Assembly (NCBI RefSeq): GCF_016758195.1
Contig: NZ_QYAC01000005.1
Location: 124,001-188,000, forward strand
Length of the DNA stretch: 64,000 nt
From: Leucobacter chromiireducens subsp. solipictus
GTDB lineage: Bacteria > Actinomycetota > Actinomycetes > Actinomycetales > Microbacteriaceae
Reading direction: 5' to 3'
Below, in pieces: positions 1 through 64,000 of this stretch; position 1 is the stretch's first letter; each line of letters opens with the position of its first letter. The position numbers and the translations under genes are program-made. The notes beneath the pieces are model-generated. The model had not been told where the DNA came from and did not search any database. It worked only from the letters and a program-made list of their open reading frames with translations.

Positions 1-157
1 TCGTTGCGGTGAGGGTCGCGGCGGCCGCTGCGGCGGCGGCCGTGGGGTCCAGGTCGGACGATGTGGGGCCCTCGGCGAATGCCGGTGCGGCTCCCCACAC
101 CGTCCCGAGGGTCAGTAGAGCGGCGGCGCAAAGCGCAGCGGGGCGACGTTGTGTCAC
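1..157 (-). CDS. Partial secreted protein (N-terminal end only)
   Basis: A GTG start at 157 reads leftward off the window edge, so only about 52 residues are visible. They form a Sec-type signal peptide: a short basic start (TQRRP), a hydrophobic core (ALCAAALLTLGTVWGAA) and an AFA-E cleavage site near residue 28, followed by an acidic then alanine-rich stretch. A GGGAGG ribosome-binding site lies just upstream of the start, which supports this choice. The mature domain is outside the window, so no function can be given. Tandem 30-bp repeats lie directly upstream. Confidence 0.7.
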   Translation of the reverse strand, partial: MTQRRPAALCAAALLTLGTVWGAAPAFAEGPTSSDLDPTAAAAAAAATLTAT

Positions 158-496
158 GGGTGGGTTCCTCCCAGTTGGTTGGTGAAGCAGTGCGATCCGC
201 CGGGTTGGTGGGTGAAGCAGTGCGAGCCGCGAGGTCCGGGACCGAGTGTCGCCCGGAGCCACCGCCCCGTGACGGCTGTTCGACAGCCCGAAGGACGGCA
301 CCACGCTACGGAAGATTCACCGGCCCGGAAGGAAAATGAGTAGAACGGTTCTGAAACTGAAGGCGCGTTTACGAAACCACTCACGAGGGTCCGGGCCGCT
401 GCTGAGTGGGGTTCCCCGCGACAGAGCCGGGTCGTTATCCTGTCCGTACCCTCGCGGTGCCCGCGGGGGCGAGGACCGCGAGAGAGCGAGGCGTTC
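158..496. other. Intergenic region upstream of two divergent genes
   Basis: This 339-bp stretch holds the tandem repeats at 174-233 and, near its right end, a TTATCC box at 435-440 about 57 bp before the META-domain gene, which could be its -10 element. A GC-rich inverted segment (CTCGCGGTGCCCGCGGGGGCGAG region, about 451-474) follows. I see no convincing coding sequence here: the overlapping frames have no ribosome-binding site and no recognisable protein. Confidence 0.4.
174..233. repeat. Two tandem 30-bp direct repeats
   Basis: The block GGTGAAGCAGTGCGA with flanking GTTGGT recurs exactly 30 bp apart (at 181 and 211), with small differences outside the core. It lies 17 to 76 bp upstream of the GTG start of the secreted protein at 157, so it covers the promoter/leader region. 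It could be an operator with paired protein-binding sites or simply a recent tandem duplication. Confidence 0.6.
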
Positions 497-805
497 ATGA
501 CCGAGACCCGCGATGCGCTCTGGGGCGGCTGGGAGTCCGCGGAACCCGGAACCCCTGGACTCAATTTCGAGCCGTCGGGCACGGTCCGGGGTTCCGACGG
601 CTGCAATGAGATCGTGAGCACGTACCGGCGCGTGGCCGGTGGGGCGCAGATCGCGCCAGCGGTGATGACTGCGCGCGCCTGCATCGGCGTTGACCAGTGG
701 CTCGCCGCCGCTGCCGAGGTTCGTCTCGTCGGCGATCGTCTGCGCGTCTATGCGGCGGACGGCCGTCCGATCGGCTGGCTCACGCGCCGCGGCACCACGG
801 AATGA
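497..805 (+). CDS. META-domain (HslJ-like) protein
   Basis: A 102-residue protein without signal peptide. Residues 28-98 match the META/HslJ fold: the signature G-S-D-G-C-N (residues about 32-37), then a Y-R-R-V-A-G-G strand, a cysteine (C62) in the TARACIG segment, and the closing LRVYAADGRPIGWLTR strand. META domains are small beta-rich modules linked in E. coli HslJ to heat-shock and novobiocin resistance; their biochemical role is unknown. Most META proteins are secreted lipoproteins, so the cytoplasmic single-domain form here is slightly unusual. It stands alone, upstream of a convergent protease gene. Start chosen at ATG 497 because GCGAGG lies 8 nt upstream. Confidence 0.75.
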   Translation: MTETRDALWGGWESAEPGTPGLNFEPSGTVRGSDGCNEIVSTYRRVAGGAQIAPAVMTARACIGVDQWLAAAAEVRLVGDRLRVYAADGRPIGWLTRRGTTE

Positions 806-871
806 GGCGCGGCACCGTGGACTGAGGGAGCGCGCACCGAGCCCGCTCGTGCGCGGCCGAGGGCGTTGAGC

Positions 872-1351
872 CTAGGCGCGGCCCCGGTTGCGGCGGCGGA
901 TCGGGCGGGGCGGCTTGCCGCCTCGAAACGACTCGGCGGAATCGACCACGAACCCCTGCCGGAGCGCTTCCCGGCCGATCAGCACGCGAAACAACATCTC
1001 CTCGCGGTCGGTGAGGGTGAACTCTGCCGAGATGCGTCGCCCCACGAGCTCAACGTCGATGCGGACGACCGGCCGCTCCTGGGCATGCCCGGACGAGCTC
1101 CGCACAGTCCGACGATCGTGCACGGGAAGCTCGACCTCGACGGCGTCATCGTCGCTGAGCTGCCACGGGTGGGCGATGAACCGCACCCACGGCGCGCCGT
1201 CGCGTTCGAATTCGGTGATCCCGGTGGCGTGGAGCGCGGAGGTCTGTGCGCCGGTGTCGATCTTGGCTTTGATCCACGGGACGCCCACATCCGGGAGCGA
1301 CACCCACTCGCGCCACCCGCAGAGAGTGCTTGAATAGTGGTGTCCGCTCAC
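872..1351 (-). CDS. RimB-like retropepsin-type protease (RimK partner)
   Basis: A 159-residue protein of the family annotated as ATP-dependent zinc protease (RimB; PF05618-like). It has the single aspartic-protease-like motif I-D-T-G-A-Q-T-S-A-L-H (D32, T33, G34), a second strand segment VLIGREALRQGFVVDS resembling the retropepsin LGR/LIGRD block, and a very basic tail (PRPIRRRNRGRA). Family members are encoded next to rimK and are proposed to trim the glutamate tails that RimK adds to ribosomal protein S6. Here it is divergent from a RimK-like gene whose start is only 24 bp away, which supports that partnership. The GTG at 1351 was chosen because longer in-frame starts would overlap the rimK coding region; its ribosome-binding site is weak, so the start is uncertain. 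Confidence 0.75.
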   Translation of the reverse strand: MSGHHYSSTLCGWREWVSLPDVGVPWIKAKIDTGAQTSALHATGITEFERDGAPWVRFIAHPWQLSDDDAVEVELPVHDRRTVRSSSGHAQERPVVRIDVELVGRRISAEFTLTDREEMLFRVLIGREALRQGFVVDSAESFRGGKPPRPIRRRNRGRA

Positions 1352-1375
1352 GGTTCTATCTTGGCAGGAAACACG

Positions 1376-2572
1376 GTGAAACTCGCGATCCTTTCGCGCG
1401 CCCCCCAGGCGTACTCGACCCAGCGCCTGATGGCGGCGAGCGAGCAGCGCGGGCACCAGGCGCGTGTCCTCAACACCCTGCGGTTCGGGATTGATCTCGC
1501 TGGCGAGCAACCCGATTTGCTGTACCGGGGGAAGCAGCTCAGCGATTACGACGCGATCCTGCCCCGGATCGGGAACTCAATCACGTACTTCGGGACCGCC
1601 GTGGTGCGCCAGTTCGAGCAGATGGACGTGTATACGCCCAATACGGCCAACGGCATCTCCAACGCGCGCGACAAACTGCGCGCCATCCAGATTCTCTCGC
1701 GGCACAGCATCGATATGCCGGCGACCGCGTTTGTGCGCAATCGCGCCGACGTGCGCGCGGCGATCGAGAGCGTCGGCGGGGCGCCCGTCGTGATCAAGCT
1801 GCTCGAGGGGACCCAGGGCATCGGGGTGATCCTCGCTCCGCAGGTCAAGGTCGCGGAGGCCATTATCGAGACCCTGCACTCCACGCGGCAGAACGTGCTC
1901 ATCCAGCGTTTTATCGCGGAGAGTCGGGGGCGGGACATCCGCGCGCTCGTGGTGGGAGACCGGGTCGTCGCCGCGATGCGCCGGATCGCGAGCGGTGATG
2001 AGTTCCGTTCGAATGTGCACCGGGGCGGCACCGTCGAGGCGGTCGAACTCGACGCCGCCTCTGAGCAGATCGCGGTGCGGGCCGCCCAGATCATGGGCCT
2101 CCGTGTCGCCGGGGTCGACATGCTCGAGGGCGAAGACGGCCCGCTCGTGATGGAGGTGAACTCGTCTCCGGGACTCCAGGGGATCGAGGCCGCGACCGGG
2201 CTCGATGTGGCAGGCGCGATCATCGACTACATCGCCAATCAGGTGAACTTCCCCGAGATCGACGTGCGCCAACGGCTCAGCGTGTCCACGGGGTACGGGG
2301 TGGCGGAGATCTCCATGCACGCGGGCTCCGAGCACGTGGGCAAGCAGCTCGGTGACCTGGGCCTGTGGGACCGCGATATCACTGTGTTGACGCTGCATCG
2401 CGGCGTGCAGGTGATCCCGAACCCGCGCAAGCACGTCGTGCTGGAGCCTGAGGACCGCCTCCTGTGCTTCGGCAAGCTCGAGGAGATGCGTTCGATGATC
2501 CCCGAACGCCGGCGGCGCCGCGCGCGGGTGCGCAAGCTCCCTCAGGAAGCGAAGGACCTCGCCGAGGGGTAG
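1376..2572 (+). CDS. rimK: RimK-family ATP-grasp ligase with C-terminal RCK_C/TrkA-C domain
   Basis: 398 residues from a GTG preceded by CAGGAAA. Residues about 1-90 form the RimK pre-ATP-grasp domain; 95-290 the ATP-grasp fold with the nucleotide lysines (VIKLLEGTQGIGV at 139-151), DIRALVVG (187-194), and the metal ligands D248, E260 and N262 (VMEVNSSPGLQGIE). RimK enzymes add glutamate residues to a protein C terminus (ribosomal S6) or make small glutamyl peptides. Unlike the roughly 300-residue E. coli enzyme, this one continues into residues 304-375 (GYGVAEISM...LEPEDRLLCFGKLEEM), which read as a TrkA-C/RCK_C module, a domain that binds small ligands in K+ channels. It ends in a basic tail. 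An ATG at 1337 exists in frame but lacks a ribosome-binding site and would overlap the divergent protease start. Confidence 0.85.
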   Translation: MKLAILSRAPQAYSTQRLMAASEQRGHQARVLNTLRFGIDLAGEQPDLLYRGKQLSDYDAILPRIGNSITYFGTAVVRQFEQMDVYTPNTANGISNARDKLRAIQILSRHSIDMPATAFVRNRADVRAAIESVGGAPVVIKLLEGTQGIGVILAPQVKVAEAIIETLHSTRQNVLIQRFIAESRGRDIRALVVGDRVVAAMRRIASGDEFRSNVHRGGTVEAVELDAASEQIAVRAAQIMGLRVAGVDMLEGEDGPLVMEVNSSPGLQGIEAATGLDVAGAIIDYIANQVNFPEIDVRQRLSVSTGYGVAEISMHAGSEHVGKQLGDLGLWDRDITVLTLHRGVQVIPNPRKHVVLEPEDRLLCFGKLEEMRSMIPERRRRRARVRKLPQEAKDLAEG

Positions 2573-2608
2573 CCCCACCCCGCGCGTCGCCCCGAGGACC
2601 AGGCCACC

Positions 2609-2692
2609 CGCCGAAACTGAGGCATGTTTGCCAGCACGATCCATTTTCGCGCGAAAACGCGTCGGGTAGGAGAATATCCCTCGGTTTCGGCG
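2609..2692. repeat. 84-bp imperfect palindrome between convergent genes
   Basis: The outer arms CGCCGAAACTGAGG (2609-2622) and CCTCGGTTTCGGCG (2679-2692) pair with one mismatch, and the exact centre carries the perfect palindrome TTTTCGCGCGAAAA (2644-2657). The whole 84 bp is symmetric about 2650.5 with roughly three quarters of positions pairing. It sits between the convergent rimK-like and YceI genes. It could act as a bidirectional terminator or be a dispersed palindromic element; there is no clear T-tract. Confidence 0.6.
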
Positions 2693-2812
2693 ACTCTGCG
2701 CGGGGGAGCCGAGTCTGCGCGGGGCGGCGAGTGTGCGCGGGCCGGCGGGAAGGCCGTGGCCCGCGGGGACGGTCGGGTCCGGCTGGCCGGGCCGAACCCG
2801 GGCGGCGGCCAG

Positions 2813-3532
2813 CTACGCGCCGTCGCGCTCCGCGACGAGCTGGAACTCGACGAGGCCCTCCGGCTCGACGGTCACGAAGCCGAGGCTCGGGGCGGCGACG
2901 CCGTAGTCGGCGAAGGTGATCGGGATCGAGCCAACGATCTCCGCGCTGGTCCCGTCGCTGCGGAGCTGCACCTCGGCGGTGACCGTCTGGGCGACGCCGG
3001 CGAGCGTGAGCTCCCCGACGGCGCTCGTCTGCACGGTTTCGCCCGCTGCGGGCACACGCTCGAGCGTGACCGGCTCGGCGAGCACGAAGCTCGCCTCCGG
3101 GTGCTCGTCTGTGCGGAGCGCTTCGTCCCGGAAGTATGCGTCGCGCTGGGCGCTATCGGTGCTGATCGAGGCGACGTCCACGGTGAGGCTCGCCGCCTCG
3201 AGCGTCAGCCCGTCCGCGCTGATCTGGAACGTCCCGGCGACGTCGGGCGTCCGCCCGGTGACGGTGACGTCGGTGCCGCTCAGGACTTCGTCGACCCGGT
3301 ATCCCGCCTCGGAATCCTCGGCGACCTCCCACGTTCCCGCAAGCGCGGTGGGGTCGAGTGGCCCGGTCGCGACATCGCTCAGGATCTGCTCGCCGCCACT
3401 GAGCGCGGGTGCCTCCGCCGCGGGCGGCGTGAGGAGTTCACGGTAGATGATGGGGCCCGCGACGGCGGCACCCGCGGCGAGCACCAGCACGCTCACCCCC
3501 GCGCCGACCAAAACCTTCTGTGATGTCCTCAC
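2813..3532 (-). CDS. YceI-family protein with N-terminal membrane anchor
   Basis: 239 residues. An uncleaved-looking hydrophobic segment at about residues 9-30 (VLVGAGVSVLVLAAGAAVAG) anchors the protein outside the membrane. Residues 60-239 match the YceI-like lipocalin fold: opening GTWEVAEDSEAGYRV, the strand TVDVASISTDSAQRDAYFR, the hallmark EHPEASFVLAEP, and the end FADYGVAAPSLGFVTVEPEGLVEFQLVAER. YceI proteins bind polyprenoid or amphiphilic lipids; the ligand here is unknown. GTG 3532 is chosen because GGGAAGG stands upstream and because it begins just before the membrane segment; an earlier in-frame ATG at 3598 adds a non-hydrophobic, unlikely extension. It is transcribed convergently to the rimK-like gene. 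Confidence 0.88.
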   Translation of the reverse strand: MRTSQKVLVGAGVSVLVLAAGAAVAGPIIYRELLTPPAAEAPALSGGEQILSDVATGPLDPTALAGTWEVAEDSEAGYRVDEVLSGTDVTVTGRTPDVAGTFQISADGLTLEAASLTVDVASISTDSAQRDAYFRDEALRTDEHPEASFVLAEPVTLERVPAAGETVQTSAVGELTLAGVAQTVTAEVQLRSDGTSAEIVGSIPITFADYGVAAPSLGFVTVEPEGLVEFQLVAERDGA

Positions 3533-3638
3533 CGCACTGCCTTCCCGAGTGGTACTGAAGGTTCTACCTTCGCAGCCGCGCCCATGAGGCGGCTCCACGG
3601 AACTCGGGAAAAGCCTGTACGCGTGCGGAGTAGCCCGG

Positions 3639-4208
3639 CTACAGGGCGGCGAGCAACGCCTTCCAGTGCGCGCGCCACGCCTCGATCTCCTCGCCGTTCG
3701 CGAGCCCGTCCTGGCTGACCGTCAGCACCGCGCGATCCGGCGCCTTCGGCGTGGCCGAGACCTCGACCTTCCCGGCACCGTCAAGCGGGAACCGCCAGAA
3801 CGTTCGCTTCTCCGTGCGGGAAGGGCGCGGTGCGCCGGGGGCGTGTCCCCGATGCTCGGCGAGGTCGCCGTGCGCGGCGACCCACGCGTCGATCGCGGCG
3901 TCGCGATCGAGCGGCAGGGTGCGGCTCGCGCTGACGCGGAAGTCTCCCGTCGATGACTGCCCGGGGACGCGGAGCCCGGCGTGCTGTTCGAACGCGATCG
4001 CGATGCCCTGCGCCCACCAATCCGGGTTCTGCAGCTCGGCAGGCACGTGGTCCCGGGCGACGCGCGCAATCTCGGGGTGGCTCAGCTGGGCGGCCCGCGC
4101 CGCCGAGAATATCTCGAGCCAGTCGTTCCAGCTCCGCCCGGTGGCGCGCTCGATCGCGGGGACGCGCTCGCCGCGGGTCAGGTTTCCAGTCGGGGGTGCG
4201 TCGCTCAC
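3639..4208 (-). CDS. Hypothetical protein, DUF4287-like N terminus plus SRPBCC-like C terminus
   Basis: 189 residues starting at GTG 4208 with a strong GGAGGAGG five nt upstream. Residues 20-75 carry the conserved ATGRSWNDWLEIF...LSHPEIARVARDHV...NPDWWAQGIAIAFEQHAGLR pattern found in actinobacterial proteins of unknown function. Residues 130-189 (KRTFWRFPLDGAGKVEVS...VLTVSQDGLANGEEIEAWRAHWKALL) resemble the last strands and helix of SRPBCC/AHSA1 proteins. A function cannot be assigned from this. It is divergent from the dGTPase gene and lies upstream of the YceI gene on the same strand, about 106 bp apart. Confidence 0.75.
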   Translation of the reverse strand: MSDAPPTGNLTRGERVPAIERATGRSWNDWLEIFSAARAAQLSHPEIARVARDHVPAELQNPDWWAQGIAIAFEQHAGLRVPGQSSTGDFRVSASRTLPLDRDAAIDAWVAAHGDLAEHRGHAPGAPRPSRTEKRTFWRFPLDGAGKVEVSATPKAPDRAVLTVSQDGLANGEEIEAWRAHWKALLAAL

Positions 4209-4307
4209 AAGATCCTCCTCCACGGGTGTGCGCTCAGTGTACCGAGGACGTGCGACATGCGTCCCCCGGAGGCGGCCGGGTCCCGCGGGTGCTGCTTGAA
4301 TGGGGGC

Positions 4308-5921
4308 ATGAACGCGAGCACCCCAGGGTCCCTGAGTGAGACTCGTCTGGATCGACGCCACGTCGAGCACGAGTCCTCACAGCACCGCTCCGCCGGGACC
4401 GATGATGCTGATCTGGCGATCGAGTACGCCACCGCTGCCCAGGAATTCCGGGTGGATCTGGAACGCATCCGTTTTTCCTCCTACTTCGCGCGGTTGTCGG
4501 ATGTGACCCAGGTGGTGCCGCAGTCCGGGGTCGGCCCCGTGATGCACAACCGCCTGACGCACTCCCTGAAGGTGAGCGCCGTGGCGCGCGTGATCGCCGC
4601 CCAGCTTGCGGGGCAGGCGGCAGCGCACCGTGCCTTCGCCCGCGGTGAGAGCCACACGGACGACGCGGTCGGGGCCATCGTCACGCGGCTCGGTGGCTGC
4701 GACACGGTCGTGGCGCAGGCCGCCGCGCACGCGCACGATCTTGGCCACCCGCCCTTCGGTCACCTGGGCGAGCGGGTGCTCGATCGGGTCGCCCGCGAGC
4801 GCCTCGGCCTGGCAGAGGGTTTTGAAGGAAACGCGCAGAGCTTTCGGATCCTGACGCAGCTCGACACGCTCGGCCGGGATTTCCCGGGGCTGAACCTCAC
4901 CGCCGCGACGCGGGCGGCGACCCTCAAATACCCGTGGACCCGTGCCGCGTGGATCGGCGTCTCCACGGACGAGCAGCCCGTTGCGGAGCGGCCGCGCGGC
5001 GTGGGTGCGGACGCGCGCTCCGGGGCAGAGAAGTTCTCCGGGTACACGCTCGACATCGCCGAGATGGAGACCGCGCTCGCCGCGTTCCCCGGGATCGCGC
5101 CCGGCGCGCAGACCGTGGAGTGCGCGGTCATGGATCTCGCGGACGATATCGCCTACGCGGTGCACGACCTCGACGATTTTGCGCGCGCGGGTGTGCTGCA
5201 GCAGTCGGCGGTCGCCGGGGAGCTCCGGAGCTGGCTGGCGGGCGCGGACGCGTTCGCGGCGATCGACCTTCCGGTGCTCGAAGCCAGCTGGCGGGCCCCC
5301 GGACACTCGCTCGAGCTGCTCTGGCGGCGGATCCAGCTCAAAGACGCCTGGATCGCGGACCGGAGCGCGTTCCGCGCCGCGGTTGCGCGCGTCGCCGAGG
5401 AGGTCGCCGAATCGCTCCTCGCCACACCTTACGATGGCGGCATCGACAGTGAGCGCGCGGTCTCCGGGTTCACGCGACGCTGGATCGAGCACCTGCGGAC
5501 CTCGATCGTGGTCGAGGAGCGTCCGCACGTGCGTAGCGGCCACGTCCGCCTCGATCAGCGGGCCTGGCATGAGGTGATGGTGCTGAAGTTTGTGCACGCA
5601 CACTTCGTGCTCGAACGCCCCGAACTCGGGCAGACCCAGCGGGGCCAGGCGCGGATCGTGGCGGACCTTGCCCTGGGTTTTGACGCGTGGCTGACGGACG
5701 ATGACGACGCGGGCCGCGCACCCCGGCGTCTGCTCGAGTGGGTGGATGAGGCCACGGCGGCCACCTTTGCACTCCGTTCGGAACGGCCCGAGCTTCTGAT
5801 CGGCGATGCCGATGACGCGTCGCTGCGGCGCCAGGGCCGGGCCCGCGCCATCCTTGACTACGTGGCCGCGCTGAGCGATCAGCAGGCCGTGACCACGCAC
5901 CGGGATCTCACCGGCCGATAG
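4308..5921 (+). CDS. dgt: Deoxyguanosinetriphosphate triphosphohydrolase-like protein
   Basis: 537 residues, an HD-superfamily dNTPase. The metal-binding set is intact: H80/R82/H85 in VMHNRLTHS, the H143-D144 pair in HAHDLGHPPFGHLGE, and a later aspartate in ECAVMDLADDIAYAVHDLDDF. GFEGNAQSFRIL (171-182) and TRAATLKYPW are typical of bacterial dGTPases. The enzyme removes triphosphate from dGTP or other dNTPs and helps control nucleotide pools and DNA fidelity; members of this type often need allosteric dNTP. ATG 4308 is the start; TTGAAT seven nt upstream makes a leaderless transcript possible. Divergent from the hypothetical gene at 3639-4208. Confidence 0.9.
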   Translation: MNASTPGSLSETRLDRRHVEHESSQHRSAGTDDADLAIEYATAAQEFRVDLERIRFSSYFARLSDVTQVVPQSGVGPVMHNRLTHSLKVSAVARVIAAQLAGQAAAHRAFARGESHTDDAVGAIVTRLGGCDTVVAQAAAHAHDLGHPPFGHLGERVLDRVARERLGLAEGFEGNAQSFRILTQLDTLGRDFPGLNLTAATRAATLKYPWTRAAWIGVSTDEQPVAERPRGVGADARSGAEKFSGYTLDIAEMETALAAFPGIAPGAQTVECAVMDLADDIAYAVHDLDDFARAGVLQQSAVAGELRSWLAGADAFAAIDLPVLEASWRAPGHSLELLWRRIQLKDAWIADRSAFRAAVARVAEEVAESLLATPYDGGIDSERAVSGFTRRWIEHLRTSIVVEERPHVRSGHVRLDQRAWHEVMVLKFVHAHFVLERPELGQTQRGQARIVADLALGFDAWLTDDDDAGRAPRRLLEWVDEATAATFALRSERPELLIGDADDASLRRQGRARAILDYVAALSDQQAVTTHRDLTGR

Positions 5922-6333
5922 CGCCTGGCCCGCGGCACCGCGACCCCGCCGGCCCTTGCGGCGGCGGGGTAGGGTTCCGGCGGGGGAGGGGTAGGGTTTC
6001 GGCTTCCGCCGGGTGCTCCGCGCGACGGGCTGTTAGCGTGAGCACAGGTGGGAACACCGAAGCCGTCGTGCCCGCGCTCGCGGACACGGGGCTGGTGACA
6101 GGGGGTGTCGCGCCGGAGCCGTGGGGACGGATCCGGGCAATCTCGACGACCCTGCACTCGTGCGCGTCAGAACGACCTCGGCGCGCGACGAGCATCGACG
6201 CGCCCGTTCGGGTGCGTCTCTGAGGCGTGCCCGCACGGCCCATTGTGGTGTGCGCGCACGCGCTGGAGTGCGCCGGAAAACCGCGACGCACAGAACAACG
6301 GGGAGAACCGCGGAGTGCCGCGGTGGGGGAAGC
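5922..6333. other. 412-bp leader region of the pilus locus
   Basis: After the dgt hairpin, the block GGGGTAGGGTTYCGGC occurs twice (5966-5981 and 5988-6003), 22 bp apart. A TTAGCGT box at about 6031-6037 could be a -10 element, which would give the pilus gene a long 5' untranslated leader. A short frame from GTG 6038 to 6223 is open but has no ribosome-binding site, no hydrophobicity pattern and no recognisable motif, so I do not call it a gene. I see no known riboswitch signature. Confidence 0.35.
5944..5969. terminator. GC-rich hairpin after dgt
   Basis: CCCCGCCG (5944-5951) pairs with CGGCGGGG (5962-5969) around a 10-nt loop, 22 bp after the dgt stop. No T-run follows, so termination efficiency is uncertain. 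Confidence 0.45.
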
Positions 6334-9300
6334 ATGCAGAACCGATCGATGTTGCGCCGCGCGCTGCGGAAGCCGCAGCGCCGTCTCGCGGGCATCATCG
6401 TCGCTGGCGCGGTGCTGGCCGGGGCGATCATGCCGCTGAGCGCGGTGGTCCCCGCATTCGCGGAGGCCGCCCCGGCAGAGACCACGCCGGAGCTCGACAG
6501 CAGCGCGCCCGAGCACCAGTACTCCGAGCCGGCCGGCGAGCCGCCGACCGCTCCCGAAGACCCCGCGGACATCGAAGCCCCTGCGCAGCCGGACGCGGCC
6601 TCCGGCCAGCCCGGTGGCACCGCGGAGCCCGCGCCGACGGAGCTCCCGGACGCTGCGGTGCCGAACCCCGAAACCCCCGGTGAGGTGACGGATCGCGGTG
6701 CGGCTGCGCCGCTCGCTGCGGCCCCGTTCGCGGCAGCGCCCGTGTGCGTGCCGCCGAGCGGCGTCGGCACGGTGCACCCCGCGAACCCCAGCAAGCCCAC
6801 GCCGGTCGACGGCAACGCCAGCGTCTACGTGGGCGGCAACTACACCCGCACCGCGGGTGCGGAGCTGGAGGGTCAGCTCGTGGTGCGCGGCAACGCGACG
6901 TTTGCGGCGGGATCGAAGTACAACATCGGCTGGGTCGGTGCCGGATCGGGGTTGATCCCGGCCGAGGGCAGCACCGCGCTGCGCGTGGGCGGGAACGTTT
7001 CCGTCGGCTCCGGGGCCGAGCTGATCACCGGCACCGTGGACGCGGCGACCGGTGCGCCCAAGCCGGTTCACGTGCGGGTCGGCGGCACGGTCACGGGCTC
7101 GGGCAGCATCGCCCTGCAGCACACCGGTAGCACCACGCAGACCGCGCTCGGCCGGGACGCGGCCCTCGGACGCCCCGCCTTCAGCACGTGGGCGGATGGC
7201 GGTCACGCCGCGCTGCGCCAGGTGGTCGAGCGCAATCAGAACAGCGGTGCGCTGGGAACCGTCACCACGGAGGCCGGCGGCTTCCTGACGCTCACGGGTG
7301 CCCCGGGCGCCACGCGGCACCAGTTCGTGATCGACGCGAGCCTGCTCGGCACGCAGGCGTGGGCGCTGAATCTCGGCGCGAACATCGCACCGAACCACCC
7401 CATCGTGATCACCGTCACGGGTGCCAGCCCCACGGTCAACATCTCGGGTGTCTGGGTCAACAAACAGCAGCTCAGCATGGGCGATGCCCGGTTCGGGCAG
7501 GCCGCAACACAGCTCCTGTGGGCGTTCCCGACCGCCACGAAGGTCACCGTCGCCGGTGCCCAGGTCCCCGGCTCGGTGATCGTGCCCACGCCCGGATCCG
7601 CCACCACCGTGACCGCCATGGGCGCCAATGGCCGCTACTGGGTCGCGGGCGACCTCACCCACAACGGCGCGGGATCCGAGTTCCACGCCTTCCCCTTCAT
7701 CGGCGACCCGGAGACCGGCTGCGAGAACCCGGTCGATCCGGAGCCGCCTGTCGTGGTCGAGCCCGAGGCTCCCGCGACCTGCGACGCGAACACGTTTTAC
7801 GCCCTCGACCAGGTCCAGGGAACAACCTTCAAGCTGCACCGGTACACGGTGAACGACAGGGATCGCATCACCCGGCACGACGCTGACGTCTTGCTCGGAC
7901 AGTCCAGTCTGTTGCAGGGCTGGAACGCGAATGCGCTGGGGATGAGCTCGCCGCGAGACTTCATGTTCACCGGGCAGAAGTCCACCGACACTGAGGTGCG
8001 CGTGTTCCGCGCGACGCAGGGGCAGAGCGGAAATCTGAGCGTGACCCGCGTCGGAACGAAGAAACTGAACATCGACAGCGGAAAGACCGTCGTCGCGGGC
8101 GCTGTTGAGCCGAAGTCTGGCGACTTCTATTTCGGCTATTACAGCGTTGCCACGGGTCAGAAGCAGGCGACCCTGCACGTCTACCGCACGCCGGGCTCGG
8201 GAACGGCGGAAACGGCCAAATTGCTGACGGCGACGATCACCACCTCCGTCGAGATGACCAACTATTGGGGGAACGGCGATTTCGCGTTTGATGCGAACGG
8301 CAACCTGCACTTCGTGCTCAGCAGCAGCACGAAGGCCGGAGATTGGTGGCAACCGGCGGTTCCCGGCCAGGCGGTCGTGGGGAGCCTCACCGCACAACAG
8401 CTCGAGAGCGGGAAGAGCGTTCGCGTTTCGAGCAGCACCCCACAGCGCAACCCGCTGAATGAGGCGGGTGGGTTCAACGGGCTCGCCTACCTCGGCAGCG
8501 GCAAGATGGTTGCGGAACAGGGGAGCTCACAGACCCTTGCGGAGCCGGGCACACTGAAGCCCATTGGAACCCCCCAGCAGAACTCGAACTTCAGCCTCGT
8601 CGATCTCGCCTCCTGCGCCTCGCCCCCGACGCTGACGCTGCAGAAGAACGTGATCGACCGAGTCGAGAACGCCGATCAGTTCCAGCTGGAGCTCCTGCGC
8701 GGCGGCACCGTTCTCAACGAGGCGCTGACGAGCGGAACGAAGGCCGGCGTTCAGGCGGAGAAGATCGAGAACGTCCCCGTTGAGGCGGGGGCAACGTACC
8801 GCATCCGCGAGACCTTCCCCGCCGCGGGCTCCGCCAAGATGTACCAGAGCGCGCTCGCGTGCGTGCAGGATCCCGCTGGCTCGAAGAAGCCGCTCACGGT
8901 CACGCCGGTGCAGGCTCACGAGTGGGACGTCACGATCCCGACCGCGGCCGGCGTGACCGGTGCCGAGGTGCTGTGCACGATCACGAACGATCCGCTGCAC
9001 CCGAACCTCGCCATCACCAAGACCGCGAACCCGGCCTCTGGTACCGCGGTGCAGGCGGGGCAACAGATCACGTACACGGTGACGTTCGAGAACACCGGCC
9101 GTGGCGAGGCGCGCGTCAAGCACGTCGACCACCTCGCTGACGTGCTCGACGACGCGAAGCTGGACGTGAAGAGTCTGCGCTACGGCGACGGCGCGCGCGT
9201 CACGGGGCAGACCGCCCCGCTCACTCCCGTGGGCATCACCGGGAAGTTCACCCCGGAGAACGGACAGCTTGCGATCACGGGGGCCGTCCCACCCGGGGCG

Positions 9301-10788
9301 AAGCGCACGGTCTCCTACACCGTGACGGTGCTCGCGGCGGACGCCAACGCGGAGTCGCGCCAGGCACCGGCGGGGGACGGCGAACCGCACGGCTACCTGC
9401 TGCGGAACTTTGTGACCAGCGCGGGCAAGACCCCGCCGACCGAGTGCGCGCCGAAGCCCGGCGAGAACGTGCTCTGCACTGAGCACCCGATCCCCGCGTG
9501 GGACATCGTGAAGTCCGCGCAGCCACCGAACAATGCGTCACTCCACACCGGCGGCAACGTCTACTACACGGTGGCGATCCGGAACTTCTCGGGCTCCCCG
9601 CTCGCGGGCGTGCACCTTTCGGACGACATCACTGAGGTGATGCGCGTCGCCACCTGGGACCCCGAGGCTCCCCGGGTGGTGCCCAAGGTGCAGGGTGTGC
9701 GGTTCCTGAACGCCGCGGGCGCGCAGGTGGACCAGGACGGCAACGTGATGCAGAACGCGGGGCGCCCCGGCATCGCCGCGCAGGACGGCCCTGACTCGCT
9801 GCCCTACGAGGTGGTGACCGCACCGGTGCACCAGAACCCGAGTGGTCGCGCGGCCTCGGAGGATCCGCGACGCGGTTCGTGGACGCTCGACACCGAGGCG
9901 TTCGACATCCCTCAGGGCGTTGTGCGCGCCGAGGTCAGTTACGCCGTGCAGGTGGGGTACCCGGCAGATCCGGTGAATCCGACGCAGCCGTGGCAGCGTG
10001 ATGGGTCCAAGGTGCCTGCGGCCCCAATGGCGCTGTTCGACAACTTTGTCGCTGGCACGTCGACCTCGCTCCCGCCGCTGAGCTGTGAGCTCGGCACGGA
10101 CGTGACGCAGGACGAGCGGTGCCAGACCCGGCACCAGCTCGGTGACGGCTACTTCCACATCCAGAAGAACTCGACCGCGGCCGATCCGGACAACCCTGGC
10201 TCCGTGAAGTGGAACCTGCAGGGCGTGGAATTCGAGATCCGGGACACCCCGAACGGGGGGCCCACGCAGGCGATCTGCGATGTGACGCAGAACGCTGAGT
10301 GCGCGGAATTCTTCCGGCACACGGACGCCTCTGACGGGCAGGCCCCGGGCTCCTGGCACGCGAGCAACCTGCCCGAGGGCGACTACTACCTGGTGGAGAC
10401 GAAGGCGGCGGAGGGGCACCAGTTGCTCGCCGAGCCGATCCGGTTCCACGTGGGACCCGTCCAGGCCGGGCAGCCGCTCGGTCAGGGGCAGCTCGGGATC
10501 TACCAGCCCGGGATCCCGGCGGACCGCTCGTTCAATGGCGCCGCGGGCGATCGCGTCGACGATTTCTTCCTGCCGCGCTGTGACGCGCCCACGAAGCTGC
10601 CGAGCGGCGGCGGCCCGGCGTGTGTCATGCCGACCGGCTGGCTCATGCAGGTCTACGACCCGAAGCTCCTGCCGCTCCCGATGGCCGGCGGGGTCCCGCC
10701 GATCACACTGATCGCGGGCGGGGCGCTCCTGGCGCTGGGTGCGGGGCTGTGGATCCGGCGCTCACTGCGCGCCCGCGCTGCCGCCTGA
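6334..10788 (+). CDS. Giant sortase-anchored surface protein, probable pilus tip/adhesin
   Basis: 1484 residues; ATG 6334 follows GGGGGA. A signal peptide ends near AFA-EA (residue 43), then a Pro/Glu-rich stalk. Residues about 140-462 match the choice-of-anchor A beta domain (SVYVGGNYTR...LVVRGNATF...). Residues 480-764 (TFYALDQVQGTTFKLHRYT...) look like a beta-propeller of the DUF6923 type. Then come a prealbumin-like module (767-887), two DUF11-type repeats (888-1005, from LAITKTANPASG; 1054-1220, from WDIVKSAQPP), and a SpaA-type prealbumin domain (1273-1376) with the E-box-like YYLVETKAAEGHQL. The C terminus has LPMAG (1448-1452), a hydrophobic helix and RRSLRARAAA: a sorting signal, with alanine in place of the usual threonine. 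Followed by pilin and sortase genes, it is probably the tip or minor pilin. Confidence 0.88.
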   Translation: MQNRSMLRRALRKPQRRLAGIIVAGAVLAGAIMPLSAVVPAFAEAAPAETTPELDSSAPEHQYSEPAGEPPTAPEDPADIEAPAQPDAASGQPGGTAEPAPTELPDAAVPNPETPGEVTDRGAAAPLAAAPFAAAPVCVPPSGVGTVHPANPSKPTPVDGNASVYVGGNYTRTAGAELEGQLVVRGNATFAAGSKYNIGWVGAGSGLIPAEGSTALRVGGNVSVGSGAELITGTVDAATGAPKPVHVRVGGTVTGSGSIALQHTGSTTQTALGRDAALGRPAFSTWADGGHAALRQVVERNQNSGALGTVTTEAGGFLTLTGAPGATRHQFVIDASLLGTQAWALNLGANIAPNHPIVITVTGASPTVNISGVWVNKQQLSMGDARFGQAATQLLWAFPTATKVTVAGAQVPGSVIVPTPGSATTVTAMGANGRYWVAGDLTHNGAGSEFHAFPFIGDPETGCENPVDPEPPVVVEPEAPATCDANTFYALDQVQGTTFKLHRYTVNDRDRITRHDADVLLGQSSLLQGWNANALGMSSPRDFMFTGQKSTDTEVRVFRATQGQSGNLSVTRVGTKKLNIDSGKTVVAGAVEPKSGDFYFGYYSVATGQKQATLHVYRTPGSGTAETAKLLTATITTSVEMTNYWGNGDFAFDANGNLHFVLSSSTKAGDWWQPAVPGQAVVGSLTAQQLESGKSVRVSSSTPQRNPLNEAGGFNGLAYLGSGKMVAEQGSSQTLAEPGTLKPIGTPQQNSNFSLVDLASCASPPTLTLQKNVIDRVENADQFQLELLRGGTVLNEALTSGTKAGVQAEKIENVPVEAGATYRIRETFPAAGSAKMYQSALACVQDPAGSKKPLTVTPVQAHEWDVTIPTAAGVTGAEVLCTITNDPLHPNLAITKTANPASGTAVQAGQQITYTVTFENTGRGEARVKHVDHLADVLDDAKLDVKSLRYGDGARVTGQTAPLTPVGITGKFTPENGQLAITGAVPPGAKRTVSYTVTVLAADANAESRQAPAGDGEPHGYLLRNFVTSAGKTPPTECAPKPGENVLCTEHPIPAWDIVKSAQPPNNASLHTGGNVYYTVAIRNFSGSPLAGVHLSDDITEVMRVATWDPEAPRVVPKVQGVRFLNAAGAQVDQDGNVMQNAGRPGIAAQDGPDSLPYEVVTAPVHQNPSGRAASEDPRRGSWTLDTEAFDIPQGVVRAEVSYAVQVGYPADPVNPTQPWQRDGSKVPAAPMALFDNFVAGTSTSLPPLSCELGTDVTQDERCQTRHQLGDGYFHIQKNSTAADPDNPGSVKWNLQGVEFEIRDTPNGGPTQAICDVTQNAECAEFFRHTDASDGQAPGSWHASNLPEGDYYLVETKAAEGHQLLAEPIRFHVGPVQAGQPLGQGQLGIYQPGIPADRSFNGAAGDRVDDFFLPRCDAPTKLPSGGGPACVMPTGWLMQVYDPKLLPLPMAGGVPPITLIAGGALLALGAGLWIRRSLRARAAA

Positions 10789-10838
10789 CTCGGCCGCACA
10801 GATTTCTCAACGTTTCACCGTTCACGAAAGGAACACCC

Positions 10839-12380
10839 ATGAATCGACAGCGAGGCATTCTCGCCAGCATCGGCGCGGCAGCCACCGCGCTGCTGCTTGC
10901 CTTCGGCGGGGCATCCGCCGCGCAGGCTGCGCCCAGCAGCTTGCCCGATCCCGGAGCCACCGGCAGCATCAACATTCACAAGTTCGAGCAGCCTGCAACC
11001 GCGGGCGACGAGTCCACGGGCGCGGTGCGCGACACCACCGGCCTGACCGCGATTCCGGGCGTGACCTTCACGGTCACCCCGATCACGAATCTGGACCTCA
11101 CGAAGAATGCCGGCTGGCAGGCCGCCAGCAGGCTGACGCTGGACGCCGCGACCGCCCGGATCTCGGGCACCGGAACGGACGGCAAGCCGGCTCAGCTGGG
11201 CACCGCGCTCCCGCCGCAGACCACGAACGCGGCGGGCGACGCGACGTTCGCTGACCTCCCGCTCGGCATGTACCTGGTGCAGGAGACCCAGGCACCCGCC
11301 GGTGTGACCAAGGCCGCACCGTTCCTGGTGACGGTGCCGCTGACGGACCCCGACACGCGTGACGCGTGGATCACCGACATTCACGTCTACCCGAAGAACT
11401 CGACGGTGAAGGCCGAGAAGTCGGTTCAGGATGAGCGCGCGACCAAGGTCGGCGACGCGATCAGCTGGACGATCACGGGCGACCTGCCCCGCACGGCGAA
11501 CGCCGATGGGAGCTTCGCGGCACCGACCGGGTACCGCGTGGTTGACGAGCTCGACGCGCGTCTGGCGCTCACGAAGACCGAGGTCTCGCTGACCGCAGGC
11601 CCCGCGCTCGTCGAGGGCACCGACTACTTCGTCGACACCGTCGGCAACACCGTCACGATCGATTTCCAGGCCCCCGGCCTCGTGAAGCTCGGCACCGCCG
11701 CCGCGGACCCCCAGGCGAAGGTGCGCGTGGTGCTGACCACGACGGTGATCTCGCTCGCGGATGGCACCATCGGTGACGGCAAGATCACGAACACCGCCGT
11801 CGTGTTCCCCAACAAGGACTCCTTCGAGGTGAAGCCCGGCGAGCCGGGTGGCCCGGTCGTGACCCCCGAGGTCGAGAGTCGCTGGGGCGACGTGCTCATC
11901 AGCAAGGTCTCCACCCAGGACGCCGCGGCGAAGCTCGCCGGTGCCAAGTTCCAGGTTTTCACCTCCGAGGCCGACGCAAAGCAGGCCGGTACCGCAGCGG
12001 CCAAGCCGGTGGCGATCAACGGCGTGGATACCTTCGAGACGGCGGCCGACGGCACGGTTCGGATCTCCGGCCTGCACGTCAGCGATTTCGTGAACGGTGC
12101 GGAGATCTCCAGCGCGGACGACTACCGCTACTACTGGATCGTTGAGGTCGAGGCACCGAAGGGGTACGAGCTCCTCGCCGAACCGATCCGCACGACCGTC
12201 ACCGCGGGCGGCACCGCCGTGGAGGCGCTGACTGTCGAGAACGCTCCGAAGAACGCCGGATTCGAGCTGCCCCTCACGGGCGCGGCGGGGACCTGGATGT
12301 TCACCATCGCGGGCCTGCTGGTCATCGGCGGCGGCATCGCGATGCTGCTGCGCCGCCGGAAGGCGGATCGCGCCGCATAA
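10839..12380 (+). CDS. SpaA/SpaH-type isopeptide-forming backbone pilin
   Basis: 513 residues; ATG 10839 follows GAAAGGAA. Signal peptide ends near AQA-AP (residue 31). An N-terminal prealbumin domain has a first E-box (YLVQETQAPAG). The pilin motif IHVYPKN places the polymerising lysine at K186. A middle DUF-type D2 domain (about 195-345) follows, then a C-terminal SpaA domain with the second E-box YYWIVEVEAPKGYELL (key glutamate E436). The sorting signal is LPLTG at 477-481, a hydrophobic helix and RRRKADRAA. Class C sortases join the threonine of one subunit to the pilin lysine of the next, building a covalent fibre. The sortase gene starts 21 bp downstream, so the two are surely co-transcribed. 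Confidence 0.95.
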   Translation: MNRQRGILASIGAAATALLLAFGGASAAQAAPSSLPDPGATGSINIHKFEQPATAGDESTGAVRDTTGLTAIPGVTFTVTPITNLDLTKNAGWQAASRLTLDAATARISGTGTDGKPAQLGTALPPQTTNAAGDATFADLPLGMYLVQETQAPAGVTKAAPFLVTVPLTDPDTRDAWITDIHVYPKNSTVKAEKSVQDERATKVGDAISWTITGDLPRTANADGSFAAPTGYRVVDELDARLALTKTEVSLTAGPALVEGTDYFVDTVGNTVTIDFQAPGLVKLGTAAADPQAKVRVVLTTTVISLADGTIGDGKITNTAVVFPNKDSFEVKPGEPGGPVVTPEVESRWGDVLISKVSTQDAAAKLAGAKFQVFTSEADAKQAGTAAAKPVAINGVDTFETAADGTVRISGLHVSDFVNGAEISSADDYRYYWIVEVEAPKGYELLAEPIRTTVTAGGTAVEALTVENAPKNAGFELPLTGAAGTWMFTIAGLLVIGGGIAMLLRRRKADRAA

Positions 12381-12401
12381 GCGCGTTCAGGGGATCCTTT
12401 C

Positions 12402-13355
12402 GTGACGACGTCGACCGCGCCCGCGCTTCCGACCACCCTACGGGGCGGTCGGAAGCGCGGGCGCGGCGATGCCGTGCTCGTCGTCCTCGTGATCACGATC
12501 GGACTTGCGATCCTGCTCTATCCGGTTGCCGCGGATTGGTTCTCGTCCCGCAACCACAACTCGGAGATCACCGGCTACCGCCAGGAGGTCACCGATATCG
12601 ACCCGGCCGCTCGCGCCGAAGAGCTGCTGCTCGCTGACGCCTACAATGCACATATGCCGCAGGGACTGCTGCGCGATCCGTACTCAAGCGCCCCGGTCGG
12701 GCCGGAAGAAGAAGACGAGGCGTACGCGGCCTACGAACAGATTCTCCGAGTGAGCGACCGCGGGGTGATCGGCGCGGTGAGCTACCCGTCGCTCGGGATC
12801 ACCCTGCCGCTGTCACACGGTACCTCCGATGAGGTCATCTCGAAGGGCGCCGGCCACCTCTACGGCTCCTCGCTGCCCGTGGGCGGACCCTCCACCCACT
12901 CCGTCCTCACCGCGCACTCCGGTCTTGCGAACGCGCGGCTGTTTACCCCGCTCGTCGACGGCGCTCGCGTGGGGGATACGTTCTCCGTGGAAGTGCTCGG
13001 GGAGAAGCACTACTACGAGGTTCGTTCGGTGCGGAACGTTCTTCCCGATAACACTGACTCGCTCCGCATTGAAGCGGGGAAGGACATGGTCACCCTCATT
13101 ACCTGTTCACCGATCGGCGTGAATAGCCACCGCCTCCTCGTGCGAGGTGAGCGTGTGCCGGGACCCGAGGCCGACTCGGGTGCGCTGCACAGTGACGAGT
13201 TGAGCGCTGGGTTCCCGTGGTGGATTCTGGCGTTGCTCGGCGGTGCTGGTGCGACGAGCGGCGCGCTCATCCTGCAGCAGCGGGCCCGGACACGACGTCG
13301 GCTGGCGGCGACAGGTGCAAGCGCAGTGGACGAACCTGGGGGCGGCACACTCTAG
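12402..13355 (+). CDS. srtC: Class C (pilus-specific) sortase
   Basis: 317 residues from GTG 12402 with AGGGGA upstream. Membrane helices at about 24-43 and 275-297 give the two-helix topology of class C sortases. The DPY lid (D92-P93-Y94) precedes the catalytic domain. The catalytic triad is H172 (LTAHSGLANARLF), C235 (TLITCSPIGVNSHR) and R244. The enzyme polymerises the preceding LPLTG pilin via K186 and probably attaches the tip protein. It may also do the final wall anchoring unless a housekeeping sortase elsewhere does so; none is seen in this window. Confidence 0.95.
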   Translation: MTTSTAPALPTTLRGGRKRGRGDAVLVVLVITIGLAILLYPVAADWFSSRNHNSEITGYRQEVTDIDPAARAEELLLADAYNAHMPQGLLRDPYSSAPVGPEEEDEAYAAYEQILRVSDRGVIGAVSYPSLGITLPLSHGTSDEVISKGAGHLYGSSLPVGGPSTHSVLTAHSGLANARLFTPLVDGARVGDTFSVEVLGEKHYYEVRSVRNVLPDNTDSLRIEAGKDMVTLITCSPIGVNSHRLLVRGERVPGPEADSGALHSDELSAGFPWWILALLGGAGATSGALILQQRARTRRRLAATGASAVDEPGGGTL

Positions 13356-13398
13356 CGCCGTGGGTTATCCTGAAGGTGGAGACTTCGGGGGATGGTCT

Positions 13399-16101
13399 AT
13401 GGCAAGTGAACACACAGGTACATCATTGGCGATGCCCGCCGCGGACCCCGTTCCCCTCACCCCGCCGCGACCCGGGGGAAGCATTCCGCAGCAGCGGTTC
13501 ACCGCGATCGAGCGCGCGCGGCTCTTCCCGCAGCTCATCGCCCCGATCACCCTGTTCTCTGCCCCCGCGGGCATGGGGAAGACCGTGCTCGCGAGCCAGT
13601 GGGTGCGCAGTCCCGCGTTTGCGCACCTCCGGGTCTGCTGGGTGCGCGTGCCCGAAGCCGGCAGCGGCCCGGGAGAGCTGTGGCGGGCCATACGTGAGGC
13701 GCTCACCGGCGAAGAAGCGTGTGAGGAGCGTGGGGCCGCGCAGGGCAGCGCCGCACGCTTTGTCGTCGCCCACGAGCGTACCGCCGCACACCGCGCCGTG
13801 ACCCGGCTCACGGGCCCGACCATGCTCATCATCGACGACTATCAGCGTCTCACTCGGCCCGCGCTCGACCTGGAACTGGCAGAGCTCCCTGAGCTCAGCG
13901 CGCACCTCCACCTCACGGTGCTGTCCCGTCGCTTCGCCGCGCTCGACGGTCCGCTCGTCGCCGCCCGGAGCACGGTCCAGGTGTGCAGCGACGAACACTT
14001 CGCCTTCACGGTCGAAGACTCACGCGCCCTCGGTGCGCGCCTCGGACTGAGCAGCGAGCGGCTCGTGGACAAGATTCATGTGGGGGCTGGCGGCTGGCCC
14101 TATGCGGTCAGGCTTCTGCTGAATGCGATCACCGACGGGGCCACCGTGGATGACCTCGACGCGCTCAGTGAGCGCTTCGTGACCGACTACACCGAACGCT
14201 CGCTTTCCGCCCTCGGGCAGCGCGCCCTGTACATCACCGCCGTGTGCGATCGCGTGAGCATCGAGCTGCTCAGTGAAACGATCGGACTGGCGTACGCCGA
14301 AACCGCCTCGATCGTGGACCGCATCTGCGAGCTCGGCCTCGGCACGCTCCACTGGTACCCGGGCGGCGCCCGCCTCCGCTGTCATCCCGGCTTCGCCACG
14401 GCCTTGCGGCGTCGCGCCCGGCGCGAGCTCGGCGCGACCGAGACTCGGCAACTGCAGCACCAGCACGCGATCGAACTGAGCCACGACGAACCCGAGCAGG
14501 GCATCCGCGCTCTGCTCTCGCTGCGCGAGTACGCGGATGCGAGCCGGGCACTGTCGACCGTGTTTCCCGAACGCATCGGCGTTTCCGGCCAGGTTTTCGA
14601 ACCCTTACACGGCATCCCGATCGACGACCTCACCGCACACCCCTTTCTGCTCGGGGCCTTCCTGCTCTCAGAGATCTGGAACGCCAACTGCACGGTCGAT
14701 GAGGCAACGGACATGCGTGAGGCGCTCCGCGTCGGCGTTGCCCAGCACGTGCACCCGGAGGATCCTGAACGGTACTTCCCAACGCGGGCTATCCTGGTCG
14801 CGGTGGAACGGCTCGACGATGACGGACGCGCGCTCGAATTGGCGCGTGCGCTCGAACGGGAACTCCTGGAGGGCTACGCGGCGAGCGCGGCCGGCGTGAG
14901 TTTCACGCCGCTGCATCTGGCCACACCGTTCATTTTCTCGACCATCGCCGAGACCGGACAAACCTCAGGCGATCTCAGACTTGCGGCCCGCTGCTTTCAA
15001 CGCGCGGCGGAGTGGGCGGAACTGCTCGACGCGGAAGCGAAGCAGTACCGGGCGTACACCGGGATCGCGGTGGTCGCTGCGATCAATGGAGAGACGGCTC
15101 GAGCGCGCAGCGTGCTCGCCGCCGCTGAGGAACTCACCCAGCTCCTGCCCGACGGGCACGGCGCACGCGCCAGCCTCAACGTCACGGTCGCGCGCCTGTT
15201 GATCGCCGCGGAGGCGGCGGATCCGGCGCAGCTGGCCGATCTTCTCGCCACGGTGACACAACCGCACGCCACACTGATCGAGTGGCCGTACCTTGCGTTG
15301 GCCGAAGCGGAGATCGTGCGACAGCGCGACGGCAACCTCGCCGCGATCGCGGGGCTCGACGCACGGATCCGTGAGGCCAAGCGGTTCTACCCGCACCGGA
15401 ACGACCCGCAACAGGTGCTTGAAGCCTACGCCGCGCAGGTCCTCGCCACGCACGGCAACTACCGGGAGTCCTGGGATCGGCTGGCAACGCTGCCCCAGGG
15501 ATTCCCGGACGGCATCCTGGGCCGGGCGCGCCTGGCTCTCCTCCGCGGGGACGACGCCGCGGCGGTGGCCGAAAGCTCGGCGCTGCTCAACGGTCGCGCC
15601 AGCACCTGGTTGCGGATCGCGGCGCGGCTCGTGCGCGCCGCCGCCCACTGGTCGCTCGGGGACGCTCACGCCGCTGCGGGAGACTTTCAGGCTGCGGCAG
15701 AGGCGATGACCAAACACGGCACCCACAGCGGCCTCGAACTCATCCCCTACGACACGCTCACCGAGCTCGCCGAGGCGTCACCGCAACCGCTTCCCGCGAC
15801 ACTCGCGCGCGTCATTCGGGATCTCCCCGCGTCGAGCCGCTGTGAGCCGTACGCGTCACTGACCGAAGCCGAACTCCGGATTCTCGAGGCCATCGCCGAG
15901 TCTTCCGCGCCGCTCCCCGTCATCGCAGAATCGCTGTTCGTGACGCCGCACACCGTCAAGTTTCACCTGCGGAGCGTGTATCGAAAACTGCGGGTGGCCG
16001 GGCGCGAAGCGGCCGCGGTGCGGGCCCGCGAGATCGGCATCGTCGACCCGGTGCCGGCGATCACCGCGCCCCGCATGCCTGGCGTCGCGGCTACGGCCTG
16101 A
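13399..16101 (+). CDS. MalT-like ATP-dependent LuxR (LAL) regulator
   Basis: 900 residues. An N-terminal STAND/AAA-type ATPase has Walker A APAGMGKT (K61, T62) and Walker B MLIIDDYQRL (about residues 144-153). A long helical repeat region (about 350-800) resembles the TPR-like sensor of MalT. The C-terminal LuxR helix-turn-helix spans about 822-885 (SLTEAELRILEAIAE...VTPHTVKFHLRSVYRKL). Such proteins are large ATP-driven activators that switch on when a ligand is bound. The gene starts 43 bp after srtC on the same strand, with TTATCC in the gap, so it is probably the dedicated pilus regulator with its own weak promoter. The 3' end overlaps the convergent NUDIX gene by 11 bp. ATG 13399 is chosen; its ribosome-binding site is modest (GGGGGA). 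Confidence 0.85.
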   Translation: MASEHTGTSLAMPAADPVPLTPPRPGGSIPQQRFTAIERARLFPQLIAPITLFSAPAGMGKTVLASQWVRSPAFAHLRVCWVRVPEAGSGPGELWRAIREALTGEEACEERGAAQGSAARFVVAHERTAAHRAVTRLTGPTMLIIDDYQRLTRPALDLELAELPELSAHLHLTVLSRRFAALDGPLVAARSTVQVCSDEHFAFTVEDSRALGARLGLSSERLVDKIHVGAGGWPYAVRLLLNAITDGATVDDLDALSERFVTDYTERSLSALGQRALYITAVCDRVSIELLSETIGLAYAETASIVDRICELGLGTLHWYPGGARLRCHPGFATALRRRARRELGATETRQLQHQHAIELSHDEPEQGIRALLSLREYADASRALSTVFPERIGVSGQVFEPLHGIPIDDLTAHPFLLGAFLLSEIWNANCTVDEATDMREALRVGVAQHVHPEDPERYFPTRAILVAVERLDDDGRALELARALERELLEGYAASAAGVSFTPLHLATPFIFSTIAETGQTSGDLRLAARCFQRAAEWAELLDAEAKQYRAYTGIAVVAAINGETARARSVLAAAEELTQLLPDGHGARASLNVTVARLLIAAEAADPAQLADLLATVTQPHATLIEWPYLALAEAEIVRQRDGNLAAIAGLDARIREAKRFYPHRNDPQQVLEAYAAQVLATHGNYRESWDRLATLPQGFPDGILGRARLALLRGDDAAAVAESSALLNGRASTWLRIAARLVRAAAHWSLGDAHAAAGDFQAAAEAMTKHGTHSGLELIPYDTLTELAEASPQPLPATLARVIRDLPASSRCEPYASLTEAELRILEAIAESSAPLPVIAESLFVTPHTVKFHLRSVYRKLRVAGREAAAVRAREIGIVDPVPAITAPRMPGVAATA

Positions 16102-16777
16102 CGGGAAACTCTCGGCCCGCATCCCACGGTTCAGACCAGCCGAGCTCGTCGAACAGGGTCGCCAGCAGGATCCCGGTGAACCCCCACACGATGCGGGAGC
16201 CGAACTGGGGTCCCAGCTTGAACGCGGCACCCCGATGGTGATACCCCGAGCGAGTGAGGACCGAGGTGCCGCGCGCGCGAGGGCTGAGCAGCTCGGCGAC
16301 CGGGGTTCGGAACACTTCGACCGACTCCGAATGATCGGCAGCCACGGCACTCGGCAACCGCCACCAGCCGACGACGGGGGTAACGAGATTGTTGCTCACG
16401 GGAATGTGGACCTCGGGCAACATCCCCAGGACCTCAACCCCCGCCGGCTCCAGCCCGGTCTCTTCCTGGGCCTCGCGCAGCGCGGTCGCCGCGGCGTCGG
16501 CATCCCCGGCCTCGACGCCCCCGCCGGGGAACGCAATCTGCCCCGCGTGATGCCGCATCCTGTCGGCACGCCGGGTGAGCAAGACGTCCAGTTCCGGCGG
16601 CACCGTCGTGGCCCCGCCGACGGCGGGCTTCCGATCCAGCGCGCCAAACAGGATGAGCACCGCGGAGTGCCGAAGCGGCGCATCCGCAAGCGCGCCTTGG
16701 GGCGGAAACTGGAGTCGGAGTCCACGCCCCATGAGCGCCCGAAGCTCCTCCTGCGCAGCGGCAACTGACCGGTCCAT
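16091..16777 (-). CDS. nudL: NUDIX hydrolase, CoA pyrophosphatase type (NudL)
   Basis: 228 residues. The NudL/UPF0035 signature LLTRRADRMRHHAGQIAFPGG precedes a NUDIX box beginning at GGGVEAGD and ending REAQEETGLEP, with the catalytic glutamates intact. The family splits CoA and its derivatives into 3',5'-ADP and 4'-phosphopantetheine. ATG 16777 lies 7 nt after a TAGGCT box, so the message is probably leaderless. Convergent overlap of 11 bp with the LAL regulator gene. Confidence 0.88.
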   Translation of the reverse strand: MDRSVAAAQEELRALMGRGLRLQFPPQGALADAPLRHSAVLILFGALDRKPAVGGATTVPPELDVLLTRRADRMRHHAGQIAFPGGGVEAGDADAAATALREAQEETGLEPAGVEVLGMLPEVHIPVSNNLVTPVVGWWRLPSAVAADHSESVEVFRTPVAELLSPRARGTSVLTRSGYHHRGAAFKLGPQFGSRIVWGFTGILLATLFDELGWSEPWDAGREFPVRP

Positions 16778-16784
16778 AGCCGTC

Positions 16785-16790
16785 AGCCTA
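16785..16790 (-). promoter_or_regulatory. -10 box (TAGGCT) of a leaderless nudL transcript
   Basis: TAGGCT on the minus strand, seven nt before the ATG at 16777. No ribosome-binding site is present, so the start codon probably coincides with the transcript 5' end. Confidence 0.5.
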
Positions 16791-16804
16791 GCGGTCCGCC
16801 GGGG

Positions 16805-17155
16805 TTATCCCTCCGCGAGCAGGTCCGAGATCCCCTCGGGCACACGCTGCGAGCGCGCCCACGGCTCGCGGTCGCGGCGCGCCACACGCTTCATCTGCTG
16901 GGACTCTTCCGCACGGACCTGCGTGAGCACGGCGATCACGGCGGCGCGCTCTTCGGCGCTCACCTGCCGGGTCACGAAGTGAATGTCCTCACCGCGGATC
17001 GTGTCGTCCTGCGGGCCGAGTTCTTCGCGCTTCGCGGCGTCGCGGGCGGCCGCGTCCGGCGGCAGGTGGCCGTCGGAGAGTTCGGCGAGGTCCGCGTCCT
17101 CACGCACTGAGACAGCGATAGACTCGGCGCTGCTCGGAGTCTGCACGGCGCTCAC
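16805..17155 (-). CDS. accE: Acyl-CoA carboxylase epsilon subunit-like protein
   Basis: 116 residues. After an acidic, disordered first half, residues 60-112 ([27 protein letters not shown]...[18 protein letters not shown]) match the short actinobacterial ACC-epsilon domain, which binds the beta carboxyltransferase subunit and stabilises acetyl/propionyl-CoA carboxylase complexes. The disordered extension is longer than in many epsilon subunits. The GTG start overlaps the accD stop (GTGA), which implies translational coupling. Confidence 0.8.
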
Positions 17156-18753
17156 AGTGGAATGTTGCCGTGCTTCTTGGCGGGCTGCTCGGTGCGCTTG
17201 CCGCGCAGGCCGCGCAGGGACTTGATCACCGCAAGACGCGTTCCCGCGGGCTCCAGCACGTTGTCGAGCTCGCCACGCTCAGCGGCGAGGAACGGGCTCG
17301 TCACGTCCTGGGTGTACTTCGCGGTGAGCTCGGCGCGCAGCGCTTCGACGTCCTCGCCGCGTTCGGCGGCGGCCGCGAGCTCCTTGCGGTACAGGATGTT
17401 GACCGCACCGGAGCCGCCCATGACGGCGATTTCGGCGGTGGGCCACGCGATGTTGAAGTCGGCACCCATCTGCTTCGACCCCATCACGATGTACGCGCCA
17501 CCGTAGGCCTTGCGCGTAATAATCGTGACGAGCGGCACGGTGGCCTCAGCGTAGGCGTACAGCAGCTTCGCGCCGCGGCGGATCACGCCCTGGAGCTCCT
17601 GATCGGTGCCGGGCAGGTAGCCGGGCACGTCGACGAGCGTGAGGATGGGGATCGAGAACGCGTCGCAGAACCGCACGAATCGCGCGGCCTTCTCGCTCGC
17701 GTCGATGTTCAGCGTTCCGGCCATCTGGTTTGGCTGGTTCGCCACGATGCCGACCGTGCGCCCCTCAACACGGCCAAAGCCAATGAGCATGTTCGGGGCG
17801 AACAGCGGCTGCACCTCGAGGAAATCGCCCGAATCGAGGATCCCCTCGATGACGGTCTTCATGTCGTAGGGCTGGTTCGGGCTGTCCGGGATCAGCGTGT
17901 TGAGGCGGCGATCCGCATCCGTGATCTCGAGCGCCGTGTCGCTGTCGTACACCGGGGCTTCGGCCAGGTTATTGTCCGGCAGGTAGCTGATCAGGGCGCG
18001 CGCGTAGTCGAGCGCGTCGTGCTCATCGCTCGCGAGGTAATGGGAGACGCCGCTGGTCTTGTTGTGCGTGAGCGCGCCGCCCAGCTCCTCGAAGCCGACC
18101 TCCTCGCCCGTGACCGTCTTGATGACGTCGGGGCCGGTGACAAACATGTGGCTCGTCTTGTCCACCATGATCACGAAGTCGGTGAGTGCCGGGGAGTACA
18201 CCGCGCCGCCGGCCGACGGGCCCATGACGATCGAGATCTGCGGGATCACGCCCGAGCACATCGTGTTCAAGCGGAAGATATTCGCGTACTTGGAGAGGGA
18301 GACCACGCCCTCCTGAATGCGTGCCCCGCCCGAGTCCAGGATTCCGAACACGGGTGCGCCGGTCTTGAGCGCAAATTCCATGGCCTTCACGATCTTCTCG
18401 CCGGCCACCTCGCCGAGCGAGCCGCCGAAGGTGGTGAAGTCCTGCGAGTAGACCACGACCTGGCGGCCGTGGATGGTGCCCGCGCCGGTGACGACCGAGT
18501 CGCCGAACGGGTGGCTCTTCTCCATGCCGAAGCCCACACTGCGGTGCTTCACGTACTTGTCGAACTCAACGAACGAGCCCGGGTCGAGCAGCGCGGTGAT
18601 CCGCTCCCGCGCGGTCATCTTGCCGCGGGGGTGCTGCTTCGCCGCGGCCGCGGCATCGCGATCGCCCACGGCCTCCTGGTACTTGCGGCGGTGGTCGGCG
18701 ATACGGCCCGCGGTGGTGGCCGGGGTCGCTGGGGTGGCGTTTTCTGCAGTCAC
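17152..18753 (-). CDS. accD: Acyl-CoA carboxylase beta (carboxyltransferase) subunit
   Basis: 533 residues of the propionyl/acetyl-CoA carboxylase beta family. The N-terminal half has [19 protein letters not shown] and [15 protein letters not shown], the C-terminal half [33 protein letters not shown] and [14 protein letters not shown], with the oxyanion-hole glycine pairs in place. The enzyme transfers CO2 from biotin on the alpha subunit to acetyl- or propionyl-CoA for fatty- and mycolic-type lipid synthesis; the biotinylated alpha subunit is not in the window. It is coupled to accE, and the biotin ligase gene lies divergently upstream. GTG 18753 is chosen because a TAGGCT box sits 7 nt upstream (leaderless). 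Confidence 0.93.
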
Positions 18754-18760
18754 GGATGCC

Positions 18761-18766
18761 AGCCTA
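18761..18766 (-). promoter_or_regulatory. -10 box (TAGGCT) of a leaderless accD transcript
   Basis: TAGGCT on the minus strand, seven nt before the GTG at 18753, with no ribosome-binding site. The 235-bp accD/birA gap otherwise shows only a lone ATGCCGGATCC word at about 18811. Confidence 0.5.
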
Positions 18767-18976
18767 GCGCGGAGCCCATGCCCGTACCCTCCCAACCTCT
18801 CCAACGGAATGCCGGATCCTTCGTCACTTCCCTACCAAATGCCGCCCGCACCCAGGCGTGCCGGCCGGAGTGCCCCGCCCGTGTCGGCGATGCGTCGCGA
18901 GGGGGAGCGGCCAGACGCGCGGGCAGCCGCGTGGCCGGTCAGGCGGGCCCGCGGGGCCAGCCGCGGCCGAGCGGTA

Positions 18977-18982
18977 TAGCGT
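18977..18982 (+). promoter_or_regulatory. -10 box (TATAGCGT region) of a leaderless birA transcript
   Basis: TATAGCGT ends six nt before the ATG at 18989, matching the TANNNT-start spacing seen at other genes here. Confidence 0.5.
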
Positions 18983-18988
18983 GGGGGT

Positions 18989-19825
18989 ATGGACCTAACG
19001 CGCACCGCCGAACTGCTGCCGCGAGTGATCTGGCGGGAGAGCTCCTCCTCGACAAATGCGGAGCTGCGCGAGCTCGCGCGGAGCGCGCAGTCGCCGCTGG
19101 CCGATGGCACCATGCTTCTGACTTCGGACCAGACGGCGGGCCGGGGCCGGCTGGATCGCGGTTGGGTCACGCCGCCCGGGCAGGCGCTCGCCATCTCAGT
19201 GCTGGTGCGCCGCCCGGGCACGCGGGTGGGGCTGGGCCTGAGCTGGCTCCCGCTGCTCGTCGGTTCCGCCATGACCACCGCGCTGCAGCGGCGTTTTGGC
19301 GACGACAGACGCGTCGGCGTGAAGTGGCCGAATGATGTTCACGTGCGCGACGAGGACGACGCGATCGCCGGGCGGCCGGGGCAGAAACTGTGCGGGATCC
19401 TGTGCGAGCTGCTTCCGGACGGGGCGGTGGTGGTCGGGACGGGGCTGAACCTCCTGATCCCCGAGGAGGAGCTGCCGACGGATCGGGCGTCTTCGTTGCT
19501 CGCCGCGGGCGCGGACGTCAACGGCGTGGAGAACCTTTTCGAACCGGCCGGCACGGCGCTCGCGGACACGATCCTCGCCGACTACGTCACCGCGTTGCGG
19601 GAGCTCTTGACACTCGCTGAGACGCAGCCGGCCGCCGCGCGCGCCCGAGTGGCTCGACATTCGTTGACGCTCGGCACCGAAGTGCGGGTCCACCTGCCGG
19701 GGGATGAGGTCGTTGACGGGAGGGCCAGGGCGCTCGCCGACGATGGTGCGCTCATCGTGGACCTGCCCACTGGCGGGGTCCTCACGGTCTCCGCTGGGGA
19801 TGTGGAACACCTGCGCGTGCCCTAA
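18989..19825 (+). CDS. birA: Biotin-[acetyl-CoA carboxylase] ligase
   Basis: 278 residues. Catalytic elements of biotin protein ligases are present: the ATP/biotin loop TAGRGRLDRGW (GRGR at 51-54), VKWPNDVHV (111-119), the lysine of KLCGILCE (K133) and a C-terminal SH3-like domain (RHSLTLGTEVRVHLPGDEVVDGRARALADDGALIVD). No N-terminal DNA-binding domain precedes the catalytic core, so this is a class I ligase without repressor function. It biotinylates carboxylase alpha subunits, which fits its position divergent from accD/accE. Confidence 0.93.
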   Translation: MDLTRTAELLPRVIWRESSSSTNAELRELARSAQSPLADGTMLLTSDQTAGRGRLDRGWVTPPGQALAISVLVRRPGTRVGLGLSWLPLLVGSAMTTALQRRFGDDRRVGVKWPNDVHVRDEDDAIAGRPGQKLCGILCELLPDGAVVVGTGLNLLIPEEELPTDRASSLLAAGADVNGVENLFEPAGTALADTILADYVTALRELLTLAETQPAAARARVARHSLTLGTEVRVHLPGDEVVDGRARALADDGALIVDLPTGGVLTVSAGDVEHLRVP

Positions 19826-19838
19826 CCCTGCGCGTGCC

Positions 19839-20603
19839 TTACCCCGGCACCGCACGCCCGTTCCGGTCCGGGTGTTCCGACGTGCGTCCCTGATCATCAC
19901 TCGGCTCGCTGAGCCTGGTGATGATCGCGTACAGCCGGTCGTCGAGCCGGAGGAGACCCGAGCTAAGCTCTGCGCGAAGATCATGGGACTCCTGGGCAAG
20001 CCTGGTATCGAGGCTGTCGATTCGGGTGCTGAGGGTGGTGTTGAAGTGGTCGATCCGGGCGGTGAGGCTGGAGTTGACGTTCTCGATTCGGGCCGTGAGC
20101 TTCGCGTCCAATGCGTCGACTTTGGCATCGAGCTTGTTGATTCGGTCGGTGAGTGTTGTGTCGAGCTTGTTGATTCGCTCGGTGAGCTTCGTGTCCAATG
20201 CGTCGACTTTGGCATCGAGCTTGTTGATTCGCTCGGTGAGTGTGGTGTCGAGCTTGTTGATTCGCTCGGTGAGCTTCGTGTCCAACGCGTCGACTTTGGC
20301 ATCGAGCTTGTCGATTCGGTCGTTGAGCGTCGTGTCGAGCTTGTCGATTCGGCCGTTGAGTGTGGTGTCGAGCTTGTCGATTCGCCCGTTGAGTCGTGTG
20401 TCGAGCCCGTCGATTCGGTCCGTGAGTGTGGTGTCGACGGCGCTGATCTGCGCGGTGAGCCGGGTATCGAGTCCCCGGATCTGCGCCGTGTGCGCGTCAG
20501 CTCGCTGTTCGGCCTGCCGCGAGATCGTGCGGAGACCCACCAGGGTCGTTGCGATGACCGCGGCGACCGCTGAGATGAGCGGGATGAGTGATGGCGCGTC
20601 CAC
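19839..20603 (-). CDS. Membrane-anchored hendecad coiled-coil repeat protein
   Basis: 254 residues from GTG 20603 with CGGAGG upstream. A single membrane helix (PLISAVAAVIATTLVGL, about 7-24) is followed by a roughly 180-residue array of 11-residue units of the form xRIDKLDTTLT, about 13 in all, interrupted three times by a 7-residue ALDTKLT insert. Eleven-residue periodicity predicts a right-handed or nearly straight coiled coil. The central part repeats as a 29-residue superunit. The tail (LLRLDDRLYAIITRLSEPSDDQG) is short. No known family is recognised; a role as a membrane-tethered spacer or scaffold is only a guess. Its end lies 13 bp from the convergent birA stop. Confidence 0.75.
   Translation of the reverse strand: MDAPSLIPLISAVAAVIATTLVGLRTISRQAEQRADAHTAQIRGLDTRLTAQISAVDTTLTDRIDGLDTRLNGRIDKLDTTLNGRIDKLDTTLNDRIDKLDAKVDALDTKLTERINKLDTTLTERINKLDAKVDALDTKLTERINKLDTTLTDRINKLDAKVDALDAKLTARIENVNSSLTARIDHFNTTLSTRIDSLDTRLAQESHDLRAELSSGLLRLDDRLYAIITRLSEPSDDQGRTSEHPDRNGRAVPG
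20107..20367 (-). repeat. Three 87-bp tandem repeats inside the coiled-coil gene
   Basis: The word TCCAAYGCGTCGAC recurs at 20107, 20194 and 20281, exactly 87 bp apart. Each copy encodes the 29-residue superunit made of 11+7+11 residues. Near-identity at DNA level suggests recent expansion by slippage or recombination. Confidence 0.75.
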
Positions 20604-20738
20604 GGTGCCTCCGATCGGTGCGTGGCTGCTCGAATGCGCCCCACACTACGTGCTGAACACGGGCTGCGAAAGCACGAAGTCCTCAGTTGCGGGGAACTGT
20701 GGATAAGCCTTCGAAAGGTGCGCCTGTGAGCGACGCAG

Positions 20739-20776
20739 GGGTGGGCCTGGAGCACCTGCGTGCTCCAGGCCCACCC
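20739..20776 (-). terminator. 16-bp stem hairpin after permease gene
   Basis: GGGTGGGCCTGGAGCA (20739-20754) pairs perfectly with 20761-20776 around a 6-nt loop. It lies 32 bp past the permease stop and so probably ends the leftward amine-permease operon. No T-run. Confidence 0.65.
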
Positions 20777-20807
20777 TGGGTAACTCGCGCGACACCGTTC
20801 CGCCGGG

Positions 20808-22223
20808 CTAGCGCGTCCCCTCGAGCGGGTACTCCTCGCCCAGGGCGTCGATCTGCTGGGTGGTCGGGTCGCCCTCCGTGAAGTCCATCTTCGGTACGGG
20901 GCGTCTGAACCCGCGCGTCACCAGGCCGATGATCACCACGCCGACGAGCAACCAGATCCCACCCACGAGCCAGGTGGTCGCCTCAAGGGAGGTCCACAGC
21001 CAGATGGTGAGCGCAAAACCGATGAGCGGGGCGACGCCGTGGACCAGGACCGATCGGGCGGTGAGCGGTTCCCGACGCCCACCCTTCGGGAAGAGGTATG
21101 TGCGGATCACGGAGAGGTTCACCATCGCAAACGCGGCGAGCGCGCCGAAGCTGATCATGAACGCCACGGTGTCGAGCGAGAGGAACAGGCTCGAGAGCGC
21201 GAACACCGACACGACGATCGCGGCGACGATCGGCGTGCCGAAGCGCTGGTGCAGACGGGAGAGCGGGCGGGGAAGCATGCCGTCGCGGCCCATGGCGTAG
21301 AGGATGCGGGACACCGACACCTGGCCGGTCATGCCGGATCCGAACGCGCCGACCACGTACACGGCCACGAAGAACGCGGTGAACGCCTCGCCGCCGATGT
21401 TGTTCATGACGGTGACACCCGCCGCCTCGATTTCTGCGTCGCTCAATCCGGCCCAGTCCGGCGCGTAGGCGACGGCTCCGGCCCAGGACACGAGGATGAA
21501 GAACAGGCCGCCCAGCAGCGTCGCAAACACGATGGCGCGGGGGATGTCCTTGCGGGGCCGCTTGGCCTCCTCAGAGAGCGTCGAAACCGCGTCGAAGCCG
21601 AGGAAGGACAGGGCGAGGATCGCGGCACCCGAGGCGACCGCGCCGATGCCGCCCTCACCGAAGGTGAAGGGTTCGATCAGGCTGATCTCGGTGTTGCCGC
21701 CGAGGGCGTGCTTGAAGGCGAGCACCATGAAGATCACGACGAGCACCACGGAGAGCGCGATGATCGCCATGTTCACCTTGTTGACCAGGTTGATCCCGAG
21801 GATGTTGAACAGGAGCACGAGGAGCAGCGCGGCGAGCGTGAACACCCACACCGGGATCCCCGGGAATTGCGTGTTCAGGTAGATCCCGATCAGCATGAAG
21901 TTGATCATGGGGATGAAGAGGTAGTCGAGCAGCATCACCCAGCCGGTGAGGAAGCCCGCCGCGCCCCCGAAGGACTGCTGCGTGTAGGTATAGGCGGAGC
22001 CCGCGACCGGATAGCGGCGCACCATGGCGCCGTAGCTGGCCGCGGTGAACAGCATCGTCACGACCGCGACGATGTAGGCGGCCGGGAGGTGTCCGTCGGT
22101 CACCTGGTTCACGATCCCGTAGGTCGTGAACACGGTGATCACGGTCATGTAGGTCACCCCGAACAGGGTGAGCCCGACGAGGCCGAGCGACCGTTTCATC
22201 TGCGGTTGGGTGGATGTGCTCAC
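20808..22223 (-). CDS. APC-family amino acid/polyamine permease, PuuP-like (copy 1)
   Basis: 471 residues, about 12 membrane helices. It follows E. coli putrescine importer PuuP through most of its length: TVFTTYGIVNQVTDGHLPAAYI, RYPVAGSAYTYTQQSFGGAAGFLTGWVMLLDYLF, ALSFLGFDAVSTLSEEA, and SVSRILYAMGRDGMLP. PuuP-type carriers import putrescine with protons; substrate for this copy is inferred, not shown. GTG 22223 is chosen because GGGAG precedes it and it begins ten residues before the conserved KRSLGLVGLTLFG. It is the last gene of a leftward run permease 2 - amidohydrolase - permease 1. Confidence 0.88.
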   Translation of the reverse strand: MSTSTQPQMKRSLGLVGLTLFGVTYMTVITVFTTYGIVNQVTDGHLPAAYIVAVVTMLFTAASYGAMVRRYPVAGSAYTYTQQSFGGAAGFLTGWVMLLDYLFIPMINFMLIGIYLNTQFPGIPVWVFTLAALLLVLLFNILGINLVNKVNMAIIALSVVLVVIFMVLAFKHALGGNTEISLIEPFTFGEGGIGAVASGAAILALSFLGFDAVSTLSEEAKRPRKDIPRAIVFATLLGGLFFILVSWAGAVAYAPDWAGLSDAEIEAAGVTVMNNIGGEAFTAFFVAVYVVGAFGSGMTGQVSVSRILYAMGRDGMLPRPLSRLHQRFGTPIVAAIVVSVFALSSLFLSLDTVAFMISFGALAAFAMVNLSVIRTYLFPKGGRREPLTARSVLVHGVAPLIGFALTIWLWTSLEATTWLVGGIWLLVGVVIIGLVTRGFRRPVPKMDFTEGDPTTQQIDALGEEYPLEGTR

Positions 22224-22261
22224 GATGTCTCCCTTGACTCTGTGCAGCAGTGTTACTGGAA

Positions 22262-23887
22262 TTATGGGGTAAAGGTGCGTGCTCCGGCCAACCACGTGCC
22301 GCGCACGGCGAGTCCCGTGATGGCTTCGGGCGCGATGGCGAGCGGGTTGTCGGCGAGCCACACGGCGTCGGCGTCCTGGCCGACGGCGAGCGTGCCGCGG
22401 CGTTCCGCCGCGAGGGCCTGCCGCGCGATGCCCGTGGTGTATGCCCCGAACGCCGTCGCCGCGTCGACGCGCTCCTCGGGGAGCCACGCGGTTGCCGTGG
22501 GGTCCGTCGGGTCGTGCCGGGTGATCGCGGTCGCGAGCGCCGGCCGCCAGTCGATCGTGGTCACGGGCCAGTCGCTGCCGAAGGACACGGTCGCGCCGCT
22601 GCGGTGGACCGAACCGATGAGGTACTGCCACTCGTCGCGCGGCTGGCCCAGGTGCGGGATCGTCAGGTCCCGCATGACGGCGTCGCACTGCGCCCAGTAC
22701 GGCTCGAAGTTCGCGATGATCCCGAGCTGCGCGAAGCGGTCGACATCCGCGGGGTCCAGCACGGCGACGTGCGCGATAACGTGGTGCCGCTCGCGCTCCG
22801 GATCCTGCGCCGCGGCACCTTCCAGGGCGTTCAAAGCGCTGCGGTTCGCGGCGTCGCCGATGGCGTGCAGGTGGAGCTGGAAGCCGAGCGCGTCGAACGC
22901 GGCCGTCGCAGCGTTCAGTTCCGCGGTCTCCCAGTTCGGCAGCCCGGAGTCGTCGCTGCGATCCGCGTAGGGGGCGAGCAGCGCGGCGGTGTGGCTCTCA
23001 ACGACGCCGTCGAGGAAGAACTTCACGGTCTCGCCGGAGAGCCGCTCCGCGCCCAGGTCTCGGACGCTCGCGCGTGCCGCCTCGAACTCGGCGAGCTGCT
23101 CCCGCCACCGCACCGGGTCGGCGCGGAACGCCAGGTTCACCCGCGTGTGCAGCCGCCCGGCCTGCGCCGCGGTGAGGTAGACCTCGATATCGCTGGGCTC
23201 CACCCAGGCGTCCTGCACCCAGGTCATGCCGAGTTCGGCGTAGTTGCGCGTGGCGCGTTCGATCGCGTCGAGGCGCTGTGCGAGCGGGAACGCCGGCACG
23301 ACGTCGGCGAGGAAGTTGTTAGCGGCGGACTCCTGCAGCGTGCCCAGGGGGCTGCCGTCCGCGCGGCGCACGATCCGGCCGAGGTGCGGATCCGGGGTGT
23401 CGGCGGTGATCCCGCCGGCCGCCAGAGCGGCGGAGTTCACCCATGCCGTGTGGTAGTCCCAGGCGCGCAGGATCGTGGGGGTGTCGCCCGTCACCTCGTC
23501 GAGCCAGCGCGCGTCGAACAGCCCACCCTCCGCGAAGGTGGCGTCGTAGCTCGCCCCGACGATCCACTCGGCGTCGGGGTGCGCGGCCTTCCACTCGGCG
23601 ACCGCGTCGAGGATCCCCTGGAGGTCGGCTGCCTGGCGCACGGCCGGGCCGAGCGCCTCGACGCCGCCGAGCATCGGGTGCGCGTGGCCGTCGCCGGGGG
23701 CGGGTGCCAGCGTGCCGCCCGCCAGATCGACAACCTCGGCACCGGGCGCGTCGGCGAGCGCGGCGGCCTCGGTGCCGAGCGCGACGACCCGGCCGTCGCG
23801 GAACGCGATCGCGTCGCTGGTGCGGGCGGGGCCCGCGGGATTCGGATCGACGAGGATGGTGCCGCCGGTGAATACGGTGGTGCTCAT
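22262..23887 (-). CDS. YtcJ-like metal-dependent amidohydrolase (copy 1)
   Basis: 541 residues of the amidohydrolase 3 family. The first metal site reads GDGHAHP (H68, H70), the lysine/KFFLDG region (ETVKFFLDGVVESHT) and QLHLHAIGDAA supply further ligands, and GSDWPVTTIDW gives the last aspartate. Family members hydrolyse amide, N-acyl or cyclic amine bonds; the substrate is unknown. It is flanked by two PuuP-like permeases on the same strand, so it may free an amine or process an imported amide. ATG 23887 follows AGGACGC. Gaps to neighbours are 38 and 88 bp, consistent with one operon. Confidence 0.85.
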   Translation of the reverse strand: MSTTVFTGGTILVDPNPAGPARTSDAIAFRDGRVVALGTEAAALADAPGAEVVDLAGGTLAPAPGDGHAHPMLGGVEALGPAVRQAADLQGILDAVAEWKAAHPDAEWIVGASYDATFAEGGLFDARWLDEVTGDTPTILRAWDYHTAWVNSAALAAGGITADTPDPHLGRIVRRADGSPLGTLQESAANNFLADVVPAFPLAQRLDAIERATRNYAELGMTWVQDAWVEPSDIEVYLTAAQAGRLHTRVNLAFRADPVRWREQLAEFEAARASVRDLGAERLSGETVKFFLDGVVESHTAALLAPYADRSDDSGLPNWETAELNAATAAFDALGFQLHLHAIGDAANRSALNALEGAAAQDPERERHHVIAHVAVLDPADVDRFAQLGIIANFEPYWAQCDAVMRDLTIPHLGQPRDEWQYLIGSVHRSGATVSFGSDWPVTTIDWRPALATAITRHDPTDPTATAWLPEERVDAATAFGAYTTGIARQALAAERRGTLAVGQDADAVWLADNPLAIAPEAITGLAVRGTWLAGARTFTP

Positions 23888-23975
23888 GTGACTGCGTCCT
23901 TCGCTACTCGGTGGTGGCGCCGCGCGGTGGCGGTCGCCGGTGATGGGTGCGGGGCCGTGGACGGCTCCCGTCAGA

Positions 23976-25385
23976 TTACTTGAAGGGGGTCGCCTCGCCC
24001 ATGGCGTCGACGACCGAGGTTTCGGGCCCCTCGGAGAAATCCATGCGGGGGACGGGCTTGCGGAAGAAGTTCGTCTTGAACAGGAGAATGAGGAGGCCGA
24101 TCGCGAACCAGATTCCGCCAACGATCCAGGTCATGGACTCGAGCGAGGTCCAGAGCCAGATGGTCAGAGCGAAGCCGATCAGCGGGAAGAGGCCGCGCAG
24201 GATCAGGTCCTTGGCGGAGCGCTGTGCCTCGTCTCCGCGCCGCGGGAAGAGGTGCACGCGAATCACGGAGAGGTTCACCATGGCGAAGGCGGCGAGCGCG
24301 CCGAAGCTGATCATGAACGCCGCCTGCTCCAGGGTGAGGAAGAGGCTCGCGAGCGCGAAGACCGACACGGTGCCGGCGGCGACGACCGGGGTGCCGAAGC
24401 GCTTCCAGAGGATCCCGAGCGGCTTTGGGAGCGTGCCGTCGCGGCCCATCGAATAGAGGATGCGTGAGACCGAGACCTGGCCGGCGAGGCCGGATCCGAA
24501 GCAGCCCGCCACGGTGAAGACCACGAACAGGATGCCCAGCCACTCGCCGGCGACGTGGTGGGCGAGGACCACGCCCGCGGCGTCGAGCAGTTCGCGCGGT
24601 GCCTGGCTCCAGTCGTCCAGGTGGTACGCGCGGGCACCGACCCAGGAGACGAAGATGAACAGCGCGCCGCCGATGAGCGCGGTCAGGATGATGGCGCGGG
24701 GGATGTCGCGGCGGGGGTGCTTGGCCTCTTCGGAGAGCGTGGAGACGGCATCGAAGCCGAGGAATGAGAGCGCGAGGATCCCGGCCCCCGTGAAGATCGG
24801 GCTGAAGCCTGCGCTGCCGGGGATGAACGGGTCGATCAGTCCGGGGGCCGTCGGATCCGCGATCGCGGTCTTGATGGCGAACACGGCGAAGAGGATGATC
24901 GCGGCGCCGGAGATGCTGACGATGACGATGTTGAGCTTGTTGACGAGGGTGATGCCGAGCACGTTGAAAATGAACACGGCGATGAGGGTGATCAGCGAAA
25001 CGAGCTCCGCGGGGACGCTCGGGAACTGCGTGCTGACGTAGAGCCCCAGGATCATGAAGTTGATCATGGGGATGAAGAGGTAGTCGAGCAGGAGCACCCA
25101 GCCGGTGAGGAAGCCCGCACCGCCGCCGAAGGCCTGCTGCGTGTACGTGTAGGCGGATCCGGCGACCGGGTACTTGCGCACCATCGCGGCGTAGCTGTTG
25201 GCGGTGAAGAGCATGGTGAGCAGCGCGACGACATAGGCGAGGGGGAGCTTGCCCTCGGTGATCTGATTCACGATTCCGTACGTCGTGAACACCGTTGCCA
25301 CGGCCATGTACGCGAGGCCGAACAGGACGAGGCCTCCCAAGCCGAGTTCTCGTTTGAGGCCGTTTCGTGTGGCTGCTTGACTCAC
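23976..25385 (-). CDS. APC-family amino acid/polyamine permease, PuuP-like (copy 2)
   Basis: 469 residues and clearly paralogous to the permease at 20808-22223 over the full length, with the same PuuP-type blocks (TVFTTYGIVNQITEGKLPLAYV, KYPVAGSAYTYTQQAFGGG, LSFLGFDAVSTLSEEA). GTG 25385 has an excellent AAAGGAG upstream. It heads the leftward operon and is divergent from the TetR gene with a 145-bp gap, so it is the likely target of that regulator. Having two close permeases around one hydrolase suggests uptake of substrate and exchange or uptake of a related compound. Confidence 0.88.
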   Translation of the reverse strand: MSQAATRNGLKRELGLGGLVLFGLAYMAVATVFTTYGIVNQITEGKLPLAYVVALLTMLFTANSYAAMVRKYPVAGSAYTYTQQAFGGGAGFLTGWVLLLDYLFIPMINFMILGLYVSTQFPSVPAELVSLITLIAVFIFNVLGITLVNKLNIVIVSISGAAIILFAVFAIKTAIADPTAPGLIDPFIPGSAGFSPIFTGAGILALSFLGFDAVSTLSEEAKHPRRDIPRAIILTALIGGALFIFVSWVGARAYHLDDWSQAPRELLDAAGVVLAHHVAGEWLGILFVVFTVAGCFGSGLAGQVSVSRILYSMGRDGTLPKPLGILWKRFGTPVVAAGTVSVFALASLFLTLEQAAFMISFGALAAFAMVNLSVIRVHLFPRRGDEAQRSAKDLILRGLFPLIGFALTIWLWTSLESMTWIVGGIWFAIGLLILLFKTNFFRKPVPRMDFSEGPETSVVDAMGEATPFK

Positions 25386-25530
25386 TGGATCTCCTTTGAT
25401 GCGGATCGATCGGTCATAAATGAACAGGGTTCTTTTACGGCCGAGTTGAGAATAGTACGAAACGCGCCCGAGCGCGACTTCGAAACCCACGAGCCCGCAC
25501 ATTCGTGCCAAGCTGGGCGCGGAGGAACAC
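25386..25530. promoter_or_regulatory. Divergent promoter region, permease operon / TetR
   Basis: A relatively A+T-rich patch (25418-25470, including TCATAAATGAACAGGG and GAGAATAGTACG) lies in the middle, with a perfect GATCGATC (25404-25411) in the permease leader. No longer symmetric operator is obvious, so the TetR site cannot be fixed by eye. Confidence 0.4.
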
Positions 25531-26307
25531 ATGTCGACACCGGCGAAGACGCCCAGGCCGCACGGTCCGCGACGCAGCGAGACCGGCACAGAGCCCCCGA
25601 AGCGCCGTGTCGGGCGACCCCGCACGAGCGTGCTGTCGCGCCAACTCATTCTGGAAACCGGCCTGCGACTCATCGTGGAACGCGGCGCCCACAGCGTCGG
25701 CATGCGCGCAATCGCGAGTGAGCTCGGCGTGCGACCGTCCGCGCTCTACAACCACGTCGCGGGGCAGTCCGAGCTGATCGCCGGTGTCCGCGAACTCATC
25801 AGCGACCGCATCGCGACCGACATGTTCGCGAGCGAGCCGTGGGATACCGCCCTCGCCGGCTGGGCGCGGCACTATCGCGACACCTTCGCCGCGCACCCGC
25901 CCACGATCGCGCTGCTCGCCGTGCTCCCGCTCACGCCGGATTCAGTCACCTCGCTCATGTACGAGACCGTGATCTCCGCGCTGGTGCGTGCCGGCTGGCC
26001 GGGGGATCGGGCCCTCACCCTGATGGTGTCGCTCGAGTCCTTCATTCTCGGATCGGCGCTGGACCTCGCGGCGGAGGACGAGATGCTCAATCCCGGCCCC
26101 CGCAGCGATGTGCCCGCCTTCGCCGCAGCCTACGCCGCGCGTGAGACGGCGCTCGCCGCCACGGGCACGAGCACGGCCGACGCCGCGTTCGAGTTCGGGC
26201 TACGCGCACTGCTCGCCGGCTTCCGTGCCGAGTACGCGGCGGCGGGCCTGAGCCCCCGATCCGGCACAGACCTTCCCGATACGGCAGACGGGGCCGGAGC
26301 GGCATAG
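25531..26307 (+). CDS. TetR-family transcriptional regulator
   Basis: 258 residues; ATG 25531 follows GGAGGAA. After a disordered, basic start (KRRVGRPRTS), residues 37-85 form the TetR helix-turn-helix (ILETGLRLIVERGAHSVGMRAIASELGVRPSALYNHVAGQSELI). The C-terminal ligand domain (about 95-235) resembles the TetR_C type of tetracycline/multidrug and catabolic regulators. It is divergent from the permease-amidohydrolase operon and probably represses it until an imported amine or its product binds. Confidence 0.9.
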   Translation: MSTPAKTPRPHGPRRSETGTEPPKRRVGRPRTSVLSRQLILETGLRLIVERGAHSVGMRAIASELGVRPSALYNHVAGQSELIAGVRELISDRIATDMFASEPWDTALAGWARHYRDTFAAHPPTIALLAVLPLTPDSVTSLMYETVISALVRAGWPGDRALTLMVSLESFILGSALDLAAEDEMLNPGPRSDVPAFAAAYAARETALAATGTSTADAAFEFGLRALLAGFRAEYAAAGLSPRSGTDLPDTADGAGAA

Positions 26308-26319
26308 CCGCCCCCGCCC

Positions 26320-26352
26320 CGCCCAGACGCCCGGTAGGCACTCGTCTGGGCG
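26320..26352. terminator. 10-bp stem hairpin between TetR and potC genes
   Basis: CGCCCAGACG (26320-26329) pairs perfectly with CGTCTGGGCG (26343-26352). It lies 13 bp after the tetR stop in a convergent gap, so it may serve both directions. Confidence 0.65.
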
Positions 26353-26394
26353 TTGACGCTCGGTACGACCATTCCACACGTCACTCAAACGGTA

Positions 26395-26455
26395 GGAGAT
26401 TCACGGAAATCGAGGAGATTTTCTCCCTGAAACCGGACCTGGGCGCAGGATCTCC
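26395..26455. repeat. Dispersed intergenic repeat, copy A
   Basis: A 61-bp segment beginning GGAGATTCACG, then AGGAGATTTT, CTCCCTGAAACC, CCTGGG and ending GATCTCC. The same order of words with similar spacing occurs at 42972-43031. It sits in the gap between the convergent tetR and potC-type genes. Confidence 0.55.
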
Positions 26456-26483
26456 GAGGTTTTGATGAGCGCGGCCGGCACCC

Positions 26484-27293
26484 CTAGCGGGCGTCGCCCG
26501 CGGCGGAGGCTTTCTGGGAGAAGTACACGGGGATCAGGGACAGCAGGATCATCACCGTCGCGACCACGTTGACCTGGTTGACCTCGTTGGGGCGAGCCAT
26601 CTGGTTCATGATCCACAGCGGCAGGGTCTCGACCCCGGGTGGCGCCGTGAAGATCGTGACCACGATCTCATCGAAGGACAGCGCGAAGGCGAGCAGGCCG
26701 CCCGCAATGAAGGCGCTGCGGAACTGCGGGAACGTGACGAGCCGGAAGGTCTGCGCGATGCCGGCGCCGAGATCCATCGAGGCCTCTTCGAGGTTCGGAT
26801 TCATGCGACGCAACCGGGCGATCACGTTGTTGAACACCATCACGACGCAGAACGTCGCGTGGGCAATGATCATGCCCCAGTACCCGACATTGATCCCCAT
26901 CGGCTTCAGCACCTGGTGGAAGGTGTTCGAGAGCGCGACACCGGTGACGATGCCGGGGAGGGTAATCGGAAGCACGATCAGCAGGTTCACGGTCTGCTGC
27001 CCGAAGAACCGGAAGCGCTGCAGCGCGAAGGCCGCCAGCGTGCCGAGCAGGAGCGCGATCGCGGTCGCAATGAGGGCGACGACCACGGAGTTGAGCAGCG
27101 CGGCATGCACCGCCGGATTGGCGAGCGCCTTCTGCCACCACTCCAGCGAGAACCCCGGGATCGGCCAACCGGGCACGCGGCCCGCGTTGAAGGAGTTCAT
27201 GATGATCACGAACAGGGGGATGTACATGAACCCGAGGGCGACGAGGGTGACGAGGCCGAGCACGATCTTCGTGCCGCGAGTGAGGCGAAGCAT
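26484..27293 (-). CDS. Polyamine-type ABC importer permease (PotC/YdcV-like), system 1
   Basis: 269 residues with six membrane helices. The coupling-helix EAA motif reads LEEASMDLGAGIAQTFRLVTFPQ (about residues 165-188), which docks with the ATPase. FALSFDEIVVTIFTAPPGVETLPLWI is typical of PotC/YdcV. ATG 27293 has AAAGGAG. It is the last gene of the leftward order ATPase - binding protein - permease B - permease C, 26 bp after its partner permease. Confidence 0.9.
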   Translation of the reverse strand: MLRLTRGTKIVLGLVTLVALGFMYIPLFVIIMNSFNAGRVPGWPIPGFSLEWWQKALANPAVHAALLNSVVVALIATAIALLLGTLAAFALQRFRFFGQQTVNLLIVLPITLPGIVTGVALSNTFHQVLKPMGINVGYWGMIIAHATFCVVMVFNNVIARLRRMNPNLEEASMDLGAGIAQTFRLVTFPQFRSAFIAGGLLAFALSFDEIVVTIFTAPPGVETLPLWIMNQMARPNEVNQVNVVATVMILLSLIPVYFSQKASAAGDAR

Positions 27294-27319
27294 GGGGTCT
27301 CCTTTGCGAGCCGACCGGG

Positions 27320-28204
27320 CTACAGATTGTTGAGCGCGCCGGTGCGGCGCACGGCGGTGAGATACAGCACCACGAGCACGATGGGCACCACCGAGAACGC
27401 GGCCGCCAGCGGCGGGTTCAGGTTGATGTTCTGGGCAATGATGCTGCCGATCATCTGCGTGGAGCCGCCGACGTACATCGCGGCGATGTAGTCACCGAGG
27501 CTGAGCGAGAACGTGAAGATCGATCCGGCGATCAGCGAGGGGAGGAGGAGCGGGGCCACGACGGTGCGGATCGTGCGGCCGCCACGCGCGCCCAAGTCCG
27601 AGGACGCATCGAAGAGATTCGCCGGGATCTGTGACACCGCCGCGTATACGGGGATCGCCATATAGGGGAACCAGAGGTACACGAGCGTGAGGATCACCGT
27701 CAGGATGCCGAAGCCGGGTCCCTCGATTCCGAGGGGCGAGAGCGCCCAATTGAAGAAGCCGGTTTCGGTCCAGACCAGGCGCATGGCGATGATCTTGACC
27801 AGGTACCCGGCCCAGAGCGGCAGCGTCACCAGGACGGCAAGCGTGGCGCGGAGCTTCGGACCCGCGACCTTCGCCATGAAGACGGCGAGCGGGATCGCCA
27901 CGGCCGCGCAGATCGCCGTCACCGCGAGTGCGATCCCGAGCGTGCGCAGCGCCGTGCCGAGATAGGCCGGGACGGTGAAGATCTGCTGGAAGTTCTCGAG
28001 CGTGAAGCCGGGCTTGACGCGTGAGGTAAACGGATCCGTCGTCCAGAACGCCGTGATCAGGAGGAGCGCGAGCGACAGGATGTACACGCCCACGAGCCAG
28101 GTCATCGGCAAAGCCAGAAGTGACGCGAGGCGCGCCCGTGGGTGCCGGGCGAGCGCGGTGGAGAGGGGAGTGGGGCGGCGGTCGAGTGCGGGCTGGTGAC
28201 TCAC
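27320..28204 (-). CDS. Polyamine-type ABC importer permease (PotB/YdcU-like), system 1
   Basis: 294 residues with six membrane helices and a longer cytoplasmic N terminus (about 30 residues). EAA motif LFDASSDLGARGGRTIRTVVAPLLLP (about 202-227) and TFSLSLGDYIAAMYVGGSTQMIGSII are typical of PotB/YdcU. GTG 28204 has GAGGAA upstream. It pairs with the permease at 26484-27293. A 158-bp gap with two hairpins separates it from the binding-protein gene. Confidence 0.9.
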   Translation of the reverse strand: MSHQPALDRRPTPLSTALARHPRARLASLLALPMTWLVGVYILSLALLLITAFWTTDPFTSRVKPGFTLENFQQIFTVPAYLGTALRTLGIALAVTAICAAVAIPLAVFMAKVAGPKLRATLAVLVTLPLWAGYLVKIIAMRLVWTETGFFNWALSPLGIEGPGFGILTVILTLVYLWFPYMAIPVYAAVSQIPANLFDASSDLGARGGRTIRTVVAPLLLPSLIAGSIFTFSLSLGDYIAAMYVGGSTQMIGSIIAQNINLNPPLAAAFSVVPIVLVVLYLTAVRRTGALNNL

Positions 28205-28278
28205 GGTGCTTCCTCGCTGCGAGAGTGGTGACGGGACGGGAATACCGGGCGGCGTCGCGCGTTATGTCCCGTGGGGAT

Positions 28279-28293
28279 GGGCGCTGTGCGCCC
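28279..28293 (-). terminator. Small hairpin in potD-potB gap
   Basis: GGGCGC (28279-28284) pairs with GCGCCC (28288-28293) around TGT. It is next to a larger hairpin at 28304-28345 and probably adds to mRNA stabilisation or attenuation between binding-protein and permease genes. Confidence 0.4.
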
Positions 28294-28303
28294 GGATGGG
28301 AAA

Positions 28304-28345
28304 CGATGGGTGCCCGCGGCGCGACCGCGAAGCGGGCGCCCATCG
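28304..28345 (-). terminator. 14-bp intercistronic stem-loop after binding-protein gene
   Basis: CGATGGGTGCCCGC (28304-28317) pairs with GCGGGCGCCCATCG (28332-28345), one G-U type mismatch, 14-nt loop, 18 bp after the binding-protein stop. Such structures commonly protect the upstream message so that binding protein is made in excess over permeases. Confidence 0.6.
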
Positions 28346-28362
28346 TCATGTGTGGGCGAGCG

Positions 28363-29541
28363 TTAGCCCTTGACCGTGGCCCAGGCCTTCGTCCAGTCCT
28401 GGTAGTTCGTGCACCGCACGTCGGTGCGGCCGTCGATGCACTGGTCGATCGGGGTGGTCCAGAACCACACCTGCGTGAAGTACTCCTCGTCGGTGGCGTT
28501 GAAGTAGTCGCAGTGCGCCTTCGCCTCGTCGCTGGTCTCGCAGAACGCGGCGTTCGCCGGGGCCATACCGAAGTTCATCGCGATCTGGCCGTTCACGTCG
28601 GGCGCGCTGGTGTAGTCCATCCAGGCGTAGGCGCAGTTCGGGTTCTTCGCCTCGGCGGCGAGCATCCACGCGTCCGACCAGCCGGTCGATCCCTCTTCGG
28701 GGAGCACGCTCTTGAACTTGTCGTCCTGGGTGGCCTTGCGCAGCACTTCCCAGGACGTGCCGACCACCGAGTTGCCGCCGGTGAAGGAGGTGACGTTGGT
28801 CGCGGGCGACCAGTACTCGGACACCATGCCGTTCTGCTGCTTCATGAGGTCGGTCGCGGCCTGAAGCTGAGCCTCGTCGAGCGCGTAGGGGTTCGTGATC
28901 CCGAGATCCGGCTCGTGCTCCATGAGGTAGATCGCGGCGTCCGCGAGATAGATGGGGCTATCGTAGGCGGCGATCTTGCCCGCGTAGGGGCTGTCCTTCT
29001 CCCACACAACGTCCCAGCTCGTGGGCTCTTCGGTCACGACCGTGGAATCGTACTGCAGGATGTTCGCGCCGCGGCCGATCGGGATCCCGTACACGTTGCC
29101 GTTCAGGGTGTCGTACATCTGGCCCTTCATGCCCGGGACGATATCGTCGCCGAAGTTCGGGATGAGCTCGGTGTTGATGGGCTGCACGTTGCCGTCGACG
29201 ATGAGCCGGAGGCTCGCGTCACCGGACGCGGAGACCAGATCGTACTCGCCGGTGCGCATCAGCTGCACCATCTCGTCGCTGGTCGCGGCGACCTTGCGGT
29301 TCACGGTGCATCCTGTGGCGTCCTCGAACGGCTTGGCCCAGGCGTCCTCGACGAAGCCGGACCAGGCCACAATGTTGACCTCCTGCTCCGTGTCGCCGAG
29401 CCCCTCCATGGTGGGGATATCGGGGACGTCGATCGAGATTTCGCCCGGGGCGGCATCGCCGCCGCTCGACGAGGCGCAGCCGGAGAGCGCGAGGCCCGCC
29501 GCGGCGATCAACGCCGCGGGGATGAGCAGTTGTTTCTTCAT
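28363..29541 (-). CDS. Polyamine-type ABC importer binding lipoprotein (PotD/YdcS-like), system 1
   Basis: 392 residues. Lipoprotein signal peptide with lipobox LSGC (C22). The mature part is a type II periplasmic-binding fold: VNIVAWSGFVEDAWAKPFEDATGCTVNRKV, YDLVSASGDASLRLIVDGNVQPINTELIPNF, and YGIPIGRGANILQYDSTVV resemble YdcS/PotD-type spermidine/putrescine-binding proteins. Several cysteines in the C-terminal part (DQCIDGRTDVRCTN) could form a disulfide outside the cell. ATG 29541 follows CAAGGAG. The ligand is inferred only from family and context. Confidence 0.88.
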   Translation of the reverse strand: MKKQLLIPAALIAAAGLALSGCASSSGGDAAPGEISIDVPDIPTMEGLGDTEQEVNIVAWSGFVEDAWAKPFEDATGCTVNRKVAATSDEMVQLMRTGEYDLVSASGDASLRLIVDGNVQPINTELIPNFGDDIVPGMKGQMYDTLNGNVYGIPIGRGANILQYDSTVVTEEPTSWDVVWEKDSPYAGKIAAYDSPIYLADAAIYLMEHEPDLGITNPYALDEAQLQAATDLMKQQNGMVSEYWSPATNVTSFTGGNSVVGTSWEVLRKATQDDKFKSVLPEEGSTGWSDAWMLAAEAKNPNCAYAWMDYTSAPDVNGQIAMNFGMAPANAAFCETSDEAKAHCDYFNATDEEYFTQVWFWTTPIDQCIDGRTDVRCTNYQDWTKAWATVKG

Positions 29542-29551
29542 TGGAACTCCT

Positions 29552-29587
29552 TGGGTGGATGGGGTGGATGGGGTGGATGTGGCGGAT
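29552..29587. repeat. 9-bp tandem repeat (GGGGTGGAT) before binding-protein gene
   Basis: Two exact and two imperfect copies of GGGGTGGAT lie in the gap between the ATPase and binding-protein genes, starting 11 bp upstream of the binding-protein ATG. Copy-number change would alter leader length but not the ribosome-binding site to start spacing. Confidence 0.6.
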
Positions 29588-29630
29588 GAGAACGGTGGGG
29601 CGGGAGAGCGGAGCCGCTGGCCCCGCGGGA

Positions 29631-30716
29631 TCAGGCCGCGGTGCGAGTTGCGGCCTGCGCGGCTTCGGGCACGGCGACCGCGTGATCCCGTGCGAAGCGA
29701 ACGCTCACGGCGTCGCCGCGCGAGATCGTGGGCGCTGCGTGTGGCGTGCCCGAATTCTGCTGCTCGGCGATGAACCGGAACCCGCCGGCCGTCTCGACGA
29801 GGGTGCGCGTGTGTGCGCCGGCGTAGACGGTCTCGACGACGGTGCCGGGAAGCGCGATCTCGCCGCTCGCGACGGGCGCGCTCGGATCCTGCAGTACGAC
29901 GCGTTCGGGGCGCACGCTGTGGGGCGCGGCCGTGCCCAGCACCCGCTGGGCGTCGGCGCCGGCGAGGAAGTTCGTGACGCCGAGGAAGCGCGCCACGAAC
30001 TCGGTCTGCGGGAACTCGTACACCTCGCGGGGGCTGCCGACCTGCTCGATCTTGCCGCCGTTGAACACCGCGACGCGGTCGGAGAGCGTCAGGGCCTCTT
30101 CCTGATCGTGGGTCACGAACACGAAGGTGATCCCCACCTCGCGCTGGATCTGCTTGAGCTCGAACTGCATCTGCTCGCGGAGCTGCTTGTCAAGGGCGCC
30201 GAGCGGCTCGTCGAGGAGGAGCACCTGGGGGCGCAGGATCAGGGCGCGAGCGAGGGCGATCCGCTGGCGCTGCCCGCCGGAGAGCTGCGACGGCCGGCGC
30301 TGCGCCAGGTGGCTGAGCTGTACCTGTTCGAGGGACTCCCCGACCCGGGCCGCGCGCTCCGTCTTGCTGATCCCGCGCACCTTGAGCCCTTAGGCCACGT
30401 TCTCCGCGATGGTGAGGTGCGGGAAGAGCGCGTAGTCCTGGAACACGGTGTTGACCGCGCGATCGAACGGGGCCGACTTCGTGACGTCCGTGCCGTGGAG
30501 CAGGATCCGACCGGCGGTGGGCTCTTCGAAGCCGGCGATCATGCGCAGCACGGTGGTTTTGCCGGAGCCCGACGGGCCCAGCATCGAGAAGAACTCGCCC
30601 GCGCGGATGTCGATGTCGAGCTCGTTGACGGCCACGAGGTCGCCGAACTGCTTGCGCACGCCCTGGACCGAGACGGCGATCTCTGCCTCGGTGGCGTGGG
30701 GGGTGGGGTGGGGCAT
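29631..30716 (-). pseudogene. Polyamine-type ABC importer ATPase (PotA-like), system 1, interrupted by in-frame TAA
   Basis: Read from ATG 30716 this would be a 361-codon PotA-type ATPase, but codon 109 (30390-30392) is TAA. Everything on both sides is intact and in the same frame: Walker A GPSGSGKT (47-54), Q-loop Q93, then after the stop signature LSGGQ (145-149), Walker B VLLLDEP (D169, E170), the His loop VTHDQEE and a C-terminal TOBE domain. The stop falls in the block ENVA-stop-GLKVRG; the two other ATPases in the window have Tyr (131) or Phe (105) there, so one base change TAC/TAT to TAA explains it. A GTG at 30380 lies behind TAAGGG and could restart translation of the C-terminal part. 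Either a nonsense mutation, a sequencing error, or a split ATPase. Confidence 0.85.
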
Positions 30717-30925
30717 GGTGCGCTGCTCCTCAACGTCGTTGTCGAACCAATGTGATGAACCATAACATATGGGTTTATAGGATTTTAACGATGTGCGTGT
30801 GCCAAGATCACGATTCGATGACGGAGCGGCACAGCAAATCTCCACGCCGGCCGTGACAGACTCAAGTGGGATCCGGCTCAGTTCGATCCGACTCGACGCA
30901 CATCGGCCGCGAACGGAGGGAACGC
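30717..30925. promoter_or_regulatory. A+T-rich divergent promoter region, potA-type / gntR
   Basis: The segment 30751-30792 (AACCATAACATATGGGTT, then TATAGGATTTTAACG) is far richer in A+T than its surroundings and contains an imperfect inverted repeat AACC-ATA / TAT-GGGTT at about 30761-30778. It probably holds back-to-back promoters and the operator of the adjacent GntR protein. Confidence 0.45.
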
Positions 30926-31732
30926 ATGAGCGAAACCGCGCTGCTGTCGCCGCCGAGCCGCCTGCGCGTCGCCGCGTTCTCCCCGATCGGCGAGGAAGGG
31001 CGCACCGAGCTCGTCGAGTCCCGGATCGTCCAGGCGATCTCGGTGGGCGCGTTCACCGAGGGGGAGCGACTGCCGAGCGAAACGGAACTCTCGGCGCTCC
31101 TCGGCGTCGCCGTCGTCACGGTGCGCGAGGCGCTGGGCACGCTCCGGCACCGCGGCCTGATCGAAACGCGGCGCGGTCGGAACGGCGGCAGCTTCGTGCG
31201 CCCGAGCCACGGCGCGGTCGAGGAAGTGAACGCGCGCGCCCTGATGGACCTCCCGCGCGTCTCGCTCGCCGATCTCGGCGTGCACTATGAGGTCGTGTCC
31301 GCGGCCTGCGCCGAATACGCGTGCCAGCGCGCCACGCCGGAGGAGCTTGAGATTGTCGCCGAGATTCTCGACGAGTCCCGCGGCCTGGAGCGGGCGCCGT
31401 GGCGGCGCCGCATCACCGAGGTGCAGCTGGAGCTCGCGGCGCTCAGCCAGTCAGTGCGGCTCACGAACGAGCACGTGCGCGTGCAAACCGAGTTCACCCC
31501 GTTCCTCGCGCTCCAGGACCTGGACCGGGAAGCCCGGCTCGGGACCCACGACGCGCTGGTCGCCCAGCTCGAGGCGACCCGCGCCGGCGACGTGTCCCGG
31601 GCGCGTGCGGCCGTGCGCGAGGGGGTTCGCGCCTCCGTGCGGTGGCTCGTCGCGTTTCGCGCCGAACTTCTCGCGGATCCCCGCCCGGAGCATCTTCGTG
31701 GCACACTGGAGGCTCGAAGCCGGGACGAGTGA
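30926..31732 (+). CDS. GntR-family (FadR-like) transcriptional regulator
   Basis: 268 residues; ATG 30926 follows GGAGGG. Residues about 28-95 are the winged helix ([58 protein letters not shown]). The C-terminal helical region (115-250) resembles an FCD ligand domain, but the usual three-histidine metal site is incomplete: only the THDALV histidine is evident. It is divergent from the system 1 importer and 33 bp upstream of a Cache-domain gene on the same strand, so it likely controls both. Confidence 0.87.
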
Positions 31733-31765
31733 TCCGGGCAGAGCCTCAGCGGAGAGGGGGACGAC

Positions 31766-32482
31766 ATGCCACAGCAGGCCGTACAGGATCGGAAGCTGGA
31801 CGCCGCGCTGGCGCGCATCGAGGAGTTCTTCGACGGCGTGTTCGCCCCGCTCGACGAGTGGCTTCCGCGGCTGCAGGCGCAGCTGACCGAGGCGATCGCT
31901 GACGGGCGCGTGACGGGCCCGCACCTTGCTGGCCTGGTGGAACGTGACGCCCACGCGATCCTCGACGGCAGCGAGCGGCCGCTCTACGGTGCCGGATATT
32001 GCGCCAGCGACGCGGTCGTGTCCGAAGGAAACCCCCTCGCATGGTGGCAGGGTCCGCACCGCAATCTTCTGGCCGCCTCGACCTTTGGCCCCGGCCAGGC
32101 CGCCATCGATCTCGTGCGACTCGAGTGGTACCGCGTGCCCGAAGCGACGGGCGTTCGGCACGTTGCGGGGCCCTTTGTGGATTACCTGTGCTCCAACGAA
32201 ATCACGCTGACCTCGGCGATCCCGGTGTTCCTGAACGGCACGTTCGCGGGCGTGGTCTGCGCCGACGTGCTCGTCTCCTCGTTGGAGGGGGCGCTGCAGG
32301 CCGAACTCGCCGGCGGCGCGACGCTCATTAACGCCAGTGGGCGCGTGGTCCTCTCCGCAGATCCCGACCGTGAGACCGGCGACCGGTGCATGGGGCCCGA
32401 ACCCGAGCGTGAACTTGACGCCCTGGTCGCCGCGGGCCGCGCGGTTCGCTCGACCCGCTACCCCTTCGCGCTCCTCGGCTGA
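31766..32482 (+). CDS. Soluble Cache (PDC-like) sensor-domain protein
   Basis: 238 residues with no signal peptide and no membrane helix. The N-terminal helix (about 8-50) leads into a Cache-type fold: VRLEWYRVPEATGVRHVAGPFVDYLCSNEITLTSAIPVF and LNGTFAGVVCADVLVSSLEG match the ligand-binding core of extracellular PDC sensors (WY...GP-DY...TSAIPV...G-VCADV). Such domains normally sit outside the membrane on chemoreceptors and kinases and bind amino acids or amines. Here it is free and cytoplasmic, with no output domain, directly behind a GntR gene. It may be a ligand-binding accessory protein for that regulator; this is inference. ATG 31766 has GGAGAGGGGGA upstream. It ends 7 bp from the convergent manC. 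Confidence 0.75.
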   Translation: MPQQAVQDRKLDAALARIEEFFDGVFAPLDEWLPRLQAQLTEAIADGRVTGPHLAGLVERDAHAILDGSERPLYGAGYCASDAVVSEGNPLAWWQGPHRNLLAASTFGPGQAAIDLVRLEWYRVPEATGVRHVAGPFVDYLCSNEITLTSAIPVFLNGTFAGVVCADVLVSSLEGALQAELAGGATLINASGRVVLSADPDRETGDRCMGPEPERELDALVAAGRAVRSTRYPFALLG

Positions 32483-32489
32483 GACGCTC

Positions 32490-33620
32490 CTAAAGCAGGT
32501 GCCCGCCGCCCGAGACCTTCATGCGGTTCACCAGGTTCTTCACATCTTGTGCGCGCCGCTTCGAGGTCACAAGGAGCACGTCGGCGGTGTCCACCACCAC
32601 GACGTCCTCGACGCCGACGAGGGCGACGAGCCGGTTGCTCTCGGAGACCACAATGCCGCTCGACGCGTCGGACAGCACCTGCGCCCCATCGCCCAGGACC
32701 GCGAGGTCGCTGCCGCGGCCGCGCGTCAGGAGATTCGCCACGGAGGCGAAGTCGCCCACGTCGTCCCAGTCGAAGTGGGCGGCCACGCAGACCATCTTGC
32801 CCGCGGCCGCTGCCGGCTCCGCGACCGTGTAATCGATCGCGATCTTCGGGAGCGTAGGCCACAGCCGATCGCGGGTCGCCGCGCCCTGCTCGGTGCCCCA
32901 CGTTGCCGCGATCTCGCGCAGTGCGCGGACCATTTCGGGCTCCGCGAGGGCCATCTGGTCCAGGAGGACGCTCGCGCGGGCGATGAACATCCCCGCGTTC
33001 CAGAGGTACCCGCCATCGGCGAGATACTGCTCTGCCTGGGCGGCGTCGGGCTTCTCAACGAACTCGGTCACGTCGTAGACGTCGAAGGGCGCGAGATCGC
33101 CGCGGGCAGTGCCGCATGAAATGTATCCGAAGCCGGTCGCCGGATGCGACGGGTGGATGCCGATCGTGGCGATATATCCCTGGTCGGCGGCTTGCACCGC
33201 GGTGGTGACCGCGCGCTGGAAGAGGACGTCGCCGCGGATCACGTGGTCGGCGGCAAAGGAGCCGAGGATCGCGTCCGGATCGCGCAGCTCGAGGATCGCG
33301 GCCGCGAGGCCGATCGCGGCGGAGGAGTCCTTGGGCTCACTTTCCGTGATCAGGTTCTCCGCGAGGAGCTCGGGCAGCTGATCCGCCACGGAGGTGCGGT
33401 GCGAGTTCCCGGTCACCACCATGACGCGCTCAGGCGGCGCGATCGGTGCGAGACGCACCCAGGTCGCGCGTAGCAACGAATCGCCGGATCCCGTGAGATC
33501 GAGCAGGAATTTCGGGGCATTGGCGCGGGAGAGTGGCCAGAGTCGTGAACCCACCCCGCCCGCGGGGATCACGCAGGTGAGCCGGTCGATGGCGGAGGAG
33601 TGCTCAGAAGCGTCGGTCAT
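32490..33620 (-). CDS. manC: Mannose-1-phosphate guanylyltransferase
   Basis: 376 residues. The nucleotidyltransferase loop CVIPAGGVGSRLWPLSR (16-32) and the lysine of APKFLLDL (K37), then SSAAIGLAAA, FAADHVI, and FVEKPD (metal/sugar site) identify a GDP-mannose pyrophosphorylase. It makes GDP-mannose from mannose 1-phosphate and GTP for glycolipids and wall glycans. No isomerase domain is fused. ATG 33620 lies 7 nt after TAGTCT, so leaderless translation is likely, though GGAGTCC also resembles a ribosome-binding site. It is divergent from sdhCDAB. Confidence 0.93.
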   Translation of the reverse strand: MTDASEHSSAIDRLTCVIPAGGVGSRLWPLSRANAPKFLLDLTGSGDSLLRATWVRLAPIAPPERVMVVTGNSHRTSVADQLPELLAENLITESEPKDSSAAIGLAAAILELRDPDAILGSFAADHVIRGDVLFQRAVTTAVQAADQGYIATIGIHPSHPATGFGYISCGTARGDLAPFDVYDVTEFVEKPDAAQAEQYLADGGYLWNAGMFIARASVLLDQMALAEPEMVRALREIAATWGTEQGAATRDRLWPTLPKIAIDYTVAEPAAAAGKMVCVAAHFDWDDVGDFASVANLLTRGRGSDLAVLGDGAQVLSDASSGIVVSESNRLVALVGVEDVVVVDTADVLLVTSKRRAQDVKNLVNRMKVSGGGHLL

Positions 33621-33627
33621 GGACTCC

Positions 33628-33633
33628 AGACTA
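33628..33633 (-). promoter_or_regulatory. -10 box (TAGTCT) of a leaderless manC transcript
   Basis: TAGTCT on the minus strand, seven nt before the ATG at 33620. Confidence 0.5.
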
Positions 33634-33705
33634 GCCGGGTGCGCTGGGCCTCCGCGGGGAGAAGCTGCGGCGCTCGCGGACGAAAAACAGCCTCCGCCGC
33701 GTGGG

Positions 33706-33736
33706 TTCGGGTGCGCTTCAGAATGGTGTCATAATG
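33706..33736 (+). promoter_or_regulatory. Candidate sdh operon promoter
   Basis: TTCGGG (33706-33711) and CATAAT (33730-33735) are 18 bp apart, about 125 bp before sdhC. The 240-bp gap otherwise shows no gene; the predicted leader is long. Confidence 0.4.
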
Positions 33737-33859
33737 GATGGCGCAGTGGATTCTCAGCCTGGTGTGGTTTTGGGTGCGCCGAGCGCGCCCGTACTGCGGT
33801 GAGAACACGATGTCAGCTGCCGGCTCCTGTCCGGCGAAGCAAGACCAAGGAGGAAGCTC

Positions 33860-34276
33860 GTGTCAGCCCAAACGGCAGAGGCCGCGCCCGCGGCGAAGCA
33901 AAAGAGTCGCCCGGGTGGCACGCTCTACCGCGGCTACGAGGGAATGTGGTCGTGGGTTCTGCACCGCATTACCGGTGTCGCCATCTTCTTCTTCCTGCTC
34001 GTCCACGTGCTGGACACCGCGCTCATCCGGGTCAGCCCTGAGGCGTACAACGCGGTCATGAGCACCTACAAGACGCCCATTATGGGCCTCGGCGAGGCTG
34101 CGCTGGTCGCCGCCATCGTCTTCCACGCCTACAACGGCATCCGAATCATCCTGGTGGACTACTGGAGCAAGGGCGCGAAGTACCAGCGCGTCATGTTCTG
34201 GGTTGTCATCGCCGCCTGGGTCATCACGATGGCCGGCTTCCTGCCGCGCCACCTGATGAACGTGTTCGGTCACTAA
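33860..34276 (+). CDS. sdhC: Succinate dehydrogenase cytochrome b556 subunit
   Basis: 138 residues from GTG 33860 with AAGGAGGAA upstream. Three membrane helices; GMWSWVLHRITGVAIFFFLLVHVLDTALI carries the conserved S/H-R-I-T-G quinone-side motif, and the haem-ligand histidine is in VLDTALI-preceding LLVHV or in AIVFHAYNGIRI. It anchors the succinate:quinone reductase in the membrane. First gene of sdhCDAB. Confidence 0.95.
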   Translation: MSAQTAEAAPAAKQKSRPGGTLYRGYEGMWSWVLHRITGVAIFFFLLVHVLDTALIRVSPEAYNAVMSTYKTPIMGLGEAALVAAIVFHAYNGIRIILVDYWSKGAKYQRVMFWVVIAAWVITMAGFLPRHLMNVFGH

Positions 34277-34291
34277 GGCGAGGAGAGAAAC

Positions 34292-34735
34292 ATGACGATG
34301 ACGATTGACGCTCCGCGCTCACAGACCCCCGCGAAGAAGCGCACCAACTGGGAAAAGTGGGGCTGGATCTACATGCGCGTCTCGGGCGTGCTGCTCGTGG
34401 TGCTCGTGTTCGGACACCTCGCCTCCAACCTCCTCCTCACCGAGGGCGGGGTCCACGCCATCAACTTCGGTTTCGTGGCCGGCAAGCTCGCGAGCCCGTT
34501 CTGGCAGATCTGGGACACGCTGCTGCTGATCCTCGCGCTCATTCACGGCGCCAACGGCATGCGCACGATCGTGAACGACTACGTGTCGCGCCCCGGACTC
34601 GCCAAGGCCTTCAAGGTCGCGCTCTTCCTGTCGGCAGCACTGCTGATCCTGCTGGGCACCTTCGTGATTTACACGCTGGATCCCTGCCCCGCTGGTGCAG
34701 ACCCGGCGCTCGTCGCGTCGTTCTGCAAGGCATAA
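34292..34735 (+). CDS. sdhD: Succinate dehydrogenase hydrophobic membrane anchor
   Basis: 147 residues, ATG 34292 with GAGGAGA upstream, 15 bp after sdhC. Three helices: YMRVSGVLLVVLVFGHLASNLLL, the middle FWQIWDTLLLILALIHGANGMRTIVNDYV (HGANG histidine is the usual haem ligand), and a last helix before a Cys-containing tail (DPCPAG...FCKA). Pairs with SdhC to form the quinone and haem site. Confidence 0.93.
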   Translation: MTMTIDAPRSQTPAKKRTNWEKWGWIYMRVSGVLLVVLVFGHLASNLLLTEGGVHAINFGFVAGKLASPFWQIWDTLLLILALIHGANGMRTIVNDYVSRPGLAKAFKVALFLSAALLILLGTFVIYTLDPCPAGADPALVASFCKA

Positions 34736-34780
34736 CCCGGTATCCCGGCACAGATTTTCAGTAACGAGAATAGGACCCAC

Positions 34781-36613
34781 GTGGCTACAGATACCCATCA
34801 GGGCGAAGAGGTTACCGTCAAGGACGGCGTTACCTATCACCAGTTCGACGTCGTGATCGTGGGTGCCGGCGGTGCCGGCATGCGCGCGGCCATCGAGGCC
34901 GGACCGAAGGCGAAGACCGCGGTCATCACGAAGCTCTACCCCACCCGTTCGCACACGGGCGCAGCGCAGGGCGGCATGGCCGCGGCGCTCGCCAACGTTG
35001 AGGACGACAACTGGGAGTGGCACACCTTCGACACCGTCAAGGGCGGCGACTACCTCGTCGACCAGGACGCGGCTGAGATCCTCGCGAAGGAGGCCATCGA
35101 CGCGGTCATCGACCTCGAGAACATGGGCCTGCCCTTCAACCGCACCCCGGACGGCAAGATCGACCAGCGTCGTTTCGGCGGGCACACCCGTGACCACGGT
35201 AAGGCCGCGGTGCGCCGCGCCTGCTACGCCGCCGACCGCACGGGCCACATGATCCTCCAGACGCTGTTCCAGAACTGCGTCAAGCTCGGCGTGAACTTCT
35301 TCAACGAGTACTACGTGCTCGATCTCGTGATGACCGAGGTCGACGGCGTGCAGAAGCCGTCCGGTGTGGTCGCCTACGAGCTTTCGACGGGTGCACTGCA
35401 CGTCTTCCAGGCCAAGTCGATCGTGTTCGCGACCGGCGGCTTTGGCAAGGTATTCAAGACGACGTCGAACGCGCACACCCTCACGGGCGACGGCGTCGGC
35501 ATCATCTGGCGCAAGGGCCTGCCGCTCGAGGACATCGAGTTCTACCAGTTCCACCCGACCGGCCTTGCCGGCCTCGGCATCCTCCTCACCGAGGGTGCGC
35601 GCGGCGAGGGCGCGATCCTCCGCAACGCCTCGGGCGAGCGCTTCATGGAGCGCTACGCGCCCACGATTAAGGACCTCGCGCCGCGCGACATCGTTGCCCG
35701 CTCGATGGTGCAGGAAGTGCTCGACGGCCGCGGTGCCGGTCCGCACAAGGACTACGTGTACCTCGACTGCACCCACCTGGGCGCCGAGGTCCTCGAGACG
35801 AAGCTCCCGGACATCACCGAGTTCGCGCGCACGTACCTGGGCGTCGACCCCGTGACCGAGCCGGTCCCGGTCTTCCCGACCGCGCACTACGCGATGGGTG
35901 GCATCCCGACGAACAACGACGCGCAGGTCCTCTCGGACAACACCACCGTCGTCCCCGGCCTCTACGCCGCCGGCGAGTGCGCGTGCGTCTCGGTGCACGG
36001 CTCGAACCGCCTCGGCACCAACTCGCTGCTCGACATCAACGTGTTCGGCAAGCGCTCCGGCAACCACGCGGCGGACTACGCGCAGACGGTGGACTTCACG
36101 CCGCTGCCCGAGGACCCCGCGAAGTTCGTGCGCGAGCTCGTGGAGGGCTTCCGGAACGGAAACGGCACCGAGCGCGTTGCCGACATCCGCAAGGAGCTCC
36201 AGGAGTCGATGGATCGCGGCGCTCAGGTGTTCCGCACCGAGGAGTCGCTCACCGAGGTTCTCGGCGTGATCCACAACCTGCGCCTGCGCTACAACAACGT
36301 CGGCGTGCAGGACCGCGGGATGCGGTACAACACCGACCTCCTCGAGGCGATCGAGCTGGGCTTCCTGCTCGACCTCGCCGAGGTGCTCGTGTTCGCAGCC
36401 CGGAACCGCAAGGAAAGCCGTGGCGGCCACATGCGCGACGACTACCCGAACCGCGACGACGAGAACTACATGCAGCACACGATGGCGTACCTCACGGGTG
36501 ACCCCCACTCGGCGAACCCCGAGGACCACATCCGTCTGGACTGGAAGCCGGTCGTCGTGACGAGGAACGAGCAGGGCGAGTTGCGTTACCCGCCGCTGGA
36601 GAGGAAGTACTAG
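34781..36613 (+). CDS. sdhA: Succinate dehydrogenase flavoprotein subunit
   Basis: 610 residues from GTG 34781. Rossmann motif [17 protein letters not shown] (24-40), covalent-FAD histidine H58 in [12 protein letters not shown], active-site block [23 protein letters not shown] with the catalytic arginine, and C-terminal HTMAYL and RLDWKPV strands. It oxidises succinate to fumarate in the citric acid cycle and passes electrons to SdhB. Followed 3 bp later by sdhB. Confidence 0.97.
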
Positions 36614-36616
36614 GTC

Positions 36617-37381
36617 ATGAGCACCGTTACCACCGAGGCTCCCGCACAGGTTGAGGACGCCCCCAAGCCGTTTACCGTGACGCTGCTGGTGCGCCGCTAT
36701 CTCCCCGAGTCGGGGCGTGAGGCGTACTGGGAGGACTTCGACGTCGAGATGTATCCGACGGATCGTATCCTCGACGCGCTGCACCGCATCAAGTGGGACC
36801 AGGACGGCACGCTGTCCTTCCGCCGCTCCTGCGCACACGGCATCTGTGGCTCCGATGCGATGCGCATCAACGGCCGCAACCGTCTCGCCTGCAAGACGCT
36901 GATCAAGGACCTCGATATCTCGAAGCCGATCTACGTCGAGGCCATCAAGGGCCTGCCGCTGGAGAAGGACCTCATCGTCGACATGGAGCCGTTCTTCGCG
37001 TCGTTCCGTGAGGTGCAGCCGTTCCTCGTGTCGAACACGGCACCCGAGGGTGGCAAGGAGCGCATCCAGTCCATCGAGGATCGCGAGCGCTTCGACGACA
37101 CGACCAAGTGCATCCTGTGCGCGGCGTGCACCACCTCGTGCCCCGTGTTCTGGACCGACGGCCAGTACTTCGGCCCTGCCGCGATCGTGAACGCGCACCG
37201 CTTCATCTTCGACTCGCGTGACGAGAACGCCGAGGTTCGCCTCGACATCCTCAACGACACCGAGGGCGTGTGGCGCTGCCGCACCACCTTCAACTGCACG
37301 GACGCGTGCCCGCGTGGCATCCAGGTGACCAAGGCGATCGCCGAGGTCAAGGCTGCGATCCGCACCGGCAAGACCTCCTAA
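36617..37381 (+). CDS. sdhB: Succinate dehydrogenase iron-sulfur subunit
   Basis: 254 residues. Plant-type [2Fe-2S] site CAHGICGSD...C with C72, C77, D80 and C92 (aspartate as third ligand, as in E. coli), then a ferredoxin-like part CILCAACTTSCPVFW and CTDACPRGI that holds the [4Fe-4S] and [3Fe-4S] clusters. It carries electrons from the flavin to quinone. Last gene of the operon. Confidence 0.97.
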   Translation: MSTVTTEAPAQVEDAPKPFTVTLLVRRYLPESGREAYWEDFDVEMYPTDRILDALHRIKWDQDGTLSFRRSCAHGICGSDAMRINGRNRLACKTLIKDLDISKPIYVEAIKGLPLEKDLIVDMEPFFASFREVQPFLVSNTAPEGGKERIQSIEDRERFDDTTKCILCAACTTSCPVFWTDGQYFGPAAIVNAHRFIFDSRDENAEVRLDILNDTEGVWRCRTTFNCTDACPRGIQVTKAIAEVKAAIRTGKTS

Positions 37382-37391
37382 GGTCCCCACG

Positions 37392-37408
37392 GCGGGCACC
37401 TTGCCCGC
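37392..37408 (+). terminator. Short hairpin after sdhB
   Basis: GCGGGC (37392-37397) pairs with GCCCGC (37403-37408) around ACCTT, 11 bp after the sdhB stop. Confidence 0.5.
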
Positions 37409-37414
37409 TAGCAT
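37409..37414 (+). promoter_or_regulatory. -10 box (TAGCAT) of a leaderless transcript
   Basis: TAGCAT lies six nt before the ATG at 37421, overlapping the end of the sdh terminator hairpin region. Confidence 0.5.
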
Positions 37415-37420
37415 GGCAGC

Positions 37421-38395
37421 ATGACGACGCCCCGCGATACTTCTCCGGCCACGACCGAAGAAGACCGCGGGGCGTCGCGTGTTTCCGAGGCGGTACAGCG
37501 CGGGATGACGCTGTGGCAGCGCGTTCAGCGCACGCACCCCTTGCGCACCTTCTCGCACTTCACCAACGTGGGCGGCAGCGTACTGTCGGGCGGCATGAGC
37601 TATCAGGCACTGTTCGCGGTGTTCGCGGGGCTCTATGTGGGTTTTGGCACGTTTGGGATCTTCCTGCGGAGCCGCCCGGAGCTGCTGCAGACGTTGATCG
37701 ACCAGCTCAACCTCCTCGTGCCCGGCCTGCTGGGCGAGGGGAGTGGGAGCGCGGTCGATATTTCGACGCTCCTGGCGGCCCGTGCGCTCGACTGGACCAG
37801 CATCCTCGCCGGTGCCTCGCTCGTGTGGGTGGCGATCAACTGGTTCACCGGCACGCGCCGTTCGATCCGGATCATCTTTGGCCTGGAGGTCAAGGAGTAC
37901 CGCAATGCCCTGCTCCTGAAGCTGCGCGACTTCCTGCTCGCCGTGGGATTCTTTGTCGCGATCCTGGTCTCCGCCGCACTGACGGTGTTCAGCTCGGGCA
38001 TCGTGGATTGGTTCTTCTCGGTGATCGGCGCGAACTCCGACGGCTGGTTCTTCGGCTGGGTGGGCACGCTCGTGCGCTACGGGGCGATGTATGTGTTCGA
38101 TGTGCTCGTGCTGATCGCGGTGCATCGCCTGCTCGCCGAGGTGTACGTGCCCCGATGGCCGCTCATCACCGGGTGTGCGCTCGGCGGGATCGCGTTGCTC
38201 GGCCTGAAGATCCTCGGGAGCGCCCTGCTCGGCGGGGCTTCCAGCAACCCGCTGCTCGCGACCTTCGCGGTGTTCATCGGCCTGCTGCTGTGGTTCAACT
38301 TCATCTGCCGTACGCTGCTCCTCACCGCATCCTGGATCGCGACCGGTCAGGATCGGGAACTCGGTCTGCCGGAGCCCGCGGCCGTCGCCTCCTAG
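37421..38395 (+). CDS. YihY/BrkB-family membrane protein
   Basis: 324 residues with about six helices. It matches the YihY/virulence-factor-BrkB family: GGSVLSGGMSYQALFAVFAGLYVGFGTFG near the start, LKLRDFLLAVGFFVAILVSAALTVFSS in the middle and LLWFNFICRTLLLTASWIATG at the end. Proteins of this family were once labelled ribonuclease BN; their true role is unknown. Independent promoter likely (leaderless start). Confidence 0.85.
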   Translation: MTTPRDTSPATTEEDRGASRVSEAVQRGMTLWQRVQRTHPLRTFSHFTNVGGSVLSGGMSYQALFAVFAGLYVGFGTFGIFLRSRPELLQTLIDQLNLLVPGLLGEGSGSAVDISTLLAARALDWTSILAGASLVWVAINWFTGTRRSIRIIFGLEVKEYRNALLLKLRDFLLAVGFFVAILVSAALTVFSSGIVDWFFSVIGANSDGWFFGWVGTLVRYGAMYVFDVLVLIAVHRLLAEVYVPRWPLITGCALGGIALLGLKILGSALLGGASSNPLLATFAVFIGLLLWFNFICRTLLLTASWIATGQDRELGLPEPAAVAS

Positions 38396-38418
38396 CGCCC
38401 GAGCGCCCTCCGCGTCGG

Positions 38419-38436
38419 GATGCCGGATCCGGCGTC
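38419..38436. terminator. GATGCCGGATCCGGCGTC palindrome
   Basis: An 18-bp near-perfect palindrome with the perfect 12-bp core GCCGGATCCGGC, 24 bp after the YihY-like stop; likely weak terminator or a protein site. Confidence 0.4.
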
Positions 38437-38473
38437 ACGCGCTGTTCACTGGCTCCGGACCGCCCGCGCAGCC

Positions 38474-38479
38474 TAGGCT
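38474..38479 (+). promoter_or_regulatory. -10 box (TAGGCT) of a leaderless deoA transcript
   Basis: TAGGCT six nt before ATG 38486, no ribosome-binding site. Confidence 0.5.
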
Positions 38480-38485
38480 GGCCAT

Positions 38486-39787
38486 ATGCAGGATCGCCGC
38501 GCCCCCGAGCCCCACGACGTTGTCGAGCTTATCGGGGTGAAGCGTCACGCGGGGGAACTCAGTACCGCGGAGATCGGCTGGGTGGTGGACGCCTTCACAC
38601 GCGGCGTGGTGGCACCGGAACAGATGAGCGCGCTGCTGATGGCGATCGTGATTCAGGGCATGGAGCGGCGCGAGATTCGTGATCTCACCGCGGCAATGAT
38701 CGCGAGTGGTGAGCGCCTGAGCTTCTCGGGCCTCGGCCGCCCTGCCATCGACAAGCACTCCACGGGCGGCGTCGGCGACAAGATCACCCTCCCGCTCGTG
38801 CCGCTCCTCGCGTCGCTGGGCGTCGCCGTGCCGCAGCTGTCCGGGCGCGGTCTCGGGCACACCGGTGGCACGCTCGACAAGCTCGAGTCGATCCCCGGTT
38901 GGCGGGCGGCGCTGTCGACCGAGGAGATGACCAGCGTGCTGCGTGACACCGGGGGAGTGATCTGCGCGGCGGGCCCCGGGCTGGCTCCGGCGGACCGAGC
39001 GATGTACGCGCTGCGCGATGTGACGGGCACGGTCGCTGCGGTGCCGCTCATCGCATCCTCGATCATGAGCAAGAAGATCGCCGAGGGCGCGGACGGTCTC
39101 GTGCTCGATGTGAAGTTCGGTTCGGGGGCATTCCTGCCCGCGCTCGACGATGCGCGGGAGCTCGCGACCACGATGGTGCAGCTCGGCGCGGACTCGGGGC
39201 TCCGGACCGTCGCGCTCCTCACCGATATGGACGCCCCCCTCGGCCGCGCGGTGGGGAACGCGAACGAGGTGCGGGAGTCCACCGAGGTGCTGCAGGGTGG
39301 CGGACCGCAGGACGTTGTGGAACTCACGCTCGCGCTCGCGCGGGAGATGCTGGATCTGGCGGGGAAGCCCGAGGTGGATCCCGCACCCGCGCTCCGCGAC
39401 GGTCGCGCGTGGGACGCGTGGCGACGGATCATCCGCGCGCAAGGCGGCGACCCCGATGCACCGCTCCCGGTTGCACGTGAAACGGAGATCGTGCGCGCCG
39501 CGGCCGACGGCGTTGTGCAGCGGGTCGACGCCCGCGCGGTCGGGGTCGGGGCGTGGCGGCTCGGGGCCGGACGAGCTCGACCCGGTGACCCGGTGGATCA
39601 CGCGGCTGGCGTGGAAGTCCTCGTGCGCCCGGGGGACCCGGTGCGGGCCGGGGATCCGCTCTTCGAGCTCCGATGTGACGACGCGGGACGCATGTCGCGT
39701 GGCCTCGAATCGCTCGGTACGGCCGTGGAACTCGGACCGGAGACACCGCAGCCGCGACCGCTCGTGGCGGGTCGGATCACCGGGTAG
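38486..39787 (+). CDS. deoA: Thymidine phosphorylase
   Basis: 433 residues. The pyrimidine-nucleoside phosphorylase signature is intact: DKHSTGGVGDKITLPLVPLLASLG, then SGRGLGHTGGTLDKLESIPG, and VPLIASSIMSKKIAEGADGLVLDVKFGSGAF. It splits thymidine with phosphate to thymine and deoxyribose 1-phosphate. The gene is in a salvage neighbourhood with phosphosugar mutase and, further away, purine nucleoside phosphorylase. Its end overlaps the convergent NnrD gene by 11 bp. Confidence 0.95.
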   Translation: MQDRRAPEPHDVVELIGVKRHAGELSTAEIGWVVDAFTRGVVAPEQMSALLMAIVIQGMERREIRDLTAAMIASGERLSFSGLGRPAIDKHSTGGVGDKITLPLVPLLASLGVAVPQLSGRGLGHTGGTLDKLESIPGWRAALSTEEMTSVLRDTGGVICAAGPGLAPADRAMYALRDVTGTVAAVPLIASSIMSKKIAEGADGLVLDVKFGSGAFLPALDDARELATTMVQLGADSGLRTVALLTDMDAPLGRAVGNANEVRESTEVLQGGGPQDVVELTLALAREMLDLAGKPEVDPAPALRDGRAWDAWRRIIRAQGGDPDAPLPVARETEIVRAAADGVVQRVDARAVGVGAWRLGAGRARPGDPVDHAAGVEVLVRPGDPVRAGDPLFELRCDDAGRMSRGLESLGTAVELGPETPQPRPLVAGRITG

Positions 39788-40784
39788 CGGCGGCACCCCG
39801 CGCGGGGCGCTTCCCGCCGGTCGCGGAAGCGAGCTGTGCGAAGGCCGCGGGAATCGCCTCGGCAACATCGAGGGCGGTGATGGGGTGCCCCGGTGCCGCC
39901 TCCCCGGACGGGCCCGGCCCGGCCGGGCGCTCCGGAAGCTCGCCGACGGCAATGCGTGCGGCCCGATCGTGGAGCAGCGCGCCCGCGATCCCGAGCTCCG
40001 AGAGGAGTGCTGGATGCTCACGGACGGCTGCGGCGTGACTCGCGATGAGCGCGCCGAGGATCCCGGCGAGCACGTCGCCGGTGCCCGCCGTCGCAAGCCA
40101 CGGGCTTGCGGGTCCGGCGGTGAGCGGCGGGGTCTCGGGGCTCGCGCACACGCTAACGGAACCCTTCAGGAGCACCGTGGCCCCGAGCGTCGAGGCGAGT
40201 CGGGCGGTTGCGTCCGCGCGGACCGCGACCGCGACCGCGTCAGGAGCCCGGATCTCCGCCGGCACGGGGCCGAGTCCCGCCGCCTCCCACAGTCGGGCGA
40301 ACTCCCCCGCGTGCGGGGTGAGCAGGAGCGGGGCGCGCTCCGTGTGGGCCGCCCCTGCGCGATGCGGCGGGACCCCGACACGATCGAGCGCCCCCGCGTC
40401 GACGACGACGGGGGATGTCCCGCAGAGGAGCTCCGCGAGCTGCTCCGTCTCCGCGGGGGTGCGGGTCGCGGGGTTCGTGCCCGAACCGATCAGCCAGGCG
40501 TCGCACGGCCGCTCCGAAGCACCGAACACGGTTTCCGGGCGCACCGCCAGCACCGCCGCTGCCGGGGTGGGCAGACCGAGCTCGCGGGGCGCGATCGACG
40601 CGGGCGGCACGTAGCGCAGGAGCCCGACGCCCGTGCGCCAGGCCGCGGTCACGCTGAGGACCGCCGCACCCGGGTACTCCGGCGCCCCGGTGCGCACCCC
40701 GAGCACGCCGCGCCGGTACTTGTCATCGTCCGCGCCGGGCCGCCGCAGCCAGCGGGCGGCGTCGATCATGCGGCCGGCGGTCAT
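39777..40784 (-). CDS. nnrD: ADP/ATP-dependent NAD(P)H-hydrate dehydratase
   Basis: 335 residues of the ribokinase-like YjeF C-terminal family: LLTPHAGEFARLWE, ATVLLKGSVSV, and the anion-hole motif WLATAGTGDVLAGILGALIA with catalytic D. It repairs damaged hydrated NAD(P)H. The epimerase domain (NnrE) that is often fused is absent. ATG 40784 shares its A with the mutase stop (TGATG) and has GGAG at good spacing, so it is chosen over GTG 40787; the two genes are translationally coupled. Confidence 0.88.
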   Translation of the reverse strand: MTAGRMIDAARWLRRPGADDDKYRRGVLGVRTGAPEYPGAAVLSVTAAWRTGVGLLRYVPPASIAPRELGLPTPAAAVLAVRPETVFGASERPCDAWLIGSGTNPATRTPAETEQLAELLCGTSPVVVDAGALDRVGVPPHRAGAAHTERAPLLLTPHAGEFARLWEAAGLGPVPAEIRAPDAVAVAVRADATARLASTLGATVLLKGSVSVCASPETPPLTAGPASPWLATAGTGDVLAGILGALIASHAAAVREHPALLSELGIAGALLHDRAARIAVGELPERPAGPGPSGEAAPGHPITALDVAEAIPAAFAQLASATGGKRPARGAAATR

Positions 40785-42586
40785 CACGCTCCGGGCGTTC
40801 CCTGCAGGTCCGCGAGAACCTCCTGAACCGCGGCGGTGAGCTCCGCGAGTGCGGCCTCTGCGGCGGTGCGGCGGGCGGCCGCGTCGCCCTCGTTCGCGAA
40901 GGTATCGAGGTACAGCTTGAGCTTCGGCTCCGTCCCGCTCGGGCGAATCATCACCCGGGAACCGTCGGCAAGATCGAAGCGCAGCACGTCAGCGGGCACC
41001 TCGGCGGCACCCGGGTGCAACAGGTCCTGCAGACGGTCCACGGCGACGCCCCCGAACGCCGTCGGCGGCTCGGCGCGAACCCGGGCGGCAAGCTCCGACG
41101 CCGCAGCCATCGATTCCAGCCGCAGCGTGATCTGCCCGCTCGCGAAGTGCCCAAAGCGTTCGCTCGCCTCGTCGAGCAGATCCCACACCGTGCGCCCCTC
41201 GGCGGCGAGCTCGCGCGCCATCGCGATCGCGTCCGCGCTCGCGGAAATGCCGTCCTTGTCCCGCACAATCTCGGGGTGGGTGAGGTACCCGAGCGCCTCC
41301 TCGAAGCCGAAGATCAGTTCGGGCGTGCGCGACACCCACTTGAAGCCGGACAGCGTTTCCGCGTAGCCGAGCTCGTACTCCCCGGCGACGGCGCGCAGCG
41401 CCGGCGAGGAGACGATGGTGCACGCGAGCGTTCCGCTCGGGCACCCGCCGGTCTCCTCGGCTCGCGCCCACGCGCGCTCGGCGGCCCGCCAGCCCAGGAG
41501 CAGCCCGAGTTCGTTGCCCGTGAGCCGACGGAACCGTGCGGGATCCGAGGGATCCGGCGCGGCGATCGCGAGCCGGTCCGCGTCCGGGTCGTGGGCGACG
41601 ATGAACTCGGCGTCGTGGTGGGCGGCCACGCGGTAGGCGAGATCGAGGGCGCCGGGCTCCTCGGGGTTGGGGAAGTCAACGGTCGGAAAGGCCCCGTCGG
41701 GCTGGTCCTGCTCCGGGACGGGAATGACCGCGGGGAGGCCGGCGGCGGAAAACACGCGCTGGGCGAGCTCGGAGCCGACCCCGTGCATGGCCGTGTAGAC
41801 GATCCGGAGCGCCGCGTCCGACCCCTTCGCGACACCAGACCCGTCGGGGCGATGGGGGAGGGCCGCGAGCACCGCGGCCGCCGTCTCGGACACGTAGGCG
41901 TCCGCCACCGAGGCATCGAGTACCGTGACGTCGCTGGAGCGGGGCAGCTCCGCGAGGGGACGCGCGGCGACATCGTCGATGTGTGCGGCGATCTCGGCAT
42001 CGACGGGCGGTACGATCTGGGAGCCCGCGTCGGCATCGCCGAGGTACACCTTGTAGCCATTGTCCTGCGGCGGGTTGTGGCTCGCGGTGATCATGACGCC
42101 CGCCGAGACATCGAGGTGTCGCACGGCGAACGCGGTGAGGGGTGTGGGTCCCGCCACCGGGAAGAGGAACACGCGCAGCCCCGCACCGGCCATGATCTCG
42201 GCGGCGTCCCGGGCGAACACCTCTGAGTTCACCCGGCCGTCGAAGCCGATCACCACCGAGGGTGGGGTGGCGGTCTCGCCGCGCGCCGCGCGATCCCGCA
42301 GGTAGGCCGCGAAGCCGGCGCTCGTCTGGGCCACGACCATGCGGTTCATGCGCGCCGGGCCGGCACCGAGCGGCCCGCGGAGACCCGCCGTGCCGAAGGC
42401 GAGCCGGCCGGCGAACGCGGCCTCGAGCGTCGCCCGAGCGGCCGCGTCCCCCGCGGACGCCTGAGCCACCCACTCGAGCGCCTGCTGCCGGGTGTCGGAA
42501 TCGGGATCCTGCTCCGCCCATGCCGTCGCGGCCGCGAGCACGCGGTCCTCCGTGTGCGTGTGTGTATCCCCCGCGCGCAGTCCCAT
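40784..42586 (-). CDS. Phosphomannomutase/phosphoglucomutase-family mutase
   Basis: 600 residues, alpha-D-phosphohexomutase family. Phosphoserine S169 in TASHNPPQDNGYK, metal loop DPDADR, sugar-binding GFEEALGY, and phosphate-binding RPSGTEPKLKLY are all present. The long form with GTAGLRGPLGAG at the start resembles PGM2-type enzymes, which act on ribose/deoxyribose 1-phosphate as well as hexose phosphates; this would suit its position between deoA and purine nucleoside phosphorylase. Specificity is uncertain. ATG 42586 follows GGGAG. Confidence 0.88.
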   Translation of the reverse strand: MGLRAGDTHTHTEDRVLAAATAWAEQDPDSDTRQQALEWVAQASAGDAAARATLEAAFAGRLAFGTAGLRGPLGAGPARMNRMVVAQTSAGFAAYLRDRAARGETATPPSVVIGFDGRVNSEVFARDAAEIMAGAGLRVFLFPVAGPTPLTAFAVRHLDVSAGVMITASHNPPQDNGYKVYLGDADAGSQIVPPVDAEIAAHIDDVAARPLAELPRSSDVTVLDASVADAYVSETAAAVLAALPHRPDGSGVAKGSDAALRIVYTAMHGVGSELAQRVFSAAGLPAVIPVPEQDQPDGAFPTVDFPNPEEPGALDLAYRVAAHHDAEFIVAHDPDADRLAIAAPDPSDPARFRRLTGNELGLLLGWRAAERAWARAEETGGCPSGTLACTIVSSPALRAVAGEYELGYAETLSGFKWVSRTPELIFGFEEALGYLTHPEIVRDKDGISASADAIAMARELAAEGRTVWDLLDEASERFGHFASGQITLRLESMAAASELAARVRAEPPTAFGGVAVDRLQDLLHPGAAEVPADVLRFDLADGSRVMIRPSGTEPKLKLYLDTFANEGDAAARRTAAEAALAELTAAVQEVLADLQGTPGA

Positions 42587-42677
42587 CGCGTGCTCTCCCT
42601 CCCACGGCCAGCGCCGAAGTCTTTTCACGCTACCACTCGCGCATGCGACCCGCCCGGAGCGCGAGTAGGCTATCTGG

Positions 42678-42695
42678 GGTGTCGGATCCGACACC
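42678..42695. promoter_or_regulatory. Perfect 18-bp palindrome GGTGTCGGATCCGACACC (probable operator)
   Basis: It lies between a TAGGCTATCT -10-like box (42666-42675) and the ribosome-binding site of the cysteine-rich microprotein, i.e. at the expected transcription start. Position and perfect symmetry suggest a dimeric repressor site; it could also fold as a leader hairpin. Confidence 0.6.
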
Positions 42696-42720
42696 GTACC
42701 CTCCGTGGAAAGGACCGCCC

Positions 42721-42840
42721 ATGTGCGCTTCCGTGCGCTGCGAGACCTGCAGCAAGATGACCTGGGCTGGCTGCGGCGAGCACATCGAAGAGGCGCTCGC
42801 GGGCGTGCCCGCAGCCGAGCGCTGCAGCTGCGCCCGCTAA
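42721..42840 (+). CDS. 39-residue cysteine-rich microprotein, probably metal-binding
   Basis: ATG 42721 follows AAAGGACC. Six of 39 residues are cysteine (C2, C7, C10, C18, C35, C37) with H21: a CxxC knuckle (CETC), the WAGCGEHIEEALAGVP core, then CSC. The W-x-G-C-G-x-H block resembles short proteins of unknown function that I recall as widespread in actinobacteria. The cysteines suggest zinc or iron-sulfur/redox binding. It is divergent from the mutase gene and followed by a hairpin, so it is its own transcription unit. Function unknown. Confidence 0.7.
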   Translation: MCASVRCETCSKMTWAGCGEHIEEALAGVPAAERCSCAR

Positions 42841-42849
42841 CACCACGTC

Positions 42850-42873
42850 GGGCCGGGTCCGCGGATCCGGCCC
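42850..42873 (+). terminator. Hairpin after the microprotein gene
   Basis: GGGCCGGGTCC (42850-42860) pairs with GGATCCGGCCC (42863-42873), one G-U position, ten nt after the stop. Confidence 0.6.
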
Positions 42874-42971
42874 CGCGCGCAGCCGATCCTGCGCTCCCGC
42901 GCTCCTGCGTGCACCAGTTCCCGTGTGCACCAGATCCTGCGTGCGCCAGATTCTGCGCTCACCAACGCCTC

Positions 42972-43031
42972 GGAGATTCACGAACGCGCAGGAGATTTTT
43001 CCCGTTTTCGGGCCTGGGAGCGTGAATCTCC
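42972..43031. repeat. Dispersed intergenic repeat, copy B, with terminal inverted repeats
   Basis: 60 bp that begin GGAGATTCACG (42972-42982) and end with its exact complement CGTGAATCTCC (43021-43031). Inside are AGGAGATTTTT, the small hairpin CCCGTTTTCGGG and CCTGGG. The order of words matches copy A at 26395-26455. It lies in the convergent gap between the microprotein and the PucR gene. Confidence 0.6.
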
Positions 43032-43113
43032 TGTGATTCGGTGCGCGCGCGGCTTCGATCCGGCAGGGCACCAGAACATGCAACACATGGCCTCCTCGAG
43101 ACGAATGGCCAGA

Positions 43114-44574
43114 CTATCGGAGCGCGCGCTGCGATTCCTCCGCCTCGGGAGCCGGGTCATTCGGGGCGAGATCGCCGCAGCCAATCGCCGCCTGCACCGC
43201 GAGCCAGCACTCGGCGGTGTCCTCCATCGACGATAGGTCGCGTCCGATGATCTTCTCGATCCGCGAGATCCGAGCGATGAGGGTCTGCCGGTGGACAAAG
43301 AGGCGCTCCGAGGCCCGCACCCAGCTGCGGTTCTCCTCCAGGAAGATGCGCAGCGTGTGCGTCAGCGAGGTGCCGCGCTGCTCGTCGTAGGTGCGCAGCG
43401 GCCCCAGGACCTGCCGGGCGATGCCGCGCAGCTGCTCCGGGTCGTTGGGGAGAAACAGCGAGGTCGCCTCTTGCTCGTCGAAGCGCATCACCCGACCGGA
43501 CTGGTGCGCGCGGATGAGCGCGCTGCGCGCCTGCCGGAGCGCGTTCGGGAGGGTGCTGAGCTCGGTGAAGGCCGCGCTGACCCCGATACCGGAGCGCGTG
43601 TCGGCGAGCGCGCCCAGCAGCGGTTCGATGGGGTCTGCGGCACTCATCAGGACGAGCACCTGCCCGTCCTTCAGCGTCGCGAGGGCGGGGATCCGGCTTG
43701 ATCCGAATGCCGCGTGGACCTGGTCGAGGGTGTCGCGCGTATCCGGGTGCTGGGCCACGGCGAGAAGATACGGCGGGTGGACCCCGTACGCTTCGACGAG
43801 GTGCTCTGAGGGGGCGGACGCGACCGATTCGTCGCACAGGTCCCCGAGGAGCAGCGATCCGTGCAGCCAGTCGCTGCGTCGCGCGGCGACCTTCACCGCG
43901 AGCGCGTTGTCGACGATCGCGGCGGCGTGTTGGAGGAGCGTGCGATCCACGGGCCCGGAGTGCGCGATCTGAAGTTCGGGCTCGCCGGGGGAGAGCAGCG
44001 GCGCCGCCCAGAGCCCCGCACCGAGCTGGCGGAAGGCCCCCGGCCCCGCGCCGCGCTCGTGCGGGTGCAGGCTCAGGTCGGCGCCGAGAATCCGGCCCAG
44101 CTCGTCGAGGAGCGCGTCGATCGCGTCGTCGACGTCGTGCTCGCCGAGGGCGGCGTACAACTGTTCGGTCTGCCGCACGCGGGCGGCGCGCTCCCGCTGC
44201 CCGGCCTCCGCGACGGTCATGGCGAGCGTCACGAACCGCACCTCGTACTCCGTTTGGAGCACGGGGAAGCCGATCCGGGCGGCGTGCGCGAGCGCCTCGG
44301 GGGTGAACGGGTACGCCGGCATCTCGGCGTCGATGGTGATCGCCGCGATTCCAGCGTCGTGCATGCCCGACAGGTACGCGCACTGTGCGGCGGTGCCCTC
44401 GGGCACGCCGATGCCCGTGGTCATGACGAGGGCGTGCTGACCGAGCCACAGCCAGGGCGCCGGCTGCTCGCAGACGTGGGCCCACTCAATGTGTCGGTCC
44501 TCCCCGATCCCGGGCGTCAGCGAGGTGGTGCCGACAGCGGCTAAATCGAGCAGCGACCTCACTGTGAAGGTCAT
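43114..44574 (-). CDS. PucR-family transcriptional regulator
   Basis: 486 residues. N-terminal PucR purine-catabolism-type domain (about 1-125; FTVRSLLDLAAVG...MTTGIGVPEG...AGIAAITIDAEM), a middle GGDEF-like linker, and a C-terminal PucR helix-turn-helix (about 405-465; SLTHTLRIFLEENRSWVRASERLFVHRQTLIARISRIEKIIGRDL). These regulators respond to small metabolites and often control amine or purine catabolism. It lies 28 bp after an amine oxidase gene and has its own TATGCT box six nt before the ATG (leaderless). Confidence 0.9.
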   Translation of the reverse strand: MTFTVRSLLDLAAVGTTSLTPGIGEDRHIEWAHVCEQPAPWLWLGQHALVMTTGIGVPEGTAAQCAYLSGMHDAGIAAITIDAEMPAYPFTPEALAHAARIGFPVLQTEYEVRFVTLAMTVAEAGQRERAARVRQTEQLYAALGEHDVDDAIDALLDELGRILGADLSLHPHERGAGPGAFRQLGAGLWAAPLLSPGEPELQIAHSGPVDRTLLQHAAAIVDNALAVKVAARRSDWLHGSLLLGDLCDESVASAPSEHLVEAYGVHPPYLLAVAQHPDTRDTLDQVHAAFGSSRIPALATLKDGQVLVLMSAADPIEPLLGALADTRSGIGVSAAFTELSTLPNALRQARSALIRAHQSGRVMRFDEQEATSLFLPNDPEQLRGIARQVLGPLRTYDEQRGTSLTHTLRIFLEENRSWVRASERLFVHRQTLIARISRIEKIIGRDLSSMEDTAECWLAVQAAIGCGDLAPNDPAPEAEESQRALR

Positions 44575-44580
44575 GGCTTC

Positions 44581-44586
44581 AGCATA
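44581..44586 (-). promoter_or_regulatory. -10 box (TATGCT) of a leaderless pucR transcript
   Basis: TATGCT six nt before ATG 44574, within the 28-bp gap to the amine oxidase gene. Confidence 0.5.
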
Positions 44587-44602
44587 CGCGTCCTGGGCAC
44601 GT

Positions 44603-45832
44603 TCAGCCCGCCACCGATCGACCGAGCGCCAGGGCGGCGCGGACGCCGGAGTCCACGGCCCCGGACAGGGACTGAGCGAGTCCCGTGTGCTCGCCCGCGA
44701 GGGCCACGCGTCCCGCGGCCTGCGCAAACGCGCTGGCATCCGCGGCCTCCCAGGCGAGCGAGGGCGCGGAGTAGGCGCCGCGCGCCCAGGGGTCGTCCTC
44801 CCACGTCGTGAGGAGCACGTCTCCGGCGATGTCGAGCTCGGGGCGCATCTCCCGCAGGGCCTGGACCCAGCCGTCCGGCCCCTGTGCGACGCCGAGCGCC
44901 TCGAGCGCAAACGGTCCGCCCGCGAAGGAGGAGAGCGCGTTGATGCGGTGCTCCCCGTCGACGCTGAGCGAGCGCCAGGACCACCAGGTGTGGTCGGGGT
45001 TCTGCAGGGCGATGTCGGCATCGACTCGGGCGAGGGGAACGCCGAGCTTCGCGGCGACGCCCATGAACCGGTGGTCGATCGCGCGCTGCTGCGCGTCGGG
45101 GAGCGCGAATCCGAGCGACAGTTCGCGCAACAGGGGGAGCGGCACCGCGATGACCGCGGCATCCGCGTCGATCCGGGTGCCGTCGTGGAGCGTGACCTGC
45201 ACGCCGGTGTCGGACTGGTCGACGGCGGTCACGGGGGATTCGAGCCGGACCCGATCCCCCAGGCGTCGTGCGAGTTCGATCGAGAGGGCCTGGTTGCCGC
45301 CCACGAAGCGGCCGCCGTCCTCGACGTACCCGTTGACCGTCGAGGACTCGTGCAGCAACACCGCCTCGGCGCTGACCCGCGTGGGATCCGCCGCCGCCGA
45401 GGTCGTGGTGCGCCGGTACACGGGATCGAGACGGTAGTCGGCCCCGAGCGCCGTCGCGAACGCGTGTTCGAGGGACACCTCGCGCTCGCCGTCGGCGAGC
45501 ATCTGCGCGAGCGTCTGACGCACGCGCTCGCTCGTCTGTTCGAGCTCCGCGAACGAGATCACCCGGCCGTTGACCGTGCGGCGGCCGTAGCGCACGTTGT
45601 GCGACATGATCGGCACACCGAGTTCTGCGGAGAGCCGCCGGATCGGGAACTCGGTCGGGAAGACGTACTCGCCGCCGCGCTCGGTGATCTCGCCGTTGCC
45701 GAGCCGCTCGGACCAGGTGCGGCCACCCACGCGGTCGCGTGCCTCAAGCACGGTGCAGTGGTGCCCGGCCTTGCCGAGTTCCCAGGCCGCGGTGAGTCCC
45801 GCGAGTCCGGCTCCGATGACAACAACGTCCAT
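44603..45832 (-). CDS. Flavin monoamine oxidase family protein (copy 1)
   Basis: 409 residues. FAD site VVVIGAGLAGLTAAWELGKAG (3-23) then EARDRVGGRTW, and C-terminal ALAGEHTGLAQSLSGAVDSGVRAAL complete the MAO/putrescine-oxidase fold. Such enzymes oxidise primary amines or polyamines to aldehydes, with ammonia and hydrogen peroxide. At 409 residues it is shorter than typical 450-residue enzymes but has both FAD ends. ATG 45832 has GGAGGAA. Paired with PucR and divergent from importer system 2, whose substrate it may oxidise. Confidence 0.88.
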   Translation of the reverse strand: MDVVVIGAGLAGLTAAWELGKAGHHCTVLEARDRVGGRTWSERLGNGEITERGGEYVFPTEFPIRRLSAELGVPIMSHNVRYGRRTVNGRVISFAELEQTSERVRQTLAQMLADGEREVSLEHAFATALGADYRLDPVYRRTTTSAAADPTRVSAEAVLLHESSTVNGYVEDGGRFVGGNQALSIELARRLGDRVRLESPVTAVDQSDTGVQVTLHDGTRIDADAAVIAVPLPLLRELSLGFALPDAQQRAIDHRFMGVAAKLGVPLARVDADIALQNPDHTWWSWRSLSVDGEHRINALSSFAGGPFALEALGVAQGPDGWVQALREMRPELDIAGDVLLTTWEDDPWARGAYSAPSLAWEAADASAFAQAAGRVALAGEHTGLAQSLSGAVDSGVRAALALGRSVAG

Positions 45833-46135
45833 GCGTGTTCCTCCTTGAACAGCCCGATCCAACGCTCCCATCGTAGATCGGCGCGCGAAATCCGGGCACC
45901 GAAACCGGGGCCGAGCGCGCGAAACCTTATGTTTGTACACCTCGCGGAGGGGCCGCCGTACAAAGCTATGAAACTTCCCGCTGGCGGTAACGAAGCGGTA
46001 ACACGGCCGGGTCAGGACACCGATTTCGCTGCTACCTTCGGGTCGTGCCGGGGTCCGAGACACCGCCCGATGCGGGATCGCGCCGGCACCGATCATGACC
46101 ATAGTGGACCACGATCACAACGAAGTGAGGAACCC
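45833..46135. promoter_or_regulatory. Divergent control region, amine oxidase / importer system 2
   Basis: This 303-bp gap holds an inverted repeat TTTGTAC (45932-45938) / GTACAAA (45958-45964) and, close by, a direct repeat GCGGTAAC at 45984-45991 and 45995-46002 (11 bp apart, one helical turn). Both lie where the divergent promoters should be. The PucR product is the obvious candidate binder. Confidence 0.5.
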
Positions 46136-47287
46136 ATGTCCAGTCTGAGAACCTTCTCGTCACGCCGCGGCGTGACCGCCCGGCGCGGCTTCGCGCTCGC
46201 CGCGGGCACCGCGGCGCTCGCGCTCGCGCTCGTCGGGTGCAGCGGTGGCGGTGGCGGCACCGCCGAGCCCGCGCCCGAGCGCGACCTCGGAACCCCGGTC
46301 GCCGGTGAGATCAAGGCCGGCGCGCTCGACGGCGTCACGCTGACGTTCGCTGGATCCGGCGGCGTGTTCCAGGATGGCCAGAAGGCCGCGCTCTGGGATC
46401 CCTTCGCGGAGGCCTCCGGTGCCACCTTTAACCAGGACGCCTTCGACGCCGGCAAGCTGAAGGCCATGGTCGATAGCGGGAACGTCAGCTGGGACATCGT
46501 GAACACCACCCAGTTCGACACGGCCCGCGGCTGCGGCACCCTGTTCGAGAAGTATGACTACTCGCAGATCGACGTCTCGAAGATCCCCGAGGGCACGATC
46601 ACCGATGAGTGCATGGTGCCGCAGATCCTGTACGGCCTGGTTGTGGCGTACAACACCGAGGCGTTCGGCGATAACCCGCCGACGAGCGCCGCCGACTTCT
46701 TCGACACCGAGAAGTTCCCCGGCAAGCGCACGGTGAGCCAGTCCACCTACGTGGATCCGCAGACCGTCGAGTTCGCGCTCACCGCGCAGGGCAAGGACCT
46801 GAAGAACCTGAAGCCCGAGGACATCGAGGGCGCGTTCGACATGTACAAGGATCTCGGCAACGACGTGATCGGCTGGACGACCGGTGCCGCCGCTCAGCAG
46901 CAGCTCGAGTCCGGGGAAGCCGTGATGGGCCTCGTCTGGTCGGGCCGCGGCTACGGTGCCGCGCAGGCGGGCGCTCCGATCGCCCCGATGTGGGATCAGT
47001 GGATGATCATGGTCGACTCGAACGGCATCCCCAAGGGCGTGAAAGACAAGCAGGCAGCGTTCGCCGCGGTGAACTTCTCGCTGGGCGCTGAGCAGCAGGC
47101 CAAGATGACCGAGGAGACCTCCTACGGCGGCGTCAATATCGATGCGAAGCCGGACATGGACGAGCAGCTCACCACGTGGATGACCACGGAGCACCTCGAC
47201 ACGGGCATCGCCCCGAACGTCGACTTCTGGGTCGAGAACTACGACGCACTCGCGGCAGCGTGGGCTGGCTGGGCGACCGGTAACTGA
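46136..47287 (+). CDS. Polyamine-type ABC importer binding lipoprotein (PotD-like), system 2
   Basis: 383 residues; ATG 46136 follows GTGAGGAA. A twin-arginine-like start (RRGVTARRGFA) leads into a lipobox LVGC (C35). The mature protein is a PotD/PotF-type binding fold: LTFAGSGGVFQDGQKAALWDPFAEASGATF, WDIVNTTQFDTARGCG, FFDTEKFPGKRTV and LVWSGRGYGAAQAGA. First gene of the rightward order D-B-C-A. It is a close relative of the system 3 binding protein. Confidence 0.9.
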   Translation: MSSLRTFSSRRGVTARRGFALAAGTAALALALVGCSGGGGGTAEPAPERDLGTPVAGEIKAGALDGVTLTFAGSGGVFQDGQKAALWDPFAEASGATFNQDAFDAGKLKAMVDSGNVSWDIVNTTQFDTARGCGTLFEKYDYSQIDVSKIPEGTITDECMVPQILYGLVVAYNTEAFGDNPPTSAADFFDTEKFPGKRTVSQSTYVDPQTVEFALTAQGKDLKNLKPEDIEGAFDMYKDLGNDVIGWTTGAAAQQQLESGEAVMGLVWSGRGYGAAQAGAPIAPMWDQWMIMVDSNGIPKGVKDKQAAFAAVNFSLGAEQQAKMTEETSYGGVNIDAKPDMDEQLTTWMTTEHLDTGIAPNVDFWVENYDALAAAWAGWATGN

Positions 47288-47292
47288 TCGTC

Positions 47293-48210
47293 ATGACCGA
47301 ATTCACCGTCACCGAGGGCGACGCGTCGACGCGCGCGATCGCCCTCGGTGCGGACCCCGGGGCCGCGAAGAAGCGAGGGCCGAAGAACTGGCGCCCGCTC
47401 CTGCTCCTGATCCCGGCGTTCGTCATCGTTTCCCTGTTTTTCCTCGCACCGCTCATCGACGTGTTGATTCGTTCGGTGACGGACCCGCAGCCCGGCATGC
47501 AGAATTACGTCTGGCTGTTCACGACCGAGGCGAATCTCACGGTGGTGCTGCGGACCTTCGGGACCGCGATCATTGTCACGATCGTCTGCCTCCTGCTCGC
47601 CTATCCGTACGCGTATCTCATGACGATCGTCTCCGATCGCACGCGCAACATGATGCAGCTGTTCATCATGATGCCGCTGTGGACCTCGATTCTGGTCCGC
47701 ACCCTTGCCTGGATGGTGCTCTTGCAGGACACCGGCCCGATCAACGGCATTCTTGCCGCGTGGTTCGGGATCGGACCGATCCCCCTCATCCGCACTACCT
47801 TCGGCGTCGCGCTCGGGATGAGCCAGGTGCTGCTGCCGTTCATGGTGTTGCCGCTGTACTCGTCGATGTCGAAGATCGATAAGCGTCTGCTGCCGGCGGC
47901 CTCGAACCTCGGCGCGAACCCGGTGACCGCCTTCTTCACGGTGTATCTGCCGCTGTCGAAGCCCGGCATCTTCTCGGGCGGCGTGACCGTGTTCATCCTC
48001 GGTCTCGGGTTCTACATCATCCCCGCGTTGCTCGGCTCGTCGAAGGAGATCATGATCTCCGCGATGATCCAGCAGCAGATCAGCGTCTTCCTCATGTGGG
48101 GCCAGGGCACCGCGCTCGGCATCTTCTTGCTGGTGTGTACGATCCTGATCCTGGTGGTCGTATCGCGGCTCAATAAGGGCGGCAGCCTGTTCCCGGGGGT
48201 GAATCGCTGA
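47293..48210 (+). CDS. Polyamine-type ABC importer permease (PotB-like), system 2
   Basis: 305 residues, six membrane helices, 5 bp after the binding-protein gene. LLAYPYAYLMTIVSDRTRNMMQLFIMMPLWTSILVRTLAW and the coupling motif LLPAASNLGANPVTAFFTVYLPLSKPG are typical of PotB. The next gene overlaps its stop (TGATG). Confidence 0.92.
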   Translation: MTEFTVTEGDASTRAIALGADPGAAKKRGPKNWRPLLLLIPAFVIVSLFFLAPLIDVLIRSVTDPQPGMQNYVWLFTTEANLTVVLRTFGTAIIVTIVCLLLAYPYAYLMTIVSDRTRNMMQLFIMMPLWTSILVRTLAWMVLLQDTGPINGILAAWFGIGPIPLIRTTFGVALGMSQVLLPFMVLPLYSSMSKIDKRLLPAASNLGANPVTAFFTVYLPLSKPGIFSGGVTVFILGLGFYIIPALLGSSKEIMISAMIQQQISVFLMWGQGTALGIFLLVCTILILVVVSRLNKGGSLFPGVNR

Positions 48211-48995
48211 TGACGTTCAAGCGTGTACTCGGCGTCTTCGCCGTGCTGATCGTGCTGTGGCTGATCCTGCCCACGCTCGTGATTGTCCCGATGTCATTCA
48301 ACGAGGCACCCTCGTTCAACTTCCCGCCCAAGGGCTTCTCGCTGCGCTGGTACGAGAACTTCTTCACGGACGCGACCTGGATGAAGGCGCTGTTCTCGTC
48401 GCTGCAGGTGGCCGTGTTGACGATGCTCGTCGCGACCGCCGTGGGCGTGCTCGCGGCCCTCGGCCTCTCGAAGGTGAAGTTTCGGGGCAAGGGGCTCCTG
48501 GAAGGCTACTTCCTGCTTCCGCTCATCGTCCCCGGCATCGTGCTCGCAGTGGGTCTGTACTCGCTGTTCCTGCGGATGAACCTGCTGGGCACCCTGCCCG
48601 GCTTCATCCTGGCGCACACGATCGTCGCCATGCCGCTCGTCATCACGAACGTGATGGCGTCGCTGCAGGGTTTGGACCCGCGGCTCGAACAGGCCTCCGC
48701 ATCGCTGGGCGCTGGCCGGGTCCGCACCTTCTTCAGCATCACCCTGCCGCTCATCGCGCCGGGCGTGACCGCGGGAGCCCTGTTCGCGTTTGTTACCTCG
48801 TTCGACGAGGTGATCCTGTCGCTGTTCATCCAGAGTCCTTCACTGCAGACCCTGCCGGTGAAGATCTTCAACAGCGTCACCCAGACCAATGACCCCACGG
48901 TGGCGGCCGTCGCGGTGATCACGATGCTGACCTCGGTCGTCGTGATGCTGATCGCCCAGTTCGCCACGCGGAAGAGAAAGCGACCGGTAGCGTGA
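48210..48995 (+). CDS. Polyamine-type ABC importer permease (PotC-like), system 2
   Basis: 261 residues, six helices, ATG overlapping the potB-type stop. EAA motif LEQASASLGAGRVRTFFSITLPLIAPG and FAFVTSFDEVILSLFIQSPSLQTLPVKI identify a PotC-type subunit. Its own stop overlaps the ATPase start (GTGA). Confidence 0.92.
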   Translation: MTFKRVLGVFAVLIVLWLILPTLVIVPMSFNEAPSFNFPPKGFSLRWYENFFTDATWMKALFSSLQVAVLTMLVATAVGVLAALGLSKVKFRGKGLLEGYFLLPLIVPGIVLAVGLYSLFLRMNLLGTLPGFILAHTIVAMPLVITNVMASLQGLDPRLEQASASLGAGRVRTFFSITLPLIAPGVTAGALFAFVTSFDEVILSLFIQSPSLQTLPVKIFNSVTQTNDPTVAAVAVITMLTSVVVMLIAQFATRKRKRPVA

Positions 48996-50182
48996 ACGCT
49001 ATGACTCACAACGACATCCCCGTGCCCGCCGGGCACGAGCAGGAGCTGCGCTCTGAGGGCCTGAACACGCAGGCGATCCACGCGATCGGCGACGCGGGCA
49101 TCAGCCTGAATCAGGTCACGAAGCGCTACGGCGACAAAGCCGTGGTTGACGAGATCGACCTGGTGATCGAACCGGGCGAGTTCATGACCTTCCTCGGCCC
49201 TTCGGGCTCGGGGAAGACCACGACGCTCAACATGATCGCTGGCTTCACCTCGGTCACCGAGGGCATGCTGCACATCTACGGCAAGCCCGTGGCGAAGCTG
49301 CCGCCGCACAAGCGCGACATCGGCATGGTGTTCCAGAACTATGCGCTGTTCCCGCACAAGACGGTCGCGGAGAACATCGCCTACCCGCTGCAGCGCCGCA
49401 AGCTCAGCAAGGCGGAGCAGCAGCAGAAGGTTGCCACCGCGCTCGAGATGGTGCGGATGGGCGAGTACGGCGATCGCTTCCCGTCGGAGCTCTCGGGCGG
49501 CCAGCAGCAGCGCGTCGCCCTCGCCCGGGCGCTCGTCTACGAGCCCCGCGTGCTGCTCATGGACGAGCCGCTGGGCGCGCTCGACAAGAAGCTGCGCGAG
49601 TGGCTGCAGACCGAGATCAAGCGGATCCACCGCGAGGTCGGCTCGACGTTCGTGTACGTCACGCACGATCAGGAAGAAGCGCTGTCGATGTCGGACCGCA
49701 TCGCGGTCTTCAACAACGGGCGCATCGAGCAGGTCGGCACGGCGGAGGACCTCTACGAGGCACCGCAGACCCTGTTCGTGGGCCGCTTCCTCGGGGAGTC
49801 CACCGTGCTGCTCGGAAAGGGCACGACCGACGGCGACCGCCGCACCGCGATCGATGTGGCCGGGCACCGCGTGGTGGCCGATGGCCTGAGTAGCCACGAG
49901 GATCTCGCGATCCTGATCCGGCCAGAGAACCTGCGTCTCGAGCCCGCTGGCACCGCGCCGTCCGAGTCGCAGAACGCGATCCCGGTCACGATCCTGGACG
50001 TCACCTACCTGGGGGCCTCCCGCCGCTACACCGTGCGCCTGCCGGACGGCAGCGAGGGCGCCGTGCGCCTGGGCCAGGAAGCGCGCATCCACAATCGGGG
50101 CGACGAGGTCGCGATGATGTGGGACATCGCATCGGGCGTGCTGCTCGTGGACACCGGCGAGGCCGGGGAGTCCGCAACGTAA
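48992..50182 (+). CDS. Polyamine-type ABC importer ATPase (PotA-like), system 2
   Basis: 396 residues. An unusual acidic N-terminal extension of about 36 residues precedes the ATPase: Walker [11 protein letters not shown] (K75), Q-loop FQNYALFPH, Tyr131 in ENIAYPL, signature LSGGQ (167-171), Walker B LLMDEP (D191, E192), VTHDQEE, and a C-terminal TOBE domain (RPENLRLEP...VTYLGASRRYTVRL). It powers import through the two permeases. Because the system 1 ATPase is interrupted, this one could also serve that importer. Confidence 0.95.
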   Translation: MNAMTHNDIPVPAGHEQELRSEGLNTQAIHAIGDAGISLNQVTKRYGDKAVVDEIDLVIEPGEFMTFLGPSGSGKTTTLNMIAGFTSVTEGMLHIYGKPVAKLPPHKRDIGMVFQNYALFPHKTVAENIAYPLQRRKLSKAEQQQKVATALEMVRMGEYGDRFPSELSGGQQQRVALARALVYEPRVLLMDEPLGALDKKLREWLQTEIKRIHREVGSTFVYVTHDQEEALSMSDRIAVFNNGRIEQVGTAEDLYEAPQTLFVGRFLGESTVLLGKGTTDGDRRTAIDVAGHRVVADGLSSHEDLAILIRPENLRLEPAGTAPSESQNAIPVTILDVTYLGASRRYTVRLPDGSEGAVRLGQEARIHNRGDEVAMMWDIASGVLLVDTGEAGESAT

Positions 50183-50194
50183 CACGCGCACACA

Positions 50195-50240
50195 CGCCAG
50201 GGGCGGTGCCGGATCACGCGATCCGGCACCGCCCCTGGCG
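50195..50240. terminator. Strong bidirectional terminator hairpin
   Basis: A 21-bp perfect stem (50195-50215 with 50220-50240) around ACGC, followed by TTT on the plus strand, midway between the convergent ATPase and MFS genes. Confidence 0.85.
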
Positions 50241-50253
50241 TTTGGTGGTGCGG

Positions 50254-51660
50254 CTACGCGTCGATGTCGACGTGTTTCGTTTCGGGCGTGAGGATCAGCG
50301 CGACGAGGGTGAGTACGGCCGCCCCCGTGAGGTAGAGCCCCACATAGACGGGGCTGCCCTCGGCCAGCCCCCACAGCCACACCGCGATGATGGGTGCGAG
50401 GGCGGCACCGAGGATCGAGGACACGTTGTAGGCGATCGCCGAACCCGTGTAGCGCACGTTGGTGGGGAACATCTCTGGCAGGAACGCACCCATCGGCCCA
50501 AAGGTGAGGCCCATCAGGGTAAAGCCGAGCGCGAGGAAGAACATCACGAGCGCGGTTCCGCCGCCGAGCAGCGGCACAAAGGTGAAGCCGAACGCCGCGA
50601 TCGCGGCGGTGACCCAGATGAGCGTGCGGCGACGTCCGAAGCGATCCGCCAGCGGGCCGGACACGAGCGTGAAGATGCCGAAGAAGACGACGCCGAACAC
50701 GAGCATCAGGATGAAGTCGTTGTACGCGTAGCCGAGGCCGGGAACGTACGCGCTGGCATCGAAGTCGGTGCCCGCCGCCGCCGCGGCCTGCTCGGCTGCG
50801 GTGAGGCCGGGCCGAGTGCCGAAGGTCAGGGTAAACGAGGTCATCAGGTAGAAGAGCACATACGTGGCGAGCATCGCGAAGGTGCCGAGGACCAGCGCCT
50901 TCCAGTGATCGCGGAAGGCAACGGCCACGGGGAGGCGCGTGACCTGGCCAGCCTCTTTCGTGCGTTCGAAGGCGTTGGACTCGACGAGTTTCAGGCGAAC
51001 CCAGAGGCCCACGATCACCATGACCGCGGAGAACAGGAACGGAATGCGCCAGCCCCAGCTCAGAAACGCCTCCGACGCGATCCCCGGCCGTGCCGGATCG
51101 GCGAGCGCGTTGTTGATCACGAAGAACAGCATGTTCGCGATGATGAAGCCGAGCGGCGCTCCGAGCTGCGGGAATGTGCCGTACCAGGCGCGCTTGCCCT
51201 CGGGTGCGTTCTCTGTGGCGACGAGCGCGGCACCGGACCACTCTCCGCCGATCGCGAAGCCCTGCACCAGGCGCATGAGGAGCAGGAGCACGGCGGCCCA
51301 CGCGCCGACCTGCGCGTGGGTGGGCAGCACGCCGATCAGGAACGTCGCGATGCCCATGGTGAGCAGGGAAGCCACGAGCGTCGTCTTCCGGCCCAGCCGG
51401 TCGCCCAGATGGCCGAAGAACACGGCGCCGATGGGGCGCGCGAGCATCGCGGCGCCGAACGTCGCAAATGACGCGAGGAGCGCGGTCGTCTCATTCCCGG
51501 TCGGGAAGAACAGGTGCGGGAAGACGAGAACCGCCGCCGTGGCGTAGACGTAGAAGTCGTAGAACTCGATCGTGGTGCCGATGAGGCTCGCAAGAATAAC
51601 CCGCGAGCGGGAGTTTCTCGGAGCGGAGGGGGTGGTGTGCGGTGCTGCTGTGGTGCTCAA
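50254..51660 (-). CDS. MFS metabolite:H+ symporter (MHS family)
   Basis: 468 residues, twelve membrane helices. MHS-type markers: GTTIEFYDFYVYATAAVLVFPHLFF in helix 1, RPIGAVFFGHLGDRLGRKTTL (the MFS signature loop), RLVQGFAIGGEWSGAALVATENAP, and FLPEMFPTNVRYTGSAIAYN. Relatives carry organic acids, betaines or proline/shikimate with protons. The start is probably TTG 51660, which begins directly before the conserved segment; no ATG or GTG fits. Substrate unknown; within an amine island it may carry a carboxylate product. Confidence 0.87.
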   Translation of the reverse strand: MSTTAAPHTTPSAPRNSRSRVILASLIGTTIEFYDFYVYATAAVLVFPHLFFPTGNETTALLASFATFGAAMLARPIGAVFFGHLGDRLGRKTTLVASLLTMGIATFLIGVLPTHAQVGAWAAVLLLLMRLVQGFAIGGEWSGAALVATENAPEGKRAWYGTFPQLGAPLGFIIANMLFFVINNALADPARPGIASEAFLSWGWRIPFLFSAVMVIVGLWVRLKLVESNAFERTKEAGQVTRLPVAVAFRDHWKALVLGTFAMLATYVLFYLMTSFTLTFGTRPGLTAAEQAAAAAGTDFDASAYVPGLGYAYNDFILMLVFGVVFFGIFTLVSGPLADRFGRRRTLIWVTAAIAAFGFTFVPLLGGGTALVMFFLALGFTLMGLTFGPMGAFLPEMFPTNVRYTGSAIAYNVSSILGAALAPIIAVWLWGLAEGSPVYVGLYLTGAAVLTLVALILTPETKHVDIDA

Positions 51661-51758
51661 GATCGGCTTTCGTGTGGGGTGAAGCGCGGACCCCGCAACG
51701 CCGATGTGGTGAGATGGCTCGCGCCAGTGAACTCGGGCTCTTCGTGGGAGCCTGTGCT

Positions 51759-53066
51759 CTAGGGTACGCCTCGACGGGCACGTCGTGGTGTTCCGGTGAC
51801 ACACGGCGTCATCGGCCGGGTGCCGGCGGCCGCGCCGAGAGGTCCCGGCCCCGCACCGGAATGCGTGGGCGGGGCCGGGACGATAACGCTGAACGAGACA
51901 ACCGTGGTGCCCGGCGTCGGCGGGACGCCGGAGAGCACTCCGGTTTCGGGATCAATCGAGAGCCATTCCGGTGCGTCTTCGCTCAGCGCGTACTGCGCTG
52001 CAGGGAAGCCGTCGGTGACCGTGATTTCATGGGTGAACGGGGTCAGTGCCGTCCCCGTCGCGGCATCGGCGCTGGTGACCTCGGCGCGAACGACCGGCAA
52101 CGTCACGGTTCCGCTGAACACATTGAACGAGCTGACCGCTTCTTCAAACGTGTATCGGAGCTCCGTGGTCGACTCAGCGAGGTTCAGGCTGACGATCGGC
52201 GCTTCCGGGGCACCCGGCGGCACGATCGTTCCGCCGAGCGTGGCGGGCGTGGTGCCGTCGTGGAGCGCGGTGTGTCCGGTGACGTCGAAGATGATGCGGG
52301 TGGCACCGACCGGAACAAACAAGGTTGGCCCCGCGACCGACTGAAAGTTCACCACGTGGCTGGCGTCCGCGTCTGGGGTGATGCCTTCGAGGCTGCGGAT
52401 CATGTTGCGATTCGCTTGGAACGTGCGGAGCCCGGTCGAGGCCGCCAGCGGCGTGAGGTCGGTCGTGCCCGTGTTGATAATCCGGAGCGAGCGGAGCGCC
52501 GGCTTGTTCGCGAGTGGCCCGATTCGGCCTTCCAGAGTCGGGTTTTCGTCGACCCCGATGTCAGTCAGAGCGGCGAGGTCGTCGAGGCCTTCGAGGGAGG
52601 TCAGCTGATTGCTGGATGCCGCGAGATACCCGAGATTTCGCATGTCGCGCAGCGGGCTGAGGCTTGAGACGGCGTTCCCGGTGACTCCCAGATGTGTGAG
52701 AAGCGTGAGCCCGTTCAGGGGACCGAGATCGGTGATCGCGTTGTGCTGCACGAAGAGCCGCGTGAGCTGGGTCGCGTGCTCGAGACCGGTGAGCGAAGTA
52801 ATCTCGCGCCGGTCGCACGAGAGTTCCGGCGTGATCGAGCCGAGCTCCTGCGCGGTGATGGCCTGGTCCGACGGTCGGCCAGCACCCAACTGTGCGTTAA
52901 TGCACGCGGCGAGGCCTGCGTCTTCGCTTTCGCCGAGCGCAGCGGCCGACGCGACGCTTGACCCCGCAATGAGCCCGTCGGCACTCAGCGCGAGCGCGCC
53001 ACTCGCGGCGAGATGCTTGCGATGTGTGCGGAGTGTTGTCCGCCGTGCCGTACGAGCTGCTCCCAT
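51759..53066 (-). CDS. Secreted leucine-rich-repeat protein with Ig-like domains
   Basis: 435 residues; ATG 53066 is chosen over 53072 because GAGGGGA gives correct spacing. Signal peptide ends near ASA-AA (residue 42). Residues about 85-225 hold six internalin-type LRR units (LTRLFVQHNAITDLGPLNGL and similar). An Ig-like region follows, and residues 345-395 (PEWLSIDPETGVLSGVP-type) form a putative-Ig/cadherin-like He_PIG module. The last 40 residues are Pro/Gly/Arg-rich with no LPXTG, helix or repeat, so either the protein is freely secreted or its anchor was lost. Function unknown; adhesion is plausible. Confidence 0.8.
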   Translation of the reverse strand: MGAARTARRTTLRTHRKHLAASGALALSADGLIAGSSVASAAALGESEDAGLAACINAQLGAGRPSDQAITAQELGSITPELSCDRREITSLTGLEHATQLTRLFVQHNAITDLGPLNGLTLLTHLGVTGNAVSSLSPLRDMRNLGYLAASSNQLTSLEGLDDLAALTDIGVDENPTLEGRIGPLANKPALRSLRIINTGTTDLTPLAASTGLRTFQANRNMIRSLEGITPDADASHVVNFQSVAGPTLFVPVGATRIIFDVTGHTALHDGTTPATLGGTIVPPGAPEAPIVSLNLAESTTELRYTFEEAVSSFNVFSGTVTLPVVRAEVTSADAATGTALTPFTHEITVTDGFPAAQYALSEDAPEWLSIDPETGVLSGVPPTPGTTVVSFSVIVPAPPTHSGAGPGPLGAAAGTRPMTPCVTGTPRRARRGVP

Positions 53067-53365
53067 GTGCATTCCCCTCGGTCGGTGCGTCGTCGCACGC
53101 GCTGTCGGGACACTCGATTCCCACCCGTCCCTGGGGTTGAAGTTATGTCGCCTTCAGGCGACGTCAAGGGGTGGTGTGTGGTGGGCTCGCCACTGTGATC
53201 TGGCCTTTTCTTCTGAGGGCCGTGGGTGGATTGCGGTTGCGGTAGTTGGGCGGTAGGTTGGGTGGTGTCACTGAACGAAGTGTTCAGTGATACGGACAGC
53301 GGTGTTCAGCATTTGCTCGCAACTAGCGCAGCGGAGCCCCGCGAGGAAGCGATGAGGGTTCCGGA
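53067..53365. promoter_or_regulatory. Divergent control region, LRR protein / XRE-cupin regulator
   Basis: Contains a perfect small hairpin GTCGCC-TTCA-GGCGAC (53147-53162) in the LRR leader and, near the regulator, the palindrome at 53269-53289. No gene is seen in the 299 bp. Confidence 0.45.
53269..53289. promoter_or_regulatory. Palindromic operator CACTGAAC-N5-GTTCAGTG
   Basis: Perfect 8-bp arms with a 5-bp spacer, 77 bp upstream of the XRE-cupin gene; a further half-site GTGTTCAGC follows at 53302-53310. Likely autoregulatory site of the adjacent regulator. Confidence 0.6.
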
Positions 53366-53959
53366 GTGACTGAAGAACAGGAGCTGGGTCGGCGCGTTGC
53401 CGAGTCCCGAGAGCTACGAGGCCTGAGTCTGCGCGCACTTGCCGCCGCCGCAGGCGTGAGTTCAAGCTTCTTGAGTCAGCTCGAGAACGGGCGCACGAAC
53501 GCATCGGTCGCCTCTCTCCGTAAGATTGCTGCCGCGCTGGGCGTCACGCCCGCGCACCTGCTCGACGCCTCAAATGGTCACACCCGTGGTGTGCTCCGCG
53601 GCACGGACCGGCCTACTCTGCCGCTCGATGGCGCACAAAAGTACGTGATCTCGCAGGAACCCCTGCGGAACCTGGAGATCTATTCCGGCACCTTTGCTCC
53701 GGGCGGGAGTACGGGTCCCGACCTTTACAGTCACGGCAACGCGCAAGAGTTCCTGATCGTGGTTGCGGGCGCGGTAACGCTCGAACTCGCCGGTGAGCGC
53801 TACACGATGCAGAAAGATGACTCGATCGAGTTTCTGAGCTCGGTTCCGCACCGCATCGTAAACGATTCTGAGGTCACCGCAGAGGTGCTGTGGATCAACA
53901 GCCCGCCGACGGGGGCCGAGGAAGTACATCCCGCTCAGCCGCGTACTGTCGCCGACTAA
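53366..53959 (+). CDS. XRE-cupin transcriptional regulator (PuuR-like)
   Basis: 197 residues from GTG 53366. Residues 7-65 are an XRE helix-turn-helix (LGRRVAESRELRGLSLRALAAAAGVSSSFLSQLENGRTNAS); residues 100-180 a cupin (GPDLYSHGNAQEFLIVVAGAVTLELAGERYTMQKDDSIEFLSSVPHRIVN) with histidine/glutamate metal-like ligands. This is the architecture of PuuR, which represses putrescine catabolism in E. coli. It opens a rightward run with importer system 3, the DAO-type oxidase, a cupin and an amidohydrolase, and probably controls all of them. Confidence 0.92.
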   Translation: MTEEQELGRRVAESRELRGLSLRALAAAAGVSSSFLSQLENGRTNASVASLRKIAAALGVTPAHLLDASNGHTRGVLRGTDRPTLPLDGAQKYVISQEPLRNLEIYSGTFAPGGSTGPDLYSHGNAQEFLIVVAGAVTLELAGERYTMQKDDSIEFLSSVPHRIVNDSEVTAEVLWINSPPTGAEEVHPAQPRTVAD

Positions 53960-54007
53960 ACAGACCCTTTTTGCTCTACCCCCATCCCCACACGCAAGGA
54001 GATCACG

Positions 54008-55123
54008 ATGATCAACCGCAAGCGATCCGCACTCGCCACACTTGGTGGGCTCGCGCTAGCTGCCACTCTTGTCGGCTGCTCCGGCGGCGGTGCCCCGGTC
54101 GAGGTTGACCTGGGCGACGGCCCCGCTGTTGCCGGCACAGTGAAAGAAAATGCTCTCGACGGCGTCACCCTCACGCTCGCCTCCTGGGGCGGTGTCTTCC
54201 AGGAGGGGCAGGTCGAGGCGGCATCCGTGCCCTTCGCGAAGGCCTCCGGCGCGACAATGCTCGACGACGGCCCCACTGAGTACGCCAAGGTCAAGGCGCA
54301 GGTCGAAAGCAAACAGGTGACCTGGGACATCGTCGACAGCGACATCATCTGGGCAGATATGCAGTGCGGTGAAGACGGGCTCCTGATGGACCTCGACACC
54401 GAGATCGTGGATATCTCTAACGTTCCCGAAGGATTGGTTGGCGACTGCTACGTGCCGGCCATGCAGTACGGCTACGTGATCATGTACAACGCTGACAAGT
54501 ACCCGACCGCACCGACCGGCTGGGCCGACTTCTTTGACACCGAAAAGTTCCCGGGCAAGCGCGGCATCGCGGGCTTTGAGGATATCGGCCCGGGAGTCTA
54601 CGAGGGTGCGCTGCTCGCTGACGGGGTGGCACCTGACGAGCTGTACCCGCTCGACATGGACCGCGTGTACACCAAGCTCGATGAGGTGCGCGAGAGCTTC
54701 ATCTATTGGAAGACCGGTGCCGAGTCTCAGCAGATGATCGAGTCGGGCGAAGCCGACATGGCGCTCGTCTGGTCCGGTCGTGGCTATGCCGCGGTCGAGA
54801 ACGGAGCGAACTACCAGCCGATCTGGAACCAGTCGCTCGCCATCGCCGAGGCTCTGGGCGTGCCGAAGAATGCGAAGAACCCGGACGCGGCGTTCGCGTA
54901 CATCAACTACTACCTGGGCGCCGAACAGCAGGCGAAGCTCACCGAGCTGACCTCCTACTCGCCCGTGCACCAGGACGCGAAGCCGGAGCTTTCCGAACTG
55001 GGCTATGAGTACCTGACGACGAACCCTGAGATCGCGTCCCAGATGGTGAAGACCGACGCTGGCTGGTGGGCGGAGAACTACGACGCCGAGCTGTCGCGCT
55101 GGCTGGACTGGATTCAGGGCTAG
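54008..55123 (+). CDS. Polyamine-type ABC importer binding lipoprotein (PotD-like), system 3
   Basis: 371 residues; ATG 54008 with AAGGAGA. Lipobox LVGC (C24). Binding fold close to system 2: LTLASWGGVFQEGQVEAASVPFAKASGA, WADFFDTEKFPGKRGIAG, MALVWSGRGYAAVENGANY and YLGAEQQAKLTELTSYSP. First of a D-B-C-A set. The 48-bp gap to the regulator gene suggests co-transcription. Confidence 0.9.
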   Translation: MINRKRSALATLGGLALAATLVGCSGGGAPVEVDLGDGPAVAGTVKENALDGVTLTLASWGGVFQEGQVEAASVPFAKASGATMLDDGPTEYAKVKAQVESKQVTWDIVDSDIIWADMQCGEDGLLMDLDTEIVDISNVPEGLVGDCYVPAMQYGYVIMYNADKYPTAPTGWADFFDTEKFPGKRGIAGFEDIGPGVYEGALLADGVAPDELYPLDMDRVYTKLDEVRESFIYWKTGAESQQMIESGEADMALVWSGRGYAAVENGANYQPIWNQSLAIAEALGVPKNAKNPDAAFAYINYYLGAEQQAKLTELTSYSPVHQDAKPELSELGYEYLTTNPEIASQMVKTDAGWWAENYDAELSRWLDWIQG

Positions 55124-55125
55124 CG

Positions 55126-56007
55126 ATGACTGAGACCGCACTGATCGGAGGCGGGAGGGCCCCCAAGGCTCCTCGCGCCTCCGGTCGGGCGTGGTTGCTG
55201 CTGCTTCCCGCCTACGCACTCCTGATCGGGGTGTTCGCTTACCCCCTCCTGGAAAGCGTGTGGCGAAGCTTCAGCGATCCCACGCTCGGCTTTGACAACT
55301 ACACCTGGGCGCTGAGCAATCCGAACAACGTCGGGGTGATTACTCGCACCTTCGGGAACGCGCTGCTGGCGACCGTGATCTGTCTGGCGCTCGCGTATCC
55401 GTACGCCTACCTCATGACCATCGTCGGGGCCAAAGCCCGTGCGGCGCTCGTCGTGATTGCCCTCATTCCGTTTTGGACTTCGCTCATGATCCGCACTTTC
55501 GCCTGGATCGTATTGCTGCAGGACGGTGGCGTAGTAAATACCCTCCTCGGCCTCTTCGGCATCGGGCCGCTCGAACTCCTCCGTACCAACACCGGCGTCA
55601 TCATCGGTCTGAGTCACGTGCTGATGCCGTTTATGGTGCTGCCGCTCTACGCCGTGATGAGCGGCATTGACCTCCGCCTCGTGACCGCGGCGCGTTCCCT
55701 CGGAGCGCGGCCTGCAGTGGCATTCGCCAAAGTGTTTGTTCCGCTGAGCTTGCCGGGCGTCGCGGCGGGGTCCCTGCTCGTGTTCATCCAGGCGTTGGGC
55801 TTCTACGTCACCCCGGCACTGCTCGGTTCTCCATCCGACAGCATGCTGGCGCAGTCCATCTACGCCCAGGTGTCGGGCCTGCTCGAATGGGGCCGCGGTG
55901 GTGCGCTCGGCGTCATACTGCTGGTCATCACTGTGCTGTTGCTCGGGATCATCGGCCTGGTGGCCCGACTCAGTAGCCGCAAGGGCATCAAAGTGAAGGT
56001 GCTGTAA
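55126..56007 (+). CDS. Polyamine-type ABC importer permease (PotB-like), system 3
   Basis: 293 residues, six helices. LALAYPYAYLMTIVGAKARAALVVIALIPFWTSLMIRTFAW and coupling motif LVTAARSLGARPAVAFAKVFVPLSLPG. ATG two bases after the binding-protein stop; the next gene overlaps its stop (TAATG). Confidence 0.92.
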   Translation: MTETALIGGGRAPKAPRASGRAWLLLLPAYALLIGVFAYPLLESVWRSFSDPTLGFDNYTWALSNPNNVGVITRTFGNALLATVICLALAYPYAYLMTIVGAKARAALVVIALIPFWTSLMIRTFAWIVLLQDGGVVNTLLGLFGIGPLELLRTNTGVIIGLSHVLMPFMVLPLYAVMSGIDLRLVTAARSLGARPAVAFAKVFVPLSLPGVAAGSLLVFIQALGFYVTPALLGSPSDSMLAQSIYAQVSGLLEWGRGGALGVILLVITVLLLGIIGLVARLSSRKGIKVKVL

Positions 56008-56813
56008 TGCTGAAAACACATCCCGTGACCAAAGCAATCCTGTGGGTGGTGGCAGGCCTCGTCGCGATCTGGTTGGTCGCACCGAGCCTGATCGTGATCC
56101 CCCTCAGCTTCACGGACAAGGCATCCCTCGTGTTCCCGCCGACCGGCTGGTCGACGCGCTGGTATGAGTCGTTCTTTACGAATCCGGAGTGGACCCGGGC
56201 TCTGGGGAACTCCCTGCTGATCGGTCTGCTCGTGGCCGCGCTGGCGACGCTCCTGGGGCTTCTGGCCGCTCTCGGTCTGCGACGTATGGCGAACAAGAAG
56301 ATCATCGCCGGGCTCACGTTCGGCCTACTGGCACCGATGGTTGTCCCCGGCATCGTGGTCGCCATCGGCCTGTACGCCGTGTTCCTGAAGGCCGGCCTGG
56401 TGGGCACACTCCTCGGATTCGTGCTCGCTCACACGGTGCTCGCCTTGCCATTCACGGTCGTCGCCATCACCGCTGGCTTTGCTGGGTTCGACTCTCGCCT
56501 GGAGCAGGCCGCAATGAGCCTGGGGGCGAACCGGTTCACGACGTTCATGCGTGTGACACTGCCCAATATCGTTCCCGGGATGATTTCCGGTGCGCTGTTC
56601 GCCTTTGTGACCTCCTTCGACGAGGTCATGCTCTCCCTCTTCATTAAGAGCCCCTACCTGAATACGCTGCCGGTGCTGATGTACTCCAGCGTCACCCGCG
56701 ACACGGACCCCACGCTCGCCGCTGCGGCCACCGTGATCCTCCTCATTACGACGGTCATCGTCGTTCTGGGACTGACCCTCTCCGGAAGGAAAACTCGTGC
56801 CCGAGCAAAGTAA
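56007..56813 (+). CDS. Polyamine-type ABC importer permease (PotC-like), system 3
   Basis: 268 residues, six helices. EAA motif LEQAAMSLGANRFTTFMRVTLPNIVPG and FAFVTSFDEVMLSLFIKSPYLNTLPVLM. Very similar to the system 2 partner. Its 3' end overlaps the ATPase gene by 17 bp. Confidence 0.92.
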   Translation: MLKTHPVTKAILWVVAGLVAIWLVAPSLIVIPLSFTDKASLVFPPTGWSTRWYESFFTNPEWTRALGNSLLIGLLVAALATLLGLLAALGLRRMANKKIIAGLTFGLLAPMVVPGIVVAIGLYAVFLKAGLVGTLLGFVLAHTVLALPFTVVAITAGFAGFDSRLEQAAMSLGANRFTTFMRVTLPNIVPGMISGALFAFVTSFDEVMLSLFIKSPYLNTLPVLMYSSVTRDTDPTLAAAATVILLITTVIVVLGLTLSGRKTRARAK

Positions 56814-57825
56814 CCGGGGCGCAGAGATTCGCCTCGACGGCGTATCCAAGCACTACCCGAAGTCGATCGCGCTGGACAACGTCTCACTGACGGTAGAGCC
56901 TGGCGAGTTCATGACATTTCTCGGACCGTCAGGTTCCGGGAAAACGACCACGCTGAACCTCATCGCGGGCTTCACCGACCTCACCACCGGTAGCGTACGC
57001 ATTGACGGTCGACAGATGGATGACGTACCCGTGCACAAGCGCGATCTCGGCATCGTCTTCCAGCACTACGCACTGTTCCCGCACATGAGCGTGTTCGACA
57101 ACGTCGCGTTCCCGCTGGCGCGGCGCAAGGTGTCGAAAGCTGAGACGGTGCAGCTTGTGCACGCGGCCCTCGAAACCGCTGGTCTGGCGGGCTTCTCCGA
57201 GCGCTACCCGGCGGAGCTCTCGGGTGGACAGCAGCAACGGGTTGCGCTCGCCCGCGCGCTCGTGTTCCAGCCCAAAGTTCTGCTGCTCGACGAGCCGCTG
57301 GGCGCCCTCGACAAGAACCTGCGCGAGAAGCTCCAGCTCGAGCTGCGCCGCATCCATCGTGACGTAGGGCGGACCTTTGTGTTTGTCACTCACGATCAGG
57401 AAGAGGCGCTGACGCTCTCCGACCGCATCGCCGTCTTCAACAACGGCCGGATCGAGCAGGTCGGTACCGCAAAGGAACTCTACGAGCGCCCCGCCTCTGC
57501 CTTCGTGGCAGGGTTCATCGGTGAATCCACGATGGTTCCTGATGCCTCGGCGGGCACTGTCACCGTGGTGCGCCCTGAGCACGGGGAGCTCTTCCCCGCG
57601 GAAGCCGCGCTCCCCACGGGGATGCAGGGCGCGCCGGTCACCGTGCGCCAGTCCGTATACCTCGGTGCGGGGTGGAAACACGAGATCGTGCTCGATCTTC
57701 CGGGTCAGGCTGAGCCCGTCGCCGGTGTCATTCGCGGCGCGGAACAGCTGGACTGGCTCGCCGGCTCCAACACCCCGGCCCAACTGGCATGGCACCCCGG
57801 CCGCGTGGCCGTGCTGCACGCATAA
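56797..57825 (+). CDS. Polyamine-type ABC importer ATPase (PotA-like), system 3
   Basis: 342 residues from GTG 56797 with TCCGGAAGGA upstream, inside the permease gene. Walker [11 protein letters not shown] (K49), FQHYALFPH, Phe105 in DNVAFPL, signature LSGGQ, Walker B LLLDEP, VTHDQEE, then a shorter TOBE region (VVRPEHGELFP...VYLGAGWKHEIVLDL). Complete and apparently functional; it completes importer system 3. Confidence 0.95.
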   Translation: MPEQSNRGAEIRLDGVSKHYPKSIALDNVSLTVEPGEFMTFLGPSGSGKTTTLNLIAGFTDLTTGSVRIDGRQMDDVPVHKRDLGIVFQHYALFPHMSVFDNVAFPLARRKVSKAETVQLVHAALETAGLAGFSERYPAELSGGQQQRVALARALVFQPKVLLLDEPLGALDKNLREKLQLELRRIHRDVGRTFVFVTHDQEEALTLSDRIAVFNNGRIEQVGTAKELYERPASAFVAGFIGESTMVPDASAGTVTVVRPEHGELFPAEAALPTGMQGAPVTVRQSVYLGAGWKHEIVLDLPGQAEPVAGVIRGAEQLDWLAGSNTPAQLAWHPGRVAVLHA

Positions 57826-57881
57826 CCCCACGGTCGCACCCCGCGGTCGAACCAGAGACAGAAAGCAAAGGACCCCTTCTC

Positions 57882-59252
57882 ATGATCAATGGCAATGTGT
57901 CGCACTGGTGGGAGCAGATTGGTGCCCCCCAGCCGCGACCGGAGCTCCCGGGCAACCTCACCGCCGACGTGGCGATCGTGGGGGCCGGCTACACCGGGCT
58001 GTGGACGGCCTTCTACCTGAAGCAGGCCAAGCCGGAGCTGCGGGTCGTCATCATCGAGGAACGGCACGTGGGCTACGGGGCATCCGGCCGTAACGGCGGC
58101 TGGCTCACCTCCGCGATCACGGGCGGTCGGGAGCAGTACGTGAAGAGCCACGGGCGCGACGCGGCCGAGCGGTTCCAGCGCGCCATGAACGAGACCGTCG
58201 ACGAGGTCATCCGGGTCGCCGAGGCGGAGGGGATCGACGCCGACATCAAGAAGGGCGGCGAGTTCAATGTCGCCTACACCCCCGCACAGGAGACACGGAT
58301 CCGCGCGTTCGCGGCGGCGGAACAGCAGTGGAAGTACGCGGACCTCAGCCTGCTCGAGGCCCCCGATGCGATGGCGAAGATCAACGTCGCGAACACCCGG
58401 GCCGCCGTGTGGCACCCGCACGCCGCCCGGATCCAGCCCGCGAAGCTTGCCGCAGGCCTTGCCGCAGCGGTCGAGCGCATGGGGGTCGAGATCTACGAGC
58501 GCACCCGCGCGGTCGAGATCGCCCCGCGAAGCGTCCGCACCACCCACGGCACCGTCTCCGCCGAGTACGTGGTGCGTGCGACGGAGGGCTTCACCGCGAA
58601 CCTCAAGGGCCTGCACCGCCTCTGGCTTCCCATGAACTCCTCGCTGATCGCCACAGAGCCATTGTCGGCCGCGGTGTGGGACGAGCTGAACTGGAATCAG
58701 GGCGAGGTGCTCGGCGACTTCGCTCACGTGTACATGTACGCGCAGCGCACCGCCGACGACCGGATCGCGATTGGCGGCCGGGGCGTGCCCTACAAGTACG
58801 GCTCGAAGACGGACACCGACGGGGAAACCGCGCTGTCCACGGTGGACACGCTCAGCGAGATCCTGCACCGCTTCTTCCCCGCCACGCGAGGCGCGGCGGT
58901 CGACCACGTGTGGTCGGGAGTGCTGGGCGTGCCGCGCGACTGGGCCGCAACCGTGGGGCTCGATCGCGAGACCGGGATCGCCTGGGGCGGCGGCTACGTC
59001 GGCACCGGCGTCACCTCCACGAACCTGGCGGGGCGCACGATCACTGACCTGATTCTCGGCAACGATTCCGAGATCGCGGCCCTGCCCTGGGTCAATCACC
59101 GGGTGCGCAAGTGGGAGCCGGAGCCGCTGCGCTGGGTCGCGACGAAGGGGCTCTATGCAGCCTACGGCGTCGCCGACCGTACCGAGCTCGCGGGTCGCCA
59201 GAAGACCTCCCCGATCGCGCACATCGCCGATGTGATCACCGGGCGCGGCTAA
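57882..59252 (+). CDS. DAO-family FAD-dependent oxidoreductase (PuuB-like)
   Basis: 456 residues; ATG 57882 with AAAGGA. N-terminal VAIVGAGYTGLWTAFYLKQ (29-47), VIIEERHVGYGASGRNGGWLT, and C-terminal YVGTGVTSTNLAGRTITDLILG are those of the glycine/D-amino-acid oxidase family, in the PuuB/OrdL branch that starts with a W-W motif (VSHWWEQIG). PuuB oxidises gamma-glutamylputrescine. No gamma-glutamylputrescine synthetase is in the window, so the true substrate may be a free or otherwise modified amine delivered by importer system 3. Confidence 0.88.
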   Translation: MINGNVSHWWEQIGAPQPRPELPGNLTADVAIVGAGYTGLWTAFYLKQAKPELRVVIIEERHVGYGASGRNGGWLTSAITGGREQYVKSHGRDAAERFQRAMNETVDEVIRVAEAEGIDADIKKGGEFNVAYTPAQETRIRAFAAAEQQWKYADLSLLEAPDAMAKINVANTRAAVWHPHAARIQPAKLAAGLAAAVERMGVEIYERTRAVEIAPRSVRTTHGTVSAEYVVRATEGFTANLKGLHRLWLPMNSSLIATEPLSAAVWDELNWNQGEVLGDFAHVYMYAQRTADDRIAIGGRGVPYKYGSKTDTDGETALSTVDTLSEILHRFFPATRGAAVDHVWSGVLGVPRDWAATVGLDRETGIAWGGGYVGTGVTSTNLAGRTITDLILGNDSEIAALPWVNHRVRKWEPEPLRWVATKGLYAAYGVADRTELAGRQKTSPIAHIADVITGRG

Positions 59253-59298
59253 GCCGCGGCCCACCTCAACACACCCGAATACGACGTAGGAGAACCTG

Positions 59299-59661
59299 AT
59301 GACGACGATCCTCACGCACGGTGCCCACGACACCGCAGCGGCCGATCTGGGCCCGCACGCACCGAAGCCGACCGCGCTCACCCCCGCACTGACCGAAGGA
59401 TCATTGACCGTGTGGGAGGGGGGAACGAATGACCGCATCTCGACCGGCCTGTGGGAATGCACCCCCGGCGACTTCACCGCGGTACGCGAGGGCTACACGG
59501 AGATCTGCACGATCCTCTCCGGCCGTGTCACCATTGAGGTGGCGGGCGCGGACCCGGAGGAATTCGGTCCCGGCGACGTCATGGTGATGCCGTCCGGGTG
59601 GGCGGGCACCTGGCGGGTGCACGAGCCGCTCCGCAAGCACTACACGACGATCCAGGACTAA
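59299..59661 (+). CDS. Small cupin protein (DUF861/EutQ-like)
   Basis: 120 residues; ATG 59299 with GGAGAA. A single cupin barrel: LTVWEGGTNDRISTGLWECTPGDFTAVREGYTEICTILSGRVTIEV...FGPGDVMVMPSGWAGTWRVHEPLRKHY. The G-YTE-x-C-x-I-L-SG block is the cupin_3 signature that commonly accompanies amine/carboxylate oxidases. Role unknown; perhaps binds or isomerises an aldehyde/imine product. Lies between oxidase and amidohydrolase genes in one operon. Confidence 0.87.
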   Translation: MTTILTHGAHDTAAADLGPHAPKPTALTPALTEGSLTVWEGGTNDRISTGLWECTPGDFTAVREGYTEICTILSGRVTIEVAGADPEEFGPGDVMVMPSGWAGTWRVHEPLRKHYTTIQD

Positions 59662-59671
59662 AGGAGCACCA

Positions 59672-61282
59672 ATGACGCAGCTCGGGGGCGATCTCGCCCT
59701 GATCGGGGCGCATCTGCGCACGAACACGGATGCCGACGGGGGCGCCACGGCCCTGGTGATCCGCGACGGGCGGATCGTGCAGCTCGGCACGGACGCCGAG
59801 ATCAGCGCCGCGGCCGAGGCGGCCGGGATCCCGGTGCGCGATCTCGGTGGGGCGACGATCACCCCGGGCTTCTTCGACTCGCACACCCACCCGCACTGGG
59901 CGGCGGACGTGACCGCCGGGGTAGATCTCGGCGGGCTCAGCACACTTGAGGAGATCCGGGCGGCGCTCGCCACCGAGCACGCGCGACTCCCCGAGGGCGC
60001 ATGGCTGCGCGGCTGGAACCTGGAATACGAGCCCTTCGAGGAGACCGGGCTGCGCGGCGACGTGCTCGCTGACGCGGCCCCGGGCCGGCCGGTCGCGCTG
60101 ATCTGTTACGACCTGCACACCGGCCTCGGCACCCCCGCGGCCCTCGCGGCCGCGGGCATCACCGGTGCCCGCGAGTTCGAGGACGCGAGCGAGATCGTGG
60201 TGGATCCGGACGGCACCCCCACAGGGGAGCTGCGCGAACCCACCGCCTACCAGATCCTCTTCGACGCGGCCCCGTCGCCCTCGCATGAGGCCGAGCGGGA
60301 TGCCCTGCGCGACATGTTCCGCAGGCTTGCGGCAGTGGGCCTCACGGGCGGCGCGATCATGGACGGCAAGGATCGCACGGTCGAGCTGCTCGGTGAGCTC
60401 GAGGAGCGGGGCGAGCTGGATCACCGGGTCACGGTGCACCACTGGCACGCGGTCGCCGACACCGACGAGGACGTCGCACGCGTGATCGGTGCGAAGGACC
60501 GGTCCGGGCGGCTGTGGCAGACGGGGGCCATCAAACTCTTCAGCGACGGGGTGATCGACACGGGCACCGCGTGGCTGCACACGGTGGACACCTGCGGCGA
60601 TGGCCGCGTGCCGTTCTGGCCGTCCTGGGAGCGCTACGGCGAGGTGGTCCGCGCCTACCACGACGCGGGGATGCTGATCGCGACGCACGCCGTCGGCGAC
60701 TACGCCGTGAGCCGCGTGCTCGACGTGTACGCGACCCTGCCCGAACACCCCGGCCTGCCCTTCCACTCGATCGAGCACCTCGAAGTGCTCTCCGACGCGG
60801 ATGTCGCGCAGCTGCGCGGGTCCGGCATCACGGCGTCGATGCAGCCGCTGCACATGCAGTGGCGAGCGGCGGATCACAGCGATAACTGGGCCGTGCGCCT
60901 GGGGGAGCGTGACGCGACCGGGTATCGGGTGCGCGACGTGCTCGACGCCGGGGTGCGCGTGACGCTCGGTTCGGACTGGCCGGTGGCGCAGTACGATCCG
61001 CGGCTCGGCATGGCGTGGGCTCGCGGTCGGCACACGCCGGGCGAGCCTTCGGCGCACGTGTTCGAGCCGTCGCAGCAGCTCTCGGGGGAGGAAGCGGTGC
61101 TCGCCTACACCCTGTGGCCCGCGCAGGCCCGCGGCCACGCAGATCGCGGCGTGCTCGCCGTCGGGGCGGTGGGCGACCTCACCGTGTGGGGCGGCGACCC
61201 GGTGACGGCAACCCCGGATGAGCTCCCCGAGCTCCCGGTGCGCCTGACCGTGGTCGAGGGCCGGATCATCCACGAGTCGTAG
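59672..61282 (+). CDS. YtcJ-like metal-dependent amidohydrolase (copy 2)
   Basis: 536 residues; ATG 59672 with AAAGGAG. Metal site FFDSHTHPHW (H71, H73), IKLFSDGVIDTGTAWL, MLIATHAVGDYAVS, HSIEHLEVL, and GSDWPVAQYDP. Related to copy 1 at 22262-23887 but not a close duplicate (different first metal block and spacing). As the last gene of the system 3 operon it may hydrolyse an amide-linked amine after uptake. Substrate unknown. Confidence 0.87.
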   Translation: MTQLGGDLALIGAHLRTNTDADGGATALVIRDGRIVQLGTDAEISAAAEAAGIPVRDLGGATITPGFFDSHTHPHWAADVTAGVDLGGLSTLEEIRAALATEHARLPEGAWLRGWNLEYEPFEETGLRGDVLADAAPGRPVALICYDLHTGLGTPAALAAAGITGAREFEDASEIVVDPDGTPTGELREPTAYQILFDAAPSPSHEAERDALRDMFRRLAAVGLTGGAIMDGKDRTVELLGELEERGELDHRVTVHHWHAVADTDEDVARVIGAKDRSGRLWQTGAIKLFSDGVIDTGTAWLHTVDTCGDGRVPFWPSWERYGEVVRAYHDAGMLIATHAVGDYAVSRVLDVYATLPEHPGLPFHSIEHLEVLSDADVAQLRGSGITASMQPLHMQWRAADHSDNWAVRLGERDATGYRVRDVLDAGVRVTLGSDWPVAQYDPRLGMAWARGRHTPGEPSAHVFEPSQQLSGEEAVLAYTLWPAQARGHADRGVLAVGAVGDLTVWGGDPVTATPDELPELPVRLTVVEGRIIHES

Positions 61283-61300
61283 GCCCGCGCCCACGCAGCC

Positions 61301-61344
61301 CGTGCCGGATCGTGGCGTCCACGGGGACGCCACGATCCGGCACG
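61301..61344. terminator. Strong bidirectional terminator hairpin
   Basis: A 20-bp perfect stem (61301-61320 with 61325-61344) around ACGG, between convergent amidohydrolase and amine oxidase genes. Shares the word GTGCCGGATC with the hairpin at 50195-50240. Confidence 0.85.
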
Positions 61345-61362
61345 TCGTGTTTCAGGGGGTCG

Positions 61363-62664
61363 CTACGCCAGCGCGTCCACGATCCGGCGGGCCTCGCGCA
61401 GCCCGCTCTCGATCGCCCCGTCGATGAATCCGCCCCACAGATTCGCGTTGTCGGTGGTCGCGAGGTGGACCACGCCCGCCGGTTCTCGCAGTTCGGCGAG
61501 GTCGCGCGTGAGCTGACCGGGCCGGTGTGTCATCCAGGTGTTGCGGGCCAGGGGGTCGGTCATCCAATCGTGCGCGGTCGCATCGGTGATTTCGAGACCC
61601 GGACGCAGCGCGTCCACCGCGGCCTGCACACCCGGCAGATCCGCCGGATCGATCCGCGCGTGCTCCGGCCCGAAACCCACGAGCAGGGTGTAGTCGCCCT
61701 GCTCGTCGGAGAGATAGAACTCCGCCTTCAGCACCGAGAGCGCGTCGTGCTGGCTGCCGTAGGCGAAGAACCGGGTCACGTGGCCGCGGGCGCGCAGCCA
61801 TACCTTGGTGCCCTGCGAGGCGACGGTCTCGGCACCCTGCCGCTGCCAGGCCGCAGGGAGCGCGGGCTCGAAGCGGATTCCGGCGATCGCGTTGACGGGC
61901 AAGGTGCTGACGACGCGACGGGCCCGGATCCGGGCACCGTCCGCGGTCTCGACGATCGCACCGTCGGCCTCCGCCGTGACGGCGACCACGGTGCTATTCA
62001 GTCGGATCTCGCCGGGCACATCGGCGGCCATGAGGTCCGTGAACCCGCGCATCCCGCCCACCACCCGGTACGTCGACGACGCCTCGTGCATGAGCTGCCA
62101 GTGCCCACCGGTCGCCGCCACCCAGCGCAGTGCGCTCGAAAGCCCGACCTGATCCAGCGGAGCGTTGACGTGTCCCACCCACACCGACTCGTTTGCCGCG
62201 CGCGCCTCGGGATCCAAGCCGATCGCGTCGAAGCGGTCCTGGATGCTGAGGTGGTCCAGCTCCTGGATCGCGCCCACGGTGGGCTCGTCACCGCGCGGCA
62301 TCGCCGTCCGCACATCGTCGATGACCAGCTGCTGCCCCGCGTCGATGAGCGACATGAACTCGTCGAGGCTGCCCTGCCGGGCCGAGCCGTCGGGTCCACG
62401 CCAGTACGCCTCGTCAGCGCGGGGGCTCCGGATCATCTCCCGCCCGTAGCGGGTCATCTCGGCCCAGACGTGCGGCTGCACCCAGTGCACCCAGTTCGCG
62501 CCGAGCTCGAGGTCCTGGCCGAGTCGGTGCTCGGTCCAGGTTCTGCCGCCCACGCGATCGCGGGCTTCGAGGGTGAGTACGTTGAGCCCCGCGTTGCCGA
62601 GTTCCCGCGCGGCGGTCAGCCCCGCGAATCCGGCTCCGATGACCACGACGTCGACCGACTGCAT
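61363..62664 (-). CDS. Flavin monoamine oxidase family protein (copy 2)
   Basis: 433 residues; ATG 62664 with AAGGAG. FAD site VVVIGAGFAGLTAARELGNAG (6-26) and EARDRVGGRTW, LELGANWVHW as in MAO/putrescine oxidases, TLPVNAIAGIRFEP, and the closing NLWGGFIDGAIESGLREA. Expected to deaminate an amine to an aldehyde with release of peroxide. It is convergent to the system 3 operon and has its own control. Differs clearly from copy 1 outside the flavin motifs. Confidence 0.9.
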   Translation of the reverse strand: MQSVDVVVIGAGFAGLTAARELGNAGLNVLTLEARDRVGGRTWTEHRLGQDLELGANWVHWVQPHVWAEMTRYGREMIRSPRADEAYWRGPDGSARQGSLDEFMSLIDAGQQLVIDDVRTAMPRGDEPTVGAIQELDHLSIQDRFDAIGLDPEARAANESVWVGHVNAPLDQVGLSSALRWVAATGGHWQLMHEASSTYRVVGGMRGFTDLMAADVPGEIRLNSTVVAVTAEADGAIVETADGARIRARRVVSTLPVNAIAGIRFEPALPAAWQRQGAETVASQGTKVWLRARGHVTRFFAYGSQHDALSVLKAEFYLSDEQGDYTLLVGFGPEHARIDPADLPGVQAAVDALRPGLEITDATAHDWMTDPLARNTWMTHRPGQLTRDLAELREPAGVVHLATTDNANLWGGFIDGAIESGLREARRIVDALA

Positions 62665-62705
62665 ATCTACTCCTTCGTTGGGCTCCCTTGCCCCCAGGGT
62701 CCAGC

Positions 62706-63920
62706 CTATTGCGGGGGTGGAGCGCCCGGCAGCAGACGATCTGGGCGCGTTGCCGACTCTGATCGTACGAACATACGAGCCTCAGCCGTGAGGTCCGAGT
62801 CTTCCCGGAGACTCGAGGCCTCCGCGGTCGGAAGGTCAGGAGCCGGACATTCGGGAAGGTTCTTTGCGAGGTCGTCGCGGAGTCGCGTCAACGCCAGTCG
62901 CGAGGGCTCCGAGAAGGCACGCAGCAGCCCCCAATTCTGGACGCCGCGGAGCCTCAGCAATTCGAGAAGCACCAGCGCCACGGTGGCGCAGAACTCCACT
63001 GCGCCGAATCTCGGGAGCTCGTTCAGTCCCCAGCTCAGGACACCCCAGACAATCAGTGCAGCTGCGCACGAGGCGAACAGGGCATAGGCGAACGCGGCCA
63101 TCCACAGACGCCCAGCACCCAGGGAGGATTCGGCACCCTGCATTCCTGCGGCCGGGAGCCACAGGAGCGCCCCCGCAATGAGCGCGTACCCGCCAGCGGC
63201 AAGGGTCGTATCTGCCATGGTCAGCGAACTGCCGGAGAACGCGGGAACGAGAACAAGCGCAAGACACCCAATCGTTGCGGCCCACGAGAAGAACGCGGTC
63301 GGAGCCTCGGTGCTCTCATCCGAGTAGCGGCTCAAGCGCCTGTCCACCTCGCGAAGCTTGTCGCGATCGAACACACCCGGGTCCCTCCACACATCCTGCA
63401 GAAACCGAAATGATTCGATCAGGACAAGCGCCGCGAGCAACACGAGAATCGCGGCCGCAAGCCACGAACCGTGCACGGCCGCGCCTGTCACGGCGATCAA
63501 TGTGACGATGTACAAGAGGAGCTGAATCCCAAAGAGTCCGTATGCGCGTTGTTGTTCGATGCGCACCTGTGCAGCGGTGGCGGGGGACGCCTCCCAAACT
63601 TGGTACACGTGAGACAACCGGGATCCCGCCGCGGCCAGAATCACCACTACGGCAACGCAAATCGTGGCGATCACGCCGACGACGGCCCAGACATCCTCCG
63701 CCGTGAACCCCAGGCCATTGCTGACGCTGCTTCGGAGGTCCGCAACGAAATCCTCGTGGGGACCGCTCCCGGCGAGCACGATCACCGTCATCAGCATGAC
63801 GAAGACGCCGAGCCCGCCGTAGACCGAGAAGAACGTCGCTGGGGGTATCGCCTTCGCGCTGGCAGCGTCTTCCGGTGTGGTGATTGCGCCCGTGTGGCCT
63901 TTGGCTCCTTGGTCGGCCAA
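62706..63920 (-). CDS. Uncharacterised multi-pass membrane protein
   Basis: About 404 residues with eight or nine hydrophobic segments, e.g. FFSVYGGLGVFVMLMTVIVLAG, VWAVVGVIATICVAVVVILAAAG and WLAAAILVLLAALVLIESF, and a hydrophilic C-terminal tail of about 70 residues. A charged cytoplasmic loop (DPGVFDRDKLREVDRRLSRYSDE) separates two membrane blocks. I recognise no family. The start is uncertain: TTG 63920 directly follows the neighbouring stop and there is no ATG or GTG before the first helix; translation coupled to the upstream gene would fit. Confidence 0.55.
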   Translation of the reverse strand: MADQGAKGHTGAITTPEDAASAKAIPPATFFSVYGGLGVFVMLMTVIVLAGSGPHEDFVADLRSSVSNGLGFTAEDVWAVVGVIATICVAVVVILAAAGSRLSHVYQVWEASPATAAQVRIEQQRAYGLFGIQLLLYIVTLIAVTGAAVHGSWLAAAILVLLAALVLIESFRFLQDVWRDPGVFDRDKLREVDRRLSRYSDESTEAPTAFFSWAATIGCLALVLVPAFSGSSLTMADTTLAAGGYALIAGALLWLPAAGMQGAESSLGAGRLWMAAFAYALFASCAAALIVWGVLSWGLNELPRFGAVEFCATVALVLLELLRLRGVQNWGLLRAFSEPSRLALTRLRDDLAKNLPECPAPDLPTAEASSLREDSDLTAEARMFVRSESATRPDRLLPGAPPPQ

Positions 63921-63921
63921 G

Positions 63922-64000
63922 CTACAGCGCCCCGACGATGTCGGCCAGCAACCTCGCCAGGCGCGGTGCCGCGGCGCGGCCGGCATCGAGCACCTCGGCG
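63922..64000 (-). CDS. Purine nucleoside phosphorylase, C-terminal end (partial)
   Basis: The last 25 codons are visible: AEVLDAGRAAAPRLARLLAD then IVGAL. This closely resembles the C terminus of mycobacterial-type trimeric purine nucleoside phosphorylase ([22 protein letters not shown]). The enzyme splits purine nucleosides with phosphate. Only a short part is seen, so confidence is moderate; the presence of deoA and a phosphopentose-type mutase in the same window supports it. Confidence 0.55.
   Translation of the reverse strand, partial: AEVLDAGRAAAPRLARLLADIVGAL

Follow-up and report, generated by a model that had tools for sequence, protein, structure and literature searches.

The window analysed here comprises 64,000 nucleotides of the genome of Leucobacter chromiireducens subsp. 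solipictus and holds three PotABCD-like importers of the polyamine type, importer 1 and two more. In importer 1 the gene for the PotA-type ATPase heads the row and is followed by the genes for the binding protein and for the PotB-like and PotC-like permeases; a GntR/FCD regulator gene and a Cache-like gene are oriented divergently (Table 1). The importer row presumably is one transcript. On a larger scale, positions 20808-62664 carry, together with the three importers, two flavin amine oxidases, a DAO-type oxidoreductase, two amino-acid permeases, two amidohydrolases and a PucR-type regulator, and look like a region of amine catabolism.

The ATPase gene of importer 1 consists of 362 codons, and its translation shows stops at codon 109 and at the end only. 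The initial annotation had described a TAA at codon 109 with both flanks in one frame and with all nucleotide-binding motifs preserved. Translation bears this out: the peptide TIAENVA precedes the TAA, the reading frame is unchanged after it, and the sequence includes what we take to be Walker A (GPSGSGKTT), the Q-loop, the signature (LSGGQ), Walker B (VLLLDEP) and the H-loop (THD). Walker A, signature, Walker B and H-loop of the ABC_tran domain are all kept, but they lie on either side of the stop, which cuts PF00005 into positions 2-79 in the N-terminal and 80-136 in the C-terminal piece. Therefore, neither piece is a complete ATPase domain. A TOBE_2 domain (PF08402, 55.5 bits) is found in the C-terminal piece. 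The top NCBIfam models of both pieces are those of PotA-type ATPases of spermidine/putrescine ABC importers (NF006987 with 131.4 bits for the N-terminal, TIGR01187 with 239.7 bits for the C-terminal piece), and the PotA structures 8y5f and 8zx1 align with both, being the top solved relatives of the C-terminal piece and among the top ones for the N-terminal piece. In contrast to these ATPases the gene is broken at codon 109, and each piece scores under the curated whole-protein cut-offs. The gene does not translate into one uninterrupted polypeptide and, as in young pseudogenes, its in-frame stop truncates a conserved domain.

Table 1. Features of importer 1, its neighbours and the parallel ATPase genes (positions within the window)
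Feature	Position	Strand	Basis
PotA-type ABC importer ATPase gene, importer 1, with in-frame TAA	29631..30716	-	translation, NCBIfam, split ABC_tran, TOBE_2
N-terminal piece, 108 codons, Walker A and Q-loop	30393..30716	-	PF00005 positions 2-79
In-frame TAA, codon 109	30390..30392	-	sequence, translation, orthologue comparison
GGGCTCAAG then GTG (codon 113), proposed restart; with the TAA makes TAAGGG	30378..30389	-	sequence, duplex energy, 16S-tail match
C-terminal piece, 252 codons, signature, Walker B, H-loop, TOBE_2	29634..30389	-	domain search from GTG (249 aa)
Substrate-binding lipoprotein, importer 1, YdcS/PotD-like	28363..29541	-	NF041888 YdcS 289.9 bits, under cut-off 725; domain search
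Permease 1, PotB-like	27320..28204	-	NCBIfam, domain search
Permease 2, PotC-like	26484..27293	-	NCBIfam, domain search
GntR/FCD regulator, divergent, conserved neighbour	30866..31732	+	tblastn placement, domain search
Cache-type sensor domain protein, conserved neighbour	31766..32482	+	weak dCache_1 match below cut-off; tblastn placement
Intact PotA-type ATPase, importer 2	48992..50182	+	NCBIfam, domain search, alignment
Intact PotA-type ATPase, importer 3	56797..57825	+	NCBIfam, domain search, alignment

Codon 109 and importer 1 in related genomes

A DNA search was carried out over 54 genomes of the genus, the own genome included, and 44 orthologues from the 53 relatives were placed by tblastn of the two pieces and the neighbouring genes. 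The comparison with close relatives, which had been proposed along with the initial annotation, gave a uniform picture: all 44 orthologues examined are intact with tyrosine at codon 109, and none has a stop at this site. The frame closes at its regular stop in 43 of them, the remaining one being cut by a contig end. Such intact orthologues in relatives are a second trait of young pseudogenes. Among 80 more distant loci taken from named records the site is occupied by phenylalanine in 58, tyrosine in 18 and leucine in one, and could not be placed in three. The two paralogues in the window have, as had been noted before, tyrosine (ENIAY, importer 2) and phenylalanine (DNVAF, importer 3) at the matching site. 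An aromatic residue is thus near-universal here. The TAA exceeds chance variation at a loose position, and it is found in the own genome only. No hidden second copy of the ATPase gene was found; the other places in the own genome among the matches listed reach 70-71% DNA identity over part of the gene.

As far as the contigs reach, the gene order is the same in all 44 orthologous loci. The binding-protein gene adjoins the ATPase gene in 43 of the 44 relatives; in locus L149 the contig ends first. On the other side, the GntR and Cache genes are present in 42; they were not found in loci L134 and L212, in both of which the end of the stretch or contig is close. This pairing of a GntR/FCD gene with a following Cache-like gene (30866-32482) beside importer 1 suggests a signal-sensing partner. 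Furthermore, a short series of direct repeats resembling CATCCACCC was recognized by eye at 29542-29590 on the minus strand, in the spacer that separates the ATPase gene from the ribosome-binding site of the gene for the binding protein.

A match to the binding protein at E<=1e-60 occurs in 44 of the 54 genomes, own included. Among the ten without such a match is G038, where a contig ends. The nine relatives for which no locus was fetched and which stand outside the orthologue count (G011, G012, G017, G019, G028, G045, G047, G048 and G051) have no binding-protein match at this threshold. When only well-complete genomes are considered (>=90% complete, <=5% contaminated), 38 of 45 have a match and seven have no close one. 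Judged from these matches, the importer-1 operon is missing from part of the genus, or strongly diverged there, and looks dispensable. Therefore, loss of the ATPase is probably tolerated.

Age of the stop codon

Compared with the nearest relative, G044, dN/dS is 0.034 before the stop and 0.046 after it. The binding protein and the two permeases have 0.027-0.036, the flanking regulators and sensor 0.060-0.108. The value of the C-terminal piece is slightly above those of the downstream genes. It exceeds the permeases in the other five relatives too (0.12-0.20 against 0.03-0.08) and therefore represents the usual rate of this part of the protein. The comparison of GntR with G021 (dN 2.8) was left out, as it resembles an alignment slip from a gapped match. 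The remaining genes of the operon are open and under purifying selection. Polarised amino-acid changes on the own branch amount to none in 106 codons upstream of the stop and one in 240 codons downstream, counts which are low because unanimous outgroups were required. An old pseudogene is ruled out by dN/dS together with these polarised changes.

From a dS of 0.58, 538 nonsynonymous sites and half of the path assigned to each branch, approximately 150 nonsynonymous changes would be expected had the downstream part been free of selection over the whole own branch; by the same estimate the two branches combined carry about 14. On this calculation the stop would be younger than approximately one tenth of the own branch, counted from its separation from G044. 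No decay is seen downstream of the stop, which is hence very recent or a base error. The absence of decay fits a young null allele, a base error or a still-functional gene alike.

Nonsense mutation or sequence error

As judged from the sequence comparisons, we consider it probable that a recent nonsense mutation, found in this genome only, has knocked out the ATPase of an ABC importer of the YdcS/PotD (polyamine) type. An in-frame TAA with intact flanks, the tyrosine in 44 of 44 orthologues, the lack of decay, the lack of a suppressor anticodon (see below), a seemingly dispensable operon and the presence of two further importers together make a young nonsense mutation the likelier reading. The frame ends with residue 108, halfway through the nucleotide-binding domain, where the Q-loop has been passed and the signature motif is still to follow. 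This leaves a short fragment presumably unable to hydrolyse ATP. Release of ribosomes at the TAA may in addition, by polarity, reduce how strongly the binding protein and permeases encoded downstream are expressed. As a consequence of both, uptake by importer 1 would be abolished or greatly diminished, except if a different PotA-type ATPase in the cell works for it. The mutation would be too young for further lesions to have accumulated.

A one-base error in base calling or assembly, with the gene intact in the living strain, would look the same as a true mutation. We regard such an error as possible, though clearly less likely than the mutation. It would agree with a single lesion in a well-preserved gene that is absent from all 44 relatives examined, and with the draft state of the assembly (11 contigs). 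However, the assembly shows no sign of poor quality. It is 99.81% complete, and an inner stop was seen in only one of 138 ABC_tran matches of the own genome (150 of 191 candidates scored), which is the importer-1 ATPase itself, and in none of 71 BPD_transp_1 permease matches. For MFS_1, five of 73 matches were flagged for a stop. In the four examined it sits in the final 1-12% of the matched stretch, where the gene ends or close to that point; the fifth scores below the family cut-off. A generally poor assembly or a decaying genome is therefore unsupported. In modern assemblies, moreover, substitution errors are rarer than indels, which also speaks against an error. There is a precedent for such errors in Mycobacterium smegmatis, where resequencing of 73 interrupted genes traced 28 to sequencing errors, in a set from a 2007 genome consisting largely of frameshifts (PMC1852416). 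With interrupted coding sequences and young bacterial pseudogenes the importer-1 ATPase gene shares one in-frame stop, intact relatives and the lack of other decay; such cases go back to genuine mutations or to errors in the sequence (PMC1852416), and nothing distinguishes the gene from them. No publication on this ATPase gene was found among the matches listed, as far as title and beginning of the abstract tell.

Possible function of the interrupted gene

The initial annotation had named as alternatives that the system is dead or that it borrows the ATPase of importer 2 or 3, and as alternatives both find support. Borrowing, in which the gene is dead and importer 1 runs on the ATPase of importer 2 or 3 or on another PotA-type ATPase, is compatible at the gene level with a recent nonsense mutation; we rate it as improbable. 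To the C-terminal piece the two paralogues of the window show 47% and 54% identity (over 218 and 188 residues), to the N-terminal piece 52% and 38%. MsmX, described in PMC7658222 as a multitask ATPase serving several type I importers, and MsiK, a multitask ATPase in Streptomyces, show that one ATPase is able to drive several importers. However, both precedents concern sugar importers, and unlike there, the ATPase gene here stands beside the binding-protein gene in 43 of 44 relatives, the other one being cut by the contig end, which is not the pattern of a shared ATPase. Borrowing may thus be possible by precedent, but gene order gives no support to it.

Readthrough of the TAA, yielding enough full-length ATPase for transport, appears very unlikely. 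The low dN/dS of the downstream part, which appears constrained, would agree with it. However, TAA is the least leaky stop codon. Furthermore, ARAGORN found no anticodon TTA, CTA or TCA in the loci covering all 54 tRNA matches of the own genome, hence there is no tRNA reading UAA among those found, and reassignment or suppression of the stop was rejected. The tRNA-Leu with anticodon taa reads UUA, not UAA. A survey makes the case that readthrough occurs at many in-frame stops of bacteria where dN/dS is low (PMC7918605), but any very young stop gives a low dN/dS, and the survey itself calls many such events short-lived. Two side observations concern the tRNA genes themselves. A trio for Gly, Cys and Val occurs twice in tandem (locus L164, 1501-2513), and the tRNA-Leu just mentioned (locus L198, 113-187) has just 75 bases and is without the long variable arm that tRNA-Leu usually has.

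The initial annotation had further proposed a built-in restart, with TAAGGG as a fair ribosome-binding site six bases before GTG 30380. Ribosomes would terminate at the TAA and reinitiate at this GTG, and two coupled products would form a working split ATPase, that is, a newborn gene fission within one nucleotide-binding domain. The coordinates and the spacing are correct, and the site is indeed fair, but it is unremarkable. The presumed 16S tail of the own genome ends CCTCCTTTCT and reads GGATCACCTCCTTTCT, therefore of TAAGGG only the four bases AAGG pair. At a usable spacing such a match is also present at 14-15 of 23 gene starts, but equally at 66-78 of the 538 start-like codons that lie in frame inside genes; which genes and starts to list was our own choice, and some entries are uncertain. 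A five-base match, which is lacking at GTG 30380, occurs at 10-11 of the 23 starts and 16-18 of the 538 internal codons. The duplex energy of -5.7 is better than the median over the 45 orthologous sites (-2.5), but it is equalled or beaten at 171 of the 538 internal codons and at 15 of 18 gene starts, and at least seven relatives without the stop score -5.7 as well. By energy and by the four-base match, the site is thus not stronger than expected by chance. Gly110 and Val113 are invariant in all 45 sequences, codon 113 being GTG in 25 of them, and AAGG arises with any TAA placed before the invariant glycine. The site is built from invariant Tyr, Gly and Val codons, and this calls for caution against taking TAA plus Shine-Dalgarno sequence plus GTG as design.

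Reinitiation is considered a frequent event in prokaryotes (PMC5972666). Nevertheless, a two-piece ATPase is the least plausible of all readings and remained unsupported: the arrangement is seen in one genome of the 45 compared and kept in none of the 44 relatives, the GTG encodes an invariant valine, and both pieces are fragments of the single domain PF00005. No split nucleotide-binding domain of this kind was found among the literature matches listed, by title and start of the abstract. A restart product, if made, would be without Walker A and Q-loop, and its likeliest effect would be less polarity on the downstream genes. The interruption is a real sequence feature with an ordinary cause, most likely a recent gene-breaking mutation or a sequencing slip, and not a new two-piece motor.

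The cell should be able to tolerate the loss of one importer. In Streptococcus agalactiae, deletion of potABCD gave no phenotype that the authors of the study could assign (PMC8744998). Beyond the annotation the finding means little, as it adds one more case of a fresh nonsense codon, or of a base error, in an importer operon that is dispensable. If the stop is real, the strain is a natural mutant for telling apart the roles of three parallel polyamine-type importers.
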